Shown: positions 1-64,000 of the stretch, piece by piece
Layout of the letters: each line of letters starts with the position of its first letter
Position numbering within the stretch: the first letter of the stretch is position 1
Assembly: GCF_005116655.2 (NCBI RefSeq)
Contig: NZ_CP050698.1
Location: forward strand, 2,324,501 to 2,388,500
Length of the DNA stretch: 64,000 bases
Source: Desulfosediminicola flagellatus
Lineage (GTDB): Bacteria > Desulfobacterota > Desulfobulbia > Desulfobulbales > Desulfocapsaceae
Direction: 5' to 3'
Notes under the pieces: generated by a model
Database searches by the model: none
What the model saw: the letters and a program-made list of their open reading frames with translations, nothing else
What the model was told of the DNA's origin: nothing
Made by a program: the position numbers and the translations under genes

Positions 1-356
1 AACAGCCTGTTAGCAGAAGAAGGGTAAATATATAGAATGCTTTTTTAAGCATCAAGCGCTCCTGGATGTTTCTTTTGTGTTTTTAATGAGTCAAAATATA
101 TGTGTTGTAAAATCAATACATCCGCAAAAGGACAAAACGTTCAAGCATGAAGGGTGTTACCCTGAGTGTTCAGTGACTACATATTGTATCGGACAACAGA
201 CGGAAAAGTATAAGGAAAATTGTTTGTCAGAAAGGCTGGTTTGTAATGCATATTCTATTCTGGTCAATATAAACAAAGAATTGCCCGGAAATCGGTCAGT
301 GCATAAGGTCCGAGAAACGCAGCCTAACAAAATTTCAGAGAATAATAAATAATACA
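1..356. other. Left-edge region without a convincing gene
   Basis: No recognisable gene was found here. A short hairpin (ATGCTT/AAGCAT, 37-52) lies near the left edge and may belong to a gene outside the window. An open frame of 91 codons (77-352, GTG start) has a few scattered cysteines but no Shine-Dalgarno sequence and no family resemblance. It ends five bases before the PHP gene. I treat the stretch as the upstream region of that gene. Confidence 0.4.
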
Positions 357-1196
357 ATGTCATTAGATTTACATATACATTCAACTTTTTCCGATGGGAC
401 ATTACGACCTTCAGAAATAGTTTCACTTGCAAAACGTAAAGGCCTGCAGGCAATATCTATAACAGACCACGATACAACCGAAGGTATTGAAGAAGCGTTG
501 GAGGCTGGGCGTCAGGAAGGAATTGAGGTAATAACCGGTATTGAACTCAGTACCACACATAACGATCGACATATTCATTTGCTTGGATATCTTTTCAATC
601 ATTTGGAACAGAATTTTTTAACAAGCATAGAGAGTATTCAAAAGGCAAGGGATGAACGAAATCTTCGTATCATAGAAAAACTCCAGGCGCTCGGTATTGA
701 TATCACTCTTTCTGAGGTTCAGCAAAGATCTAAGGTTGGTCAGGTTGGGCGTCCGCATATTGCTCAGGTGTTGATAGATAAAGGTGTGGTGAGGTCAATC
801 AATGATGCTTTTTCACGGTTTCTGAAAAAAGGTGAAGTGGCCTATTCTCCGAGAAAATTGTTACGAACAGACGATGCTATCTCACTGATACAGAATGCAG
901 GCGGAATTGCGGTACTTGCACATCCGGTACTTATAGATCGGTCATTATCGGTTCTTCCTGAATTGCTGGATGAATTGGTTCCTGCGGGACTAGGTGGGCT
1001 TGAGGTTTTTTATCCGATTCATTCATCGAAAAATCAAAAACAATTAAGGAAGCTTGCGGACCGTTATGGTCTTGCTGTAACAGGCGGGAGCGACTATCAT
1101 GGTGACATTCGTCCGGGAACTATGCTTGCTGGCGGGAAAAATGTTTATGTACCACTTGAAGTTCTTCAGCAATTGAAGGATATGCTGATAGCTTGA
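357..1196 (+). CDS. PHP-domain phosphoesterase (YciV/TrpH-like)
   Basis: A 279-residue PHP-family metal-dependent phosphoesterase. The N-terminal motif LDLHIHSTFSDG and the later ITDHDT supply the metal-binding His and Asp residues, and further metal ligands are seen in GIELS, LAHPV and GSDYHGD. Length and order match the YciV/TrpH (RNase AM) group, whose members act as 5'-3' exoribonucleases on short RNAs or as nucleotide 3',5'-bisphosphate phosphatases. The substrate here cannot be read from sequence. The ATG at 357 begins directly with the first PHP motif, so little N-terminal extension is possible, although no clear Shine-Dalgarno sequence precedes it. It lies 52 bases upstream of the response regulator on the same strand, so co-transcription is possible. 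Confidence 0.88.
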   Translation: MSLDLHIHSTFSDGTLRPSEIVSLAKRKGLQAISITDHDTTEGIEEALEAGRQEGIEVITGIELSTTHNDRHIHLLGYLFNHLEQNFLTSIESIQKARDERNLRIIEKLQALGIDITLSEVQQRSKVGQVGRPHIAQVLIDKGVVRSINDAFSRFLKKGEVAYSPRKLLRTDDAISLIQNAGGIAVLAHPVLIDRSLSVLPELLDELVPAGLGGLEVFYPIHSSKNQKQLRKLADRYGLAVTGGSDYHGDIRPGTMLAGGKNVYVPLEVLQQLKDMLIA

Positions 1197-1248
1197 AGCC
1201 TGTAGAGAACTTTCAGGATAACCACAAATCGCTCAGGATTAAACGATT

Positions 1249-2637
1249 ATGTATTCTATATTGATTGTAGATGATGAACCGAATTATTTGGTAGTGCTTT
1301 CCGAATTGTTGCGGGATGAGGGGTATGAGGTATTTACGGCTCCCGGTGGTGCCGAAGGCTTTGACATGGTCAAGCAACTCGACCTTGATCTTGTTATCAC
1401 AGATATGCAGATGCCCCAGGTAGACGGGTTGCAGCTGTTGCAGCATATAAAAGAACATAACGCTGATTTGCCGGTCATCATGATAACGGCCTACGCTGAG
1501 GTTGAAAAGGCTGTGAAGGCAATGCAGGCTGGTGCCTTCAGTTATCTTTCCAAACCATTCTCCAACGACGAATTACTGGTAAATATTGAAAAAGCGGTCA
1601 GGCTGTATTCGCTGGTTTTAGAAAATACCCGCTTGCGAAGAGAGATAAAAGGGAAAAGCGGCTTTAGCGGAATGGTCGGTAAGAATCCGCGGATGAAGCA
1701 GGTCTACGAGCTTATTGAAAAGGTTGCACCGACTCCGGCCTCGGTATTGATTTCAGGAGAAAGCGGAACAGGCAAAGAACTCGTCGCCAAGGCTATTCAC
1801 CACAATAGTCCGCGGCAGAACCAGGCATTTATAACCGTAAACTGTGCTGCGCTCTCAGAAAACCTATTGGAAAGTGAGTTGTTTGGTCATGAGAAAGGTG
1901 CGTTTACCGGTGCAGTCGCTATGCGCAAAGGTAGGTTTGAGCTCTCTGATAAAGGAACGATATTTCTTGATGAAATAGGTGAGATTCCTCTTGCTCTACA
2001 ATCTAAGTTACTGAGGGTGCTTCAGGAAAAGAATTTTGAACGGGTTGGAGGTAGCAAGACATTTGATGTCGATGTGCGCATCATCAGTGCCTCAAACAGG
2101 GACCTTAAAGAAGAAGTAGCCCAGGGGCGTTTCAGGGAAGATTTGTTTTATCGATTGAATGTCATTCATGTGTCCCTGCCAGCCTTGCGTGAGCGAATGG
2201 ATGATATGCCGCTGCTGGTAGATTATTTCATTAATAAGTTCAGTGAACAGCTCGCAAAACCGGATCTTACGATATCTCAGGATGCAATGCGGTTGCTGAT
2301 GAATCTTCCATGGGAAGGTAATATTCGCGAACTTGAGAACACCATTGAGAGGGCAGCTATTCTCTGCAATGAGAACACTATTGAAGCTGATGATGTACAG
2401 CCTGATTCACTGCGACCGGTTGAAGAAAATTCCTGGAGCCAGAATCTTGACTTGAAACAGCTGTTACCTGACTCTGTAGGCCTCAATGATGTGCTGTATG
2501 CAGTTGAAGAAAAAATGCTGTTGCAGGCACTTGAAGAGACCGCGTATGTTCAGGCAAGAGCAGCTGAAAAGTTAGGAATAACAAAGAGCTTGCTTCAGTA
2601 TAAAATGAAAAAATATCGTATCAAGAAAAAGCGATAA
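1249..2637 (+). CDS. Sigma-54-dependent response regulator (NtrC family)
   Basis: A 462-residue, three-domain transcriptional activator. The receiver domain (about 1-120) has the acidic pair D8/D9, the likely phospho-acceptor D52, T80 and K102. The AAA+ domain (about 140-380) has Walker A GESGTGKE near residue 170, the GAFTGA loop that contacts sigma-54, and Walker [11 protein letters not shown] Fis-type helix-turn-helix ends the protein (about 420-460, [12 protein letters not shown]). The intact GAFTGA motif predicts true sigma-54 activation. No histidine kinase is adjacent, so the partner and regulon are unknown. An AGGA sequence lies 10 bases before the ATG. It converges with nadK, leaving only 27 bases between the stops. 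Confidence 0.93.
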
Positions 2638-2664
2638 GTCGGTTTTTAGCTGGCTATACTGCTG

Positions 2665-3537
2665 TTACGAATTACTATCCTGATTGCCCCAATGCAGCTT
2701 ATTTCTCAGGATAGTAAAATAATTCCGTGTTGAAGAGACAATCAGCATAAGTGAGTGCTCAGCTGGTTCAACCTCAAGTCTGTCACCGTCCTGCATTTCC
2801 CAGCAGGATTGACCATCCACAATAACCTGAGCGCATTCAACATTACCAGCGCTTTCAAATTCTGCGGTAATAGTGTCTGACGCCGGAAGAAGTATTGGTC
2901 TGCTGCTGAGCATGAACGGGCAGATAGGTGTGACCAGGATAGTGTTCAGGCCAGGATAGACCAGAGGGCCACCTGCAGATAAGTTATAGGCGGTTGATCC
3001 GGTTGGTGATGAGAAAATCAGGCCGTCTGCTTTATAGGTGGTGATGTAATCTTCACCCACTCTGGTAGCAAGATGGAGTAGCCGGTCAAGCGTGTTCTTG
3101 TTTATAACGATGTCATTTAATGCAAAGCGGTAGGGCGTGGCATGATCGTTTTTTCTGATTACACGCGTTTTTAGCATAAGTCGGTTTTCCATGACCATCT
3201 TTCCCTGGATGATTCCTTCCAGGGCTGCAACAGTCTCATCTTCTGAAAATTCAGTAAGAAAACCAAGGTTACCAAGGTTTATGCCGGTGACAGGGATTGA
3301 ATACCGGGCAGCCTGTTCGGCAATGTGCAGCAGGGTTCCATCTCCACCCAACACGATAAGGAGATCCATGTCCGGCGTAATGGAATTAATACTGACAGAT
3401 ATGTCTTGTGATGTAAGCCAATTTGCAACTTTTTGCGCATGTTGCATAGCATGAGAATCATCAATCTTGGTGATAATGCCTGCAGAGACGACCTTGATAC
3501 AGCATTCAGATTTGAACGGTTGGCTGATGCTACTCAT
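2665..3537 (-). CDS. nadK: NAD kinase
   Basis: A 290-residue ATP-NAD kinase, the cytoplasmic enzyme that phosphorylates NAD to NADP. The diagnostic [11 protein letters not shown] motif sits near residue 65 and the glycine-rich nucleotide-binding stretch [16 protein letters not shown] near residue 180. Length is normal for the family. The start at 3537 is preceded on the minus strand by CAGGA eight bases upstream. The gene is convergent with the sigma-54 regulator and divergent from the Trm112-like gene, so it is probably monocistronic. Nothing unusual was seen in the protein. Confidence 0.95.
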
Positions 3538-3708
3538 AATAAAGTCCTGAAGGTAACGTGCTGTATAATGGGGTTTAGACCGTATTTACGAGTCTGAAAT
3601 TGCCTAAAACAGGTATTGTGTCGGCGAAGTTCTAATTCAGTTATGAATGAATTTCAATTGCTAATTGATTTATAGCTTGTATCCTTTGCGGGCTTGATTG
3701 AATCATAG

Positions 3709-3746
3709 ATGATAGTCTTGATCGGCAATAGTAAAGATACTATCAT
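3709..3746. promoter_or_regulatory. Inverted repeat in divergent intergenic region
   Basis: Perfect 8-base arms ATGATAGT (3709-3716) and ACTATCAT (3739-3746) are separated by 22 bases. They lie in the 264-base gap between divergent nadK and the Trm112-like gene. This could be an operator or a weak hairpin. An arm pair of this length also occurs by chance, so the call is tentative. Confidence 0.2.
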
Positions 3747-3801
3747 GTTCAAATGATACACCGATTATTTTCAATAAATATAATTAGAAAGGAGGTATGG
3801 T

Positions 3802-3984
3802 GTGATAGATAAGGATCTGCTTGCTATTCTAGCCTGCCCTAAATGCAAAGGGCCTGTGAAGTATAAAGAAGCTGAAGAAGGACTGGCATGCGAGGCGTGC
3901 ATGTTATTGTATGAAATTCGTGACAACATACCGGTGATGGTAATCGAAGAAGCTCGGGAACTTAGTAAAGAGAACGGCGCATAA
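3802..3984 (+). CDS. Trm112/UPF0434 (YcaR-like) small zinc-binding protein
   Basis: A 60-residue protein beginning MIDKDLLAILACPKCKGP. The CPKC pair followed by CEAC is the four-cysteine zinc site of the Trm112/YcaR family. The motif LLYEIRDNIPVM matches the conserved C-terminal part of bacterial members, whose exact role is mostly unknown and which in other lineages activate methyltransferases. The GTG start is fixed by a strong GGAGG at 3791-3795, six bases upstream. An ATG at 3796 reads straight into a stop and is excluded. In proteobacteria such genes often sit near kdsB or lpxK. Here kdsB is about 20 kb away. Confidence 0.85.
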   Translation: MIDKDLLAILACPKCKGPVKYKEAEEGLACEACMLLYEIRDNIPVMVIEEARELSKENGA

Positions 3985-3992
3985 ATATATGT

Positions 3993-4034
3993 ATCCTGCT
4001 GTACGGAATTCCAAGGGAAGCCGCACGGCAGGAT
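3993..4034. terminator. Hairpin between convergent genes
   Basis: A 14-base stem with two G-U-type mismatches (ATCCTGCTGTACGG, 3993-4006, with CCGCACGGCAGGAT, 4021-4034) and a 14-base loop separates the Trm112-like gene from ppsA, which converge. There is no clear T-run on either side. It may act as a bidirectional terminator or as a 3'-end-stabilising stem. Confidence 0.45.
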
Positions 4035-4049
4035 ATGAAATGGCATTAA

Positions 4050-6506
4050 TTATTCTTTAAGCAAACCCAATTCTTTCTCCCGTTCACAAACCAGTAATTT
4101 GGTTTTTACCGCAGTGTCAGGGATAAGACTCATCGAGTCAATACCGCAATCAACAAGAAACAGGGCGAATTCAGGATAGTCTGAAGGAGCCTGTCCACAA
4201 ATACCGATTTTCTTGCCACGTCTTTTGGCGACATCAATCACCATTTTAACAAGAGTCTTAATTGCTTCATTTCTTTCATCAAAAATATGGGCAACAAGGT
4301 CAGAATCACGATCAAGGCCGAGAGTTAGCTGGGTAAGATCATTTGAGCCGATTGAAAATCCATCGAAAATGTCAGCAAAAGCATCTGCTGAGATAACGTT
4401 TGACGGGATTTCGCACATTACATAGACTTCCAACCCGTTTTCGCCCTGAACGAGACCAAACTTCTTGAGTGTCTCGATTACTCTTTTGCCTTCTTCAGGT
4501 GTGCGGCAGAACGGGACCATCAGCTTAATGTTGGTCAGTCCCATTTCGTTTCTGGCTTTGAGCAATCCTTTACATTCAAGCTCGAATGCGTCGATATATT
4601 TCTCATCGTAATATCGTGATGCACCACGCCAGCCTATCATCGGGTTGGATTCAACTGGTTCGTAGAACTTACCACCAATAAGGTTTGCATATTCATTGGA
4701 TTTGAAGTCAGAGAGTCGGACAATAACGTCGCGCGGGTAAAAACCAGCTGCAATACGGCCCACGCCTTCAGCAATTTTATCAATGAAAAACTGACGTTTG
4801 TCATGTGGATATGCGGTAGTTTTTTCCTCTATCTGCTGAACGACTTCGCCGGCTTCTTCATCACCAGACGCTGCTTTCTCAATGAGTTCTTCGAAATTAT
4901 AGAGCGCAAGCGGATGGATACCGATATGGGCATTGATGATAAATTCCTCACGCGCCAGACCTACACCGTCATTTGGAACCTGACATTCGAAAAATGCTTT
5001 TTCAGGAATTCCGACGTTGAGCATAATTTTAGTTCTGGTCTCAGGGATGGAATCAAGGTTCGTGGTGTTGATAGAAAAATCCAGAAGCCCTTCAAACATA
5101 TGTCCGGTTTCACCTTCAGCACAGGATACGGTAATCTTATCTCCGGTGTTAACAGATTCTGTTCCGCTTGTAGTGCCTATCAGGCAGGGGATTCCGAGCT
5201 CTCTAGAGATAATAGCAGCATGGCATGTTCGCCCACCGCGGTTGGTGACGATTCCACTGGCTTTTTTCATTACCGGTTCCCAATCAGGGTCGGTCATGTC
5301 AGTGACAAGCACTTCTCCTGCCTGAAAATCATGTATACCTGCAACTGTTTTTATTACACGGGCTGTGCCCTTACCTATCTTGGCACCAACGGCCTGGCCG
5401 GATGCAAGGATTTTACTGTGCTCTTTAAGAATATAGGTTTCGGTAATATTTCGTGATGTCTGGGAATGAACTGTCTCAGGTCGGGCCTGCACAATAAATA
5501 GTTTACCAGTACCAACGTTTTCACCATCACCATCCTTGGCCCACTCGATATCCATGTTGCGGCCGTAATGGTCTTCTATATGAAGTGCCCACTCAGCAAG
5601 CGTAAGTATATCATCGTCATTAAGGATATATTTTCCGCGTTCCGCTTCAGAGGTTGGGATATTTTTGACTGTCTCCTCTCCTTCTTCAGCATGGCTATAA
5701 ATCATCTTGATATCTTTGCTGCCGATTCGCCTTGAAACAATAGGGCGCTTACCTTCTCTTAAGGTGGGCTTGAAGACATAAAACTCGTCAGGTGTCACTG
5801 CTCCCTGAACAACATTTTCTCCAAGCCCCCATGAACCGGTAATGTAGATTGCATCTTCAAAGCCTGATTCAGTATCAAGAGTGAACAAAACACCTGCACA
5901 TGCAGCATCAGAGCGAACCATTTTCTGTACAACTATAGAGAGGTAAACATCGAACTGGCTGAAGCCTTTGTCGTGGCGGTAAGAGATAGCACGATCTGTA
6001 AAAAGGCTGGCAAAACACTGACTGCAGTAATCGAGAACAGCTTCAGGGCCGCGCACATTGAGATAGGTGTCCTGCTGGCCGGCAAAAGAAGCATCTGGAA
6101 GGTCTTCAGCTGTCGCAGATGATCTGACCGCAACATCTACATACTCTCCATACTCGTCTTCCATTTGTTTGTATGATTTAAGGATAGCGTCGCGGAGATC
6201 TTCAGGAAATTCAGCGTTACGGATAATTTTTCGGACTTTGCGACCACGTTCCTGCAGATTTCTTAAATCATGGGTATCGAGGTCTGATAAAATTTCCAGT
6301 ACCTTTTTGTCAATTCCGGTTGATTCAATGAGGTATTTATATGCGTAGGCTGTAATGGCAAATCCGTGCGGGATATTGACACCTTTAGCAGTTAGGTGTT
6401 GGTACATCTCACCTAACGAGGCGTTTTTGCCGCCAACCAGGTGGACGTCATCAATGGAGATATCGTCAAACCAAAGTATGAATTCTTGTGCATGTTGACT
6501 GCTCAT
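4050..6506 (-). CDS. ppsA: Phosphoenolpyruvate synthase
   Basis: PEP synthase converts pyruvate and ATP to PEP, AMP and phosphate, the entry step of gluconeogenesis from C3 acids. The N-terminal ATP-grasp domain carries VGGKNASLGEM and VAVRSSATAEDLPDASFAGQ. The phosphohistidine domain has the catalytic His in GGRTCHAAIISRELG (near residue 427). The C-terminal PEP/pyruvate-binding barrel includes SIGSNDLTQL and GICGQAPSD. The open frame reaches 6632, but the first 42 codons do not resemble the family. I place the start at the ATG at 6506 (MSSQHAQ), with AGGAG about ten bases upstream, giving 818 residues, close to the usual 790-820. With malic enzyme in the same window this suits growth on organic acids. 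Confidence 0.93.
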   Translation of the reverse strand: MSSQHAQEFILWFDDISIDDVHLVGGKNASLGEMYQHLTAKGVNIPHGFAITAYAYKYLIESTGIDKKVLEILSDLDTHDLRNLQERGRKVRKIIRNAEFPEDLRDAILKSYKQMEDEYGEYVDVAVRSSATAEDLPDASFAGQQDTYLNVRGPEAVLDYCSQCFASLFTDRAISYRHDKGFSQFDVYLSIVVQKMVRSDAACAGVLFTLDTESGFEDAIYITGSWGLGENVVQGAVTPDEFYVFKPTLREGKRPIVSRRIGSKDIKMIYSHAEEGEETVKNIPTSEAERGKYILNDDDILTLAEWALHIEDHYGRNMDIEWAKDGDGENVGTGKLFIVQARPETVHSQTSRNITETYILKEHSKILASGQAVGAKIGKGTARVIKTVAGIHDFQAGEVLVTDMTDPDWEPVMKKASGIVTNRGGRTCHAAIISRELGIPCLIGTTSGTESVNTGDKITVSCAEGETGHMFEGLLDFSINTTNLDSIPETRTKIMLNVGIPEKAFFECQVPNDGVGLAREEFIINAHIGIHPLALYNFEELIEKAASGDEEAGEVVQQIEEKTTAYPHDKRQFFIDKIAEGVGRIAAGFYPRDVIVRLSDFKSNEYANLIGGKFYEPVESNPMIGWRGASRYYDEKYIDAFELECKGLLKARNEMGLTNIKLMVPFCRTPEEGKRVIETLKKFGLVQGENGLEVYVMCEIPSNVISADAFADIFDGFSIGSNDLTQLTLGLDRDSDLVAHIFDERNEAIKTLVKMVIDVAKRRGKKIGICGQAPSDYPEFALFLVDCGIDSMSLIPDTAVKTKLLVCEREKELGLLKE

Positions 6507-6820
6507 TCCTATATTTCTCCTGAACAATTGGGTTGCTGTACATGAAAATGTACAGTAATACAACCTTGGGTGGTGAGTAAATGTGTTTTGATTACCAGTA
6601 CTTCTTGAATTCGTACCGGAAAAATTGGCCAATCATCAATAATTTTGTAAAATAGTACAAATCGTATTGATATATGTCAAGATGGTTGGTTCTGTTGAGG
6701 AAAAAAATCTGTACTTACACCGGAAATTAACATAAGTAAATAATAAGTCATTTCAATATAAATACTGGATTGCCGGTTTATATATGTTAGCACATTGTGC
6801 ATCAAACTGGAGAACAGATT

Positions 6821-8557
6821 ATGTCAAATAAGCACGAATCAGAGAAGTTATTTGCTAAATATGTGGTTAATGGGAATCATGCGGAATCAGACTATTTTCC
6901 CCTAATAAAAGAATTTGTACGTCTACGGGAAGACTCTGGTGATGCGTATTGGCAAACTGAGATTGATAGGGCATACGAACTGGTTCTTGATGAAATATGC
7001 AATAATCGGTCAAAACCGACAGAACCAATTAAGTTCGGTACTTCCGGCTGGCGCGGGCAACTCGGTAAAGATGTTTTTGCCGGTTCGGTGGCATGTGTAA
7101 CAGAGGCGATTGTTGACATGTACGAAGCTACACAGGAAGCTAAAGATCTACTGCCTTATCTGGGTGTCGATAGTTTTGCTGATGCAAAAGAACGAGGTTG
7201 TGTTGTCGGGCATGATAATCGTTTTGCCGGTGGTCTGCTTGCAACTGTTGTTGCAAAGGTACTGAGTGAAGCTGGTTTTAAGGTTTATTTTGCAGGTGAA
7301 TCTACAACAGGGGTTCTCTCTGCAGTAGTGTTAGAGAAACGATGTGCTTTCTCTGTCAACCTGACCCCGTCTCATAATCCGCTTGAATATGGTGGTTATA
7401 AATTTAATGCCGCCGATGGAGGCCCTGCAGCCGCCGAGATTACCGAGACTATTACACAACTGGCGAGAGAAAAAATGTCGGCAGAGTATGTTTTTGATGC
7501 TACCGACATTGATAAAATCGACCCCTTGATCTTTACAGCTGTTGAAAAAATAGATTCCCTTGCCGAGTGGAAAAATCTTGTTCAAAAAAACAGAGCGGTA
7601 CATGGGCTTGATCTGAAAAAGATCATGGAAAGCTTTGCAGCACGACCAGATGTGGTTGTTGCAATTGACAGCGTTCATGGTGCGTCACGATTACATATGC
7701 GTGAATTGCTTCCTTCAGAAGCAGGTGACAGGGTAATTACCTTACGGGATAAACCGGATGTTACTTTTGGAGGAATAGCGCCAGAACCTTCATCTGTAAA
7801 TATGCAGAATGTGTCCGCTGTATTGGCAGCACGAAATGAACCATTAAAACTCGGTGCAATTATTGACCCGGACGGTGACAGAATACGATTTACAGATGGA
7901 TCCAATGAGATCAGTATGAATCAGTTCGGGGCAATGGCTTATCATTATCTTTATGTACATAAAAAGAAAAGGGGGCAGGTGGCCAAAACGGTTGCGACCT
8001 CTAATATGGCCAACAGGCTTGCAGAGGCTTTTGGTGAAGATGTTTTTGAACCGCGCGTAGGATTTAAGGAATTTAAACCAGTAATAGGGAAGGCGCTTGT
8101 CTTCTTCGAAGAATCCGATGGTATCTCAATTATTGGACACACCCCTGAAAAGGACGCATATATCGGTTTGTTGCTTGCGCTTGATATGGTATTAAGCACT
8201 GGGAAAAAAATTGGTGAGTATCAGCATGATATTGAAGAAGAGTATGGTGCTTATTATCCAGACAGGGATGGTATTGAGGTTGCCGTAAAGGGTGATGCTC
8301 TTCAAAAGAAGCTTAATGCGCTTGATCAGTATACTGCTGGCAGCTATTTAAAGATTGGCAACGAAGAGAAAAAAATTGTAAATGTCATTACGATTGATGG
8401 GCGGAAAATGATCCTGGAGGATGGTTCCTGGCTTATGATTCGTCCATCCGGTACCGAGCCCAAAGTACGATTTTATGTAGAGTCACGCACCCAGGATGGA
8501 ACTGCAGACCTGGTGACGACAGCACGACAACTCCTTCAGCAGGTGGGTGTGCTGTGA
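6821..8557 (+). CDS. Alpha-D-phosphohexomutase (phosphoglucomutase/phosphomannomutase family)
   Basis: A 578-residue phosphosugar mutase that interconverts hexose 1- and 6-phosphates through a phosphoserine. The catalytic serine lies in TPSHNPLEYGG (near residue 183), the metal-binding loop is DPDGDRIRF, and the C-terminal phosphate-binding loop is RPSGTEPKVRFYVES. The sequence does not separate glucose from mannose specificity. The start is set at the ATG at 6821 because GGAG (6809-6812) lies eight bases upstream. A GTG at 6797 would add eight residues. It is divergent from ppsA. A mutase next to PEP synthase and a downstream branching enzyme fit a route from PEP to glucose 1-phosphate, glycogen and cell-envelope sugars. 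Confidence 0.9.
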   Translation: MSNKHESEKLFAKYVVNGNHAESDYFPLIKEFVRLREDSGDAYWQTEIDRAYELVLDEICNNRSKPTEPIKFGTSGWRGQLGKDVFAGSVACVTEAIVDMYEATQEAKDLLPYLGVDSFADAKERGCVVGHDNRFAGGLLATVVAKVLSEAGFKVYFAGESTTGVLSAVVLEKRCAFSVNLTPSHNPLEYGGYKFNAADGGPAAAEITETITQLAREKMSAEYVFDATDIDKIDPLIFTAVEKIDSLAEWKNLVQKNRAVHGLDLKKIMESFAARPDVVVAIDSVHGASRLHMRELLPSEAGDRVITLRDKPDVTFGGIAPEPSSVNMQNVSAVLAARNEPLKLGAIIDPDGDRIRFTDGSNEISMNQFGAMAYHYLYVHKKKRGQVAKTVATSNMANRLAEAFGEDVFEPRVGFKEFKPVIGKALVFFEESDGISIIGHTPEKDAYIGLLLALDMVLSTGKKIGEYQHDIEEEYGAYYPDRDGIEVAVKGDALQKKLNALDQYTAGSYLKIGNEEKKIVNVITIDGRKMILEDGSWLMIRPSGTEPKVRFYVESRTQDGTADLVTTARQLLQQVGVL

Positions 8558-8738
8558 ATTTTCATTGATGAAACAACAGTGGTTTATGTGCAGTTATAAC
8601 AGTTACAGATGCCGGAAATGGTTAATTTCTTAGCATTCGCTGAATAGTTACAATCTCAGTTGCTTTTTGCTATTGACGTATTATTGTCAGCTATTGGAAG
8701 ATAATCATACATAGACACTGTTTTTTTAGGAGCTATAC

Positions 8739-9578
8739 ATGTGGGAATATACTGATAAAGTTCAGGAGCACTTTCTGAACCCGAGAAATGTTGGAGAAGT
8801 AGAGAAAATAAGTGGGACCGGTGATGTAGGTTCTCTTGCCTGTGGTGATGCATTAAAACTCACTATCAGCGTTGATGAGAATGACATCATTACAGACGCT
8901 AAGTTTAAAACTTTCGGTTGCGCCAGTGCAATTGCTTCCTCTTCCGCCCTTACAGAGATGGTAAAGGGAATGCATCTTGATGAGGCTTCAAAAATCACCA
9001 ATGAGGATATTGCTAACTTCCTTGGTGGATTACCAAAAGAGAAGATGCATTGTTCGGTTATGGGGCGTGAAGCACTCGAAGCTGCAATTGCTGATTATCG
9101 TGGTTTGATACTTCCTATGGCTGAGGGCGAGGTTGTTTGCGAATGCTTTGGCGTGACAGATATAGAAGTTATCCGTGCAATTAAAGAGTCAAACCTTCGT
9201 TCGGTTGAAGAAATAACAAACTTTACTAAAGCCGGTGGTGGTTGCGGTAAATGTGAAGATAAACTGCGGGAAATTCTTCAGGCCACCGTGAGTGATACTG
9301 TTGAGGCTAAAAAAGAAGCTGATAAGCCAAAACGTATGACTACTCTTCAGAAAATCAAAAAGATTGAAGAAGTGCTTGAGAAAGAAGTTCGTCCAGGCTT
9401 GAAGAAGGACGGCGGTGATATAGAACTTATTGATGTGGATGGTGATTTCGTTACCGTATCGCTTCGCGGCTCATGCAAGAGTTGTGCAAAGTCCCAGACC
9501 ACCATTAAAGAGTTTGTTGAAGTAAAACTTCGTGAGCTGGTACTTGAATCTCTGATTGTGGAGGAAGCTAATTCATGA
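8739..9578 (+). CDS. nifU: Fe-S cluster scaffold NifU (three-domain)
   Basis: A 279-residue modular NifU. The N-terminal IscU-like scaffold (about 1-125) has its three cysteines at C35 (SLACGDA), C61 (FGCAS) and in MHCSVMG near residue 105. The central BFD-like [2Fe-2S] segment (about 130-185) has CECFGV and GGGCGKCE. The C-terminal Nfu domain (about 205-279) has the CKSC pair. All cluster ligands are present, so the protein should be functional. No nitrogenase genes are in the window, and in many anaerobes NifU-NifS serves as the general Fe-S assembly system. TTAGGAG precedes the ATG. The gene overlaps nifS by four bases (ATGA), which implies translational coupling. Confidence 0.95.
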   Translation: MWEYTDKVQEHFLNPRNVGEVEKISGTGDVGSLACGDALKLTISVDENDIITDAKFKTFGCASAIASSSALTEMVKGMHLDEASKITNEDIANFLGGLPKEKMHCSVMGREALEAAIADYRGLILPMAEGEVVCECFGVTDIEVIRAIKESNLRSVEEITNFTKAGGGCGKCEDKLREILQATVSDTVEAKKEADKPKRMTTLQKIKKIEEVLEKEVRPGLKKDGGDIELIDVDGDFVTVSLRGSCKSCAKSQTTIKEFVEVKLRELVLESLIVEEANS

Positions 9579-10762
9579 GTCCTGTAGAAAGTGAAAAAGT
9601 TGTCTATATGGACAACAACGCCACAACTCGTGTCGCTCCTGAAGTTATAGAGGAGATGATGCCGTATCTGACAGAATATTACGGCAATCCTTCAAGCATG
9701 CACAGCTTTGGTGGACAGGTTGGTGAGGCACTCAAGGTTGCGAGACAAAGAGTTGCAGATCTACTGGGCGCAGACCCGGAAGAGATCACCTTTAATAGCT
9801 GTGGAACTGAAAGTGATTCGACAGCAATTCTGTCTGCGCTTCAGAACTATCCAGAAAAAAGACACATTGTTACTACCCGTGTAGAGCACCCTGCTGTAAA
9901 GCATCTCTGCGATACGCTTGATACACTTACCGGGCATAAACATAGAATCACCCGCTTGAAAGTTGATGAAGATGGGATGATCGACATTGAGGAATACAAA
10001 GCGGCGTTAACTGATGATACTGCAATAGTTAGCGTAATGTGGGCGAATAACGAAACTGGTGTCATTTTCCCTGTTGCCGAGATGGCAACAATCGCCAAAG
10101 AACGCGGTATCCTTTTTCATACTGATGCTGTTCAGGCTGTCGGTAAAATCCCGATCAACCTTAAAGAGCTCGATATCGATTTTCTCTCACTCTCCGGGCA
10201 TAAACTCCATGCTCCTAAAGGTGTTGGTGTTCTCTATGTAAAACGGGGAACACTCTTCGCACCATTTCTTGCTGGTGGGCATCAGGAACGCGGCCGTAGG
10301 GGAGGCACTGAGAATGTCGCTTCTATCGTAGGGCTGGGTAAGGCATGTGAGCTTGCCGGAAAAATGATGGAAGAAGAGAATACCAGGGTAAAGAATCTAC
10401 GTGATAAGCTCGAAGAGGGGTTGCTTGCTTCCGTACCGAAATCGCTCTTAAACGGACATAAGACTGAAAGGTTGCCTAATACAACAAATATCAGTTTTGA
10501 ATTTGTTGAAGGAGAGGCGATTTTGCTGCATATGAACCGATTTAATATTTGCGCATCTTCCGGTTCTGCCTGTACTTCCGGCTCACTTGAGCCGTCACAT
10601 GTCCTTCGTGCGATGGGAGTACCATTTACCGCGGCTCATGGTTCTATCCGTTTTTCGCTAAGCGTTTACAATACAGAAGAAGAGGTCGATTTTGTACTGG
10701 AAAAAATGCCGGCAATAATTGAATCATTGCGGCAAATGTCCCCATTTTGGAAAGGTGATTGA
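9575..10762 (+). CDS. nifS: Cysteine desulfurase NifS
   Basis: A 395-residue PLP-dependent class V aminotransferase-fold enzyme that removes sulfur from L-cysteine and passes it to NifU. It begins near VYMDNNATTRVAPEV, typical of NifS/IscS. The PLP lysine is in SLSGHKLHAPKG (near 208), and the persulfide cysteine is in SSGSACTSGSLEPSHVL (near 333). The short SACTSG active loop matches group I desulfurases. The start codon overlaps the nifU stop by four bases. The stop is followed directly by thyX, so the three genes form one transcription unit. Confidence 0.95.
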   Translation: MSPVESEKVVYMDNNATTRVAPEVIEEMMPYLTEYYGNPSSMHSFGGQVGEALKVARQRVADLLGADPEEITFNSCGTESDSTAILSALQNYPEKRHIVTTRVEHPAVKHLCDTLDTLTGHKHRITRLKVDEDGMIDIEEYKAALTDDTAIVSVMWANNETGVIFPVAEMATIAKERGILFHTDAVQAVGKIPINLKELDIDFLSLSGHKLHAPKGVGVLYVKRGTLFAPFLAGGHQERGRRGGTENVASIVGLGKACELAGKMMEEENTRVKNLRDKLEEGLLASVPKSLLNGHKTERLPNTTNISFEFVEGEAILLHMNRFNICASSGSACTSGSLEPSHVLRAMGVPFTAAHGSIRFSLSVYNTEEEVDFVLEKMPAIIESLRQMSPFWKGD

Positions 10763-10764
10763 AT

Positions 10765-11691
10765 ATGAGAATAGTTGATCCGTCATTTGAAATTCAGTCT
10801 GAACTGGATAAGCAACCGATAGCCATACGGTTAGAGGAATGTGGGCGTATCTGTTATAAGAGTGAGGACAAGATCTCTGAGGAATCTGCAGTCCCTTTTG
10901 TGACAAAGATCGCTGCGCATGGGCATAATTCAGTTCTTGAAATGGCAGTTGCGACCTATGAGGTTTCATGTCATCCGGATCATGTTCTTGAGTTTCATGC
11001 CTGTCAGCCTAAATTTTTTGTAACAGATAGAACCGAATCTGGGTTGCTGGTAACCGGTTCAATTCGCTCTTTTAGGGAAATGTACACCCAGTACGCCGAT
11101 AACGCAGTGGTTGCCGATCTGGTTGCTGATCTGGCAGGTAAATATCCTTTTCTGTTTGAAGGTATTTATAATGCGGATGAGGCTACAGCTAAAAGTGATG
11201 ATATCAAGGTGCAGAAATTGAGTCTGGTTCAGGTGGAAGATCTACCGTTCGAGCTACTTGCAAGGCACCGTTTTGTCGGTGTTAAATTTATCGTTAACCG
11301 TGCTGTTACTCATGAGCTTGTGCGCCATAGACCGTGTTCTTTTCTTCAGGAAAGTCAGCGTTACTGTCGCTATAGTAATGATAAATTCGGTAATGAAGTT
11401 ACTTTTGTACGGCCGGTTTTTTATGAAGAGGGCTCAAAAGAATTTCAGATCTGGAAAACAGCTATGGAAGAAACTGAGAAACTTTATCTCAAACTTCTTG
11501 AAACTTCCACTCCGCAGGCTGCCAGGACTGTTTTACCTAATTCCTGTAAAACCGAGATCATTACGTATTGTAATCTCGCTGAATGGAAGCATATTTTCTC
11601 GCTGCGAACCTCTCCTGCCGCAGAACCATCAATGCGTGAAATTATGATTCCCTTAGAAAAAGAGATGAAAGAGCGTTATCCTGTTCTCTGA
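10765..11691 (+). CDS. thyX: Flavin-dependent thymidylate synthase ThyX
   Basis: A 308-residue ThyX makes dTMP from dUMP using FAD, NADPH and methylenetetrahydrofolate. The signature appears as RHRPCSFLQESQRY near residue 186, a slight variant of RHRPASxNxxSxRY. Other conserved parts are GHNSVLEMA near the N-terminus and LPNSCKTEI near the C-terminus. A TTG at 10759 is in frame, but the ATG at 10765 is preferred because AAGG (10752-10755) lies nine bases upstream. ThyX instead of ThyA is common in anaerobes. It lies two bases after nifS and is followed by a strong terminator, which marks the operon end. Function is confident. The coupling to Fe-S genes is unexplained. Confidence 0.95.
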   Translation: MRIVDPSFEIQSELDKQPIAIRLEECGRICYKSEDKISEESAVPFVTKIAAHGHNSVLEMAVATYEVSCHPDHVLEFHACQPKFFVTDRTESGLLVTGSIRSFREMYTQYADNAVVADLVADLAGKYPFLFEGIYNADEATAKSDDIKVQKLSLVQVEDLPFELLARHRFVGVKFIVNRAVTHELVRHRPCSFLQESQRYCRYSNDKFGNEVTFVRPVFYEEGSKEFQIWKTAMEETEKLYLKLLETSTPQAARTVLPNSCKTEIITYCNLAEWKHIFSLRTSPAAEPSMREIMIPLEKEMKERYPVL

Positions 11692-11723
11692 AAAACGGTG
11701 GACTGTTGTTGATTAGGTTTAAT

Positions 11724-11758
11724 GCCCTCTGTCACGAATGCTGACAGGGGGCTTTTTT
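11724..11758 (+). terminator. Rho-independent terminator of nifU-nifS-thyX
   Basis: An 11-base stem (GCCCTCTGTCA, 11724-11734, with TGACAGGGGGC, 11742-11752) has a seven-base loop and is followed at once by six T residues (11753-11758). This is a classical intrinsic terminator 32 bases after the thyX stop. Confidence 0.92.
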
Positions 11759-11760
11759 CT

Positions 11761-12104
11761 TTGTTGTTTAGGTTTTTTACTCCAATTAATAGATATCATA
11801 TCATTATAGCACTTTTATATGGTAGGATTTGCGAGTGTTCTTGAAACCAGATAATTCATACTTATCTGTCTAATACCAGGTTATTTGATTCCAACTCATT
11901 ATCTGAGTTATCTGTGCGCAGTGTATGGAAGAGACTATGTTGATGGTGTAATTATTTAACAAAATCAAGTTTTTTGAATCAATTACAATCTACTGAGTGT
12001 GAAATCCTCACAATTTGTAGTATTATATAATGTCTTAAGTAGTAGTTTGATTGGAAAAAATATCGAAGTATTTTATCAATTGATACTCTCAGGTCGTTGG
12101 GTTT
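11761..12104 (+). promoter_or_regulatory. pilB-like gene upstream region with possible -10 box
   Basis: This 344-base AT-rich gap holds no recognisable gene. A perfect TATAAT occurs at 12026-12031, about 75 bases before the start of the PilB-like gene. No good -35 box lies at the usual distance (the best match, TCCTCA at 12005, is poor), and no sigma-54-type GG/GC pair was found. The promoter call is therefore weak. Confidence 0.25.
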
Positions 12105-14342
12105 ATGGCTGCTCAAACTAACACAATATCTAAAAAAGCATCAACTCGTAGGACAGTAAAAGATCAATCCGGTGCCGGCAAAATTAAAATTGGCGAGTTG
12201 TTAAGTAAGGCAGGGTATATCACCCCTACGCAACTTGAAACGGCTAAAAAGGAACTTAAGACAAGTGGTGGACGTCTTGGTGCAATACTTCGCCGTTTTG
12301 ATTATATCGATGATGACACCATTTTTAATTTCTTAAGTCGACAACACAATTACACTCCTGTCGTTATAAAGAATGAACCTCCTTCTAAAGATGCTTTAAA
12401 GCTAGTCCCATACGAAGTTGCCAAAGAATATATGGCATTTCCTCTTCGCATGGCTGGGAATACTCTGCAGATCACAATGGCTGAACCATCTGATTCGATG
12501 GCTGTTGAGGAACTTCAGGATGCTCTTGGTAAAGAATTGTCTGTGTGCGTTTCAACTGAGAGAGATATTGTCGATGCGTATGTAAAACATTACGGAATTT
12601 CTGATGAAGAATGTAAAACATTTTTTCAAGAGTCTGACGATGTTGAAGAAGAAATGGAAGTAACTCAGGTTGATGATTTTGGATCAATTCTTGCTGAGGC
12701 TGCAGATGATTTTGAAATAGAGAGTGAAGACGAAGAGAGTTATGGTGATCAGTTTGCCGCATCTGATGCTCCAATTATCAAGCTGGTAAATGGTATTCTT
12801 ATAAAGGCCGTGCAGGACAGCGTTTCTGATATTCATGTTGAGCCTTACGAAAAGAATATGCAGGTACGATATCGTAAAGACGGTTCACTCTTTAAATCAA
12901 TGAACCTGCCACTCAATATTAAAAATGCTCTTGTAGCTAGAATGAAAATTCTTGCAGGCCTCGACATTACAGAGCGAAGAGTGCCGCAGGATGGTCGTAT
13001 AAAGATGCGAATGGGCAGAAATCGTTCTGTTGATTTCCGTGTTTCATCGCTTCCTACACTTTTTGGGGAATCTGTTGTTCTTCGTATCCTTGATAAAGGT
13101 TCACTTAACGTTGACCTGACAAAACTAGGATTTGAACAAAAAACCTTCGATACGCTAAAGCGCTGTCTTACACGACCTCAGGGTCTCTTGCTTGTAACCG
13201 GTCCGACCGGTTCAGGAAAGACAGTTACGCTCTATTCAGCACTCAACTCACTCAACAGTGAAGATATAAAAATTCTGACTGCGGAAGATCCTGTAGAGTT
13301 CAACTTTAAAGGTATAAATCAGGTAAACGTCAATACTGAAGTTGGTATGACCTTTGCCGCAGCCCTTAAGGCTTTTCTAAGGCAGGATCCTGATATCATC
13401 ATGGTTGGTGAGATACGAGATATGGAAACTGCTGAGATTGGTATAAAAGCAGCCATGACAGGCCACCTTGTTTTCTCTACCCTCCATACTAATGATAGTG
13501 CTGCGACCATTGGACGTCTTGTTGATATAGGCATTCCACCGTATATGCTCGCTTCATCAGTGACAATGGTTCTAGCACAGAGACTTGGCAGGAGATTATG
13601 CCAGGCGTGCAAAAAAGAAGTAATCTATGAGAAAGAGGAACTGCTTTCAATAGGTTTCAAAGAAGAAGAGTTAGATGATTTAACTATATATGGACCTGGT
13701 GGTTGCCAGTTGTGCAATGGTCTTGGTTATAAAGGCCGGGTGGGTTTTTTCGAGTTAATGGAAGTGACAGATGAGGTCGCAAAGGCCATTAGTTCAGAAG
13801 TGCCTGAAGATCAGCTTCGAAAGATATCTGTGCAGGAAGGTATGACTCCACTTCGTGAAGCAGCCCTTATCAAAGTCCGGGATGGTGTAACAAGTGTGGA
13901 TGAAGCATTAAGGCGGACAGTGGCTCATAAAGAAAGTCTGCCGGCATATCTGTTGAATCCGGATGTTGAGGAATATGAGGATGGTGATGTCGTTATCCGT
14001 GAAGGAAATACTGATAAAGATTTCTTTAAGCTTATCAGAGGGGCTCTCACTGTCATTAAAGGTGGAAAGAAAATTGCAGAGCTAACAGAACCTGGCGAAT
14101 ATTTCGGAGAAATGGCTGCTATCTCAAGTGAGCAGCGAACAGCAACAATTGTTTCTCAAGGCCGTTCTACGGTTAAGCGGTTTCCAGGCGATAAAATTGA
14201 AGAAGTTATTGATAAATACCCAGAAGTTACTAATCATCTGTTTAAGACCATTACCGGGCGTCTGAAAAAATCTAATCAGATTATTGTTAAACTAGCGAGT
14301 GCTGGAGCACGACGTCCACCTACACCTCCACCGCGAAAATAA
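12105..14342 (+). CDS. PilB/GspE-type assembly ATPase with C-terminal cNMP-binding domain
   Basis: A 745-residue secretion or type IV pilus extension ATPase. Residues about 25-90 form an MshEN/GspE-N-like module with two GELL/RLGAIL repeats, the fold that binds c-di-GMP in MshE. The motor domain has SDIHVEPYE, Walker A GPTGSGKT (about 366-373) and Walker B DIIMVGEIRDMETAE. A zinc-binding pair follows (CQAC near 500, CQLC further on), typical of PilB/GspE. After residue about 620 an extra domain reads YEDGDVVIREG, then ELTEPGEYFGEMAAIS, the hallmark of a cyclic-nucleotide-binding domain. The tail is proline-rich. Such a fusion is unusual for PilB, normally about 570 residues. No pilin, pilC or pilT lies nearby, so the machine it powers is unknown. 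Confidence 0.88.
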   Translation: MAAQTNTISKKASTRRTVKDQSGAGKIKIGELLSKAGYITPTQLETAKKELKTSGGRLGAILRRFDYIDDDTIFNFLSRQHNYTPVVIKNEPPSKDALKLVPYEVAKEYMAFPLRMAGNTLQITMAEPSDSMAVEELQDALGKELSVCVSTERDIVDAYVKHYGISDEECKTFFQESDDVEEEMEVTQVDDFGSILAEAADDFEIESEDEESYGDQFAASDAPIIKLVNGILIKAVQDSVSDIHVEPYEKNMQVRYRKDGSLFKSMNLPLNIKNALVARMKILAGLDITERRVPQDGRIKMRMGRNRSVDFRVSSLPTLFGESVVLRILDKGSLNVDLTKLGFEQKTFDTLKRCLTRPQGLLLVTGPTGSGKTVTLYSALNSLNSEDIKILTAEDPVEFNFKGINQVNVNTEVGMTFAAALKAFLRQDPDIIMVGEIRDMETAEIGIKAAMTGHLVFSTLHTNDSAATIGRLVDIGIPPYMLASSVTMVLAQRLGRRLCQACKKEVIYEKEELLSIGFKEEELDDLTIYGPGGCQLCNGLGYKGRVGFFELMEVTDEVAKAISSEVPEDQLRKISVQEGMTPLREAALIKVRDGVTSVDEALRRTVAHKESLPAYLLNPDVEEYEDGDVVIREGNTDKDFFKLIRGALTVIKGGKKIAELTEPGEYFGEMAAISSEQRTATIVSQGRSTVKRFPGDKIEEVIDKYPEVTNHLFKTITGRLKKSNQIIVKLASAGARRPPTPPPRK

Positions 14343-14475
14343 CAGATCCGTGAACTGTTGGGTTGCTGGCGAATAGATAGATCTTCTTCTGTTCATAGCT
14401 AGTCTTACGCCTTGGTTTGAACACGTATTGCAACCTTTATGGAAGCATATTTACACATCTTATTTAACATCATAA

Positions 14476-15402
14476 ATGAAATTAACTGTTTTTTTAGAAG
14501 GAAGTCCCGGGCATGAAAAACAGAGCCTTGCCATAGTTGAATCGCTGAAAGAATTTACAGATCTCGATGTTACGAGGGTGCATATTTCGAAAACGTCACT
14601 TTGGAATCGAATTGTTGCTACACTTCAATATTTTCTTAAATCCGATGGTGGATGTAAGTATCAAGTTGCTGGCTCCGATTTGTTAATAGGTACCGGTTCG
14701 TCGACGCACATCCCGCTACTGTCCTGTAAAAAGAAATTCCAGATTCCCGTTGTAACCTGCATGGCTCCTGAAGCTTTACTAAGAAAGCGTTTTGATCTGT
14801 GCTGTATCCCCAGGCATGACGGCATTAGCGGAGCACCAAACATTATTCTGACGAATGGCCCTCCGGTATATAAAAGCAAAAGTGTTGAGCGGGTTGAGAA
14901 TGTTGGTCTTATTTTACTTGGGGGAATTGATGCCTCAAGCCACACTTGGGATGATAATGCTATTGCGTCCTATGTGTCAGCTATTGCACATGACTCTTCA
15001 AATATTCAGTGGAGAGTCTCGTCATCACCACGGACACCAGATAGGACTATTAAATGTATGGGTGAAATAGCTAAGACGCATAATAACGTGTCATTTTTTC
15101 ATTACAAGGATACACCGGCAGGATGGGTTGAAGAACAATATGCTCTGGCAAGCTATGCATGGGTTACTGCGGATTCAATGTCTATGATTTACGAAGCTAT
15201 TACTGCTGGTTGTAGTGTTGGGGTTCTCCCTGTTGAATGGAAACGGCCAAATAATAAATTCCAAAAGAGCCTGGATCATTTAATCGAGAAAAACTTTATA
15301 TTGCCTTATGAAGAGAATCGGAAGTTGTTGATACGAAATAATATTGATGCTCTTGACGAGGCGGCAAAATGTGCCAGGGAAATACTGGCCAGATTTGCTT
15401 GA
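14476..15402 (+). CDS. ELM1/GtrOC1-family putative glycosyltransferase
   Basis: A 308-residue protein resembling the 'mitochondrial fission ELM1' family (former DUF1022). It starts LTVFLEGSPGHEKQSLAI and contains SDLLIGTGSSTHIPLL, LILLGGID and WVTADSMSMIYEAITAG, the last like the donor-sugar pocket of GT-B enzymes. Bacterial members are often found in LPS and surface glycan loci and are believed to be glycosyltransferases, although biochemical proof is scarce. Two GT4 genes converge on it from the other strand, supporting a role in surface glycans. It begins 133 bases after the PilB-like gene. No clear Shine-Dalgarno sequence precedes the ATG. Confidence 0.75.
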   Translation: MKLTVFLEGSPGHEKQSLAIVESLKEFTDLDVTRVHISKTSLWNRIVATLQYFLKSDGGCKYQVAGSDLLIGTGSSTHIPLLSCKKKFQIPVVTCMAPEALLRKRFDLCCIPRHDGISGAPNIILTNGPPVYKSKSVERVENVGLILLGGIDASSHTWDDNAIASYVSAIAHDSSNIQWRVSSSPRTPDRTIKCMGEIAKTHNNVSFFHYKDTPAGWVEEQYALASYAWVTADSMSMIYEAITAGCSVGVLPVEWKRPNNKFQKSLDHLIEKNFILPYEENRKLLIRNNIDALDEAAKCAREILARFA

Positions 15403-15455
15403 AATTGATTGCTCTGGGAATACAGGTGATTATGGAGAGCTTTAGCGGTTTTACT

Positions 15456-15490
15456 GGGAGAGGGGCGTGATAAAACGCCTATACTCTCCC
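15456..15490. terminator. Strong hairpin between convergent glycan genes
   Basis: GGGAGAG (15456-15462) pairs with CTCTCCC (15484-15490). An inner stem GGGCGT/ACGCCT has a six-base loop and a three-base bulge. It lies in the 103-base gap between the ELM1-like gene and the convergent glycosyltransferase. Only a short TTT follows on the plus strand, so it is a probable rather than certain terminator. Confidence 0.55.
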
Positions 15491-15505
15491 TTTGAATGCG
15501 CTGCG

Positions 15506-16705
15506 CTAAGATTTGGCTATAGATATCGATTTGGGATGGGGAGCGCATCCATTTACTATTGATTTTTCCTGAAGGCCTTTGTGGTACAATGCCAATGTCT
15601 TGTCGCACATAGATTGTGTCGTGAATGCTTTGGTCACGCGTCTTTTGCCGTTTTCACCAATAGTGTGTAATTCTTCATCTGAGAGCGAAAGAGCGCTATC
15701 TATGGCTTTTGATAAATCGGCAACATCGGCAGGCTGTACCAGCCAACCTGTTTCATTATGAACGACGGTTTCAAGACTTCCACCGTGTGCAGTGGCAATT
15801 ACAGGTTTTCCCATTGCCATTGCTTCTATTGACACTCTACCAAATGCCTCAGGTTCACTAGATGACGCTGATACGACTATATCGGCGAGCATGTATGCTG
15901 CTGGCATATCATCGCAATGACCAACCATTTTTACGCAATCATGCAAATTGTAAGTATTTATGATATCATTAAGTTTTTCTGTGTGTTTCTCATTTTCTTG
16001 AGTGTCTCCTACCAGGACAGCCAGATAGTTTTTACTCTTAAGGGTAACGAGACTTTTTAGAAAAATATCCTGACCTTTCCAGAATGAAAATCTGCCAGGA
16101 AGCATAATTATGGTTTTTCCTGTTGGAATTTCCCATGCCTTATGAAGGGTATCAATTCTATTCTGGTCAAAATTATCAGGATTGAAAGTGTTGCCATCAA
16201 CCCCTCTGAATACTGTTGTTACATTATCATCTTTTCCGTAAAATTCTGAAATATGCTTTTTTATGGAATCTGACACAGCTATAATAATCTGACTCTTTGT
16301 CATTATAGCGCTGTATACATTAACAGAATAATATCCGTGGAAAGTTGTAACTAGTAGAGGTCGTTTAGCTGGCGGAAGGCTTTTCCAGGCAAGATAGCCA
16401 ACCCATGCGGGCAATCGAGATCGTAAGTGTAGTACATCAACGCCTTCTTTTTGAATCAACTTTCGCAGTGGTAGAACATATTTTAGAGTAGTCGGTGATT
16501 TGACACCAACATTCATTGCAAAGTGTGAAGATCCTTCTTCCTCAAGCTGCGTAACTAATCGACCACCACCTGAGATGACAATTGATTTGTGTCCGTGAGA
16601 AGCAAGATACTTGCCGACCTCAAGTGTTCCGCGTTCAACTCCACCACCATCCAAATCTGGCAGCATCTGTAATACCGTAAGCTTTTCGCTGTTCTTCTTT
16701 TTCAT
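15506..16705 (-). CDS. Glycosyltransferase family 4 (second of a tandem pair)
   Basis: A 399-residue GT-B glycosyltransferase. The N-terminal acceptor domain begins VLQMLPDLDGGGVERGTLEV, the usual GT4 opening. The C-terminal nucleotide-sugar domain has LPGRFSFWKGQD and the EX7E region SEPEAFGRVSIEAMAMGKPV, with the two glutamates that contact the donor. The sugar and acceptor cannot be read from sequence, and LPS core or another surface glycan is likely. The start codon lies 71 bases inside the end of the upstream paralogue and has no Shine-Dalgarno sequence, so translation is probably coupled. It is very similar to that neighbour through its whole length, indicating tandem duplication. Confidence 0.88.
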   Translation of the reverse strand: MKKKNSEKLTVLQMLPDLDGGGVERGTLEVGKYLASHGHKSIVISGGGRLVTQLEEEGSSHFAMNVGVKSPTTLKYVLPLRKLIQKEGVDVLHLRSRLPAWVGYLAWKSLPPAKRPLLVTTFHGYYSVNVYSAIMTKSQIIIAVSDSIKKHISEFYGKDDNVTTVFRGVDGNTFNPDNFDQNRIDTLHKAWEIPTGKTIIMLPGRFSFWKGQDIFLKSLVTLKSKNYLAVLVGDTQENEKHTEKLNDIINTYNLHDCVKMVGHCDDMPAAYMLADIVVSASSSEPEAFGRVSIEAMAMGKPVIATAHGGSLETVVHNETGWLVQPADVADLSKAIDSALSLSDEELHTIGENGKRRVTKAFTTQSMCDKTLALYHKGLQEKSIVNGCAPHPKSISIAKS

Positions 16706-17846
16706 TTTTTACGTGCAGCATAAGTTTATATAGCGTGTGGTTTTTCTCACACATTATCTCAGCAGTGAAATGCTCTAACGCCCATTTGCGGCCAGCATCC
16801 CCAAGTTTCAAACAATAATCAGCATCGCTTAGCAATGTGGTAATAGCCTGGGCCATCTCCTGGTAATTTCCCGGTTCAACCAGTAATCCGGTCACTTTGT
16901 TGACGACAGTTTCAAGGCTTCCGCCATGGCCAGTAGCAACTACAGGTTTAGACATTGCCATAGCCTCTATCGCAACCTTTCCAAAAGCTTCTGGCTGAGA
17001 AGTTGATGCAGATACTACTATATCAGCTACCATCATTGCTGCAGGCATATCATCACAATGCCCAACAAGTTTTACTTTATCTTCTAAATTATATCGCGAT
17101 ATTTTTTCATATATAGTCTTAGTGAAAGTACTGCTGTTGTCTATCTGACCAATACATAGGGCAATAAATGGAAGATTTCGGATGAGGGCGAGACTTTCAA
17201 TAAATTCTAATTGTCCTTTCCAATTGGTAAGCCTACCGGGTAATACTATTACAGGTGTATGAGGATCATTCAGGCCCCATAACCTCTTTAGTTTTTCGAC
17301 ACGTTCATTATCAACCCTGTCAGGATTGAAAAGATCGACATCGAACCCGCCATGAATAAGTTCAATTTTACCAGGGTCCGTATTATAGTTAGACACTATA
17401 TGGTCTTGTATAACTTGTGATACGGCTACTACCTTTTCGCCTTTTGTCATTATTCTCGAATATCTATTTACAGAATAGAAGCCGTGAAATGTTGTAATTA
17501 AGGCAGGTCTTCTTCTAGCTGGTAAGGATTTCCAGGCGAGATAGGCAACCCACGCAGGAAGGCGGGATCGAAGGTGAAGAATGTCTACTTTTTCATCAAT
17601 CAATAATTGTCGAAGTTTTGTGATGTACTTAAGGCAATGTGGATTTTTTGAGCCTATATCAGTCCAGGTAATATGACGGCAACCAGCTTTTTCAAGAGGT
17701 TCAACAAGTCTGCCACCACCTGATATTACAATAGAATTATACCCTTTTTTAGCTAAGTAAACGGCTTGGTCAAAAGTTTCCCCTTCAACCCCACCTTCTT
17801 CCATTTCAGGTAGCATCTGGACTATTGTCATTGAATTAAATACCAT
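16635..17846 (-). CDS. Glycosyltransferase family 4 (first of a tandem pair)
   Basis: A GT4 enzyme of about 403 residues, paralogous to the next gene. It opens IVQMLPEMEEGGVEGETFDQ and has LPGRLTNWKGQLE and SQPEAFGKVAIEAMAMSKPV in the donor-binding half. The frame is open to 18002, but I choose the ATG at 17846 because the GT fold starts there and GGAGG lies 11 bases upstream. The upstream codons have no family resemblance. The C-terminal 23 residues (about HVKNEKEEQRKAYG onward) are coded in the 71-base stretch shared with its neighbour and look like a frame extension rather than part of the fold. Substrate is unknown. Confidence 0.86.
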   Translation of the reverse strand: MVFNSMTIVQMLPEMEEGGVEGETFDQAVYLAKKGYNSIVISGGGRLVEPLEKAGCRHITWTDIGSKNPHCLKYITKLRQLLIDEKVDILHLRSRLPAWVAYLAWKSLPARRRPALITTFHGFYSVNRYSRIMTKGEKVVAVSQVIQDHIVSNYNTDPGKIELIHGGFDVDLFNPDRVDNERVEKLKRLWGLNDPHTPVIVLPGRLTNWKGQLEFIESLALIRNLPFIALCIGQIDNSSTFTKTIYEKISRYNLEDKVKLVGHCDDMPAAMMVADIVVSASTSQPEAFGKVAIEAMAMSKPVVATGHGGSLETVVNKVTGLLVEPGNYQEMAQAITTLLSDADYCLKLGDAGRKWALEHFTAEIMCEKNHTLYKLMLHVKNEKEEQRKAYGITDAARFGWWWS

Positions 17847-17881
17847 CTTGCCATTTGCCTCCGCACGCTTAAAAAATAGTA

Positions 17882-18142
17882 TTAAGTTTTCTCTCTGAAA
17901 TATTTCTGGGTACTGCTCTTGTCTGTTGAAACTCGTCCTGTTTGTTGTTCCAAGGGTATATAAAAGTTCTGTTTGACCAAATACAAAGAACGCACCCAGC
18001 ATTCTCTGAGAAGGCCATTGGTCGAATAATTCGTTGTATCTAAAGAAGATCTAACTAAATTTATGATTACAAATAGTATAGCAGATATCAATGCAAAGTG
18101 AAACATTGTGTTAGGTTGTGGTCGTTTTTTTGGTAATTTCAT
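17882..18142 (-). CDS. Possible small membrane protein
   Basis: An open frame of 86 codons ending 35 bases before the GT4 start. Residues about 13-30 (MFHFALISAILFVIINLV) form one hydrophobic helix, and the rest is polar with no known motif. There is no Shine-Dalgarno sequence before the ATG at 18142 and I recognise no family. It may be a real short leader gene of the glycosyltransferase unit, or simply non-coding. Confidence 0.22.
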   Translation of the reverse strand: MKLPKKRPQPNTMFHFALISAILFVIINLVRSSLDTTNYSTNGLLRECWVRSLYLVKQNFYIPLEQQTGRVSTDKSSTQKYFREKT

Positions 18143-18240
18143 ATCCGGAAAAAGGATTATGTATTTGAGCTTCTGAATGAATAGGGGTGAAAGACAGGCT
18201 GTGAAGAATTGCGATGGAGAAATTCTATTAGGATAGACTA

Positions 18241-18288
18241 TAAAAACTCAACACCACCAACTTCAGGCAGGTGGGTGTTGAGTTTTTA
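18241..18288 (-). terminator. Terminator of the DUF4126 gene
   Basis: A long inverted repeat (18241-18258 with 18270-18288, core ACTCAACACC/GGTGTTGAGT) with an 11-base loop and A/T tracts at both outer ends. It lies 55 bases past the stop of the minus-strand DUF4126 gene and ends in GTTTTTA-like sequence on that strand. The symmetry could stop transcription from either side. Confidence 0.85.
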
Positions 18289-18342
18289 AATATGTGTCAG
18301 AATATTAGGAGTAAAGCGAATGAATGTAAGGAAAACTATAGG

Positions 18343-19002
18343 TTAGTCGTTACCAAGTTTAGGCTGTACTGCTTCTCTGGTAACTTCAGTAGGCTCATTC
18401 TTTGAAAAAATGGTTCGAATTTTAGTAAACACCAGAACTATTCCTCTCCAAATACGCGGAAGCAACCAGATCGCAATTATGATAAACACCACAAATCCAA
18501 ACAGAAAGGCAACAGGGTAATGCAATGCGGCCCATAAACCACCAAATACCGCGACATCTTCGGCAAAGGATGCGGCCCAGTTAGTGAAAGGTTCTGGTGA
18601 AGTGTTTATAAGAACACGTGATCCTGCTTTAATCATGTGGCTAGTTGCAGAAACAGTTCCACCAAGAATACCTGCTGCGACGGCAAGTGCCGGATTAACA
18701 TCACCAACAGCACCGGCTGCCAGAATAACACCTGCCGGAATACGTATAAATGAGTGAATGGTATCCCATCCTGTATCAATTCCTGGAGTTTTATCAGCAA
18801 AAAATTCAACACAATACATAACACATGCAGCCATTATGACGACAGGGTCCTGCAACATCATCATTGTTTCGGGAAGTACGACATTGCCGGTTGCTCCAAG
18901 TATTCCAAGCATGGCAATCGTGGCGTAAAGGTTGATGCCGCTAGCCCAGGCCGCACCCATTGTGAGTGCTATTGTTGTAATTATTTGTTGATATGCATCC
19001 AT
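18343..19002 (-). CDS. DUF4126 family membrane protein
   Basis: A 219-residue polytopic membrane protein with glycine- and alanine-rich helices: MGAAWASGINLYATIAMLGI near the N-terminus, VIMAACVMYCVEFFADKTPG, AVAAGILGGTVSATSHMIKA, and a strongly hydrophobic C-terminal helix (FLFGFVVFIIIAIWLLP) followed by a basic tail. The pattern ADKTPGIDTGWD followed by the SHMIKAGSR segment matches the DUF4126 family, whose function is unknown. The start at 19002 (MDAYQQ) is chosen over 19020 because AAGGAG is seven bases upstream. It has its own terminator and appears monocistronic. Confidence 0.8.
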   Translation of the reverse strand: MDAYQQIITTIALTMGAAWASGINLYATIAMLGILGATGNVVLPETMMMLQDPVVIMAACVMYCVEFFADKTPGIDTGWDTIHSFIRIPAGVILAAGAVGDVNPALAVAAGILGGTVSATSHMIKAGSRVLINTSPEPFTNWAASFAEDVAVFGGLWAALHYPVAFLFGFVVFIIIAIWLLPRIWRGIVLVFTKIRTIFSKNEPTEVTREAVQPKLGND

Positions 19003-19215
19003 TGAACAACTCCTTATCAATAACTTACTACAGCAATGCGTACCTTGAAATCATGAATGATTCGAGTATAAAACCCCTATTCTCGGACAGCCTGCCGGGC
19101 TGGGACTGAGTATTAGCCTCGGTAGTATGTGATTATTGTAATAACAACTCTCTATCCTATTTCCGGTACTGATTTCGAAAGTGAATTCTGTCCTTTTGCA
19201 ATGTATTCAATACTA

Positions 19216-19401
19216 TTACTTGCACGTTGTAAGTTGGCGGATCAAAAAATCACATTCAAGAGGAGATAGGTCAAATTTTCTCGATACTATTTCCAGTAAT
19301 TCCGTTCGAGACTTGTCAGTGGACTTTATCAGGTACGAAAATTCATCAATTGCTTTTCTCAACTTGTCACCGGGTACTTCTGTAGGTAGTGCGGATACCA
19401 T
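19216..19401 (-). CDS. Small hypothetical protein downstream of glgB
   Basis: A 61-residue, charged, apparently helical protein (KLRKAIDEFSYLIKS, then KFDLSPLECDFLIRQL). A GGAG five bases upstream of the ATG and its position 23 bases after the glgB stop on the same strand argue for real translation. I do not recognise the family. The two-helix layout and lack of membrane segments suggest a small soluble or DNA/protein-binding factor, but no function is claimed. Confidence 0.55.
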   Translation of the reverse strand: MVSALPTEVPGDKLRKAIDEFSYLIKSTDKSRTELLEIVSRKFDLSPLECDFLIRQLTTCK

Positions 19402-19424
19402 TATTACTCTCCATCATCCTGTAT

Positions 19425-21632
19425 TTATAATCCTGAAGGTTTGAGAATCACGCCAGCCAGTGGTGGGATTGTCAGAGTGGAATGAAAATTAGCCTGAGCA
19501 TATGGCTCTGCAATTGGACGAAACGTCCTTTTATCACTTGCATTTGAACCACCGTAAATTTCATTATCAGAGCAAAACAGTTCAGTATATGTTTGTCCCG
19601 TAGGAAGGCCAACTTTATAATCATAATAGGTTTGCGGCGTAAAATTGAGTATGCAGACAACATGATCATTCTTGTGTTTTGCATAACGAACAAAAGAGAT
19701 AATCGAGTTGTTCCTATCTTCATAATCTAACCACTGAAAGCCTTCGTTGCTAAAGTCCAGTTCCCATAAAGATGCATTGCTTTTGTATAACGTGTTCAAA
19801 TCAGATACAAATGTAAGCATTTTTTGATTATTGTCATTAGTTTCGGCTAAATGCCAATCAAGACTAGACTTGCAATTCCACTCATTGAGTTGTCCAAGTT
19901 CACCTCCCATGAAAAGGAGTTTTTTGCCGGGATGAGTCCACATTGTAAGGAGTAACAGGCGAAGGTTGGCATATTTCTGCCATTCATCACCTGGCATTTT
20001 GCTTAACAACGATTTTTTCCCGTGGACAACTTCGTCATGTGAAAGCGGTAAGATAAAGTTCTCGGAAAACGCATACATTATAGAAAAGGTAAGGATGTTG
20101 TGATGATATTTCCTGTAAAGTGGATCTTTGGAAAAGTAGCTCAGGATATCGTTCATCCAACCCATATTCCATTTAAAGCCGAAGCCAAGGCCACCATCAT
20201 GCGTCGGTTTTGAAACTCCATAAAAACTGGTTGACTCCTCAGCAATCATTAACGTATTAGGGTGGAAGTCAAAGACGACTGAATTGACATGTCGTAAAAA
20301 CTCAATAGCCTCAAGATTTTCTCTGCCGCCATAACAGTTCGCTGACCATTCACCTTCCTTGCGAGAATAATCAAGATAAAGCATTGAAGCCACGGCATCT
20401 ACACGCAATCCGTCTATATGAAATTTATCAAGCCAGAAGAGGGCACTTGCAATAAGATAATTGCTGACTTCCCGTCGGCCATAGTTGTAAATATATGTTC
20501 CCCATTCAGGATGCATTCCTTTTTGAGGGTCCTGATGTTCATACAGTGCAGTCCCGTCAAATCTGGCGAGGCTATGGTCATCCTGTGGAAAATGGGCTGG
20601 TACCCAATCAAGAATAACACCTATAGAATTCAGGTGGCACTGGTCGATAAAATACATGAATTCCTGAGGGGTGCCGTGCCTGCTTGTAACGCTGAATGGT
20701 CCTGTTACCTGATATCCCCATGATTCATCAAGTGGATGCTCCATGACTGGCATTAGCTCAATATGAGTAAATCCCATCTCTTTAATATACGGGATAAGCT
20801 GTTCGGCCAATTCTCTGTAAGAAAGAAAACGTTCAGGGTTATCCGGGTCTCTTCTCCATGATCCCGGGTGGAGTTCATAAATTGAGATAGGTTTATCGTA
20901 TGGACTTTCAATGATTTTTTGAGCCTGCCAGTTATCATCCTGCCAGGTGTAGCCATCGAGGTAATTAACTATGGATGCATTGTTCGGGCGGAATTCCCCC
21001 TGGAACTGGAAGGGGTCTGATTTGTTAACAGTGTTTCCCTGAGCAGTCCTCACTTCAAATTTATAGAGTTCACCTTCAAGTATGCCTGGGAGAAAAAGCT
21101 CCCAGATGCCAGATGACCCGAGTGAGCGCATTGGGTGAACTCTGCCATCCCAACTGTTGAAATTCCCGATTACCGAAACACTTCGAGCATTGGGAGCCCA
21201 CACTCTGAAAACGGTACCCTGAATTTTTGAGAGTGTGGCTGGATGACACCCAAGGTGTTCATAGAGTTTGTAATTTGTGCCGAAGTTAAAGAGGTATCGG
21301 TCAGTTTCCTCGAGTTGTGGTAAAAATCTGTAAGGATCGTTAATGGTAGTTACTGAGCCGTTATGAAAATGAATTTCATATTGATACGTATACGGGTCAA
21401 GGTGAGGATCTGAGAACCATGATCGTTCTATTTCGCTAACGAATAATCCTGAATTGTCGACATTGGACATTTCAAGACGTTTGTTGTCGCTAAGGAGGAG
21501 TACGGAACTGGCATGAGGTTGAAAAGTCCTGATTGTTACACGGTTCTCTTCTTCGCCTGAAAAATGAACACCGAGGAACTCAAAAGGATCATGATGCCCG
21601 GTGCTAATGATTTTTTCCAATTGGTCATTCAT
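19425..21632 (-). CDS. glgB: 1,4-alpha-glucan branching enzyme
   Basis: A 735-residue GH13 glycogen branching enzyme that introduces alpha-1,6 branches. The N-terminal part has two early-set beta modules (HHDPFEFLGVH; then GTVFRVWAPNARSVSVIGNF). The catalytic barrel shows VPAHFP, the nucleophile Asp in DGLRVDAVASML, the acid Glu in MIAEEST and the third Asp in LPLSHDEVVHGK. A C-terminal beta domain follows. Length is normal for GlgB with the long N-terminus. No other glycogen gene (glgA, glgC, glgP) is in the window. A small open frame follows 23 bases downstream and is probably co-transcribed. No clear Shine-Dalgarno sequence precedes the ATG. Confidence 0.96.
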   Translation of the reverse strand: MNDQLEKIISTGHHDPFEFLGVHFSGEEENRVTIRTFQPHASSVLLLSDNKRLEMSNVDNSGLFVSEIERSWFSDPHLDPYTYQYEIHFHNGSVTTINDPYRFLPQLEETDRYLFNFGTNYKLYEHLGCHPATLSKIQGTVFRVWAPNARSVSVIGNFNSWDGRVHPMRSLGSSGIWELFLPGILEGELYKFEVRTAQGNTVNKSDPFQFQGEFRPNNASIVNYLDGYTWQDDNWQAQKIIESPYDKPISIYELHPGSWRRDPDNPERFLSYRELAEQLIPYIKEMGFTHIELMPVMEHPLDESWGYQVTGPFSVTSRHGTPQEFMYFIDQCHLNSIGVILDWVPAHFPQDDHSLARFDGTALYEHQDPQKGMHPEWGTYIYNYGRREVSNYLIASALFWLDKFHIDGLRVDAVASMLYLDYSRKEGEWSANCYGGRENLEAIEFLRHVNSVVFDFHPNTLMIAEESTSFYGVSKPTHDGGLGFGFKWNMGWMNDILSYFSKDPLYRKYHHNILTFSIMYAFSENFILPLSHDEVVHGKKSLLSKMPGDEWQKYANLRLLLLTMWTHPGKKLLFMGGELGQLNEWNCKSSLDWHLAETNDNNQKMLTFVSDLNTLYKSNASLWELDFSNEGFQWLDYEDRNNSIISFVRYAKHKNDHVVCILNFTPQTYYDYKVGLPTGQTYTELFCSDNEIYGGSNASDKRTFRPIAEPYAQANFHSTLTIPPLAGVILKPSGL

Positions 21633-21795
21633 AATATAATTAGGAAGTAGGAGTAATTATGTGTCAGCAATAAAAGAATATTTGAAAAATAATTTTATCT
21701 ATATTAGGTAATTCAGAGGGTTTTGTCATGTTTATCTGTATTTTAATTTTGTCAGGAAAAATTATGATTGAAAATCTGTGACAATTGTTGTCGCC

Positions 21796-21825
21796 TTGAC
21801 GTGCAAGAGATTCCTTTGATAGACT
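21796..21825 (+). promoter_or_regulatory. Putative sigma-70 promoter for yqgE
   Basis: TTGACG (21796-21801, 5/6 to the -35 consensus) and TAGACT (21820-21825, 4/6 to the -10) are separated by 18 bases, about 75 bases before the yqgE start and in the correct orientation. Confidence 0.45.
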
Positions 21826-21901
21826 AAAATAAAGCGCACCTTGATCTGGATTTTGTGCGTATTTACTTATTGGCGTGTAATTTCCTATGGAGAACATGGT
21901 C

Positions 21902-22477
21902 ATGACTAATGACAAAGCTCCAGTAATAGACAGCCTGACAGGCTCATTTCTGGTCTCAACCCCGCAGATGCCCGACCCTCGATTCGAGGAACAAGTAATC
22001 TATATTTGTGCCCATAGCAGTGAAGGGGCGATGGGGTTGGCTATTAACAAACCCAATTCAGCTTTTACTCTGGCTGAAGTACTGCAGGGAGCTGATTTGC
22101 CCATTCCGGTAATTGAGTTGCCACCTGTTTATGTCGGAGGCCCTGTTGAGCTTGAATCGGCATTTATTCTCTATAGATCAGAATACTCAACAGAGTATCA
22201 GCTTGAGGTCACTCCAACAGTGTCATTGTCCAGAGAAACAAAAGTTCTCGAAGATATTGCCAGTGGCCGCGGTCCACAGAATTATCTCTTCCTTCTCGGC
22301 TATACCGGTTGGGGGCCGGGCCAACTCGAAAGGGAACTTGTTGAGGATGGCTGGCTTACTGTACCCGGAGACGATAATATCATTTTCAGCCTTCCTGATG
22401 AGGAAAAATGGAAGGCTGCAGCGATGCAATATGGTATAGACATAAGCACATTTGGAGATGTTATCGGTTACGCCTAA
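21902..22477 (+). CDS. yqgE: YqgE/AlgH family protein
   Basis: A protein of about 191 residues of the YqgE/AlgH (UPF0301) family. Conserved segments are GSFLVSTPQMPDPRFEEQVI, the HSSEGAMGLAINKP loop, and GYTGWGPGQLERELVEDGW near the C-terminus. The family is widespread. AlgH was linked to alginate regulation, but the biochemical role remains unknown. In-frame ATGs occur at 21887, 21896 and 21902. I prefer 21902, with GGAG (21889-21892) nine bases upstream. It has a putative promoter before it and an intrinsic terminator after it, so it is monocistronic. Confidence 0.9.
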   Translation: MTNDKAPVIDSLTGSFLVSTPQMPDPRFEEQVIYICAHSSEGAMGLAINKPNSAFTLAEVLQGADLPIPVIELPPVYVGGPVELESAFILYRSEYSTEYQLEVTPTVSLSRETKVLEDIASGRGPQNYLFLLGYTGWGPGQLERELVEDGWLTVPGDDNIIFSLPDEEKWKAAAMQYGIDISTFGDVIGYA

Positions 22478-22504
22478 GCATTACTATGCTTAATAGATAT
22501 AACC

Positions 22505-22541
22505 GGGTGTGATCTCTTTATTGAGGTTACACCCTTTTTTT
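22505..22541 (+). terminator. Rho-independent terminator of yqgE
   Basis: A 12-base stem containing two G-U pairs (GGGTGTGATCTC, 22505-22516, with GAGGTTACACCC, 22523-22534) has a six-base loop and is followed by a run of seven T residues. It lies 27 bases after the yqgE stop. Confidence 0.92.
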
Positions 22542-22679
22542 ATTTTAAACAGAGAAAAGTGTGATGTTTAATGTAAAGCGAATTTTGCGGCCTTAGGAGT
22601 TTGTCGGATTGATCACAGTCCGACATTTTTTAGAAAGTTCGCACAAGGTTGCTCATTACAACAACATTTGGAGTGGTTA

Positions 22680-23081
22680 ATGTCAGAAGTAGCAAAAATA
22701 TTTTCATGTACGCGTTGTGGTTTCTGCTGTAAGGGCGAAACAACTGTCTCTTTAGATCCTGCAGATCAGCAAAGAATGTGTGATGTTCTTGGAAAAAGTT
22801 TTGAGGAGGTCGCGAGTCAATTTCTCAGGATTACAGACGGTGTTGTTCAAATGAAGGTTGTGGATGGGCATTGTGTTTTTTTTGAAGAAGGGTGCACGGT
22901 ACATACTGGACGACCATGGCGCTGTGGAGAATGGCCTTTACATCCGTCGATTCTAGATGACAAGAATAATTTTCTTACAATTTCAGAATCCTGCCCAGGA
23001 ATCAATGTTGATATAGGCTATGATGCATTCTGTGATATCTTGCTGAAAATTCTTGATGAAAACGATCGGGTTAAATGTTGA
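22680..23081 (+). CDS. YkgJ family cysteine-cluster protein
   Basis: A 133-residue protein with the YkgJ-type (CxxCxxCC) zinc/iron-chelating signature: FSCTRCGFCCKGE at the N-terminus, then HCVFFEEGCTVHTGRPWRCG and a final SCPGI. The eight or so cysteines probably hold a metal or Fe-S cluster. The function of the family is undefined. The ATG at 22680 has GGAG six bases upstream and is preferred over a TTG at 22668. It is followed 54 bases later by rlmH on the same strand. Confidence 0.85.
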   Translation: MSEVAKIFSCTRCGFCCKGETTVSLDPADQQRMCDVLGKSFEEVASQFLRITDGVVQMKVVDGHCVFFEEGCTVHTGRPWRCGEWPLHPSILDDKNNFLTISESCPGINVDIGYDAFCDILLKILDENDRVKC

Positions 23082-23135
23082 TACCTTAATTTTATATCGG
23101 CTTTTAGCTGAGCCTTTAATGTAGCTGAAACAATT

Positions 23136-23594
23136 ATGAAGCATGAATTGATATTTTTAGGAAAGACCAAAGACTCGTTTATCTCCGCAGGAATAGATAA
23201 CTACGCTTCCAGGTTGAAACATTACACCAAAGTTTCTACCCGTACACTTAAAGAGAAGAAGTCTGCTGGCAATCCAGATATTTCCCTGGAAGGACGTCAG
23301 TTACTTGAAGCAGTGCCGGCAGGGTGGTTTATTGTAGCTCTTGACTCACGTGGCGGTCAGTTTACATCTGAGAAATTCGCCACAGTCATCAGCGGCTGGG
23401 AACAACGTGGAGTGAAGGGGGTCTGTTATCTTATCGGTGGTCCTACAGGAATTTCCGAAGAGGTAGTGGCAAGGGCGGACCTGTGCCTGTCTCTTTCAAA
23501 AATGACATTTACTCACGATATGGTGAGATTGTTATTAATGGAGCAGGTGTATCGCGCGTATACCATTAAAGCTGGTGAAAAATATCATAAGTGA
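23136..23594 (+). CDS. rlmH: 23S rRNA pseudouridine-1915 N3-methyltransferase RlmH
   Basis: A 152-residue SPOUT methyltransferase, near the standard 155. It methylates pseudouridine 1915 of 23S rRNA in assembled ribosomes. Signature stretches are FIVALDSRGGQFTSEKFA, CYLIGGPTGISEEV and LSLSKMTFTHDMVRLLLMEQ, and the C-terminal KAGEKYHK matches the conserved GEPYHK end. The last ten bases overlap the 3' end of the convergent rsmJ gene. Confidence 0.95.
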   Translation: MKHELIFLGKTKDSFISAGIDNYASRLKHYTKVSTRTLKEKKSAGNPDISLEGRQLLEAVPAGWFIVALDSRGGQFTSEKFATVISGWEQRGVKGVCYLIGGPTGISEEVVARADLCLSLSKMTFTHDMVRLLLMEQVYRAYTIKAGEKYHK

Positions 23595-24385
23595 TTTATC
23601 ATGTAGACATCAAACCTACTGTTTTTCATCTCAATCACATGACTTGGATTTTTGGAATTTAAGCGTTCAGCTCCTTTGGGACGCTTTACTACAACTCTAT
23701 TTCCTGCATATCGAAGAGCGGTTTCCAGTAGTTCTTCACTATCATCGTCATCTCCAACGATATCTCGTATCATTCGCATTTCTTTTTTATTCAGAGCTGA
23801 TTTTTTAGAATGAGGATACATCGGGTCAAGATATACCGTATACGGTGGAGAAGTCAGGTGCTTGATATTTTCTTTGGCATCGCCCAAAAGCAGGGTCATT
23901 CTTTTCTGAATTACTTCGGACGTTGCATTCTGCGCTTGAAGACCACGTTGCATTGCATCCTCAAGAAGTGCACCGATAATTGGGGAGCGTTCGTTTAAAA
24001 TTACGTTTGAGCCGAGGCAGGCTAGAACAAATCCATCTCCGCCAAGGCCAGCGGTAGCATCAAAGATGTCAGGCCTAAAACCTGACTTAATACCTACTGC
24101 CCTTGCAAGAGGTTGTTTTATAGTACAGTTGCGTGCATGCCGATAGCCAGCATTGCCATGGATGAAATCAACAAAGAGAGGAGAGTGTTTTTCTTTACAA
24201 TTTTCTAACTGTTCATTCACCCCCAGCTCAAGATGTTCATCTGTATAGGTGAGGATGTATCTGTTCCTGCACTGTTTTTTGTCGCAAAAATCAAGACCCA
24301 ATTTTTTTGCCAGTGCACGTGCTTTTTGTAGTATTGTGTCTGAAGATGCAGTACATGAAATGGTAATTAATGGCAATTTTGGCAT
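23585..24385 (-). CDS. rsmJ: 16S rRNA guanine-N2 methyltransferase RsmJ-like
   Basis: A SAM-dependent methyltransferase of about 266 residues. The SAM-binding segment is IFDATAGLGGDGFVLACLGS and the catalytic-type motif VYLDPMYPHSKKSA is specific to the RsmJ (YhiQ) family, which makes m2G1516 in 16S rRNA. The frame is open to 24472, but the extra 29 residues are hydrophobic, overlap the divergent kdsB start and are not family-like, so I start at the ATG at 24385. No Shine-Dalgarno sequence supports either start. It converges with rlmH with a ten-base overlap. Confidence 0.87.
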   Translation of the reverse strand: MPKLPLITISCTASSDTILQKARALAKKLGLDFCDKKQCRNRYILTYTDEHLELGVNEQLENCKEKHSPLFVDFIHGNAGYRHARNCTIKQPLARAVGIKSGFRPDIFDATAGLGGDGFVLACLGSNVILNERSPIIGALLEDAMQRGLQAQNATSEVIQKRMTLLLGDAKENIKHLTSPPYTVYLDPMYPHSKKSALNKKEMRMIRDIVGDDDDSEELLETALRYAGNRVVVKRPKGAERLNSKNPSHVIEMKNSRFDVYMINHL

Positions 24386-24466
24386 GCTGTTGTGATGGTT
24401 AACAGAGTTAATAACTGGAAAACACGATAGCTTTATAATTAATACATCTATAAGTGTAATAAAAAA

Positions 24467-25225
24467 ATGCAAAAAGAGAAGGTTGATGTTGTAGCAATTA
24501 TTCCGGCGAGGTACGAATCAAACAGATTCAGAGGAAAACCGCTTGCAAAAATTGCAGGGAAACCGATGATTCAGCATGTTGTTGAGCGGGCCTCAAATGT
24601 TGATCTACTCTCCAGGGTAGTTGTCGCAACAGATGATATGCGCATTGCTGAATGTGTAAAATCTTTTGGTGGAGAATATGTGATCACCCGTGATGATCAT
24701 GTTTCAGGTTCTGACAGGCTTGCCGAAGCAGCTGAACTGATAGGGATTTCAGAGCATGATGTCGTGGTAAATATCCAGGGGGATCAACCTCTTTTTCCTG
24801 CAGAAGTAGTTGAGCAGGTAGCTCGCCCGTTACTCGATGATCCAGCTTTGCCCATGTCTACCCTCATTTACAAAATAATTCGTGAAGAAGAGATCCGCGA
24901 TCCGAATCATGTGAAAACAGTGTTTGATCGTGATAATAATGCGCTCTATTTTTCCCGTTCCCCAATTCCATTTCAGAGAAACCCGGAAGATATTGTCTCC
25001 CCGACCTATTACAAACATCTTGGTTTTTATGCCTATCGCAAGGGGTTTCTGCTAACGTTTGTAGCATTGCCGGAAGGAGAATGGGAGCGTTTTGAGAAAC
25101 TCGAACAATTACGTGCTCTCGAATATGGATATAAAATCAAAGTAACCCTTACAGAGCATGATTCTATAGAAGTTGATACCCCTGAAGATCTTAAACGGGT
25201 AGAGGCAATGTTACTTTCATCCTGA
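24467..25225 (+). CDS. kdsB: 3-deoxy-manno-octulosonate cytidylyltransferase
   Basis: A 252-residue CMP-Kdo synthetase, activating Kdo for LPS inner core synthesis. The nucleotide-binding N-terminus is VVAIIPARYESNRFRGKPLA. VVNIQGDQPLFP, the HVKTVFD region and the C-terminal SIEVDTPEDLKRVEAML complete the family pattern. It shows that the host makes Kdo-containing LPS. It is divergent from rsmJ and followed 93 bases later by the YvcK-like gene. Confidence 0.95.
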   Translation: MQKEKVDVVAIIPARYESNRFRGKPLAKIAGKPMIQHVVERASNVDLLSRVVVATDDMRIAECVKSFGGEYVITRDDHVSGSDRLAEAAELIGISEHDVVVNIQGDQPLFPAEVVEQVARPLLDDPALPMSTLIYKIIREEEIRDPNHVKTVFDRDNNALYFSRSPIPFQRNPEDIVSPTYYKHLGFYAYRKGFLLTFVALPEGEWERFEKLEQLRALEYGYKIKVTLTEHDSIEVDTPEDLKRVEAMLLSS

Positions 25226-25318
25226 AAAACTCTTCGTTCATCATCTTTTTGAATGGCTTGTCGGTGTGATAACCGGTTAATTGTGATTCGTATTTGCTCA
25301 TTAAGATGATGATTTACA

Positions 25319-27649
25319 ATGAGCGCAAAAGGCAATATGGCAAAAAAGACTGACGACAACGTCTCTAAAAAGCTTGAGGCTCTACTCAATAAAAGTGTTT
25401 CTCCTCTCGACCTGCTACCTCATGATGACTTGCGTGAGAAATTTATAGATCTCATCGTGAATGGAGAACCTCATCACCATGATCAGGAAATAACACGACT
25501 TTATAGTGGTCTTGAGAATGCGCTGGAAAACAGCCGGATGGATCATGTAAAGGTGGTTGTTTTTGGTGGTGGTACAGGATTGTCAAACATAATTGGTGGT
25601 GATTGCCGGTCTGAAGGTTGGAGCAGATCTCCTTTTTCCGGGTTAAAGGAGATCTTCCCACAGACGACATCTGTAGTCTGTGTGGCTGATGACGGTGGTT
25701 CTACTGGTGAATTGCTCAAAGATTTACCGTTGATAGCCATCGGTGATATTCGCCATGTACTGCTTTCTTCTATTCAACTTTCTGTAATTCAACGTACCTA
25801 TCAGGTGTCAGTATCGAGAGCCAGAATTATTGCATCTGAATTGGCAAGGCTTTTCAATTATCGATTTGACGAGCAGGTCCATCACCCCGAAATTCTTGTT
25901 GAGCAGGCAAAAGTTGATTTTTCTGTATTGCCGAGAGGTTTGGGAGAGGCTCTGTATGGACTTATTGAAAGTTGTTTTGAAGACCCTCGTTTATCACCTA
26001 TCCTAAAGCGCTCCCATTGTTTGGGTAATCTCATAGTAGTTGCTTCAATCTTCAAGTTTCTTGATAAGGAAGTGACTCTGGAGGAGGTTTCACTCGATTC
26101 GCTGCTGATACATAACCCTATCTCTTCAGGTTTGCAGTATCTCTCGTTTATGATCGGGGCCGGCAGGAATTCGGTTCTTCCCTGTACGTCGACGCCAGGA
26201 CAATTGCGCATCATTTATTCCAATGGTGTGCAAATAAAAGGAGAGTCAAAATCCAGTTCTTCGAGACGGGGAGTTCCTGTAGATTCTGTGCATGTAGATT
26301 TCTATGGTGAAATACATGTCTACGATGAGGTGTTGCAGAATATTGCTGAAGCCGACATTCTCATTCTGGCTCCAGGTAGTTTATACAGTTCTATAATTCC
26401 GGTATTCAAGGTTCCTGGTTTGGCTGAAGCAGTTCGAAATAACTCAAAGGCACTTAAGCTACTGATTTCAAACTTATGGGTTCAGGCAGGTGAAACAGAT
26501 TTAAGTATTGCAGATCCTGAAAGAAAATTTCATGTATCTGATATGATACGAGCTTATGAAAGAAATATACCTGGTGGTGTAAAAGACTTGTTTAGTGAGG
26601 TGCTTTGTCTTTCCCTAAAAGATGTGCCTGCTTCAGTTATCCAGAGGTATGCTGTTGAAGGGAAAAGCCCGATATACCTCGATAGAGATATCGTACGACG
26701 TCAGGGTTTTATTCCTGTTGAATGTGGAATCTATTCAAAGAATGCACTTGCTGAGCGAGGAGTTATTCAGCACGACCCCGCAATGGTCGCAACAGCGGTA
26801 AAAGTTCTTTATGCTGGTTCTGAGTGTTTTGAAGATTCTCTCCCGCTTGCACATAATGATTCTAAGCGAACCGCAGACCCCTCCGAGGAGAGTGTCAACT
26901 GGACCAGTATTCTGCCAAATGTTAAATATCATCGAATAGCACAGAGGATTAACGAGATAACCATTGATTGCTCTGATAAGTGCAGGCATAGCTGTTCCAA
27001 TGGAGTTGATACAATCCGCGAGATGGTATGTGAGATTATCTGGAAGCATCATGACATTCCTCTTGAACATCTTGATTATTTCTCTGGTATTCAATGTGTC
27101 GATGTGGAGGATTGGCATCGCAACCAGCAATGGGATAACGTCTATACTTTCTATGACCCCACAGACAATCTGATAAAAATACGTCAGGACCAGTTTGCAG
27201 ATGTAAAAAAAATGGAGGTCGGACTACTCATAGCGATAGGTGAATCTCTACTTGGAAATTATGCCCTGAAAAAGCAGGTGAGAGATATTGTGCAAAATGA
27301 TGTGCCTTTAGGCAAGGTGTATCATTTGACTATCAGAGATGCCGCTGAAAGGACGAGCTTTTTTACAGATGAACAATTCGATGATTACCTGAAGCTTGCA
27401 CGGATGTACAGAAGGCGAAAGGAAAATAGTTATACACGCCTTATTAATGGTAAAGAAGGCTTCACTCCACCTGGTTTGCTGATGGGATTGACGTACGCCT
27501 GGTATCTGGATAACAGTCTGACAACATATATAGAGCATAAAATGTCAGTGATGAAAATTCCTCAGACTGATTTAATACCTGAACAGAAGAAAATTGTACG
27601 CAGGCGACAGAAAATGATAAAATTCTTTCGTGAGGTTGTATTTCGATAA
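25319..27649 (+). CDS. YvcK/CofD-like protein with large C-terminal extension
   Basis: A 776-residue protein. Residues about 75-490 match the YvcK (gluconeogenesis factor)/CofD fold: VVVFGGGTGLSNIIGG, CVADDGGSTGELLKDLP, AIGDIRHVLLSS and LAPGSLYSSIIPVFKVPG. YvcK binds UDP-sugars and affects cell-wall and carbon metabolism, while CofD makes a flavin cofactor and normally differs in length. The roughly 280 residues after this have no family I recognise. They include the segment HHDIPLEHLDYFSGIQCVD and a basic tail (KKIVRRRQKMIKFFR). An N-terminal stretch of about 70 residues is also additional. An alternative ATG lies at 25337 (MAKKTDD). No operon partner is evident. Confidence 0.75.
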   Translation: MSAKGNMAKKTDDNVSKKLEALLNKSVSPLDLLPHDDLREKFIDLIVNGEPHHHDQEITRLYSGLENALENSRMDHVKVVVFGGGTGLSNIIGGDCRSEGWSRSPFSGLKEIFPQTTSVVCVADDGGSTGELLKDLPLIAIGDIRHVLLSSIQLSVIQRTYQVSVSRARIIASELARLFNYRFDEQVHHPEILVEQAKVDFSVLPRGLGEALYGLIESCFEDPRLSPILKRSHCLGNLIVVASIFKFLDKEVTLEEVSLDSLLIHNPISSGLQYLSFMIGAGRNSVLPCTSTPGQLRIIYSNGVQIKGESKSSSSRRGVPVDSVHVDFYGEIHVYDEVLQNIAEADILILAPGSLYSSIIPVFKVPGLAEAVRNNSKALKLLISNLWVQAGETDLSIADPERKFHVSDMIRAYERNIPGGVKDLFSEVLCLSLKDVPASVIQRYAVEGKSPIYLDRDIVRRQGFIPVECGIYSKNALAERGVIQHDPAMVATAVKVLYAGSECFEDSLPLAHNDSKRTADPSEESVNWTSILPNVKYHRIAQRINEITIDCSDKCRHSCSNGVDTIREMVCEIIWKHHDIPLEHLDYFSGIQCVDVEDWHRNQQWDNVYTFYDPTDNLIKIRQDQFADVKKMEVGLLIAIGESLLGNYALKKQVRDIVQNDVPLGKVYHLTIRDAAERTSFFTDEQFDDYLKLARMYRRRKENSYTRLINGKEGFTPPGLLMGLTYAWYLDNSLTTYIEHKMSVMKIPQTDLIPEQKKIVRRRQKMIKFFREVVFR

Positions 27650-27823
27650 TCTTCGAGTGGCTCAACTCCTTTATGCTGAGATATTGAGGGGGAAATGCCT
27701 ATTGGCGTTCTGGATGTAATGGTTAATCGTGGGATGCTCATGTATTATTCATTAAATGCGCAATAATGGGCAGCTGCTTATCCTGAATTACTGATGTATT
27801 CCCGTGAGGCATAAGGACTATTG

Positions 27824-29821
27824 ATGGCGATCAAGGCACTCGTTGTAGATAACAACCCGGTTCTCTTACGAGCAGTCTCAGCAATTCTTGAAAAAGAGGG
27901 TTGCGAGGTTCAAACCGCTGTAAACGGCCTTGACGCCCTTGATGTATTAAAAAAGAATAGTCCGGATATTGTTTTCACCGATCTTGTAATGCCTTTGGTT
28001 GGCGGGGAACAGCTCTGCAAAATCATTCGAAGCAGTGAAGATCTCAAGCACGTATTTCTGGTTGTTATCTCCGGTATCCTGCTGGAAGATTTTGAGAATA
28101 TCCTTGCGGATAAATATTATGATCTCTGTATAGCCAAAGGGAATCTTCAAGAGTTAAAGCATCATATACAGGATGCTCTCGTAAGATTTGAAACACAATC
28201 ACTCTCTCAGGAGAATCTCCATATCGGTAGAACTATCACTAAGATACCATATGGTCTGAAACCATCTGCAGTTGCCAGTGAACTCCTCTCAGAAAAACGG
28301 CATTTAAACCGAATTCTTGATAACCTGGACGAAGGAATTGTTGAACTCAATAAAGACGGAGTCATTGTGTCTTTAAACGGGTCCGCTCAGCGAATTCTAG
28401 GTGTAAATGATGAGGATGTGATTGGTTCATCCTTTAATGATTTCGGGTGGGGGGAGCATAAACCAGCAATAGCCGACTGGCTGCAGCAAGATATAACTGA
28501 AGGGGAGAACGCCTCCCTGGATATTCAGGAAAACTTACCCCTCAGATTCGGTGGTCGAATTGTCACGATGTCATGTATACCTGTTCAGGATGGGAGTGTT
28601 GTCTTCAGGTTATGTATTTTGCGTGACATAACACGACAGTTTTCTGCAGAAGAAAAAGAGCGGGAACTCGATAGTGCCCTGAAGCTCATAACCAAGATGG
28701 ATGCCATGAGCTGTATGGCAGGAGGAATCGTACACGATTTTAATAACCTGCTTACCGTAATTTGCGGTAACCTTGACATGATTTCTCACACTCATGCCAA
28801 TTCGAAAATCGATGATTGGCTAAAGTTACTTGAGTATGCTCGTACTGCATCATATATGGCTGTTGATTTAACACGGAAAATATCAAATTTTTCACCATTT
28901 GGCATTGTAAGTAGAAAAAAACAGATTCTGGAAAACATTGTTGAGGATGCCGTCTCAAATTTCGTGGTTAAAACATCGAGTAATTGTGTGCTTGAGCTTA
29001 GTGATGAACAGTCTATTGTGAGCGTTGATGATGAGCAGATATCTGCGGCATTAGGAAATATTCTGCAAAACTCATATGAAGCAAATATCAATGGTTCGAT
29101 CCATGTTTCCACACAAAAAGTCGCATTTACCTCACCATCCCTTATTGCTGGCCAATATGTTCCAGTAGGCGAATATGCGTGTGTAACCATTAAAGACAAT
29201 GGTTGTGGTATAGATCGCGAACTACTTTTACGAATCTTTGATCCATATTTTTCAACCAAAAGCAGAGGTTCAATAAAGGGCGTGGGCCTTGGTCTTACAG
29301 TGGTTTACGCTACTATGAGAAATCATGGCGGATATGTGGTGGTTCAGTCTGAATTGCAGCGTGGAACCTCGGTTTCCTGTTACCTGCCGCATTTTGGTTA
29401 TGTCAATCGTGATGGTGACTTCGGAGAAGGAGAGAAGGAAACAATCCTTAATGTTGTGGTTATCGATAAGGATCCTCAGGTTACAGAGGTTGTACGAATA
29501 ATGCTTGAGTACTTAGGGCATAAGACAACGGTAGTCAGTACCGTGAAAGAAGCATTGGAAAGGGTAAGAAAAGACAGTCCTATTTCTGCCGGGAAGGTTC
29601 AGGTCGTGCTTATTGACCCAACCAGTGAGTCTACTATTAAACATGAAGAAATATGTGAGCTTTTCCATAGTGTAGATAAAGAACTCAAAATTGTTATAAC
29701 CGGAGGGTCTGTGCTGGACCCGGTTATGCAGGATTTCAAACGATACAAATACGCTAATGCACTTCCTAAACCTTTCACTATGGACAGCCTTAAGCACGTA
29801 CTGAATTCAGTGACACATTGA
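27824..29821 (+). CDS. Hybrid sensor: REC-PAS-histidine kinase-REC
   Basis: A 665-residue soluble two-component protein with receivers at both ends. REC1 (about 1-118) has the likely acceptor Asp in IVFTDLVMP. A PAS domain (about 155-275) starts ILDNLDEGIVELNKDG. The dimerisation helix has the phospho-acceptor His in GGIVHDFNNLLTVICGNLD (near 305). The ATP-binding domain has NILQNSYEA, KDNGCGIDREL, the DPYFSTK loop and GVGLGLTVVYATMRNHGG. REC2 (about 545-660) has VVVIDKD, VVLIDPTSES and LPKPF. No membrane segments are present, so it senses a cytoplasmic signal or a phosphoryl input. The ATG at 27824 has AAGGA six bases upstream. No cognate output regulator is adjacent. Confidence 0.9.
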   Translation: MAIKALVVDNNPVLLRAVSAILEKEGCEVQTAVNGLDALDVLKKNSPDIVFTDLVMPLVGGEQLCKIIRSSEDLKHVFLVVISGILLEDFENILADKYYDLCIAKGNLQELKHHIQDALVRFETQSLSQENLHIGRTITKIPYGLKPSAVASELLSEKRHLNRILDNLDEGIVELNKDGVIVSLNGSAQRILGVNDEDVIGSSFNDFGWGEHKPAIADWLQQDITEGENASLDIQENLPLRFGGRIVTMSCIPVQDGSVVFRLCILRDITRQFSAEEKERELDSALKLITKMDAMSCMAGGIVHDFNNLLTVICGNLDMISHTHANSKIDDWLKLLEYARTASYMAVDLTRKISNFSPFGIVSRKKQILENIVEDAVSNFVVKTSSNCVLELSDEQSIVSVDDEQISAALGNILQNSYEANINGSIHVSTQKVAFTSPSLIAGQYVPVGEYACVTIKDNGCGIDRELLLRIFDPYFSTKSRGSIKGVGLGLTVVYATMRNHGGYVVVQSELQRGTSVSCYLPHFGYVNRDGDFGEGEKETILNVVVIDKDPQVTEVVRIMLEYLGHKTTVVSTVKEALERVRKDSPISAGKVQVVLIDPTSESTIKHEEICELFHSVDKELKIVITGGSVLDPVMQDFKRYKYANALPKPFTMDSLKHVLNSVTH

Positions 29822-29889
29822 TTGAAAAATGAAAATGCATTGAGCATGTATCTTTAGCTCTCTTCGTCGGGATCCGGCAGGATTTTGTT

Positions 29890-30018
29890 TCACCTCTTAT
29901 TCTTGTACATCAGCATAAAACCGGTAACAAAAAGCACCAGGCCGATAACTGGCCGGTTTTGATGCATCAGTATCAGGGCCGCCATGCAAAGAAGTATTCC
30001 TGATGTGGTTTTACTCAT
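29890..30018 (-). CDS. Putative 42-residue two-helix membrane protein
   Basis: A short open frame on the minus strand, 64 bases after the hrpA stop, encodes 42 residues: GILLCMAALILMH, a turn with NRP, then VIGLVLFVTGFMLM and a basic end (YKNKR). The two hydrophobic helices with a short polar turn and positive C-terminus look like a genuine membrane hairpin. No Shine-Dalgarno sequence was found and I recognise no family. It could be the last cistron of the hrpA unit. The rest of the 29822-30082 gap shows nothing clear. Confidence 0.42.
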   Translation of the reverse strand: MSKTTSGILLCMAALILMHQNRPVIGLVLFVTGFMLMYKNKR

Positions 30019-30082
30019 TATTTATGCCATGATATTGTGCTGACTTTTGCAATTATAGTATTGGGTTAGCTAATGCCGTTGC

Positions 30083-33000
30083 TCAAAAGCTGTTTAATAC
30101 CAGTTGCCGCTGTTGAGATATTTTTTTTGAAGAAACTGCAACCCGGGTCTTGATCTCAGGTGAAAATACAGATATGCGAAATTCACCAATCATCTGCGCA
30201 TAAATTTTTAACTGATCAAGAGCTTCGGGATTCAGGTCATTAATTTTTGACTGAAGGTGTTGCAAGTTATCAATATGAGGTTTGATAAGTTTGGCCTTTT
30301 CTTTATCTTTAGCTGGGTTTGAATAAAAACGTTCGATTCGTATTGCCAGACTTTGCAGTTGCCTCATTGTGAAATCGATATCTGTGATTGTGTTATTTTC
30401 ATAATAATCGGCAGGGACAATTGAACCTAACAAATTAGAAAAGTCATCTGTTTTATCTTTAGTGAAAATGAGTCGACGTGAATCAAGTCTAATAAAGTGG
30501 TTGAGTTTTTCGTTTACTTCTCTGCGCTTTTTAAGAATAGATACTGCCTCTTCAACAATTCTCCGACCTTCTTTGTAAAATCCCTGGTGCTTTACTCGAT
30601 TGATTTCAGATGTAAAAACAGGTTCTGAAGGGATTGTGCCATCTATTGAGGGGAAGAGTGTCCTGTAGACAAAGCCGATGACCATATCGATACCATGTTT
30701 TTTTCCTATACCTGAGTCAACAAGAAACAAGGCTGAAGGTCCAGACAGCATTGACGTGCAATATTTTTTCAAATTCTTATGACCATCAGCAAAATTGAGC
30801 CGATAGAGATACTCCAGCCCTGAAAGGTTGTGCTGCCTGGCGGTTTTCATATCTCTGGCAAAGGCTATTGAAACTCCACCTTTTTCAGGTTTGGCGAGCA
30901 GATGTGGGAATAAATAGCCAGCAATGTCTTTTTGCGGGGTATAAAGGGGAAAACGTTCGGGCAAATCCGTAAACGCCCAATCTCTGGTGATCAACGATTC
31001 CCATTCAGAGAGAGTATTCTGCTGATCCTTGTCGACATTTGCTTCACGCGCATTTTTAGAGATTGATCCTTCAACTTCACTGAGTAATTTTGGAAGGTCG
31101 CGGCCGGTAACCACCTCTTTCCCGTTCAAATCGAAGAGAACAAATCGTGTCTGTAAATGATCGGGCAGGTTTATTGGCCAGTCGGATCGCTGGATGGAAA
31201 TCCTGAACATCTTATGGATAGCTGACTCAATGGCGGTATACAAGGAGCCTTTATACATCTGGATGTCATCAAGAATCATATCAACAGACTGATTAACAGG
31301 TACAAGGTGTTTTCGTAAAGATTTTGGGAGTCCTTTTATAAGTAGCTGAATCTTTTCTTTAATAAGGCCTGGGACAAGCCACTCAAAAGAAGTATGCGGT
31401 AGAGCCGGTGCAAGAGAGACAGGTATTCGTACTGACATACCATCGGTTTCCGATCCTGGTGAAAAATCGTACTCGAGTTGAAGCTCTACTGAACCAATAT
31501 TGAGAGAAGAGGGGAAGTCAGCAAGAAGGTTCTCATCCGGTCGTTGTTTGACGATATCGTCGTCTGTCATGAGCAGGGCTCTATGACCTTTCTTCTTAAG
31601 GTACTTATTCAGGCTTGAGCGATCGCATACATCTTCTGGAAGGCGTTCAGAATAAAAGGCAAAGAGTGACGCGTCATCCTGAAGTATTGCGGTGGTGCGC
31701 AATTTGTCTTCAGCTTTTCGCCACTTTTCAATGCGTTTCTGATTCTCGGATAGAAAGACATAGTTCCCGCTAATCTCTTTATCTACTAATGCGGACTGAA
31801 TAAATATTTCCCGTGCTTCCGGGATATTTCGGGCACTTCGTTTAGGGAAGTTGACCAGTCGGCCTGTGACAATAACTAAACCAAAGAGTGATACCTTTTC
31901 TTCAGCAATTACCTGACCCGACTTTTTATTCCAACGTGGGTTGGACCATGAACGTTTTACCAGGTGAGGCGCAAGGGGTTCAAGCCAGTCAGGTTCAATT
32001 GTTGCGACTGTAAGGCCGTATAGCCTGTTTGTTTCAAGAAACGAGGCGGCAATGATCCATTGACCGCCGGTAAGGAACTGGTGTGATCCTGGGAAGATCA
32101 TGAGCTCTCTGTTCCCTGCCCCCTGATATATCTTTGCTTGTTTTTTGACAGCAATATTTCTTAAAAAACCTGTAGTAAGCGATCTGTGAATCTGCTCATA
32201 AGAAGCTGGCTCCGTATTATCAGTGAAATTTTCCTGACGTTCAAGAATACGGCTCAATTGTTCATGGAGATCAACCCATTCACGCATTCGCTGGAATGAG
32301 AGATAATGTGCTTTGCAGAACTTTTTCAGTTTTGACCAAGAACGATTTTCTCCCTGATCTTCCTGGAAAGAATTCCAGATATTTAAAAGAGTCATGAAGT
32401 CAGAATGTTTGTGTGCAAACAGTTTGTGAGCTGCATCAGCGTCAGCTTCCTTTTCAGCTGGGCGAATGCGTGGGTCCTGTATTGCAAGAACAGCAGCGAT
32501 AATTTTGGTTTCTACAAGGCTGTTTTCACTTTTTGCTTCAAGCAGAATTCGAGATATACATGGGTCAATTGGCAGGCTTGACATAAACCTGCCTGTCTCG
32601 GTGAGCGTGTTATTAGGGGATATTGCTCCAAGCTCCTGCAGCAACTTGTACCCATCACGTATGGTGTTTCTGTGGGGAGGCTCAAGAAAGGGGAAATCAT
32701 CGGGGCGGCCGAGTTTGAGTGATATCATCTGAAGGATTACTTCAGCGAGATTGGCACGTTTTATCTCCGGCAGCGTGAATTCTTCCCGATCATTATAGTC
32801 TTCATCAGAATATAATCTCACGCAGATTCCTGGCCCTACACGTCCGCATCTACCTTTTCGCTGGTCACAACTAGCCTTGGAAATACGCTGAATAGGTAGG
32901 CTGGTAGTCTTAGCACGGGCGTTATAGAATGACATCCTTGCTAAACCACTATCCACAACATAACGAATACCCGGAACTGTGATGGAGGTTTCAGCGACAT

Positions 33001-33838
33001 TAGTGGATATGACAATTTTAGTGGAGGAATGCTTTTGAAAAATCTTTCGTTGATCAGCAGAATGTAAACGTCCGAACATTGGCAGGACTACGGCTCCTGT
33101 TGCTTTTTTAGCAACAAGCGCACAACAGGCCCTGATCTCCTTTTCTGTTGGGAGAAAGGCTAATATATCTCCGGGTTGTTCGTTTTTGAATATATTTACA
33201 ATGGTGTCGGCGCAGTGTTCGACATAATTGTAATCATCTGAACTGTCATCTTCTTCAGGTGGGCAATATCGTACAGTGACTGGATATGTCCTGCCTGTAA
33301 CGTTAATTACCGGCGCATTGTCAAAATGTTTTGAAAATGCCTCAGTATCAATTGTTGCAGATGTAACGATTAACTTTAAATCAGGACGTTTAGGCAGAAT
33401 TTTTTTGAGATAACCAAGCAGAAAATCGATGTTGAGGCTACGTTCATGGGCTTCATCAAGAATGATAACTCCATATTGCTTCAGCAGTTGATCATTTCGT
33501 GATTCTGCGAGGAGCACACCGTCTGTCATGAACTTGATTCTGGTGTTTTTGGTGGTATGATCGTGAAAGCGTATTTTATACCCGACTATATCCCCTAAAT
33601 TTTCCATTTCTTCACTCACTCGTGAAGAAACCGAAGATGCAGCAATTCTGCGGGGCTGGGTACAACCGATAAGAGATGTGTTCTCTGGGAATAATTCCAG
33701 GCAAATCTTAGGAATCTGGGTGGTTTTACCTGATCCTGTATCACCCGCAACAATTACTACCTGATGCTTAGATATAGCTTCACTTATCTCGTCTTTTCGA
33801 GCAACTACTGGAAGGTCGTTTGGGAAGTTGATATTCAT
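30083..33838 (-). CDS. hrpA: ATP-dependent RNA helicase HrpA
   Basis: A 1251-residue DEAH-box RNA helicase. Walker A GDTGSGKTTQIPKICLE lies near residue 35, the DEAH box in ILDEAHERSLNIDFLLGYL, motif III in VTSATIDTEAF, and motif VI in QRKGRCGRVGPGICVRLY. The OB-fold and the long C-terminal DUF3418-type region found in HrpA follow, giving the family's usual 1250-1300 residues. HrpA is implicated in mRNA processing and ribosome rescue. The ATG at 33838 is followed directly by the helicase fold. No neighbours on the same strand upstream share an operon. Confidence 0.95.
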   Translation of the reverse strand: MNINFPNDLPVVARKDEISEAISKHQVVIVAGDTGSGKTTQIPKICLELFPENTSLIGCTQPRRIAASSVSSRVSEEMENLGDIVGYKIRFHDHTTKNTRIKFMTDGVLLAESRNDQLLKQYGVIILDEAHERSLNIDFLLGYLKKILPKRPDLKLIVTSATIDTEAFSKHFDNAPVINVTGRTYPVTVRYCPPEEDDSSDDYNYVEHCADTIVNIFKNEQPGDILAFLPTEKEIRACCALVAKKATGAVVLPMFGRLHSADQRKIFQKHSSTKIVISTNVAETSITVPGIRYVVDSGLARMSFYNARAKTTSLPIQRISKASCDQRKGRCGRVGPGICVRLYSDEDYNDREEFTLPEIKRANLAEVILQMISLKLGRPDDFPFLEPPHRNTIRDGYKLLQELGAISPNNTLTETGRFMSSLPIDPCISRILLEAKSENSLVETKIIAAVLAIQDPRIRPAEKEADADAAHKLFAHKHSDFMTLLNIWNSFQEDQGENRSWSKLKKFCKAHYLSFQRMREWVDLHEQLSRILERQENFTDNTEPASYEQIHRSLTTGFLRNIAVKKQAKIYQGAGNRELMIFPGSHQFLTGGQWIIAASFLETNRLYGLTVATIEPDWLEPLAPHLVKRSWSNPRWNKKSGQVIAEEKVSLFGLVIVTGRLVNFPKRSARNIPEAREIFIQSALVDKEISGNYVFLSENQKRIEKWRKAEDKLRTTAILQDDASLFAFYSERLPEDVCDRSSLNKYLKKKGHRALLMTDDDIVKQRPDENLLADFPSSLNIGSVELQLEYDFSPGSETDGMSVRIPVSLAPALPHTSFEWLVPGLIKEKIQLLIKGLPKSLRKHLVPVNQSVDMILDDIQMYKGSLYTAIESAIHKMFRISIQRSDWPINLPDHLQTRFVLFDLNGKEVVTGRDLPKLLSEVEGSISKNAREANVDKDQQNTLSEWESLITRDWAFTDLPERFPLYTPQKDIAGYLFPHLLAKPEKGGVSIAFARDMKTARQHNLSGLEYLYRLNFADGHKNLKKYCTSMLSGPSALFLVDSGIGKKHGIDMVIGFVYRTLFPSIDGTIPSEPVFTSEINRVKHQGFYKEGRRIVEEAVSILKKRREVNEKLNHFIRLDSRRLIFTKDKTDDFSNLLGSIVPADYYENNTITDIDFTMRQLQSLAIRIERFYSNPAKDKEKAKLIKPHIDNLQHLQSKINDLNPEALDQLKIYAQMIGEFRISVFSPEIKTRVAVSSKKISQQRQLVLNSF

Positions 33839-34275
33839 TAATAGATAGCTGGAGAAAAGGAATTATGGTAATGCACACAGGGAGTGCTGAGTCGGAAGTT
33901 CATACCACATGTTTATATAATCTGTTACCAAAAATAAAGGGTGTCTTGAAAAATTGATTTTCCTCCAGTTGTAATGCGTTGAGAAAACCGCATGAGTTTG
34001 CTCAGGCCCGACAACTAGCTGGTTTTTGGTTGGAACGATTTATAATTATCCTGTGTTCAGGTGGTTACGTCATGTTTTAGGTGTATTTCCAGCGGGCAAT
34101 TCTCCTCTTATAGTACCTTTGAGGAAACACATAGAAAAGTGCCCACGTTGTTACTATCTTAAAGCGCTTATACGTTAATACATGTACCTCTAATCTCAAT
34201 ATGTTTGAATGATATGTTGAACGGGTTTGATAGATCAGCTGTTCAACTTGCTATTGTGGAGTTCGCTGCAAATAT
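33839..34275. other. Intergenic region between hrpA and priA
   Basis: This 437-base stretch separates divergent hrpA and priA and should hold both promoters. I see no confident promoter, RNA gene or repeat. A small inverted repeat (ATGCG/CGCAT near 33977-33996) and a 30-codon frame at 33865-33957 preceded by AAAAGGA were seen, but neither is convincing. Confidence 0.5.
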
Positions 34276-36804
34276 ATGATGTTGTTAAAAATAGCCGTTA
34301 ATGCACCTCTTGATAATACTCTGACTTATAGCGTACCGGAATCATTACTCACTGATGCTGAAAAGCATGATCTGCATTTGCTTGTAGGTAGAAGGGTACT
34401 GGTTCCTCTGGGCGGCCGAAAGGTGACCGGATACGTCCTGGGTGAGGCTGAAACAGCAAATATTGATTTCAAAATCCGTAATATTCAAAAGATAATAGAC
34501 ACTCAACCTATCTTCTTTCCCCAGATAATCCCACTTTTTGAGTGGATTGCCGCATACTATCATTATCCGATTGGGGAAGTCATCAAATCCGCCTTGCCTG
34601 GTGGTATGACACCCAAAAGCGTTAAATTTCTACAATTGACCGGGCAGGCTGGCAAAAACTATCAAATTTTAGAGACTTTTAAAGACGATGGTTGGGCTGT
34701 TACTCTGCGTGAGTCAGGGAGACTCTCCCCTACGCTCTCCAAAGAACTGTTATCAGATTCGAGAACAAAAAAGTACGTTAAGCAACTTGTGGACAGTGGT
34801 TTGCTGGAAATAGCTGAGGCTGTAACTGATGATACTGTACGGGAGAAACTTGAAATATGCTACCGAAGCACGGTGGATTTGCCTGATCTTCCTGAAGAAC
34901 GTTCAGAAAAAGATATGTATACCTGCTATCAGAAGCATGTGAAAGATCTACATCAGTTTGCTTTAAAGCTGTCTGAAGCTAAGACATTACATTACCTCAA
35001 TAGTTTGAAGGGGAGCAGTGATAATTCTTTCATCCCCCGAAAGGAACTAACAGCCGCGTATTCAGGAGCGTCAAAAGCGATTGGCACGCTCATTGATAAT
35101 GGTTTTATTTTAGAGAAAAAAAACAGGGTGTTTAGAAACCCCTTAGGGGAGCAGCTTGAATTTTTCCCTCCGCCCAAAACTCTGACTGAAGAACAGGACG
35201 AAGCATTAAAAGAGATTAACGTTGCAATTCAAAAGGAAATATTTGCACCGTTTTTGCTTCATGGTGTTACTGGTAGTGGTAAGACTGAAGTGTATCTTAA
35301 TGCGGCTGCAAAGACACTTGAAAGAGGGCGTGGTGTCCTCGTTATTGTTCCTGAGATTGCACTGGCGACCCAGCTTGAGGCCCATTTCGTTTCTCGATTT
35401 GGTGACCAGGTAGTGTTGTTACACTCAGGCTTGTCAGCATCCGAGAAGTTTGATCAATGGTCATTGGCGTTATCCGGTAAGGCGAAAATTGTAATTGGTG
35501 CCCGGTCAGCGATATTTGCTCCACTTGAAAATCCAGGCCTTATTGTCGTTGATGAAGAGCATGATGCAGGGCTGAAACAGGATGACAGCCTCAGGTATAA
35601 TGGCCGTGATGTAGCAGTTGTCAGAGCAAAATATCAAAAGGCTGTTCTATTGCTTGGTTCTGCTACACCCTCAGTCGTGAGTTATCATAATGCGATAACA
35701 GGTAAGTATAGATTGATCACCATGAACAATCGTGTTGGTCAACGAGCTATGCCTAAGGTTCGCATTATTGATCTGAAAAAAAATACTACGGGTAAAAAAC
35801 GGCATCTCTTCAGTCCTGAGCTGAAAAAAGCCCTTCTGGATAATCTGGAAAGAGAGAAGCAGAGCGTCATACTCATTAATAGACGCGGGTTTTCAACCAA
35901 TGTTATTTGTGGTGAGTGTGGTACACCTGTGCAATGTAAAGATTGTCATGTATCGCTGACGCTGCATAAATCGAAACAGCAATTACTCTGTCATTATTGC
36001 GGATATGCGGTTCATCACAAGACTGTTTGCGAAAGCTGCCATTCGACCAATATGGTACCAATTGGATTTGGTACAGAACGGGTTGAAGAAGAGCTGCAGA
36101 AACTTTTGCCGGAAGCACGTATTGCCCGACTTGATTTAGATACCACAAGGAACCGTAAAGAATTTCTACACACTTTAAAGTTGATGAGAGATGGTGGTAT
36201 TGATGTTCTGGTCGGAACTCAGATGGTCGCCAAAGGGCACCATTTTCCAGGAGTTACCCTTGTTGGTGTCGTCTGGGCTGATGGAGGTCTGTCTATTCCT
36301 GATTATCGAGCGGCGGAAAAAACCTTTCAACTTGTGACGCAGGTGACGGGGCGGGCGGGAAGAGGAGACTCTCCAGGAGAAGTATTCATTCAAACAATGC
36401 GGCCGGATCATTATGCCATTCAGTTTGCAAAAGCTCACAGCTACGGTGATCTTGTAGAAAAAGAGTTAGAGCTACGTAGAAACCCGTTGTTCCCCCCTTT
36501 TGTTCGTGTCGTCATGGTACATGTTCGTGGAGAATCTGAAGATAATGTGCAACTGAGCGCGATGCGTATAGCTGCTGCGTGCAGGTCGATAACTGAAACG
36601 AGAAAGAACGAGATAGAGATACTCGGACCAGCCCCTTCTCCGATAGATCGGGTTAAAAAGAATTATCGCTGGCAAATACTATTAAAAGGTCCCGCTCCGG
36701 ATGTACTGCATTCAGTCTGTGGCTATATACGCATGCATAAGGATGAACTTGTAACAGGACGATGCAAAGTTATCGTAGATGTCGATCCTGAGAATATGCT
36801 CTAG
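34276..36804 (+). CDS. priA: Primosomal protein N' (PriA helicase)
   Basis: An 842-residue replication-restart helicase. The N-terminal DNA-binding part starts IAVNAPLDNTLTYSVPESLL. The helicase core has Walker A LHGVTGSGKTEVYLNA (near 332), the DEEH box VVDEEHDAGLKQDD, GSATPS and QVTGRAGRGDSPGEV. Eight cysteines between about 545 and 600 (CGECG, CKDC, CHYCGY, CESCH) form the two zinc sites of the strand-displacement domain. The C-terminus DVDPENML is typical. The TAG stop is the first part of a 168-base inverted-repeat element that follows. A GGAG about 17 bases upstream of the ATG is rather distant. Confidence 0.96.
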   Translation: MMLLKIAVNAPLDNTLTYSVPESLLTDAEKHDLHLLVGRRVLVPLGGRKVTGYVLGEAETANIDFKIRNIQKIIDTQPIFFPQIIPLFEWIAAYYHYPIGEVIKSALPGGMTPKSVKFLQLTGQAGKNYQILETFKDDGWAVTLRESGRLSPTLSKELLSDSRTKKYVKQLVDSGLLEIAEAVTDDTVREKLEICYRSTVDLPDLPEERSEKDMYTCYQKHVKDLHQFALKLSEAKTLHYLNSLKGSSDNSFIPRKELTAAYSGASKAIGTLIDNGFILEKKNRVFRNPLGEQLEFFPPPKTLTEEQDEALKEINVAIQKEIFAPFLLHGVTGSGKTEVYLNAAAKTLERGRGVLVIVPEIALATQLEAHFVSRFGDQVVLLHSGLSASEKFDQWSLALSGKAKIVIGARSAIFAPLENPGLIVVDEEHDAGLKQDDSLRYNGRDVAVVRAKYQKAVLLLGSATPSVVSYHNAITGKYRLITMNNRVGQRAMPKVRIIDLKKNTTGKKRHLFSPELKKALLDNLEREKQSVILINRRGFSTNVICGECGTPVQCKDCHVSLTLHKSKQQLLCHYCGYAVHHKTVCESCHSTNMVPIGFGTERVEEELQKLLPEARIARLDLDTTRNRKEFLHTLKLMRDGGIDVLVGTQMVAKGHHFPGVTLVGVVWADGGLSIPDYRAAEKTFQLVTQVTGRAGRGDSPGEVFIQTMRPDHYAIQFAKAHSYGDLVEKELELRRNPLFPPFVRVVMVHVRGESEDNVQLSAMRIAAACRSITETRKNEIEILGPAPSPIDRVKKNYRWQILLKGPAPDVLHSVCGYIRMHKDELVTGRCKVIVDVDPENML

Positions 36805-36968
36805 TGCTCTGTAAACCTTTACCTATCGGATCTTGTTGGCCCTTTTAGCACACTGACTTCGTTTCTCATTCAGTCACATATCGCTGCTATGCTCCTTCAT
36901 TCGTGCCTCGCAGTGCACTAAAATTGCCGAACAATCTTTGCGACATTTAAAGATTTACAGAGCACTAG
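36801..36968. repeat. 168-bp palindromic (MITE-like) element
   Basis: The 20-base ends (36801-36820 and 36949-36968) are inverted copies matching at 19 of 20 positions, both outer ends reading CTAGTGCTCTGTAAA. Inside, a second nested pair (TTTTAGCACACTG near 36843 and CAGTGCACTAAAA near 36911) extends the potential hairpin. The interior codes for nothing evident. The left end provides the priA stop codon. Size, terminal inverted repeats and nested symmetry suggest a miniature transposable element or a large structured RNA. No second copy lies in the window. Confidence 0.7.
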
Positions 36969-37029
36969 CCTACAATAAGATATACAAGGTCCAGCTGTAA
37001 GGCCGCAACAGGCATATGGAACTACCGGC

Positions 37030-38580
37030 CTAAAAAGAAAACCATTTCTTTTTAGGCGAATATGAAACTACTGCATTTCTTCCTTTGTCTTTTGCAGCAT
37101 ATAGAGCCTGGTCGGCGTTACTGATTAGCTTGGATTTTGAAAAATCATCTTCGATACCAGGCATGCACGTTGCCAGTCCAAAGCTTGCAGTTACAGAATA
37201 CTTTTCCTCATTATCTTCAAATGTTGCCTCTTCTATAATAAGTCTGAGTTTTTCTGATGCGAGAATGGCTGCTTCTTCATTGGTATCAGGTAAGATTATA
37301 GCAAACTCTTCACCGCCGTAACGGGAAAGTGTATCGTAATTCCTCAGATTTTCTTTTATAACCGTGGCGAACTGGGTAAGTACGTAATCCCCTGTTTGAT
37401 GTCCATGGGTATCATTGAAATTTTTAAAATTATCAATATCGATAAGTACTAGAGATAATACGGAATCGTTTCGTGTTGCTCTGCTTATTTCCTGATCAAG
37501 TGTATTTTGGAAATATCTGTGATTATAGACTCCTGTCAGGCCGTCTATATTTGCAAGATTATCAAGAACACGATTTTTCTCTTCTAATTCTGTAGTTAGC
37601 TTTTCCAGAGATATTTTTGCCTGTACAAGCTGTTTGTTCATTTGGTCATAATCGAGGTTCATAAGGCTGAGGCGTATATTTGCTTCTTGAAGTATCTCCT
37701 GGACGGACTTGGAGTTTTTCATTTTGAGTTCAAAATATTCACCGGCCAGATCGAGTTGTACATGTAGCTCTGAGAGTATAGATTCTATGTCTGTACTGGT
37801 GAGTTTAAGGAGTTGTTTGGATTCTGTTCTAAATAGTTTGTGGTATTTCTCAGGCTCATCAGAATAGAGAATATTGGTTAAAAGATCAGAAAGATAAACA
37901 GCATTGATTGTCTGTATGATTTTAGGATCATCGCCTGTGTAGACTTCAGGAGCATGGTGGTACAGGAGAGGGAGTAGCAGTGTATCTGGGAAACCCCAAT
38001 GTTTTGCTACCTCATAGCCTATATTGGCATGATCAATCCCTAGTAATTCATTTTCGACAGAGATATTATCAGCGTGACCACTTTCTATTTTTTCGATGAC
38101 CTTGTCATATTTGTCTGAAAAAATTCGTGCAAAAATAAGTTCCCCAAGATTTTGGAGAAGACCGCAGACAAAAATTTCCTCAGTATCTGCTTCATTAACT
38201 TTATCCAGGATGAGTTTAGAGGCAACAGCAGATGCCAGGGAACGTTCCCAGAATTTCTCAAAATTAAATGAACTTTTCTGTTTCCCCTTTTTCATGGTGA
38301 GAAACGAAAATGAAAGCACAAGGCTACGAACGGCATTAGTGCCGAGAAGTGAAACAGCCTGTTTAATCGATCCTATCTGTTGGGGGAAACTGTAAAATGC
38401 TGAGTTGGAAACTTTAAGAATTTTAGCAGAGAGGGCGATGTCCTGAGATACAAGGGCTGCTATATCTGTCAGAGTGGTATCTTCTCTGGCAGTAAGTGTG
38501 ATCAGTTTAGATGCAACGTTTGGCAACGTTGGAAGTTCTTCAGAATTGAGAATGGCTTGCAGAATTTCCTTTTTTTCCAT
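37030..38580 (-). CDS. HDOD-GGDEF diguanylate cyclase
   Basis: A 516-residue signalling protein. Residues about 1-270 form an HDOD domain (ELPTLPNVASKLITL; SAKILKVSNSAFYSFP; IKQAVSLLGTNAVRSLVL), often a sensor or scaffold module. A helical linker (about 285-345) reads like a coiled coil. The GGDEF domain (about 350-510) has DGLTGVYNHRYF and an intact GGEEF active site near 421. The RNYD five residues before it is the product-inhibition I-site. It should make c-di-GMP and be feedback-controlled. AAGG lies about nine bases upstream of the ATG. It follows the KamA-like gene on the same strand, separated by 103 bases. Confidence 0.92.
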   Translation of the reverse strand: MEKKEILQAILNSEELPTLPNVASKLITLTAREDTTLTDIAALVSQDIALSAKILKVSNSAFYSFPQQIGSIKQAVSLLGTNAVRSLVLSFSFLTMKKGKQKSSFNFEKFWERSLASAVASKLILDKVNEADTEEIFVCGLLQNLGELIFARIFSDKYDKVIEKIESGHADNISVENELLGIDHANIGYEVAKHWGFPDTLLLPLLYHHAPEVYTGDDPKIIQTINAVYLSDLLTNILYSDEPEKYHKLFRTESKQLLKLTSTDIESILSELHVQLDLAGEYFELKMKNSKSVQEILQEANIRLSLMNLDYDQMNKQLVQAKISLEKLTTELEEKNRVLDNLANIDGLTGVYNHRYFQNTLDQEISRATRNDSVLSLVLIDIDNFKNFNDTHGHQTGDYVLTQFATVIKENLRNYDTLSRYGGEEFAIILPDTNEEAAILASEKLRLIIEEATFEDNEEKYSVTASFGLATCMPGIEDDFSKSKLISNADQALYAAKDKGRNAVVSYSPKKKWFSF

Positions 38581-38683
38581 AACGATACGACCTTAAGAAG
38601 TTTAGAGGGCAGGGGAGATTAACAACAGATATACGCTGATTATAGCGTTAATAATGTTAGAGAATCAAGCTGTCCTTGAAAAA

Positions 38684-39742
38684 TCACTGATGATTGCATG
38701 GTTCCGGGTAGGTACATACTTCGCCCCGAAAATTATGAAATTTTAAAGATGCACCCTGCTCGATGATATATTGAGGAGTGAGAGGTATTTTACCTTTACC
38801 ACCGGGAGCATCCAGAGCAAGAGTCGGAATTGCCATGCCTGAGATATGTCCATAGAGCTGTCGCATTATTTCTATACCGACAGAACTGTTCGTTCTTAGA
38901 TGATTTGTGCCCTTGGTCAAGTCAGCTTGAAAAAGATAATAGGGTTTTACTCGCAGACGTAGTAGGCCGGTAAAAAGCTTTTTGAGTACTTCTGCTGAGT
39001 CATTGACTCCTTTTAGCAAAACAGTCTGACAGCCGAGAGGAATACCTGCGTCAGCGAGCATTGCACATGCTTTTGCTGCTTCTTCTGTGAGTTCTGTTGG
39101 GTGATTAAAATGGGTATTTATATATAAAGGATGATGTTGTTTAAGTATATTGACCAGCTTTGGAGTTATTCTCATTGGCAGGGTCGAAGGGACTCTGCTA
39201 CCGATCCTGATTATTTCTACACTTGGTATTTTCCTGAGTTGTGAGAGGATATCGCCCAGGGCTTCATCACTAAGCAGCAGTGGGTCACCACCCGATATCA
39301 ACACCTCCCTGACTTCAGGTGTGTTCTGCAAATAGGTGTATGCTGCATTCAAAGAATCGGAAGATATGTGCATCTTCGATGTGCCAACTTTACGTTTTCT
39401 CGTGCAAAATCTACAGTACATTGCACACTGTTTTTCCACAAGCAGTAGGGCACGATCCGGATATTTATGAACCAGGTTTGGAACGGCACTGAGCTGCTCT
39501 TCTCCAAGCGGGTCTATATGACAAATTTGGTCGTGAATTTCCGCCGGGTCTGGTACAGCCTGCAACCAGATAGGATCGCCTGGCTTCTTAATAAGATTCA
39601 GGAAGTACGGATTGATTTTGAGAGGATATTGAGCAATTACATCACAAATTGCTGAATTATCGCAACCAAGGTGTTTCTTCAAATCGTCATAAGTGGTAAT
39701 ACTGTCTTGCAGTAAGTTTTGCCATGTTTTCATGGCGGGCAT
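38684..39742 (-). CDS. KamA-family radical SAM aminomutase (lysine 2,3-aminomutase-like)
   Basis: A radical SAM enzyme of about 352 residues. The cluster motif is CAMYCRFCTRKRKVG, followed by VLISGGDPLLLSD, IRIGSRVPSTLP, and the KamA-type DAPGGKGKIPL near the C-terminus. The family moves the amino group of L-lysine from C2 to C3 using PLP. Products can be a beta-lysine osmolyte precursor, or EF-P modification in EpmB relatives. The DAPGG signature favours KamA over EpmB. No beta-lysine acetyltransferase (ablB) is adjacent. The frame opens at 39820, but the family start (KTWQNLLQDSITT) points to 39742 or 39733. The extra codons would overlap the divergent malic enzyme. Confidence 0.82.
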   Translation of the reverse strand: MPAMKTWQNLLQDSITTYDDLKKHLGCDNSAICDVIAQYPLKINPYFLNLIKKPGDPIWLQAVPDPAEIHDQICHIDPLGEEQLSAVPNLVHKYPDRALLLVEKQCAMYCRFCTRKRKVGTSKMHISSDSLNAAYTYLQNTPEVREVLISGGDPLLLSDEALGDILSQLRKIPSVEIIRIGSRVPSTLPMRITPKLVNILKQHHPLYINTHFNHPTELTEEAAKACAMLADAGIPLGCQTVLLKGVNDSAEVLKKLFTGLLRLRVKPYYLFQADLTKGTNHLRTNSSVGIEIMRQLYGHISGMAIPTLALDAPGGKGKIPLTPQYIIEQGASLKFHNFRGEVCTYPEPCNHQ

Positions 39743-39805
39743 TATGGATGAAAGCTGTTGTATTGTCAATGTGTCTATTTGATATCTGAGGAGCCTCCGA
39801 AAACC

Positions 39806-41539
39806 ATGTCTAAAATTCAATATAAATTTAAGTATGACGAGTATGGAAATACTCGTGAAATTATAGTTTACGGAAGCGGATCTGCGGTTAGTTCAATCAG
39901 CTTTGTCAACAAAGGCACTGCATTTAATAAGGCAGAAAGGATCAAGCTTGGCTTGCAGGGGTCGTTGCCGCCCGGTATACGAAGTCTTGAAGAGCAGGTG
40001 GAAAATACGCAGCGAATTGTTGATGCTAAAATAGACGATATCGAACGTTTCATTTTTATTCGAGCGCTATTTGATCGCAATGTGACACTCGCCCATGCAC
40101 TTATCAGGAGTGACCTGGAAAAGTATATGGGTATAGTTTATACGCCGACAATTGATCTGGCCGTTCAAAAATTTTCTTCTCTTTATCGCCAGGCAAGCGG
40201 TCTGCATTTTTATCCTGATAATATAGATATGGCTGAAGACATTTTACGGCGATATTTGCATAGAGATATTCGCGTTGCTGTGGTTACAGATAATCAGGGC
40301 ATTCCCGGAATGGGAGATCAGGGGGCTGGAGGCATAGCACTTTGTCTTGGTAAGCTCATGCTGTATTCACAAGGGGCCGGGATTGCCCCTTGGCATTGTC
40401 TCCCTATTTCGCTTGATGTCGGTACTGACAATGAAGAACTGCTTAATGATAAAAGCTATTTAGGGTGGAGAAGCAAGCGTCTGAAAGGAGAGGAGTATCT
40501 CTCTTTTATTGGAAGATTCGTACGTGCATTTCGAAACGTTTTTCCTGATGCCTTATGTCAATGGGAAAATCTTTCCGACCATAATGCGATCAGCATCCGT
40601 GACGCATTTGCAGATGAAATTATCACATTTAACGATAATATTCAGGGAACAGGTGCCGTTGCTTTATCTGCGATCCTTTCGGCGATACGCGCTAAAAATG
40701 AAAAACTGACTGACCAGAAGTTTCTTATTATGGGAGCTAACACCACAGGGGTCGGTGTTTGTGAACAACTGGAAATTGCACTGCAGGAAGAGGGATGTGA
40801 TAAACAACAGGCTCGGAATCTCATATTTCTAGCAGATGAAAACGGTATTATTACAACCACGCGTCCAAAAGAATATTACCTGAAGAAGTTTGCAAAGGAT
40901 CCCAAAATATTTAAATGGTTATCAGAAGAAGGGATATCACTGAGTGACGCGGTGGAAAAAAGTGGTGCTACGGTCTTTTTGAATACTTCAGCAGGTGATC
41001 GTTGTCTTGAGAAGGGGCATGTAGTGTCTATGCTCCAAAATACCGCAAAGCCAGTTGTTTTACCGCTATATAGCCAGCCAGAGGCTTCCAGGCAATGTGT
41101 CGAAAATGTGATCAAATGGTCTGAAGGGAAGGCTTTGATAGCATGTGGATTTCCTTTCAATAATTTAGAGTACGACGGGAAAAAATATAATGTAAGTCAG
41201 GGGAATAATATACTGATTTTTCCTGGTGTTGCCCTTGGCGTTCTGGCTTCGGGTGCAAGAGAAATTCTACCAGAATTTTTTACAGCCGCAGCTCGGGCTG
41301 TTTGTCGTCTGGTGCCGCGTGATGACATTGATAATGGTCTGCTTTTGCCGGCTGTTGCGGATCTTGATAAAGTTTGTAAAGCAGTTGCTTTGGCTGTTGC
41401 AATGTGTGCTGTAGAGCATGGAATCAGCAGGCCATGTGTGTTTTCAAGTTTTCAACACGAAGGTGAGGAAGCGAGAATGCGCGAGTTGATAAACCGAATG
41501 CGTTGGGAACCGAACTATCTTCCAATAGTTCCTATGTAG
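39806..41539 (+). CDS. NAD-dependent malic enzyme
   Basis: A 577-residue malic enzyme of the large (MaeA-like) class, converting malate to pyruvate and CO2 with reduction of NAD(P). The catalytic Tyr lies in GIVYTPTIDLA, the metal-binding region in VVTDNQGIPGMGDQGAGG and the cofactor region in FNDNIQGTGAVALSAILSA. The later MGANTTGVGVCEQL segment replaces the usual GAGxAGxG Rossmann pattern. The start is placed at ATG 39806 (MSKIQYKF) with GAGGAG 12 bases upstream. An earlier frame start at 39758 is unlikely. Together with PEP synthase it can link C4 acids to gluconeogenesis. Confidence 0.9.
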   Translation: MSKIQYKFKYDEYGNTREIIVYGSGSAVSSISFVNKGTAFNKAERIKLGLQGSLPPGIRSLEEQVENTQRIVDAKIDDIERFIFIRALFDRNVTLAHALIRSDLEKYMGIVYTPTIDLAVQKFSSLYRQASGLHFYPDNIDMAEDILRRYLHRDIRVAVVTDNQGIPGMGDQGAGGIALCLGKLMLYSQGAGIAPWHCLPISLDVGTDNEELLNDKSYLGWRSKRLKGEEYLSFIGRFVRAFRNVFPDALCQWENLSDHNAISIRDAFADEIITFNDNIQGTGAVALSAILSAIRAKNEKLTDQKFLIMGANTTGVGVCEQLEIALQEEGCDKQQARNLIFLADENGIITTTRPKEYYLKKFAKDPKIFKWLSEEGISLSDAVEKSGATVFLNTSAGDRCLEKGHVVSMLQNTAKPVVLPLYSQPEASRQCVENVIKWSEGKALIACGFPFNNLEYDGKKYNVSQGNNILIFPGVALGVLASGAREILPEFFTAAARAVCRLVPRDDIDNGLLLPAVADLDKVCKAVALAVAMCAVEHGISRPCVFSSFQHEGEEARMRELINRMRWEPNYLPIVPM

Positions 41540-41635
41540 TAAAAGAAAACCTCATCGCAATTACCAGCTTCCGAGGTTACAGCCTACACAAACTTTGAAA
41601 ATATAAAAAACGTTTCGTAAAATAATGATAGATAC

Positions 41636-41669
41636 AAAAAAGGCCCTGCTTAAAAGCAGAGCCTTTTTT
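41636..41669. terminator. Bidirectional terminator between malic enzyme and csp
   Basis: AAAAAAGGCCCTGCT (41636-41650) and AGCAGAGCCTTTTTT (41655-41669) form a 15-base stem with one mismatch and a four-base loop. A and T tracts on the two sides make it a good terminator for both converging genes. Confidence 0.92.
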
Positions 41670-41692
41670 GTGGTGGGTATCTCAAAAAGTTA

Positions 41693-41893
41693 TCAAACTT
41701 TTTCTACGTTATCTGCAGCAGGTCCTTTGGGGCCGTCGATAATTTCAAAGCTGACACGAGATCCCTCTTCAAGGGATTTGAAGCCTTCGGATCTTATTGC
41801 GGAGTAATGAACAAACACATCTGGTCCACCGTCTTGCTCGATAAAACCAAAACCTTTCGCATCATTAAACCATTTTACTGTACCTTCTGCCAT
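41693..41893 (-). CDS. Cold shock protein (CspA family)
   Basis: A 66-residue single-domain cold shock protein. Both nucleic-acid-binding motifs are intact, [15 protein letters not shown] (RNP1) and DVFVHYSAI (RNP2), followed by [19 protein letters not shown]. These proteins act as RNA chaperones. The start is the ATG at 41893 with AAGGAG eight bases upstream, rather than the ATG at 41899. The leader upstream is structured (see the alternative hairpins), as in other cold-shock genes. It is the only gene on this strand between the terminator and the 517-base gap upstream. Confidence 0.96.
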
Positions 41894-41923
41894 TGTCACT
41901 ACTCCTTTTGTACTCAGGCCCCT

Positions 41924-41962
41924 CTGGGAACCATATGATAATTTCCCAGCAATTTATGCTGG
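41924..41962 (-). promoter_or_regulatory. Mutually exclusive hairpins in the csp leader
   Basis: In the csp mRNA leader, read on the minus strand, CCAGC...GCTGG (41962-41946, five-base stem) and CTGGGAA...TTCCCAG (41949-41924, seven-base stem) share the central CTGG and cannot form together. They lie about 30-70 bases before the start codon. The switch between them might be temperature-sensitive. A further 13-base palindrome GACTACaGTAGTC lies at 41984-41996. Confidence 0.4.
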
Positions 41963-41996
41963 CTAACTCTTTGTTGTGACTAATGACTACAGTAGT

Positions 41997-42314
41997 CTAC
42001 CGATTGGTATTTACGTTGAACCATTAGGTGTTGCTGCCAGAAAATGATTCCCAAATCACAACAATAATAGCCGTTTAGCATATAAAAAATATTAACGCAA
42101 CAGTTTTGTCGTGATTCATGGTCTTTTTCTTGGCGTGTTAGGCGGAATGGCATGTATGTTTGTTTTGTAATTGTATTTACATACACTTTATTAAAAGTTC
42201 AGATTTTTTTAATGGAGTATCAGGTAATGTTGTTCAACGTGTTTTAGTGGTATGTAATATTTCTGGTGGTATGATGATAGTGTTGTGGTCGGATTGTGCA
42301 TTTTTTCAAAAGAG
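41997..42314. other. Intergenic region upstream of csp and oleB
   Basis: Part of a 517-base gap between the divergent csp and oleB genes. It is AT-rich with no confident coding region or RNA gene. In particular, no oleA or any other ketoacyl synthase lies here. A 68-codon frame at 41980-42186 on the minus strand looks random and lies in the csp leader. Confidence 0.5.
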
Positions 42315-42344
42315 TTGACACCCTTTCCACCCTTCGTTAATTAT
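42315..42344 (+). promoter_or_regulatory. Putative promoter of oleBCD
   Basis: A perfect -35 box TTGACA (42315-42320) is followed after 18 bases by AATTAT (42339-42344, 4/6 to the -10). Transcription would begin near 42351, about 60 bases before oleB. A second TTGACT occurs at 42371-42376 with TATTAG (42396-42401) at a long 19-base spacing. Confidence 0.45.
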
Positions 42345-42410
42345 GTCAGCCAATCAATTTCGTGTGGGTCTTGACTGTATGTTGCCCTCATAATCTATTA
42401 GCCTATTATC

Positions 42411-43283
42411 TTGAGTGTGATTCCCGTGTATCCTGAATTCCCGTTTACGTCTCATTATTTGCAACTTGGTAACGATCGCCTACATTATATAGACGAGGGA
42501 AGCGGACCTGTCATTGTTATGGTTCATGGGAATCCAACATGGTCATATTACTATAGAAATATAATAAAATTACTCAGTAAAGATCACCGTGTAATTGCAA
42601 TTGATCATATGGGTTGCGGGCTTTCAGATAAGCCCCAGCAGTATAATTATACCCTGGGACAGCATGTAGAAAACCTTGAAAAACTGTTGAATTCACTCAG
42701 TATCCACAGTTTTTCCCTTGTTGTGCATGATTGGGGTGGAGCCATCGGCATGGGGGTTGCCACAAAGTACCCTGAAAGAATAGAAAAAATCGTTGTCCTT
42801 AATACAGCAGCGTTTAGATCAAAAAGAATACCTTTTAGAATATCGATCTGTAAATATCCGATAATTGGTCCATTTATAGTCAGAGCTTTCAACGGTTTTG
42901 CCTGGCCTGCCACGTTTATGGCAGTGACAAAACCTATGCCTAAAAAGATATGTGAAGCATATCTTGCACCATATGACTCATGGAAGAATCGTGTCGCTGT
43001 CGCTGCTTTTGTTAAGGATATACCTTTAGAAAAACATCATGTAAGCTATTCGACTCTTGAAAAAATCGACAATGGATTGTCTACGCTCAAAGATGCAGGT
43101 GTCCCAATGCTCATTATTTGGGGTGGTAAAGATTTTTGCTTCAATACAATTTTCTATGATGAATGGAGAAAACGATTTCCTGAAGCTGAGTGTCATATGT
43201 TCCCAGATGCTGGTCATTATATATTAGAGGACTGCAGGGATGAGGTAGAGCCACTACTTTCAAGATTCTTTCGGACCAAATGA
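42411..43283 (+). CDS. oleB: OleB-like alpha/beta hydrolase (beta-lactone decarboxylase)
   Basis: A 290-residue alpha/beta hydrolase of the haloalkane-dehalogenase clade. The oxyanion-region motif is MVHGNPTWSYYYRNI, the nucleophile is Asp in VVHDWGGAIGMG (near 107), and the catalytic His is in DAGHYILED. In the Ole pathway OleB decarboxylates the beta-lactone made by OleC to a cis-olefin. Family and neighbours (oleC, oleD) support this over a dehalogenase. The likely start is TTG at 42411 or GTG at 42417. No Shine-Dalgarno sequence is visible. OleC follows after 15 bases. OleA, normally the first gene, is absent. Confidence 0.85.
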   Translation: MSVIPVYPEFPFTSHYLQLGNDRLHYIDEGSGPVIVMVHGNPTWSYYYRNIIKLLSKDHRVIAIDHMGCGLSDKPQQYNYTLGQHVENLEKLLNSLSIHSFSLVVHDWGGAIGMGVATKYPERIEKIVVLNTAAFRSKRIPFRISICKYPIIGPFIVRAFNGFAWPATFMAVTKPMPKKICEAYLAPYDSWKNRVAVAAFVKDIPLEKHHVSYSTLEKIDNGLSTLKDAGVPMLIIWGGKDFCFNTIFYDEWRKRFPEAECHMFPDAGHYILEDCRDEVEPLLSRFFRTK

Positions 43284-43298
43284 GATGAGGTTAATAGG

Positions 43299-44933
43299 AT
43301 GGTTAAAAATATAGCCGAAGCTTTCAACGACATTGCAGCGGTTCACGCAAACCGCATGGCTATAGCTGAGGCGAAAACCGGGAATCATGTCAGTTTCAGC
43401 GAGCTGAGTAGCTTGACCGACGGTTACGCCCATCTTTTACATAAACACGGGGTCAAACACGGAGATCGGGTAATGTTGATGGTGACCCCTTCTGTCGATT
43501 TTATCAGCCTCACATTTGCTCTGTTTAAAATTGGGGTGACAATAATCCTGATTGATCCGGGGATGGGGTATAAAAACCTATTGAAGTGTATTGAGGGAGT
43601 GCGACCATCAGTTTTTATCGGGATCCCCAAAGCGTGTCTCTTCAGTAAAATTTTTCGGACTCCGTTTAAAACAGTAAAAAAACATTTCTGTTGTGGTCAG
43701 TCATTTGGTCTTTTCGGATCTGATATAAAAAAACAGGCCCGAGTAATGTCAGGTTATGGCACATTTCCTGTTTATTCACCTTCAGATGACGATCTTGCTG
43801 CAATAATCTTTACAACAGGTTCCACAGGCCCACCTAAAGGTGTACGTTACGAACATTCTATATTTGCTGCCCAGCTTGATCGTATACGTGATTATTACGG
43901 AATAGATTCCAATCACACAGATCAACCTGCATTTCCATTATTTGCTCTTTTTGCAGCAGCGCTTGGTGCAAGTTCAGTAATACCTGATATGGATCCAACT
44001 CGCCCGGCCAAGGTCGATCCCGAGAAATTTGTCTCATCAATTAAAAAGTATGGTGTTACGTATTCCTTTGGTTCTCCTGCAATCTGGAATGTCGTAAGCA
44101 GGTATTGCATCCAGAATTCCATCAAGCTGGAAACCATACAAAAAATTTTGATGGCTGGAGCGCCAGTACCAGGAGAACTGCTAGAGCGTGTTTCTGCAAT
44201 AATTCCCGAATCTGCTCAGATATTCACCCCTTATGGTGCCACTGAAAGCCTGCCGATTGTCTCGATAGAAGGGAGAGAGGTGCTGGGTGAGACCTGGGAG
44301 AAGAGTCGTATAGGTAAAGGCACGTGTGTCGGAAGACCTTTACCTGGCATTGAACTCGCTGTTATGACAATATGTGATAAGCCTGTACGTCAATTTGACT
44401 CGGATTTACTACTTCCTCCTGAAGAGATAGGGGAAATAATCGTTAAAGGTGATGTAGTGACCAAGGCGTACGAAAACAATGATTCAGAAAACGAGAAAGC
44501 CAAAATTATTGATCGGGATACATTCTGGCATCGAATGGGTGACACGGGATACCTCGATAAATCCGGCAGATTATGGTTTTGCGGAAGAAAGGCCCATAGG
44601 GTCATAACTGAGAATGGTACGTTGTACACCATTCAGTGTGAATCCATTGTTAACGAGCATACTGACGTGTACAGATCCGCGCTGGTAGGCGTTACGGTAA
44701 GTGGGAGTGACTTTAAAAAACCCGTGCTCATCGTTGAACCGGTTAAAGAGTATGCTGGGGCAGTAGATACGCTTATTGCTGAAGTATCCAGGCTTGCTGG
44801 TGCGAGTGAGGTCACTCAAGAGATTACAACCTTTTTAGTTCATAATGATTTTCCTGTTGATATTCGGCATAATGCTAAGATATTCAGGGAAAAACTTGCA
44901 GTTTGGGCTGAAGAGGAATTACAGGTTAGCTGA
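43299..44933 (+). CDS. oleC: OleC-like AMP-dependent synthetase (beta-lactone synthetase)
   Basis: A 544-residue ANL-superfamily enzyme. The P-loop-like motif is AIIFTTGSTGPPKGVRYEH (near 171), followed by FTPYGATESLPIVS and the hinge region HRMGDTGYLDKSGRLWFCGR. OleC adenylates a long-chain beta-hydroxy acid and closes it to a beta-lactone. A fatty acyl-CoA ligase would look similar, but the flanking oleB and oleD and the short C-terminal domain (the ATP-ligase lysine region reads HNAKIFREKLAVWA) fit OleC. GAGG lies eight bases before the ATG. Its stop overlaps the oleD start by one base (TGATG). Confidence 0.88.
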   Translation: MVKNIAEAFNDIAAVHANRMAIAEAKTGNHVSFSELSSLTDGYAHLLHKHGVKHGDRVMLMVTPSVDFISLTFALFKIGVTIILIDPGMGYKNLLKCIEGVRPSVFIGIPKACLFSKIFRTPFKTVKKHFCCGQSFGLFGSDIKKQARVMSGYGTFPVYSPSDDDLAAIIFTTGSTGPPKGVRYEHSIFAAQLDRIRDYYGIDSNHTDQPAFPLFALFAAALGASSVIPDMDPTRPAKVDPEKFVSSIKKYGVTYSFGSPAIWNVVSRYCIQNSIKLETIQKILMAGAPVPGELLERVSAIIPESAQIFTPYGATESLPIVSIEGREVLGETWEKSRIGKGTCVGRPLPGIELAVMTICDKPVRQFDSDLLLPPEEIGEIIVKGDVVTKAYENNDSENEKAKIIDRDTFWHRMGDTGYLDKSGRLWFCGRKAHRVITENGTLYTIQCESIVNEHTDVYRSALVGVTVSGSDFKKPVLIVEPVKEYAGAVDTLIAEVSRLAGASEVTQEITTFLVHNDFPVDIRHNAKIFREKLAVWAEEELQVS

Positions 44934-45940
44934 TGAAAAAAGTTCTGGTTACAGGTGGTGGGGGATTTGTCGGGAAGGCAATTGTTAAAATGATTGTCGC
45001 AAGAGGGGACGAGGTACTGGTTGTAGGACGTCATAGATATAATGAAGTTGAAACACTTGGTGCCAGGTGTGTGGTTGGGGATATTCGCGATGGTGATTTC
45101 CTTATAAACGCAACAAAAGGTGTAGATGCCGTTTTCCACGTAGCTGCACTTGCTGGAATATGGGGCAGTTGGTCTGATTATCATTCTATCAATGTAATTG
45201 GTACTGAAAACGTTATTACAGCCTGTTTAAAAAATGCTGTACCATCTCTTATTTACACGTCAACTCCTTCCGTCGTATTTAACAGAACTGACATCCTTAG
45301 TGGTGATGAGTCACTACCATATCCGGATACGTTTTTATGCAACTACGCAAAAAGTAAAGTCATTGCAGAAACGAAGGTGCTTGCAGCAAATAATCATTCC
45401 TTAAGCACCTGCGCTCTGCGGCCACATCTCATATGGGGTCCTGGTGATCCTCATTTAATCCCCCGTCTCCTGAAAAAAGGCCTAAATGGAGAGTTGAAAA
45501 GAGTTGGTGGCGGGATTAATCGTGTTGATATATCGTATGTGGACAATGTTGGGCATGCTCATCTATTGGCTGAAGAAAATCTGGCTACCAGTAAGAGTGC
45601 TGCAGGCAAAGCATACTTTGTAAGCCAGGGTGAGCCTGTGAATCTCTGGGATTGGATAAATGATCTTTTTCAACAGGTTGGGATAAAACCGGTTATAAAA
45701 AATGTTCCTTTTGGTGTTGCATACTCTGCAGGTGCTCTACTTGAACTGGTTCATTCTTTATGTATGAAAGACAAGGAACCTCGTATGACCCGGTTTCTTG
45801 CTGAGCAACTTGCAAAATCACACTATTTTTCCACAGAAGCAATTGAAAGAGACCTGGGGTATACGCCAATTGTGTCGACCGCAGATGGAATGGTTAAACT
45901 GGTCAGCTGGATTAAGGAAAATGAAGATACGCTTCTCTAA
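44933..45940 (+). CDS. oleD: OleD-like NAD(P)-dependent 2-alkyl-3-ketoalkanoate reductase
   Basis: A 335-residue extended short-chain dehydrogenase of the 3-beta-hydroxysteroid-dehydrogenase group. The Rossmann motif is VLVTGGGGFVGKAIV, the Ser region is IYTSTPSVVF, and the catalytic YAKSK is near 137. OleD reduces the beta-keto acid made by OleA to the beta-hydroxy acid used by OleC. Gene order B-C-D with one-base overlap to oleC shows tight coupling. Its 3' end overlaps by 20 bases the start of a secreted M48 peptidase, so that gene may be part of the same transcript. Confidence 0.88.
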   Translation: MKKVLVTGGGGFVGKAIVKMIVARGDEVLVVGRHRYNEVETLGARCVVGDIRDGDFLINATKGVDAVFHVAALAGIWGSWSDYHSINVIGTENVITACLKNAVPSLIYTSTPSVVFNRTDILSGDESLPYPDTFLCNYAKSKVIAETKVLAANNHSLSTCALRPHLIWGPGDPHLIPRLLKKGLNGELKRVGGGINRVDISYVDNVGHAHLLAEENLATSKSAAGKAYFVSQGEPVNLWDWINDLFQQVGIKPVIKNVPFGVAYSAGALLELVHSLCMKDKEPRMTRFLAEQLAKSHYFSTEAIERDLGYTPIVSTADGMVKLVSWIKENEDTLL

Positions 45941-47333
45941 ATTATTATCAGTTGTTCTAATAATACTGTTTGTAGGCTTACCATGTTCGCGTCCTTCTTT
46001 TGCTTTTTCAATCGGTGAAGAACGTGAACTTGGAGAAAAGCTCCTCTACTCTGTACGCTCGACCTTTCCGTTGCTGGAGGATCCAGACCTTGTCCAGTAT
46101 ATCAACAAGCTAGGTGATGAGGTGCTGGCCGTTGCTGGATTGCAATATTTTAATTATCATTTTTTCCTTATAAAGGATGATGAATTTAATGCCTTTGCCG
46201 CGCCATCTGGACTGATTTTCTTCTACTCCGGCCTTATTAACTCGATGAACAGTGAAGATGAGCTGGTATCTGTTCTTGCCCATGAGATCGGTCATGTGGC
46301 AAAACGTCATCTTGCAGGTCGAGTGGAAAAGGGAAAAATTATTGGAGCAGCCTCCCTTGCAGTAGCCCTTGCGGCTCTGGCTTTAGGCGGGGGCGCCGCA
46401 ACTCAGGCTCTGCTCACGAGTTCACTAGCTGCCGGACAGAGTGCAAACCTGCATTATAGCCGAAAGCACGAGGAAGAAGCCGATTTAATGGCATACGGCT
46501 GGTTAAAAACACTCAAGCGCGATCCTCATGGTCAGAAAACAATGCTTGAGACCATGCGTCGCGTAAGTCGTTATAGAAGTGACAGGTTACCACAATATCT
46601 CCTGACTCATCCAAACCCAGAATTCAGGCTCGATTATATAGATACACTTCTTAAGATTGACGAAAATGAACTGACAACACACACGATAAGAGATGAGTTC
46701 GAATTCCTGCGTTTTAAGTATCGGATAATGGCTGAGACAATGGATGCAACGGTATTTCGGGAGCATCTCATTAGTGTGTTAAGTGATTCGCGTACAACAG
46801 CTTTTTCTAAAATAATGGCGAAATATGGATTGTCTCAGCTGGAGAGACATGCAAACAATTATTCAAGTGGCCAAAAGCTGATTGAAGAGGTTGTCGAAGC
46901 TCTGCCTGATAAGAATCTTTTACTAACAGATCAGGGAATACTTCACTTTGAAGCAGGGGAGTATGTTGATGCACGGATACTGTTAGAGAAGGGGTACAAT
47001 CAAAATGTTTCAGATATGTATTCGGCATTTTATCTTGGGAAAACGTATAAGGCCCTCGGAGATCTGAAGAAAGCTGAAAATCTTTTTAAGTCTGTATCCT
47101 ACCAAATGCCTGAATATTCAAAAGTATATTTTGAACTTGGTAGCATTGCATCACAGCAAAATCAGGAAATGCTTTCCTCGCTCAATTTAGGAAAATTTTA
47201 TTTGTACGAAGGTAAAATCAAACTTGCGAAGTTTAGTCTGAATAATGTTGTTAAGGGAAAAACTACAACAGAAAACATGAAGATAGAAGCAGAGCGATTT
47301 CTTGAAACTATTGAAAAGCTAGAGGAAAAGTAG
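45921..47333 (+). CDS. Periplasmic M48 metallopeptidase with TPR repeats (BepA-like)
   Basis: A 470-residue secreted protein. The start at 45921 gives a clear signal peptide (KLLSVVLIILFVGLPCS), with AAGG just upstream. The longer frame from 45798 lacks any such signal. The zinc protease motif is LAHEIGHVAKRH and the third ligand lies in KHEEEADLMAYGWL. After residue about 300 come helical TPR-like repeats (FEAGEYVDARILLEKGY; AFYLGKTYKALGDLKKAE). This layout matches BepA/YfgC, which assists outer-membrane protein assembly or degradation. It overlaps oleD by 20 bases. The functional tie to olefin synthesis is unknown, and it may simply share the promoter. Confidence 0.9.
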   Translation: MKIRFSKLLSVVLIILFVGLPCSRPSFAFSIGEERELGEKLLYSVRSTFPLLEDPDLVQYINKLGDEVLAVAGLQYFNYHFFLIKDDEFNAFAAPSGLIFFYSGLINSMNSEDELVSVLAHEIGHVAKRHLAGRVEKGKIIGAASLAVALAALALGGGAATQALLTSSLAAGQSANLHYSRKHEEEADLMAYGWLKTLKRDPHGQKTMLETMRRVSRYRSDRLPQYLLTHPNPEFRLDYIDTLLKIDENELTTHTIRDEFEFLRFKYRIMAETMDATVFREHLISVLSDSRTTAFSKIMAKYGLSQLERHANNYSSGQKLIEEVVEALPDKNLLLTDQGILHFEAGEYVDARILLEKGYNQNVSDMYSAFYLGKTYKALGDLKKAENLFKSVSYQMPEYSKVYFELGSIASQQNQEMLSSLNLGKFYLYEGKIKLAKFSLNNVVKGKTTTENMKIEAERFLETIEKLEEK

Positions 47334-47352
47334 CGAGATAAGAAGGGGGGGA

Positions 47353-48084
47353 CTAGCTTGACAGGTGGATGAGAAATTCGGTATTTCCTTTAGGGCCGCG
47401 AATCGGAGATTCAACTACACCGTGAGATGTGAGATTGATTTTGTCTGCAAATTCCAGGATTAGATCTATTGCCTCCTGGTGAAGTTCTGAATCACGAACT
47501 ACACCACCCTTTCCGATCTTATATTTAGGAAGCTCGAACTGGGGTTTAATAAGCGCAACGATCTGCAAGGTATCATTAAAGAGCGGTAACAGAAAAGGAA
47601 TTATTTTTGTAATTGATATAAATGAAGTGTCCATAACAGCGAGATCAATCGGTTGCTTAAGAACTTCAGGTGTTAGTTTTCTGGCATTAAAACGTTCAAT
47701 AACAACAACACGTTCATCCTGACGTATTTTCCAATCGAGTTGGCCATAAGCCACATCCACAGCAAACACCTTTGCAGCGCCATTTTGTAGGAGGCAGTCT
47801 GTAAACCCACCTGAAGATGCACCTACGTCAAGGCAGCACATATCCGTAGCATTAATATTGAAGTATTCCAATCCGCGTTCAAGCTTTAAGCCACCGCGTG
47901 ATACATATCGGCATTTTTCCTTGACCCGGATTGGAGCGTCAGCAGGGAAAGGTTGGCCAGCTTTATCGGCAGGTGTATCGTTTACATATACTTCTCCGGC
48001 GCCGATGACAGCCTGAGCTTTGCTCAGGCTATCACAGAAATTTCGCTGAACAAGAAGCTGGTCGAGACGGATTTTCTTCATCAT
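47353..48084 (-). CDS. tlyA: TlyA family rRNA 2'-O-methyltransferase/hemolysin-like protein
   Basis: A 243-residue protein with an N-terminal S4 RNA-binding domain (MKKIRLDQLLVQRNFCDSLS) and an FtsJ/RrmJ-type SAM-binding domain (CLDVGASSGGFTDCLLQ, VFAVDVAYGQL, and LAVMDTSFISI). TlyA methylates ribose in 16S and 23S rRNA. The old name hemolysin is misleading. It is the last gene of the minus-strand tol unit, 27 bases after the cpoB-like gene, and converges with the M48 peptidase gene 19 bases away. No Shine-Dalgarno sequence was seen. The ATG at 48081 is an alternative. Confidence 0.93.
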   Translation of the reverse strand: MMKKIRLDQLLVQRNFCDSLSKAQAVIGAGEVYVNDTPADKAGQPFPADAPIRVKEKCRYVSRGGLKLERGLEYFNINATDMCCLDVGASSGGFTDCLLQNGAAKVFAVDVAYGQLDWKIRQDERVVVIERFNARKLTPEVLKQPIDLAVMDTSFISITKIIPFLLPLFNDTLQIVALIKPQFELPKYKIGKGGVVRDSELHQEAIDLILEFADKINLTSHGVVESPIRGPKGNTEFLIHLSS

Positions 48085-48111
48085 TAATCGGTGTTGCGCT
48101 ACTTAGAATCC

Positions 48112-49206
48112 CTACATGTTACCAAGTTTTTCTTTTGCCTTTGCTGCTTCAGGTGAAGATCCGTAGTGATTGAGGATTTTCTTGTATATCATCCGTGCTG
48201 TTTCGTTATCAGCAAGCTGCTCAAAAGCCATTGCCTGTCTGTATGTTGCGGATGCGGCTTTGGCGTGTGTACCATTCTGTGAGATAATCTTCTGGTACTG
48301 CAAAATCGCCTTGTCATACTCTTTCTGTTCAAACAGGCATTCACCCATCATATAACCAGCTGAAATGCCGACATCGCCGGTAGGGTTTGTTGTGGCTATA
48401 GACTCAAAAGCGGAATATGCATTCCTGTAATCTTTATTATTAAATAATTGTTCCGCTTTGGCCAATGGTGATTGGCTGCTGCTCGCTGTTGGTGCTGGAG
48501 CTGGTTTGCTATCAGCAGACGTGGTCTGTTGAATTTGTGTTTGGGGTTCTGCCTTAACCGATTTTGCAGTTACAGGAACAACTGTAGCAGGAGTGTTTGC
48601 TGAAGTTGTGGCGAAAACCTGTTTGAAATTCTCAGCAGATATATGGATTATACCTCTACTTGATGTGCCAACAGATTTGCTTGCAGCAAGTGCTTTCGCT
48701 CGTGCAGCATCAGCCTTCAGGCGTGCATCCTGGGCTCTTCGTTCAGCATCGCGTACCCGTGCCTGCTGGATAGCCTGAAGGCTTTCCTGCTGAGCTTTCA
48801 GTTTGGCATTAAGCTCAGCTATGCGCTCTTCCTTTAGGCGTTGCTCGTCCTGAATTTTAAGAAGTGCTTCTTCTCGGCGTGCAGCTTCTTCTTTAGCTAC
48901 AACACTGATATTTGTTTCCAACTCTTTGTTCTGTTCTTTTAGCCTGCGATTGAGATGGTTTGTCTCTTCGAGCTGGCCTTTTAGATTGAGGATTTCACGA
49001 TCGAGTTGGTCGAGTTGGTTAGAAGAAGCAGCTTGTCTTTTCTGGATATCACCTACAGTGGTTGACTTCATATCCTCAAGCTTTTTGTTAACTACGTGCA
49101 GCTGATATTGTAGTCTTTGCACCTCATCTTGTGAAGCACATTGGATGAGAAGCGGTGAAAGAGCTGATACTATGAAGATATTGCGTAATGTTTTTTTCAT
49201 CTGCAT
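48112..49206 (-). CDS. CpoB/YbgF-like Tol-Pal cell-division coordinator, lipoprotein
   Basis: A 364-residue envelope protein. The N-terminus has a signal followed by LIQCASQDEVQ, a probable lipobox with an unusual Gln at -1. Residues about 30-170 form a long coiled coil rich in Glu, Lys and Ala. A low-complexity linker (Pro, Ala, Ser) follows, and the last 125 residues carry TPR-like repeats (AEQLFNNKDYRNAYSAFESI; GECLFEQKEYDKAILQYQKI). The coiled-coil plus TPR layout is that of CpoB, which works with the Tol complex during septation. The coiled coil is longer than in E. coli CpoB. It is 28 bases after tolB, in the place usually shared with pal. Confidence 0.82.
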   Translation of the reverse strand: MQMKKTLRNIFIVSALSPLLIQCASQDEVQRLQYQLHVVNKKLEDMKSTTVGDIQKRQAASSNQLDQLDREILNLKGQLEETNHLNRRLKEQNKELETNISVVAKEEAARREEALLKIQDEQRLKEERIAELNAKLKAQQESLQAIQQARVRDAERRAQDARLKADAARAKALAASKSVGTSSRGIIHISAENFKQVFATTSANTPATVVPVTAKSVKAEPQTQIQQTTSADSKPAPAPTASSSQSPLAKAEQLFNNKDYRNAYSAFESIATTNPTGDVGISAGYMMGECLFEQKEYDKAILQYQKIISQNGTHAKAASATYRQAMAFEQLADNETARMIYKKILNHYGSSPEAAKAKEKLGNM

Positions 49207-49234
49207 AAATGCCGGATAGTATTTTTATTGTAGA

Positions 49235-50524
49235 TTAACGAGACCATTGGGGATATGTGTGACTCCCCGGAAACGCAAAGAGTCGTCTCTGGAATGAACC
49301 GTTCCTCATGATAGCGTATATTTGGTGCTTTTTCCCGTCTCTTTTTGAAAAGATAACCTGATTTCCATCAGGTGACCACTGCGGTGATTCGTGATGGCTT
49401 AAATCGTCAGTGACGGGAGTTGGAGTTGAACGCCCTTCGGGTTTAACTGTAAAAATCTGATATACGCCTTCACGAAGGCTGGAGTAAACAATCAGATCTT
49501 CTGTGGGTGACCAGGAAGGCTCAGCATTTTCAGAGCCCTCATAAGTGATTCTGTCTGTTTTACGGGTGCGAAGGTCCATCACATATAACTGAGGTTTGCC
49601 GCTTCGGTCTGAGCAAAAAACTATTCTACTACCATCAGGTGACCAGGTAGGAGAAACATTAATACCTGATCGATCAGTGAGTTGCTCTATAATATTTCCT
49701 TGATTATCAAGTAAAAACAGATCTGGATTACCGTTTACTGAAAGGGTGAGAATCATCTTCTTACCATCAGGTGCCCACGCTGGGGCAAAGTTCATACCTT
49801 TCCTACGTGATAGTGCTTTCGTTACTTTGCTCTGATTGAGATCAGTAATATACAGGTTCGGGTTCCCGGAATGGTAAGACGTGTAGGTAAGCGATTTGGC
49901 ATCAGGTGTAAAACGAGGAGAGACTATAAGGTTACGGTGCCTGGTGACCTGTCTGATACTCTTGCCGAGTATGTCAGTAAGGTACACCTCTTTTGCATTT
50001 CCACTATGAGAAACAAAGGCAATTTGACTGGATGCAATACCACTTTTACCAGTTAATTCCTTTATGGTATCGTCGCAGAAGTTAAATAGCATTCGATCTC
50101 TTTGCTGCATGGTTCCTTTATATGATTTTCCAAGGATTACCTCATTACCTGCAACATCGAACAAACGGAGTTCATATTTTAAACTGTCCGAGGTGATCGA
50201 GTATTGACCTAGCACAACATAGTCGGCAGCCAGTTTGCGCCAATCAACTTGCTGTGCACCACCATATTCGCTGGTCGGAATAATTTCAATTACACCATGA
50301 AATTTTAAAGCTTTTGCAAGGGTATCGGCAGCATCGCTGCCAAATTTCTGTCTTTCACCGGAGAGATTCTTGTTAAGCATCCAGGGCACAGCAAATCGGA
50401 TTTTTCTCGCCTTATCAGCTTCTATATCTAAATAAATACGTTTCGAATGACTAACAGTTGGATGACCAACTGTTAGAACTAACAGTAATACCTGAAGCGA
50501 CCAGAAAAATGATTTTAATCTCAT
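49235..50524 (-). CDS. tolB: Tol-Pal system beta-propeller protein TolB
   Basis: A 429-residue periplasmic protein. It has a signal peptide (FFWSLQVLLLVLTVGHPTVS), an N-terminal TolB-N domain (IRFAVPWMLNK; VLGQYSI) and a six-blade propeller with WD40-like PD40 repeats such as WSPDGSRIVFCSDRSGKPQL and WSPDGNQVIFSKRDGKKHQI. TolB links TolA and Pal across the periplasm. AGGA lies nine bases upstream of the ATG. It is 20 bases after tolA. Pal, usually the next gene, is missing. Confidence 0.94.
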   Translation of the reverse strand: MRLKSFFWSLQVLLLVLTVGHPTVSHSKRIYLDIEADKARKIRFAVPWMLNKNLSGERQKFGSDAADTLAKALKFHGVIEIIPTSEYGGAQQVDWRKLAADYVVLGQYSITSDSLKYELRLFDVAGNEVILGKSYKGTMQQRDRMLFNFCDDTIKELTGKSGIASSQIAFVSHSGNAKEVYLTDILGKSIRQVTRHRNLIVSPRFTPDAKSLTYTSYHSGNPNLYITDLNQSKVTKALSRRKGMNFAPAWAPDGKKMILTLSVNGNPDLFLLDNQGNIIEQLTDRSGINVSPTWSPDGSRIVFCSDRSGKPQLYVMDLRTRKTDRITYEGSENAEPSWSPTEDLIVYSSLREGVYQIFTVKPEGRSTPTPVTDDLSHHESPQWSPDGNQVIFSKRDGKKHQIYAIMRNGSFQRRLFAFPGSHTYPQWSR

Positions 50525-50544
50525 ATGTAGTATCCTGATAGGTG

Positions 50545-51417
50545 TTATCGACTTCTTGAGTGAATTCCACCTGGTGTGAAATTGAGGCCCAGTTCAATAT
50601 TACGGGCTTTCATTGCAGGTGGGAAAGCTGGTAATTGACCAGCATTGCGTAAAGCTTTGGTTACTTCATTATCAAATCGTATGTCACCAGATTTTCTTTC
50701 AAAAAAGATATTCGCAATTGTGCCGTCATTGTTAACGGTGATTACAAGTGTGGATTTAAGGTCAGCTGACCACGATCTATATTCAGGTAAACTCCAGAAT
50801 GATGTAAGTAACGCTTTGATCTGTAGTGAGTATTGAGTTTCAATAGCTGAGAGTTTATCTGAATTTCCGGAAATCCTTGGACGTGAAACAGTTGCCGCAG
50901 GCGTATTGACAGAGGATTTTACTTGAGCCAAACGGCGTTGAGCTGCTTCTGCTAATCTTTTTTCAATATTTGCTTCTTCTGTCAAAATTCGTGCTTCTTC
51001 AGCTGCAAGCTGTTCAGCCCGGATCATTTCAGCAAGCTTTTGTCTGCGGACCTGGTCAAGATCCTGTTGCGGTTTTTCTGGTGTTACGATCTCCTTTTTC
51101 ACTTTACGCTTTGATGGCTTAAGGCTAATCGCTTTTGCAGGGGCGGCCGGGACGACAGGGACGGCCGGTTGAGAAGGAGCAATCGAGACCGCATCTTCAG
51201 AAACACTCTCTTTGGGCTGTTGAACTGCAGGCGCTTGCTCAACAACAGGAGGGGTAGACATTGGTGTATCTGATAAGTTCACCAGGTTAACGGTATAAAT
51301 ATCCTCAAATCTGGGTTTGGAATCGAGTAGACCTGGTAAGTAGATGGTGGCTAACGCTATAATCACATGGAATGTGATAGCGATATTGAGTGGTAATTTC
51401 CACTCTTGTGAAGACAT
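50545..51417 (-). CDS. tolA: TolA-like energy-transducing protein
   Basis: A protein of about 290 residues with one N-terminal membrane helix (LNIAITFHVIIALATIYLPG), a Pro/Val/Ala linker with basic stretches, a charged helical section (AEQLAAEEARILTEEANIEK) and a C-terminal TonB/TolA-type globular domain (about 215-290; VITVNNDGTIANIFFERKSG, FPPAMKARNI). This spans inner membrane to periplasm and transmits TolQR energy to TolB/Pal. The frame opens at a GTG at 51444. The ATG at 51417 (MSSQEWKL) puts the helix closer to the N-terminus, as in TolA. A TonB function is not excluded, but tolB and tolQR neighbours favour TolA. Confidence 0.85.
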   Translation of the reverse strand: MSSQEWKLPLNIAITFHVIIALATIYLPGLLDSKPRFEDIYTVNLVNLSDTPMSTPPVVEQAPAVQQPKESVSEDAVSIAPSQPAVPVVPAAPAKAISLKPSKRKVKKEIVTPEKPQQDLDQVRRQKLAEMIRAEQLAAEEARILTEEANIEKRLAEAAQRRLAQVKSSVNTPAATVSRPRISGNSDKLSAIETQYSLQIKALLTSFWSLPEYRSWSADLKSTLVITVNNDGTIANIFFERKSGDIRFDNEVTKALRNAGQLPAFPPAMKARNIELGLNFTPGGIHSRSR

Positions 51418-51452
51418 ATATGTCACCCGGTATTCTTGAAACACAGGAACCG

Positions 51453-51863
51453 TTATTCTTTATCAATAGGTTGAGTAATCATGCCGAGCTTGTCGAAACC
51501 GGCAGCTTTAACATCCGCCATAGCAGTTACAACGATCCCGTATGGAACATTTTTATCTGCTTTGAGATAGATTGCTTCTTTTTTAATTTCTTCAGGAAAT
51601 TTATCAAGATGCTGAAATAAGTTGTCCACTGCTATTTTGTTGAGAGTTATTTGTCCCTCTTTATCAATGGTGATAACCTGTGGATCTTCATTCTGTCGTA
51701 ACGACTTTGTTGTTGTTTCAGGAAGATCTACATCTAATCCCTGAGTCATCATTGGTGCAGTCACCATGAATATGATCAGCAGAACCAGCATTACATCCAC
51801 AAGGGGTGTAACATTGATTTCTGATACAAGACGTTTTCTATTGTTTGTGCGTGTAGGTCCCAT
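51453..51863 (-). CDS. tolR: ExbD/TolR family biopolymer transporter
   Basis: A 136-residue inner-membrane protein. A short cytoplasmic N-terminus is followed by one helix with the proton-conducting Asp in NVTPLVDVMLVLLIIFMV, and a periplasmic domain (DVDLPETTTKS; AIYLKADKNVPYGIVVTAM). With TolQ it forms the proton-driven motor of the Tol system. It begins 27 bases after tolQ. Confidence 0.93.
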   Translation of the reverse strand: MGPTRTNNRKRLVSEINVTPLVDVMLVLLIIFMVTAPMMTQGLDVDLPETTTKSLRQNEDPQVITIDKEGQITLNKIAVDNLFQHLDKFPEEIKKEAIYLKADKNVPYGIVVTAMADVKAAGFDKLGMITQPIDKE

Positions 51864-51890
51864 GTCAGCTAATCACAGTAAGGTTAGGTC

Positions 51891-52592
51891 TCAAACCCGG
51901 CTAAGCAGGTCACGCTCTACAAGATTAAGAAAATCTGTGCTGAAATCCTCAATTTCGCTATCAACTCCGTCAAGTTTGTTTGAGAAGTGATTATAGGCAA
52001 TAACAGCTGGAATTGCTACTGCAAGACCAGCAGCAGTAGCCACCAGAGCTTCTGAAATACCAGGAGCTACGACTGCCAGAGAAGCTGAACCTCTCTGGCC
52101 TATATCGTGGAATGATACCATGATTCCCCATACTGTTCCGAAAAGACCAATAAAGGGAGCAGCGCTACCGGTAGTCGCAAGGAAAGGAAGAGAGGCACCC
52201 AATTGATTAACGTGCTGAAAATGAGCTTTTCGCATTGCACGCTTGAGATTGTCCATTGTAGCAAGTTGCATCTCCAGCGACTCGGAACTCTCTTTTTCAT
52301 CGTTACGATTTCGAATCTTATTGATTTTCTGCAGTTCGGTGTAGCCAGCAGAGAATACTGCAGCTTCAGGACTATACTCAAAATCTTCGGAGGCCTTATG
52401 AGCTTCGCTAAGGTTAGATGATGACCAGAATGATTCAAGGAATTCTGAACTATCATCCTTTACTCTTTTAAAGAGCCTGATCTTCATGAACACTATCGAC
52501 CACGATGTGATCGAGAAAACGAGCAGGGTAAGCATGACGAACTGTCCAACCGGTCCTGCATGCAATATCATATCAGTGATTGACAACTGCAC
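51891..52592 (-). CDS. tolQ: MotA/TolQ/ExbB family proton channel
   Basis: A 233-residue protein with three predicted membrane helices: near 15-35 (VGQFVMLTLLVFSITSWSI), about 135-160 (GASLPFLATTGSAAPFIGLF, then TVWGIMVSF) and about 180-205 (GISEALVATAAGLAVAIPAV). The TVWGIM and the TAAGLAVAIPA motif are characteristic of TolQ/ExbB. It is the first gene of the tolQRAB unit. The 188-base gap to the lipid cassette upstream probably holds its promoter, but no clear box was recognised. Confidence 0.93.
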   Translation of the reverse strand: MQLSITDMILHAGPVGQFVMLTLLVFSITSWSIVFMKIRLFKRVKDDSSEFLESFWSSSNLSEAHKASEDFEYSPEAAVFSAGYTELQKINKIRNRNDEKESSESLEMQLATMDNLKRAMRKAHFQHVNQLGASLPFLATTGSAAPFIGLFGTVWGIMVSFHDIGQRGSASLAVVAPGISEALVATAAGLAVAIPAVIAYNHFSNKLDGVDSEIEDFSTDFLNLVERDLLSRV

Positions 52593-52780
52593 TCTTAAGC
52601 ACCTCTATACAAGTGAGCAGGAGAATAAAGCTGAAAAGCAACTATTAGACCCAGCTCTGGAAAATGTTTGTGAACTTGTTCTGACGGCTAGGTATTTTAC
52701 CTGTTTTCCTCAAAACTTCAACATGGCAGTTTGAGGAAAGGGGGGTGATACAGGATTTGTCAGTAAATCTAAATGAGAAG

Positions 52781-53224
52781 TTAAAGGCCAGAAGCTAAGG
52801 CGCATGAAAAGTCAACCTGTACAGCAGTTTTTCCTTTAACACGTAAGGTACCCTTCATAAAGCTCACAGATGATAGAACTTCCTTAATGGATACCTTGAT
52901 ATCTATTTCATCACCGGGAAGAACAGGCCGTTTAAATTTAGCACCTTCAATTCGCGCAAGTACAGGAACTTTGCCATCGCTTTGTTGACCTTCAGATTCA
53001 AGGGCATAACTCATAAGCAAGGCCCCTGATTGGAAAATTGCTTCACACAAAATAACCCCGGGCATAATAGGGTGATCAGGATAGTGTCCTTTGAAAATAT
53101 CGAGGTCTGTCGGGATGGACTTTCGTGTAGAAATAGAATTTTCCGTTTTTTCAATAATTGAGTCAATCCATAGGAATGGCGGTCTGTGTGGAATTCTGTC
53201 GAGAATTTCCTGCTGAACCTTCAT
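52781..53224 (-). CDS. FabZ-like 3-hydroxyacyl-ACP dehydratase
   Basis: A 147-residue hot-dog dehydratase. The segments RIPHRPPFLWIDSI and FKGHYPDHPIMPGVILCEAI carry the catalytic His and Glu of FabZ. It would dehydrate 3-hydroxyacyl-ACP to trans-2-enoyl-ACP. The ATG at 53224 is chosen because GGAGG lies eight bases upstream. The longer frame from 53239 would overlap the upstream gene. It begins one base after the ketoreductase stop, so it is translationally coupled. It is the last gene of the cassette. A role specific to the cassette, separate from a housekeeping FabZ, is inferred from context. Confidence 0.88.
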   Translation of the reverse strand: MKVQQEILDRIPHRPPFLWIDSIIEKTENSISTRKSIPTDLDIFKGHYPDHPIMPGVILCEAIFQSGALLMSYALESEGQQSDGKVPVLARIEGAKFKRPVLPGDEIDIKVSIKEVLSSVSFMKGTLRVKGKTAVQVDFSCALASGL

Positions 53225-53225
53225 T

Positions 53226-53966
53226 CTATAGGCCTCCATTTATTTCAAGAACGGTTCCTGTTATATAAGCAGCCTTCTTCGATGATAAAAACATAACCGC
53301 ATCTGCAACTTCCTCAGGCTTGCCAAACCGACGCATTGGAACCATTTTTTTATAGGCGGAGAGTTGCTCTGGCGGCAGATCATTGATGAAATCTGTAGCA
53401 ATAAATCCTGGAGATACGCAATTGACAGTAATTTTCTTTTTAGCTGTTTCTTTGGCAAGTGATTTAGTTAAGGCGACCTGGCCGGCTTTTGAAGCTGCGT
53501 AGTTAGACTGGCCGGCAAACCCAAGATGTGCAACGGGAGAAGTTATATTAATAATCCTACCGAATTTATTCTTCATCATGAGCATTACTGCTGGTTTTGC
53601 CATAAGAAATGTGCCGGAAAGATTTATATCAATAACCGAATTCCAATCTTCATTTTTCATCAGGGCCAGCATGGAATCTCGGCGGATTCCAGCATTATTA
53701 ACTAGAATTTCAAGAGAGGTAATTGATTGTTCTATCTCCGCATAAAATGCGGATACCTGTTTCTCGTCGGAGATATCACATTTGTATAAGCGAAATTTTT
53801 CACCATATTGCTTACATTCGTCTGCAAACATCTCAGCAGCACGAGTGTTACCTCCGTAAACGCCTAATACTGTCGCGCCTTTTGAAAGTAAAGCCAGGGT
53901 GATAGCTCTTCCAATTCCTCGTGTGGCACCAGTAACTATTGCTGTTTGACCTGTAAAGTCCTGCAT
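53226..53966 (-). CDS. FabG-like 3-oxoacyl-ACP reductase (SDR)
   Basis: A 246-residue classical short-chain dehydrogenase. The cofactor motif is VTGATRGIGRAIT, NNAG is in ILVNNAGIRRDS, the catalytic Ser is in NITSPVAH and YxxxK lies in NYAASKAGQVAL. The C-terminal YITGTVLEINGGL is typical of FabG. It would reduce a 3-ketoacyl-ACP with NAD(P)H. It follows the CrtI-like gene by nine bases and is adjacent to the dehydratase, forming a reduction-dehydration pair. The KAS, ACP and oxidoreductases upstream suggest a dedicated chain-building pathway rather than housekeeping fatty acid synthesis. Confidence 0.88.
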   Translation of the reverse strand: MQDFTGQTAIVTGATRGIGRAITLALLSKGATVLGVYGGNTRAAEMFADECKQYGEKFRLYKCDISDEKQVSAFYAEIEQSITSLEILVNNAGIRRDSMLALMKNEDWNSVIDINLSGTFLMAKPAVMLMMKNKFGRIINITSPVAHLGFAGQSNYAASKAGQVALTKSLAKETAKKKITVNCVSPGFIATDFINDLPPEQLSAYKKMVPMRRFGKPEEVADAVMFLSSKKAAYITGTVLEINGGL

Positions 53967-53975
53967 AATATTTCC

Positions 53976-55382
53976 TTATACGCTGCGAATGTAGCCATCA
54001 ACATCATTAGAGACAATGACACCGTAATTAATAGCACCTAACCACCCGGACATAATTATGCCAACAGAGCCAACATGAAAGAGGCCTGGAACTTCTTTGA
54101 AAATAGTTCGTGATATATCAAGGCCTTCAAATTTGGTTCCAAAGGATGTTCCGTCGGTATGGAGAGTGTATCTGTTAAATGTGCGTGGAGTTGCAGCCTC
54201 GAGCCAGTCGATTTTCTCTTTAACACCAGGGAGGTATCTATCAAGATCAGTAACAGCCCGAGCAATCATATCTTCTTTCTCTTTTTCATACTGCAGGTCA
54301 GACAATGACATCCAATCATCGTATCGACCGTTCATTGATGCTACTATAGTGTAACGATCATGACCAGGCCGTGTTTTCGGGTAATATACTGAAAATGTTT
54401 TAGATTGAGTGTGAATGTCCAGGAGTTCAGACGAATCAAATTCAGGTGAAGTTGAGGTGAAGAGCAGATCGCCCACGTCCTGGATTGATTCACCATCCTT
54501 TACCCCCATATAAACCTGACAACTTGAGTTGTTTACCCGTATCGCATCTGCTTTTTCAAGGAATTCATCGGAAAAACAGGAACGGTCAGTCAGGTTATGG
54601 ATGGTGTTGGTGATTCCGCTATTGGAAACAACGGCTTTGGAAGTGATCTCTTTCCCTTTCACCAGGACACCGGTTACACGGCCATTTTCGACGAGTATAT
54701 TATCAACTTTGGCATTAGTGCAGATGGTTACGCCATTTTTTTCCAACTCGTCAGACATCATATGAATGAGCTTATCTGTACCGCCCTCAAATGTGAAAAC
54801 ACCGCGATTCATGAAGTTAGAAAAAACTATGCCATAGGTGATTGCAGGATCTTCAAGCGTTGAACCGTTTGCATACGTAATCGGTTCCATGAGCAGCCGG
54901 TGAACATCGGTTCTTCCAGGAAAAAATTGTTCGAACAATTCCCTGGTGGTCATGGACTGATCGTCATAGAAATTCATTGCTGCAACAGTTTCGAAGAAAC
55001 TGTTTACAGTCTGTAAAGGAATTTTGAACTTCGTGTTAAGGATTGAGATGAAGTCTTCTTTATCAAATGTTGTGCGCAAGTTGAATTGTGGATTGTCAAA
55101 GACGATATTCTTTAACTGCACAATTGACTTCATTATCTCTTTGTTCCAATACTTCTTGCATGTCTTCACCATACCGTATGGGAAACCATGAAGAGAAATA
55201 TCAAAAATATGCCCCTTACGTTTGAACCAGGTTGCGAGACCGCCAAGCCTGTGATGGTGTTCAAGGAGAAGGACTTTATGGCCGCAATAGGCGAGTCTGT
55301 TTGCTGTGGTGAGACCGCCTAAGCCTGAGCCGATAATAATTACGTCGTAATTGTCTAAGGTCTGGGAAAACGATACTGGCAT
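53976..55382 (-). CDS. CrtI/phytoene-desaturase-like FAD oxidoreductase A
   Basis: A 468-residue flavoprotein. The ADP-binding motif is [20 protein letters not shown], followed by the GG-doublet region [16 protein letters not shown]. The C-terminal FAD-binding segment reads [20 protein letters not shown]. Overall length and layout match phytoene desaturase-like (CrtI) and carotenoid isomerase-like oxidoreductases. The substrate is not known: no phytoene synthase or other carotenoid gene is in the window, and its neighbours process ACP-bound chains. A desaturase, saturase or isomerase acting on an acyl chain is inferred from context only. It lies nine bases before the ketoreductase and 58 bases after the second such enzyme. 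Confidence 0.82.
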
Positions 55383-55440
55383 ATTTTGTCAGTTTGTATG
55401 TAGTTTGAGCGAAGGGGAAACCGCTATAAAAAGAAAGGTA

Positions 55441-56826
55441 TTATATTTTCGGTAAAATGTGCTGATTGACGATTGAAACGCCGCTCAACATTGAACCTAC
55501 AATACCAAGAAATCCTTGATCAGTACCAGCAAGAAATAAGTTGTCAAAGCCAATGTAACCATCTTTTATCTTTGTTGGACTGCCGTAGATGGCGCCATGT
55601 TTCTTTGCTGTGTATCTTTCTATGGTCAATGGCGTGAAAGTGTCTTCATATATAATATTGTTTCGAAAATTTCCAACGATTTTCTCAACAACTTCAAGTG
55701 AACGCCGGCGTGAAATACTTTTCTCTTTAAGATAGTTCTCGGTATCATTGCGTATTTCGTGCCATTTTCCATATGAGGCGAGATGGGTTGAACGAATTTC
55801 AAGGGAGTTATGCAACGGTAACCCATCAAAATTGTAAGGCATGCAAATAACTCCGCTCATGTAATCTGCGAAGTGACTCGGTTGTTTGTAATTGAACTGA
55901 TCGGCCGCATTAAAAAAGATAACGGTTTTGTCCTTAGGTAATGAATCTTTGGCAGTAGCAGGGAGTTGGAAAATAGATTCGATAAAACCAAGTCGACCAG
56001 AATCAGGTTCCGTATCCTGCAGCTCTAAGATCGATCGCGTTTCCTGATGACCGATTGTTGAAAGAATATGGTCACATTCAATAATTTCTCCAGAGGATAA
56101 ACGAACGCCATAAACAGAATTGTTTTTATAGAGTATACGTTCAACCTTCGCGCCAAGCCTGATTGTTCCGCCGAGGTGCTTTAAATGGTCTGAAAAAATA
56201 CTAAGAAAATCCTTAATAGTTCCACTTGGTCGAAAGAAACCTTCCCTATATATAGCTTGAAACATGATAGCAAATTGAGAGAGGTCCATATCATTTTCGA
56301 CACTCGATCCATAATACATGAGTGGACAGAGTAACATATCAACTAATAGCTGGTCCTTCAGGGTGCTAAGAAGGTAGCTTTTGGCTGATCGAAAAGGTGT
56401 CGGCTTAAATGGATCAAATTGTTCAAGGAAGGTACAAAGCTCATTGAAGCTATTTTCGGCACGGGGAAACTTTAGTCGTATTTCTTGACGAAGTGTTTCG
56501 AAATCATTTGAAAAAGTGAGTGACTCTCTATTGCTGAATACAATTTCACTCTGCTTCTGCTGGTGAAAAATCAGTGATTTTCTATTAAGCTTAAGTTGGC
56601 GGAGCAACCTGTTTAATGGTGCACGCTTATTGCCTGGTTCTGCATAGTTGGTGATTGCATGCAGACCTGTTTCGAAAAGAGTTTTATTGCGGAAATAGTA
56701 AGAGTTCAGTCCGCCAAGGCGCGTATGCATCTCAAGCAGCAGAACATCCGGTGTGAATCTGGCTAAGCGAATAGCGGCGGCTAGCCCAGAGAGGCCGCCG
56801 CCGATAACTATACATGGAGCTTTCAC
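55441..56826 (-). CDS. CrtI/phytoene-desaturase-like FAD oxidoreductase B
   Basis: A 461-residue flavoprotein related to, but clearly different from, the next one. The N-terminus is CIVIGGGLSGLAAAIRLARF, then LGGLNSYYFRNKTLFETGLH, and the C-terminal FAD region reads DNLFLAGTDQGFLGIVGSML. GTG is the start at 56826, four bases after the ACP stop, so translation is coupled. A pair of divergent CrtI-like enzymes beside one ACP suggests two separate redox or isomerisation steps. Length is normal for the family. The substrate is unknown. Confidence 0.82.
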   Translation of the reverse strand: MKAPCIVIGGGLSGLAAAIRLARFTPDVLLLEMHTRLGGLNSYYFRNKTLFETGLHAITNYAEPGNKRAPLNRLLRQLKLNRKSLIFHQQKQSEIVFSNRESLTFSNDFETLRQEIRLKFPRAENSFNELCTFLEQFDPFKPTPFRSAKSYLLSTLKDQLLVDMLLCPLMYYGSSVENDMDLSQFAIMFQAIYREGFFRPSGTIKDFLSIFSDHLKHLGGTIRLGAKVERILYKNNSVYGVRLSSGEIIECDHILSTIGHQETRSILELQDTEPDSGRLGFIESIFQLPATAKDSLPKDKTVIFFNAADQFNYKQPSHFADYMSGVICMPYNFDGLPLHNSLEIRSTHLASYGKWHEIRNDTENYLKEKSISRRRSLEVVEKIVGNFRNNIIYEDTFTPLTIERYTAKKHGAIYGSPTKIKDGYIGFDNLFLAGTDQGFLGIVGSMLSGVSIVNQHILPKI

Positions 56827-56830
56827 CAGA

Positions 56831-57082
56831 TTAGGCGTCTTTAAGAAGTGGTTCCAGATAGGCTACGCAGCTGTTAAGCGTCGCAAGCTGTGGATAATCT
56901 TCTTCTGGAATCTGGAGTTGGTGACGTTTGCGCAGTTCCATGACGATATCGAGAAAGTCCATAGAATCAAGGTCCAGCTGATCACGAAGCGGTTCGTCTG
57001 GGTTAAGGCTATCGAAATCCGCTTCATCATCAATGTCTTCGATAATTTCTAATACAAGATCTTTTATTTCTTCATTGGTCAT
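56831..57082 (-). CDS. Acyl carrier protein
   Basis: An 83-residue acidic protein with the phosphopantetheine attachment serine in LDLDSMDFLDIVMELRKRHQ. Helix pattern and size are those of a discrete ACP. The ATG at 57082 has GGAG six bases upstream. A TTG at 57094 would start inside that sequence. The DSMD motif in place of the common DSLD, and the position between a KAS II gene and the flavoenzymes, suggest a dedicated carrier for this pathway. It must be activated by a phosphopantetheinyl transferase elsewhere. Confidence 0.92.
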   Translation of the reverse strand: MTNEEIKDLVLEIIEDIDDEADFDSLNPDEPLRDQLDLDSMDFLDIVMELRKRHQLQIPEEDYPQLATLNSCVAYLEPLLKDA

Positions 57083-57244
57083 GGGGTTCTCCAAACTCTA
57101 CGTTAAAGCAAAATATCTAGTTCGATGCTTTCTATCTCTGAAAGCATGCAAGTTTCGGCAAAAAATTGAAAACTCCTTCTATACCACACCCGCAGATACT
57201 TTTTAAGGTTTTTTTAAGTGAATCTACCTTTAAAGAAGTTTATC

Positions 57245-58486
57245 TCAATTCTCATATTTTTTTATGATGACAGTTGAGTTGATTCCTACCATACCGAATG
57301 AGTTATTGAGAATTGTGTTAACTGAGTCAACTTCAATTGCTTTGTTGATCACGAGATTTTTAAGTTCACACTCAGGGTCGAGTTCGTCGATGTTGATGGT
57401 CGGGTGAATCATATTATCAAAAAAGCTTGGAAGATTACCAGCGAGTTCAAGTACTCCTGCAGCACCCATGGCATGTCCAATAATGCTTTTGGTATTGTTT
57501 ACATAGGTGGTGTCACTTTCAGAAAATACTTCACGAATTGCTTTACATTCCTCAATATCGCCTTGCTTGGTACCTGTTGCGTGGGTATTTATCAAGTCAA
57601 TATCTTCTGGTTTCAGATTTGCTCTGTCGAGAGCCAGCCTCATGCACTCAGCCTGACGTGGCCCATATGGAAGAACAAAATCCCTGGCGTCGGAGTTCAT
57701 TGCGTAACCAACAACTTCACCATAAATTCGTGCACCTCTTTCAAGGGCTTTCTCCAGATACTCCAGAACGTAGATACATCCACCTTCAGATATGACTATA
57801 CCATTTCTGGATTGATCAAAAGGTTTAGAGGCTTTTTTGGGATCAGCATTTTCACCAAGGGCGTTCTGCGCAGCAAAGCTTGCAAATATACCAAATGAAC
57901 CGGTTGACTCTGAAATTCCGCCAGCTAGTGCAACATCAACTTCGCCGAGTCTGAGCATTTGAACTGCCTGAATGATTGATGCGTTACCAGCAGCACATGC
58001 AGCACCTATTGAGTAATGCGGTCCTGTTGTGCCAAGACTCAATGTGATTTCCCCAGCAGGATTGTTGAGGACAGTACGAGGGTTGTGATGATGCGTCCAG
58101 TAACTGGTATTATAGTCATACTGGCTGATGTTGAATACTTCGTTTTCTGTCTCAACAGTTCCATGCTCTGTGAGACCTATATAGATACCCACCTTTGATT
58201 TATCATATGAGGAAATTTCGAGATCAGCATCAGCAAGGGCTTCGTGGGCGCAATAGACAGCAATGCAACCGGCACGGGTGCCTTTTTTATTTTCTTTCTT
58301 TTTTCGATATTTTGTTTCGGGAAAGGTGCAGATTCCTGCAGGTGCCTTCCCAAAATACCTGAGATCTATTTCTGTGATCTCACTTTCGCCTTTAAGTAAT
58401 TTTTCTCTATATTCTGATATGTTAGAGGCGTTTGGTGAGGCTAGGCCTATACCGGTGATAACTATTCTGCGTGTGTCCATTGTCAT
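57245..58486 (-). CDS. FabF-like 3-oxoacyl-ACP synthase (KAS II type)
   Basis: A condensing enzyme of about 413 residues. The nucleophile Cys lies in SIGAACAAGNASIIQ (near 165), and the two catalytic His residues are in NTHATGTKQGD (near 303) and NTKSIIGHAMGAAG (near 338). All three are present, so it should be an active elongating synthase and not a chain-length factor. The frame allows starts at 58495, 58486 or 58480. None has a good Shine-Dalgarno sequence. It is the first gene of the minus-strand cassette and is separated by 162 bases from the ACP gene. Specificity is unknown. Sequence alone does not distinguish it from primary FabF. Confidence 0.88.
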   Translation of the reverse strand: MTMDTRRIVITGIGLASPNASNISEYREKLLKGESEITEIDLRYFGKAPAGICTFPETKYRKKKENKKGTRAGCIAVYCAHEALADADLEISSYDKSKVGIYIGLTEHGTVETENEVFNISQYDYNTSYWTHHHNPRTVLNNPAGEITLSLGTTGPHYSIGAACAAGNASIIQAVQMLRLGEVDVALAGGISESTGSFGIFASFAAQNALGENADPKKASKPFDQSRNGIVISEGGCIYVLEYLEKALERGARIYGEVVGYAMNSDARDFVLPYGPRQAECMRLALDRANLKPEDIDLINTHATGTKQGDIEECKAIREVFSESDTTYVNNTKSIIGHAMGAAGVLELAGNLPSFFDNMIHPTINIDELDPECELKNLVINKAIEVDSVNTILNNSFGMVGINSTVIIKKYEN

Positions 58487-58689
58487 ATCTATCAATAATA
58501 ATTTGAAATTATTAAGTTAAATGAAGGGGCCGATAACTGTTGTGAAAACTACAATACATTACAGTAAGGCATGCCAAAAAAAATACCGAACCAACCGACT
58601 CTAGGATATATTGGGTTAAACTTCAAGGAAGAATAGACAAAAATACAGCAGCGATGTCTGAAGTTGCCTGAACCTTGGTGAGACTATTG

Positions 58690-59331
58690 CTAAAATGAAA
58701 ATCGTTTTTTCTTCCTACCGGAAAAATTGCTTACGATGATTCCTGTTATAAATACCAGTGCACCTGCAAAAAATAATTGAACGTTTTGGCTTTCTGTAGT
58801 GCCAGCGATGATCTCATCTGATTGAGTAGAGAATTTCTGGCTATCCAGATTGCTGATGGTAATTTGTTGCTTAAGGGTGTTGACCTCTTCAATCAGTTTA
58901 TCTCTTTGTTGGAGCAGTGATTGGTTTTCTTTTTGTAGTTGAGCGATTTCCGGATGAGGTTCTACTTTTTCGGTGAGTAGATACTTTGTATTCTCTTTTA
59001 GGGCCGCTAACTCATTTCGCAACTCTAATATTAGTAGTGACTTTGGTCGTTTAGGTGTTAAATATTGGTTATCTACCCACCCCTGTCTACCATCATCAGT
59101 GGTAATGAGATAGAATTTACCACTTTTATTTAGCACAGTTACAGCTTCATCTGTTTTTATCCTGCCTATTGTCTTAAATGGTGGCTCAATCTTATCCCTG
59201 ATCTTAACCACCAGGTAGTCTGAAACATATTGTATTTCCGCACGTGCATTCTGACATGAAAAACATAATCCATAAAATATCGCTATTGCATTGAATAGCA
59301 GGATAAAATACGTGCTGCGCGATCTGTGCAT
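58690..59331 (-). CDS. SH3-and-anchor domain protein
   Basis: A 213-residue envelope protein. An N-terminal signal-like helix (YFILLFNAIAIFYGLCF) precedes a bacterial SH3 domain (about 30-95; VKIRDKIEPPFKTIGRIKTD, GWVDNQYLTP). A coiled coil spans about 115-165 (EIAQLQKENQSLLQQRDKLI). A C-terminal membrane helix (LFFAGALVFITGIIVSNFSG) is followed by a basic end (RKKKRFSF). This order matches the SH3-plus-C-terminal-anchor family found in proteobacteria, of unknown function but likely bound to peptidoglycan. It is upstream of the lipid cassette on the same strand with a 203-base gap. Confidence 0.82.
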   Translation of the reverse strand: MHRSRSTYFILLFNAIAIFYGLCFSCQNARAEIQYVSDYLVVKIRDKIEPPFKTIGRIKTDEAVTVLNKSGKFYLITTDDGRQGWVDNQYLTPKRPKSLLILELRNELAALKENTKYLLTEKVEPHPEIAQLQKENQSLLQQRDKLIEEVNTLKQQITISNLDSQKFSTQSDEIIAGTTESQNVQLFFAGALVFITGIIVSNFSGRKKKRFSF

Positions 59332-59748
59332 GACTTTACAGGCCTCCCCGATGTCTAAAAATGAAAGATGTGTTCGATGCCATGAAAAATGTATTTATAT
59401 TACAAACGTATAGAGTAAAACCTGAAATCATGTAAAGTAATGGGTATGTGCGTTTACATGGTATAGTTGTCGAGGAATTAAGGGACAGCGCCTTGTGCAC
59501 TTTCAGCACTTTTAAATCTTTAAGTGAAGTTGTCGCTGGGAAATTATTTACTTTCTGTAATGTATTTATCCGATTGAATTGGCAATTAGTAGTATTTTTT
59601 GTAATATCTGATGTATACGTTATATAGCTCATATCCAGGTTCTCTGGGTGGGTAAGTGTGTTATCAATAAATAATTACCATTTGAATTTGTATATATATT
59701 TAAAATAATAGTGAAATATCACCACTAATCAACGCGAAGAGATCAGGA
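59332..59748. other. Intergenic region upstream of the cNMP-PilZ gene
   Basis: A 417-base AT-rich gap between divergent genes. A 98-codon frame on the minus strand (59336-59632) ends four bases before the SH3 gene, but it has no ribosome site, no motif and unusual composition, so it is not called. No RNA gene or terminator is evident. Promoters for both flanking genes must lie here, but I cannot pick one. Confidence 0.45.
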
Positions 59749-62088
59749 ATGGAAATTGATCGAAAACGTCAGGCCGAAGCCCAGCTGAAAGTAAAAGAGT
59801 TACTCGAAATTACTGAGATCCAACGTGATCGAAAACGAGCTATCAGCGGTATTGAGGCAATATCTTCAGGGAAATATAGTGTACTTGAAAATGAGGATTT
59901 CTTTAGAAATATACCTTACTTCATTTTTAAAACCCCTGAAGGCGCAAAGTATCTGCATTCACCTGAGTTTATTGTCGGATTGAATGATTCTGCAGTCGAT
60001 AAGAATAAAAATTTAAGAAGCAGGGCGGTAACATTATTGTCGTTTATTCTTGATTGGGCTGAAGCCAATTCTGAAAAAGAAGTTCAGAGAAGAGTGATTA
60101 CCTCACTCTTTTCGTGGATGGTGACAGAAGATGAGTTAGTCGATGGCTATGAAATCATAATTAGGCAATTAGAAAAGCGGTGTCTTGAGGTTCTTGCGGC
60201 ATTTGAGTGGGATGATGCTCAGATATATCTTTCCTTATTCAGTGTAGTCGCCAATGATAAAAATAGAATGACTCAGGTTATCAGGAGTGTCGCTTCCCGC
60301 ACATTGTGGAACATTGGTAATGTGACAGTTTTAAACTCGTTGTTCAGTAGTTTATTTGAATCAGATGAGATTGAGATAAGGAATATCGAGAAATGTATTG
60401 TGTGTTTGGGGAAGAATGCCATGTTGTATGGACTTGGCTTTTTGGCTCAAGTGGAAGTGCCTGAACAGAAAGAGCAGCTTATTGACTTTTTTGCTAGAGC
60501 TGGAGATGTTGCAGTCGATGCAATACAAGCGAGTAACCTCTCATTTGCTCCTGCTCATGTTTTCGTGAGCATGATCAGGATTATAAAGAAAATGAGAAAA
60601 GACGCGTATTTTGAAATTATAGCCCCCTTCTTAAAGTCCGGCGACATCCAGGTTCAGCATGAGGTTCTGAAGTTCATTCTTGCAGGAGACGAAACTAAAG
60701 TTGTTTCACGCTTAATAGAAGCAGGTAGTGTGATTCGACCTGAATTGAAACCTGACCTGATTAAACAATTATCTGTTTTTAGTGATCCTAACATAGAGAA
60801 ATATCTTTACGATACTTTATCAGGCATCGTCAGCCAACCAGTATGTGAATCACATACATTGATATCAGCCCTGGTTGTTAGTTTTAAGAATTATCCGGAC
60901 CAAAAGAATATTAATTTACTCAAAAGCTGCCTCATTTACCTCTCAGAAAGTGGCGGAACTGAGAAAATTGTTTATCTGGTAGACGAAACAATACGAGACC
61001 TTAAATCAAAAATACGACACAAGAGACGTCTTCAAAATGAACCTGAAGGGGTGGTGTCATTTGATCTGGATCCGGTCGGAGATAGAGATGAATTGACTGG
61101 GTTAAATGATTTTATTAATGACCTGAATAAAATTGTAAAAGATGGCTTTGTAAGCAAGGCATTGAGGATGCTTACAGGAAAAGCGATCTGGTATGCCGGC
61201 GAAAAAGATTTCCAAAGAGCTGAATGTTTGCGCGATATGATATTATCTTTGGATCAAGCTGCGATAGAAGAGCTGTTCAGGGTAGAAAACGAAATAGAGG
61301 AACAAAGGAAAACTGCAGTTCCTGAAAGTTTCAGAAAATTGTGGGGTACTTTGTCTGAAACGTTAGGTGAAGATCAGTTTGAGCAATTTTTTCTTGCTTT
61401 AAATCATGAGCAGTTCTATTCAGGTGAGGAAATTGAAGCGGAAGGTGACCGTAATGATACGTTGTATTTTATAAAATCTGGATCGGTATCACTTTCATAC
61501 GACTCTAGTGGAACTGATGTTTTTGTTAAACGCTTGAAGACTGGTAGTGTTATAGGGTATGACGTTTTTTTCAGAATTTCTATATGGACGCTTACTGTTA
61601 AGGCTGAAGTTGAAACTGAACTCTTTTCTTTGGAAAAGTCTTCTTTGAAGCGGCTTGAAGAAAACTTCCCAGGTATACGTGATGAATTACAAAGGTTTTG
61701 CGATGAAAATAATTTTTCCTCATCGATTTTTGATATTCAACGACAGGACAGAAGGAATACGTATCGCCGGATAGCAGATAAAGAAATGAAAATTCAGTTG
61801 CTGGATATGTATGGCGATAGAGGCGGGCGTTCTATTCGGTGTAAGCTGCGGGATATATCAACGGGTGGTTTCAGTTATACAATTCGCATTGCCAAACACG
61901 ACAATGCCGCAATGTTGCTTGGCAGGAAGACCCGATTGATATCTGAATCGAATTCTTTAGTGAAAGATGAATTTGAAGGAGACATTGTTGCGGTTGAGTC
62001 TCTGGAAGTTGAAGAACCATATTACAAAGTATGCGTCAAAATGTTGTCTCCACTCAAAGATACTGAGATAACGGCAATGATTATATAA
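59749..62088 (+). CDS. Large helical protein with cNMP-binding and PilZ domains
   Basis: A 779-residue cytoplasmic protein. Residues about 1-500 are largely alpha-helical and look like HEAT-type repeats by eye. About 540-650 forms a cyclic-nucleotide-binding fold (YSGEEIEAEGDRNDTLYFIK; KRLKTGSVIGYDVFF). The C-terminal PilZ domain (about 660-775) has the c-di-GMP-binding motifs RRNTYRR (RxxxR, near 666) and DISTGG (near 702). Both PilZ motifs are intact. No enzymatic domain was recognised, so it is probably a second-messenger adaptor. It ends 24 bases before the Dus gene and may be co-transcribed with it. The helical part is unlike families I can name. Confidence 0.75.
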   Translation: MEIDRKRQAEAQLKVKELLEITEIQRDRKRAISGIEAISSGKYSVLENEDFFRNIPYFIFKTPEGAKYLHSPEFIVGLNDSAVDKNKNLRSRAVTLLSFILDWAEANSEKEVQRRVITSLFSWMVTEDELVDGYEIIIRQLEKRCLEVLAAFEWDDAQIYLSLFSVVANDKNRMTQVIRSVASRTLWNIGNVTVLNSLFSSLFESDEIEIRNIEKCIVCLGKNAMLYGLGFLAQVEVPEQKEQLIDFFARAGDVAVDAIQASNLSFAPAHVFVSMIRIIKKMRKDAYFEIIAPFLKSGDIQVQHEVLKFILAGDETKVVSRLIEAGSVIRPELKPDLIKQLSVFSDPNIEKYLYDTLSGIVSQPVCESHTLISALVVSFKNYPDQKNINLLKSCLIYLSESGGTEKIVYLVDETIRDLKSKIRHKRRLQNEPEGVVSFDLDPVGDRDELTGLNDFINDLNKIVKDGFVSKALRMLTGKAIWYAGEKDFQRAECLRDMILSLDQAAIEELFRVENEIEEQRKTAVPESFRKLWGTLSETLGEDQFEQFFLALNHEQFYSGEEIEAEGDRNDTLYFIKSGSVSLSYDSSGTDVFVKRLKTGSVIGYDVFFRISIWTLTVKAEVETELFSLEKSSLKRLEENFPGIRDELQRFCDENNFSSSIFDIQRQDRRNTYRRIADKEMKIQLLDMYGDRGGRSIRCKLRDISTGGFSYTIRIAKHDNAAMLLGRKTRLISESNSLVKDEFEGDIVAVESLEVEEPYYKVCVKMLSPLKDTEITAMII

Positions 62089-62112
62089 TATTAATGAGAT
62101 TGTTGTATTATA

Positions 62113-63138
62113 ATGAATTCTGAGTTGAATAAATCCTGTCTGAAAATCCGTAGCTTATCCATAGATGTGCCCCTGGTGCTTGCGCCAATGGTCGGTGTAT
62201 CACACTCTGCTTTCCGCTCTCTGTTGATGGAATTGGGTGGGGTTGGATTGCTGTTTACAGAGATGCTTGCAGCAAAGCGATTACCTCATGATAACGTGGA
62301 AGTTTGTCCTATGTTGATACGGACAGCAGGTGAAAAGCCGCTTATTTATCAACTGTTTCTTTCCGATGAAAAGCCTGTTGCTGATGCTATAAAAAAATTG
62401 CATGCCATAGGCGTTGATGGAATAGATGTTAACCTTGGCTGTCCCGCTCCGCAATTACGCCGCGAAGGTGCTGGTGGTTTTTTGGCTGCAGACAGGACTA
62501 TGGTAAAAACAATAATACAAGAAATCCGTGCAGCGACAGAACTCCCTGTAAGTGCAAAAATTAGATTAGGGCGAGAGCTCAATAAACTGGAATTAATTGA
62601 CTTTTGTTCTATGCTTGAAGGTGAGGGGATTGATTTTCTAACTGTGCATGGAAGACTGCATGGTGAAAAATTTTGTCGTACTCCGCGATGGGATTGGATT
62701 GGAATAGTGAAAAACGCAATAAAAATTCCGGTCTTTGCTAACGGAGGGATTTTTTCTGTTAATGACGCAAGAAAATGTCTTGAACGTTCAGGTGCAGATG
62801 GCCTGATGATAGGCAGAGGTGGGGTTGAGAAGCCGTGGCTATTTAACAAAATTGCCATTGAACTATACGGAAAATCAATACAATCATCTCTGGCTACTCG
62901 GCAGGATGTCTATGTTCGATTTGTTGAATTATTAGAGGAACGGTTCCCCTTGGAGCGAAGGCTTGGCCGCCTTAAGCAGTTCACACATTATTTTGCTCAT
63001 TCATTTGATTTTGGACATCAGCTTGCTTCTTCGGTACAGACGAGTAAAAATATGGATGAAGCGATTGGAAAAGCGTCACTGTTTTTCGAGAAAACTAAAC
63101 AGAGTAGGCTGTCTATCTCAGGAGATTGTCATGATTGA
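62113..63138 (+). CDS. dus: tRNA-dihydrouridine synthase (Dus family)
   Basis: A 341-residue FMN-dependent tRNA reductase. It opens LVLAPMVGVSHSAFR, has the catalytic Cys in NLGCPAPQLRREGAGG, then KIRLG, the VHGR motif in FLTVHGRLHG, and ANGGIFSVNDARKCL plus GADGLMIGRGGVEKPWLF for phosphate binding. Which U position it modifies (DusA, B or C class) is not clear, with DusB being the nearest by length. Its stop overlaps the phasin-like gene by eight bases. Confidence 0.92.
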   Translation: MNSELNKSCLKIRSLSIDVPLVLAPMVGVSHSAFRSLLMELGGVGLLFTEMLAAKRLPHDNVEVCPMLIRTAGEKPLIYQLFLSDEKPVADAIKKLHAIGVDGIDVNLGCPAPQLRREGAGGFLAADRTMVKTIIQEIRAATELPVSAKIRLGRELNKLELIDFCSMLEGEGIDFLTVHGRLHGEKFCRTPRWDWIGIVKNAIKIPVFANGGIFSVNDARKCLERSGADGLMIGRGGVEKPWLFNKIAIELYGKSIQSSLATRQDVYVRFVELLEERFPLERRLGRLKQFTHYFAHSFDFGHQLASSVQTSKNMDEAIGKASLFFEKTKQSRLSISGDCHD

Positions 63139-63445
63139 ATTAATCAAAAAAGCGATGTTTACAGGGATCGGTTTTGCAGCTTTAACCAAGGATAAGGTTG
63201 AAGAGGTTGCACAAACATTTGTCGAGCAGGGAAAAATGTCCAGACAGGAAGGCGAAAAGCTTGTCGATGAAATTTTGGAGCGATCCAAAGAGTCACAGGA
63301 GGAATTGACAAAGCATGTTGAGACATTGGTTCAGAAGGCAATGGAAAAGATGAATGTGGCTCGAATGAGTGATATTGAATCTCTACGAGATGAGATTACT
63401 GAACTGAAAAAGAGAATACATGAAATGGAAGCTAAAGGGGATTGA
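63131..63445 (+). CDS. Phasin-family-like small coiled-coil protein
   Basis: A 104-residue soluble protein beginning IELIKKAMFTGIGFAALTKD, with helical KVEEVAQTFVEQGKMSRQEG and a C-terminal coiled coil (IESLRDEITELKKRIHEMEA). The layout resembles poly(hydroxyalkanoate) granule-associated/PhaF-like proteins widespread in proteobacteria, which do not always bind PHA. The ATG at 63131 has GGAG six bases upstream and overlaps the dus stop by eight bases. The frame extends further upstream to 62963, but that part lies inside dus and is not protein-like. Confidence 0.82.
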   Translation: MIELIKKAMFTGIGFAALTKDKVEEVAQTFVEQGKMSRQEGEKLVDEILERSKESQEELTKHVETLVQKAMEKMNVARMSDIESLRDEITELKKRIHEMEAKGD

Positions 63446-63448
63446 TAC

Positions 63449-64000
63449 CTATCTTCCAAACTTGGTGCGTAATTTCAAAACAATATCTGAAAATTCTGAC
63501 AGTTTCAGGAAGTTTAACACGATTCCATATGTTGCCGCAGCGGCGGTGATTATGGCGAATACTGTCCAGATTTGATGGAATAGGCTTCCTGACAGCCAGG
63601 GCATAAGGGCTGTTTGGGTTGCGATTACGACGCCTATCATGATCGCTGTAGAAAAAATAATTTTAATACTTCCCGTTGCCAGATATCTCAAAGGCAACCC
63701 GTTCATTTTCCAGTAGAGAATGCACACCAGAAACAGAAAGTTCAAAAGCATTGTCACAGACATTGAAAGGGCAATTGCCATATGCTGATATTTATCAATC
63801 GTCAGATTGATAAATATCAGATTCGTTCCTATTGCTATAAAACTTGCAATTACTGGGTATTTAGCTCTATCTAATGCATAAAAAGCAGGGACGAGTACCT
63901 TATTAGATGAATAGGCGAAAAGACCTACAGCATAAAGTGATAGAGCCTGTGCTGTGTGCAGTGTGTCTGTTGCGGAAAAAGCACCCCGTTCAAATATTAG
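63449..64000 (-). CDS. murJ: Lipid II flippase MurJ, C-terminal part (runs off window)
   Basis: The minus-strand frame is open from the window edge to the stop at 63449 and encodes about 183 residues of a polytopic protein. The edge starts with FERGAFSATDTLHTAQALSL, then SSNKVLVPAFYALDRAKYPV, both typical of the C-terminal half of MurJ/MviN. Further hydrophobic helices follow (LLNFLFLVCILYWKMNG; TVFAIITAAAATYGIVL). MurJ flips lipid II across the inner membrane. An in-frame Met at 63781 is internal and not the start. The 5' end and start are outside the window. It converges with the phasin-like gene, whose stop is three bases away. Confidence 0.9.
   Translation of the reverse strand, partial: LIFERGAFSATDTLHTAQALSLYAVGLFAYSSNKVLVPAFYALDRAKYPVIASFIAIGTNLIFINLTIDKYQHMAIALSMSVTMLLNFLFLVCILYWKMNGLPLRYLATGSIKIIFSTAIMIGVVIATQTALMPWLSGSLFHQIWTVFAIITAAAATYGIVLNFLKLSEFSDIVLKLRTKFGR

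Follow-up and report, generated by a model that had tools for sequence, protein, structure and literature searches.

The window analysed here, a stretch of 64,000 nucleotides (64 kb) from Desulfosediminicola flagellatus, carries intact oleB, oleC and oleD genes on its plus strand at 42411-45940. A sequence-only reading of this DNA had described three closely spaced or overlapping genes with the hallmarks of OleB, OleC and OleD, and coordinates, profile matches and catalytic residues all agree with that description: oleB and oleC are separated by 15 bases, and the end of oleC shares 1 base with the start of oleD (TGATG). The oleB gene (42411-43283, plus strand, 290 aa, with TTG at 42411 or GTG at 42417 as candidate start codons) encodes a beta-lactone decarboxylase-type alpha/beta hydrolase. 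Its profile matches are of the haloalkane-dehalogenase-like alpha/beta hydrolase type, and with a model library that holds no OleB-specific model, the assignment is based on the fold, the residues and the place beside oleC; the HGNPTW motif, the nucleophile Asp of HDWGG and the His of GHY are kept in 29-30 of 31 relatives. OleC (43299-44933, plus strand, 544 aa), a beta-lactone synthetase of the AMP-binding superfamily, scores 662 bits against PRK09274, above the cut-off of 478. The next-best models are both olefin beta-lactone synthetase models, each matched under its own narrow cut-off, and the adenylation motifs and the C-terminal Lys are conserved among the relatives aligned. For OleD (44933-45940, plus strand, 335 aa), an extended SDR of the 2-alkyl-3-oxoalkanoate reductase kind, the top models are two 2-alkyl-3-oxoalkanoate reductases (372 and 368 bits, under the narrow curated cut-off of 580), with GGGGFVG and YxxxK present in 33/33 sequences. 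Residue conservation of the Ole proteins was judged across 31-35 relatives.

The gap upstream of oleB is bounded on its far side by a gene for a cold-shock protein (41693-41899, minus strand, an open frame of 68 aa), which lies outside the pathway. The sequence-only reading had pointed to this gap as being free of oleA, and it is: no remnant of oleA was found there or elsewhere in the window, and a search of the gap for structured RNA gave no Rfam match. The perfect TTGACA reported upstream is present at 42315, as part of a promoter-like match on the plus strand (TTGACA / 18 nt / AATTAT, 42315-42344, 10 of 12 positions matched), but as a promoter it carries no weight when set against shuffled sequence, since the region holds 11 such sites compared with 12.8 expected from the shuffles and so shows no enrichment. 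A match of this kind is weak evidence, and a promoter upstream of oleB was dropped as a sign of function. On the other side, a gene for a BepA-like M48 metalloprotease with TPR (45921-47333, plus strand) overlaps oleD by 20 nt; such a gene adjoins oleD in 18 of the 21 loci of the Desulfocapsaceae and in 0 of the outgroup loci. This gene, together with a fatty-acid-type gene set 7 kb downstream, had been overlooked by the sequence-only reading.

In OleABCD pathways oleA is usually, though not essentially, adjacent to oleBCD. In the window genome, which is a single contig of 6.75 Mb, the two are 3.59 Mb apart on the same chromosome. Three KASIII genes were found in this genome: L001 is the FabH within the usual fatty-acid operon, L002 is a FabH paralogue of 350 aa, and L003 (genome positions 5957997-5959067) is OleA. 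Against PRK09258, the OleA-type NCBIfam model with a cut-off of 285, L003 reaches 433 bits and L001 112. The closest PDB matches of L003 stand at E 4e-66, followed by a steep fall to 2e-24, and the top entries, named "3-oxoacyl-[ACP] synthase III" in the database, are those that we take to be the OleA of X. campestris. In L003 the catalytic Cys, His and Asn are all in place, and it is the sole KASIII of the three with the partner-site Glu, an OleA-specific feature; L001 carries Met at this position. As a KASIII without an assigned role in the same genome, L002 might be thought to make the OleBCD substrate in place of L003, but it fits the FabH models, matches the OleA-type model weakly at 95 bits, and carries Cys at the position of the OleA Glu, and we give this idea practically no credence.

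Of the two explanations put forward in the sequence-only reading, that oleA lies elsewhere is thus borne out by the genome-wide KASIII search. The other, in which OleBCD convert a different beta-keto acid, independently of OleA, to a beta-lactone or a short alkene, could draw on the absence of oleA from window and gap and on the conserved neighbourhood that oleBCD has of its own. Against it stand the intact oleA of this genome, the occurrence of OleA in 90/93 genomes of the family, concordant phylogenies of OleA and OleC, which co-occur throughout the family and the phylum, and the presence of oleB, whose product destroys the lactone. It is in this last respect that the locus differs from oleACD beta-lactone clusters, which are without oleB. 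Taken with this evidence, the OleA-independent explanation is very improbable, and oleBCD without oleA becomes ordinary once the whole genome is read.

The separation is a property of the whole family. Within the Desulfocapsaceae, where Desulfopila, Desulforhopalus, Desulfocapsa, Desulfofustis and Desulfoprunum are among the OleA matches listed, OleC was found in 88/93 genomes, and the absences of OleA or OleC fall mostly in incomplete assemblies. Not one of the 85 genomes holding both genes has oleA near oleC; six of them have the two on one contig, and in these complete or nearly complete chromosomes the distance is 2.0-3.6 Mb. A comparison of neighbourhoods in relatives, as the sequence-only reading had proposed, finds oleA apart from oleBCD throughout the Desulfocapsaceae and together with it in other families of the order, where oleA lies directly before oleB and oleABCD form one cluster (G180, G237, G144, G209, G106); in a further genome from another family of the order, G263, the ole cluster is interrupted by contig ends. 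The Desulfocapsaceae form one clade in the OleA tree (support 100/100) as well as in the OleC tree (82/97), and both trees place them beside those other families. The agreement of the two trees argues that oleA was relocated and not replaced by a foreign copy, and the simplest history would be one relocation in the ancestor of the Desulfocapsaceae rather than a gain from outside. Each half gained fixed neighbours after the split, namely the M48 gene after oleD and, downstream of oleA, AMMECR1 and a gene that we label YkgJ-like, for which no family model matched.

The gene set 7 kb away from oleD, beyond a stretch that includes tol-type genes, comprises six genes on the minus strand at 52781-58495, which we refer to as the CrtI/FASII module. 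It encodes a FabZ-like dehydratase (52781-53239), a FabG-like ketoreductase (53226-53966), two CrtI-like flavoproteins, CrtI1 (53976-55382, whose nearest model is a carotenoid isomerase, matched under the cut-off) and CrtI2 (55441-56826, 24% identity to CrtI1), an acyl carrier protein of 87 aa with the attachment motif DSMDF (56831-57094), and a FabF-like ketosynthase, or KAS (57245-58495). A FabI-like gene is found 21 kb from oleA. In G237, one of the genomes with oleABCD together, these genes form a single cluster in the order KAS-ACP-CrtI2-CrtI1-FabG-FabZ-FabI-oleA-B-C-D, where ACP denotes an ACP-sized frame, and G180 and G209 have nearly the same order; the distant G122 has oleA-B-C-D-CrtI1-FabG-FabZ-FabI. 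Among the Desulfocapsaceae, oleC and CrtI1 share a contig in 39 genomes at a median distance of 10.8 kb, and oleA and FabI share one in 28 genomes at a median of 18 kb, while oleA lies close to CrtI1 in no genome of the family examined. As both halves retain genes of one ancestral cluster, there is good evidence that a chromosomal break through that cluster, composed of the ole and CrtI/FASII genes, split it in two. The sequence-only reading had allowed that the locus might prove to be "only a split locus". Split it is, but "only" undersells it, because the two pieces preserve parts of this larger cluster.

A different neighbour of oleA is seen in other orders of the phylum, where the gene is placed after a PfaC-like gene of the polyunsaturated fatty acid synthase. 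In one sample of 247 genomes of the phylum, with thresholds of E 1e-90 for CrtI1 and E 1e-150 for PfaA, 25 genomes have OleA, of which 11 have CrtI1 and 14 have PfaA; none has both and none has neither. The association of OleA with the union of CrtI1 and PfaA gives a Fisher p of ~1e-27, uncorrected for kinship. On the OleA tree just one branch (100/100) divides the Pfa-linked group from the CrtI-linked one, so that the partition should not be read as 25 independent events; it spans ~16 families with a patchy distribution. Four of the genomes sampled (G095, G103, G141, G177) have CrtI1 but no OleA, and the CrtI/FASII module is therefore not exclusive to Ole; PfaA without OleA was likewise seen in four. 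In the window genome the best match to PfaA reaches 333 bits against a cut-off of 1010. A Pfa source of acyl chains was ruled out there, given that PKS fragments, all under the cut-off, are what the genome contains.

The four-step chemistry of OleABCD is established biochemistry, and by analogy the window organism would use it as follows: OleA would join two acyl chains into a 2-alkyl-3-keto acid, this product would be reduced by OleD, OleC would close a beta-lactone from the reduced acid, and OleB would strip CO2 from the lactone to leave an internal alkene. All four enzymes, their catalytic residues and the gene order B-C-D are as in the OleABCD systems of Xanthomonas and Shewanella; the window genome differs from these in that oleA lies megabases away, as it does family-wide, and in the different gene set that is linked to the pathway. 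The acyl chains are most likely delivered as acyl-ACP by the module 7 kb from oleD and its FabI-like partner near oleA, in which case the module would act as a counterpart of the Pfa synthase that needs no oxygen, and the products would be polyunsaturated C31 hydrocarbons, for example C31:8 and C31:9. Synteny, co-occurrence and the product of a family member all point to this transfer and this product. We put the probability at roughly 0.75 that the Ole pathway of this organism is split but complete and is fed by the CrtI/FASII module towards polyunsaturated C31 hydrocarbons.

The family member is Desulfotalea psychrophila, also of the Desulfocapsaceae, which makes C31:8 and C31:9 hydrocarbons amounting to 5% of the lipid extract (Rattray and colleagues, PMC2649909). 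The sequence-only reading had named an oleA elsewhere in the genome, together with C31-type olefins in the cells, as the outcome that would make the locus a mere split; the gene is indeed elsewhere, and for the hydrocarbons PMC2649909 provides a partial answer, from this relative. The same source describes FASII clusters with phytoene-dehydrogenase-like genes in D. psychrophila and in anammox bacteria, with no pfa-type pathway found, and it ascribes the C31 hydrocarbons to FASII extension in a proposal in which, as far as consulted, the ole genes have no part. The CrtI-like homologues of anammox bacteria showed no phytoene desaturation (PMC4790861).

OleA enzymes of other bacteria accept ordinary acyl-CoA, and the module could then serve another end, such as polyunsaturated fatty acids for phospholipids, with OleA condensing housekeeping C14-C18 acyl groups to C27-C33 olefins that have one to three double bonds. 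Canonical fatty-acid genes (PlsX, FabH, FabF) elsewhere in the genome and the four sampled genomes with the module but without OleA are in keeping with such a supply. It is, however, at odds with the clustering of module and ole genes in two distinct arrangements, with the presence of the module or PfaA in 25/25 OleA genomes, and with the C31:8 and C31:9 that a family member makes (PMC2649909); we consider it unlikely.

A feed from the CrtI/FASII module has its closest parallel in the link between pfa and ole drawn by Shulse and Allen (PMC3098273) and by Allemann and colleagues (PMC6463001). In Shewanella, OleA draws acyl-ACP intermediates from Pfa (PMC6463001), and a 2016 review explained C31:9 by Pfa products (PMC4882568). 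The pairing of Pfa and Ole for hentriacontanonaene in Shewanella and Geobacter bemidjiensis (PMC3098273, PMC6463001) shares with the present case a dedicated source of acyl chains adjacent to oleA or close to it and the expectation of a C31 polyene, whereas in the window genome separate type-II enzymes, accompanied by CrtI-like flavoproteins, take the place of a megasynthase, and there is no PfaA above the cut-off. The FASII clusters of Desulfotalea and the anammox bacterium Kuenenia (PMC4790861, PMC2649909) share with the window module the FabF-like, ACP, FabZ, FabG and CrtI-like genes, and the paired CrtI-like genes recur in D. psychrophila under the neighbouring locus tags DP2405 and DP2406. 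In D. psychrophila, as is expected for the window organism, hydrocarbons are made without pfa. In contrast to the proposal made for Desulfotalea and Kuenenia, as far as consulted, the module of the window family is physically and phyletically tied to Ole, and no ladderane would be expected. A search of the literature open without subscription turned up no paper that connects the CrtI module with Ole, and within this literature the link appears to be unreported.

A bolder proposal is that the module is a discrete oxygen-independent synthase of polyunsaturated acyl-ACP, with double bonds placed or isomerised by the CrtI-like flavoproteins, and that in anaerobes it stands in for the Pfa megasynthase as the partner dedicated to OleA. 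We lean slightly towards it. It addresses the question of how strict anaerobes without Pfa make highly unsaturated hydrocarbons, and if CrtI-like flavoproteins do supply the double bonds, this would be a second bacterial oxygen-free route to polyunsaturated acyl chains. The C31:8 and C31:9 of Desulfotalea, long without an assigned origin, would then be explained, and the homologous genes discussed for ladderanes in anammox bacteria would gain a function. It is the linked module that deserves follow-up.

Elsewhere in the window genome, at 5.538-5.561 Mb, there is a set of genes of the radical-SAM, AMP-ligase and membrane-protein kinds, the kinds named for the second locus of the Desulfotalea-anammox type of cluster (DP1853-DP1860); the comparison covers kinds of gene.

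The key to explaining the oleBCD locus lies, in our view, in a set of genes on the reverse strand of the window (52781-58495), encoding KAS, ACP, the CrtI-like flavoproteins CrtI2 and CrtI1, FabG and FabZ; in other families their orthologues immediately precede oleA. One genome of the phylum sample (G177) encodes three copies of the CrtI1 protein while OleA is absent, which argues that the module has another use as well.

Both parts of the split ole set have fixed neighbours in the Desulfocapsaceae. The end of oleD is overlapped by 20 bases by a gene for a BepA-like M48 protease with a hypothetical functional tie to membrane hydrocarbons (45921-47333, forward strand), an arrangement kept in 18 of the 21 family loci but not in the outgroups, and oleA is family-wide overlapped or followed by AMMECR1 (AmmeMemoRadiSam A) and YkgJ-like genes (L125:6056-7263, an extracted locus).

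In three genomes (G249, G290 and G159) the OleC search gave matches and the OleA search, at E 1e-50, none; these may possess a true oleBCD, or oleC, without an ordinary oleA. In G298, from a different family, oleBCD is directly preceded by two KASIII genes (L117:2936-4871). The product of the first retains Cys, His, Asn and Glu; of these four residues the second retains only Glu, the other three having been lost, a pattern that suggests a heterodimeric OleA.

A second lipid-type cluster, at about 5.538-5.561 Mb of the window's genome (L164:2768-14342 and L165:2833-5220), encodes CrtI-like, ketosynthase, acyltransferase, AMP ligase, glycosyltransferase and MMPL proteins, together with three radical-SAM proteins, two of which are B12-binding; judged by gene content, its composition appears similar to that of the anammox and Desulfotalea clusters discussed for ladderanes.
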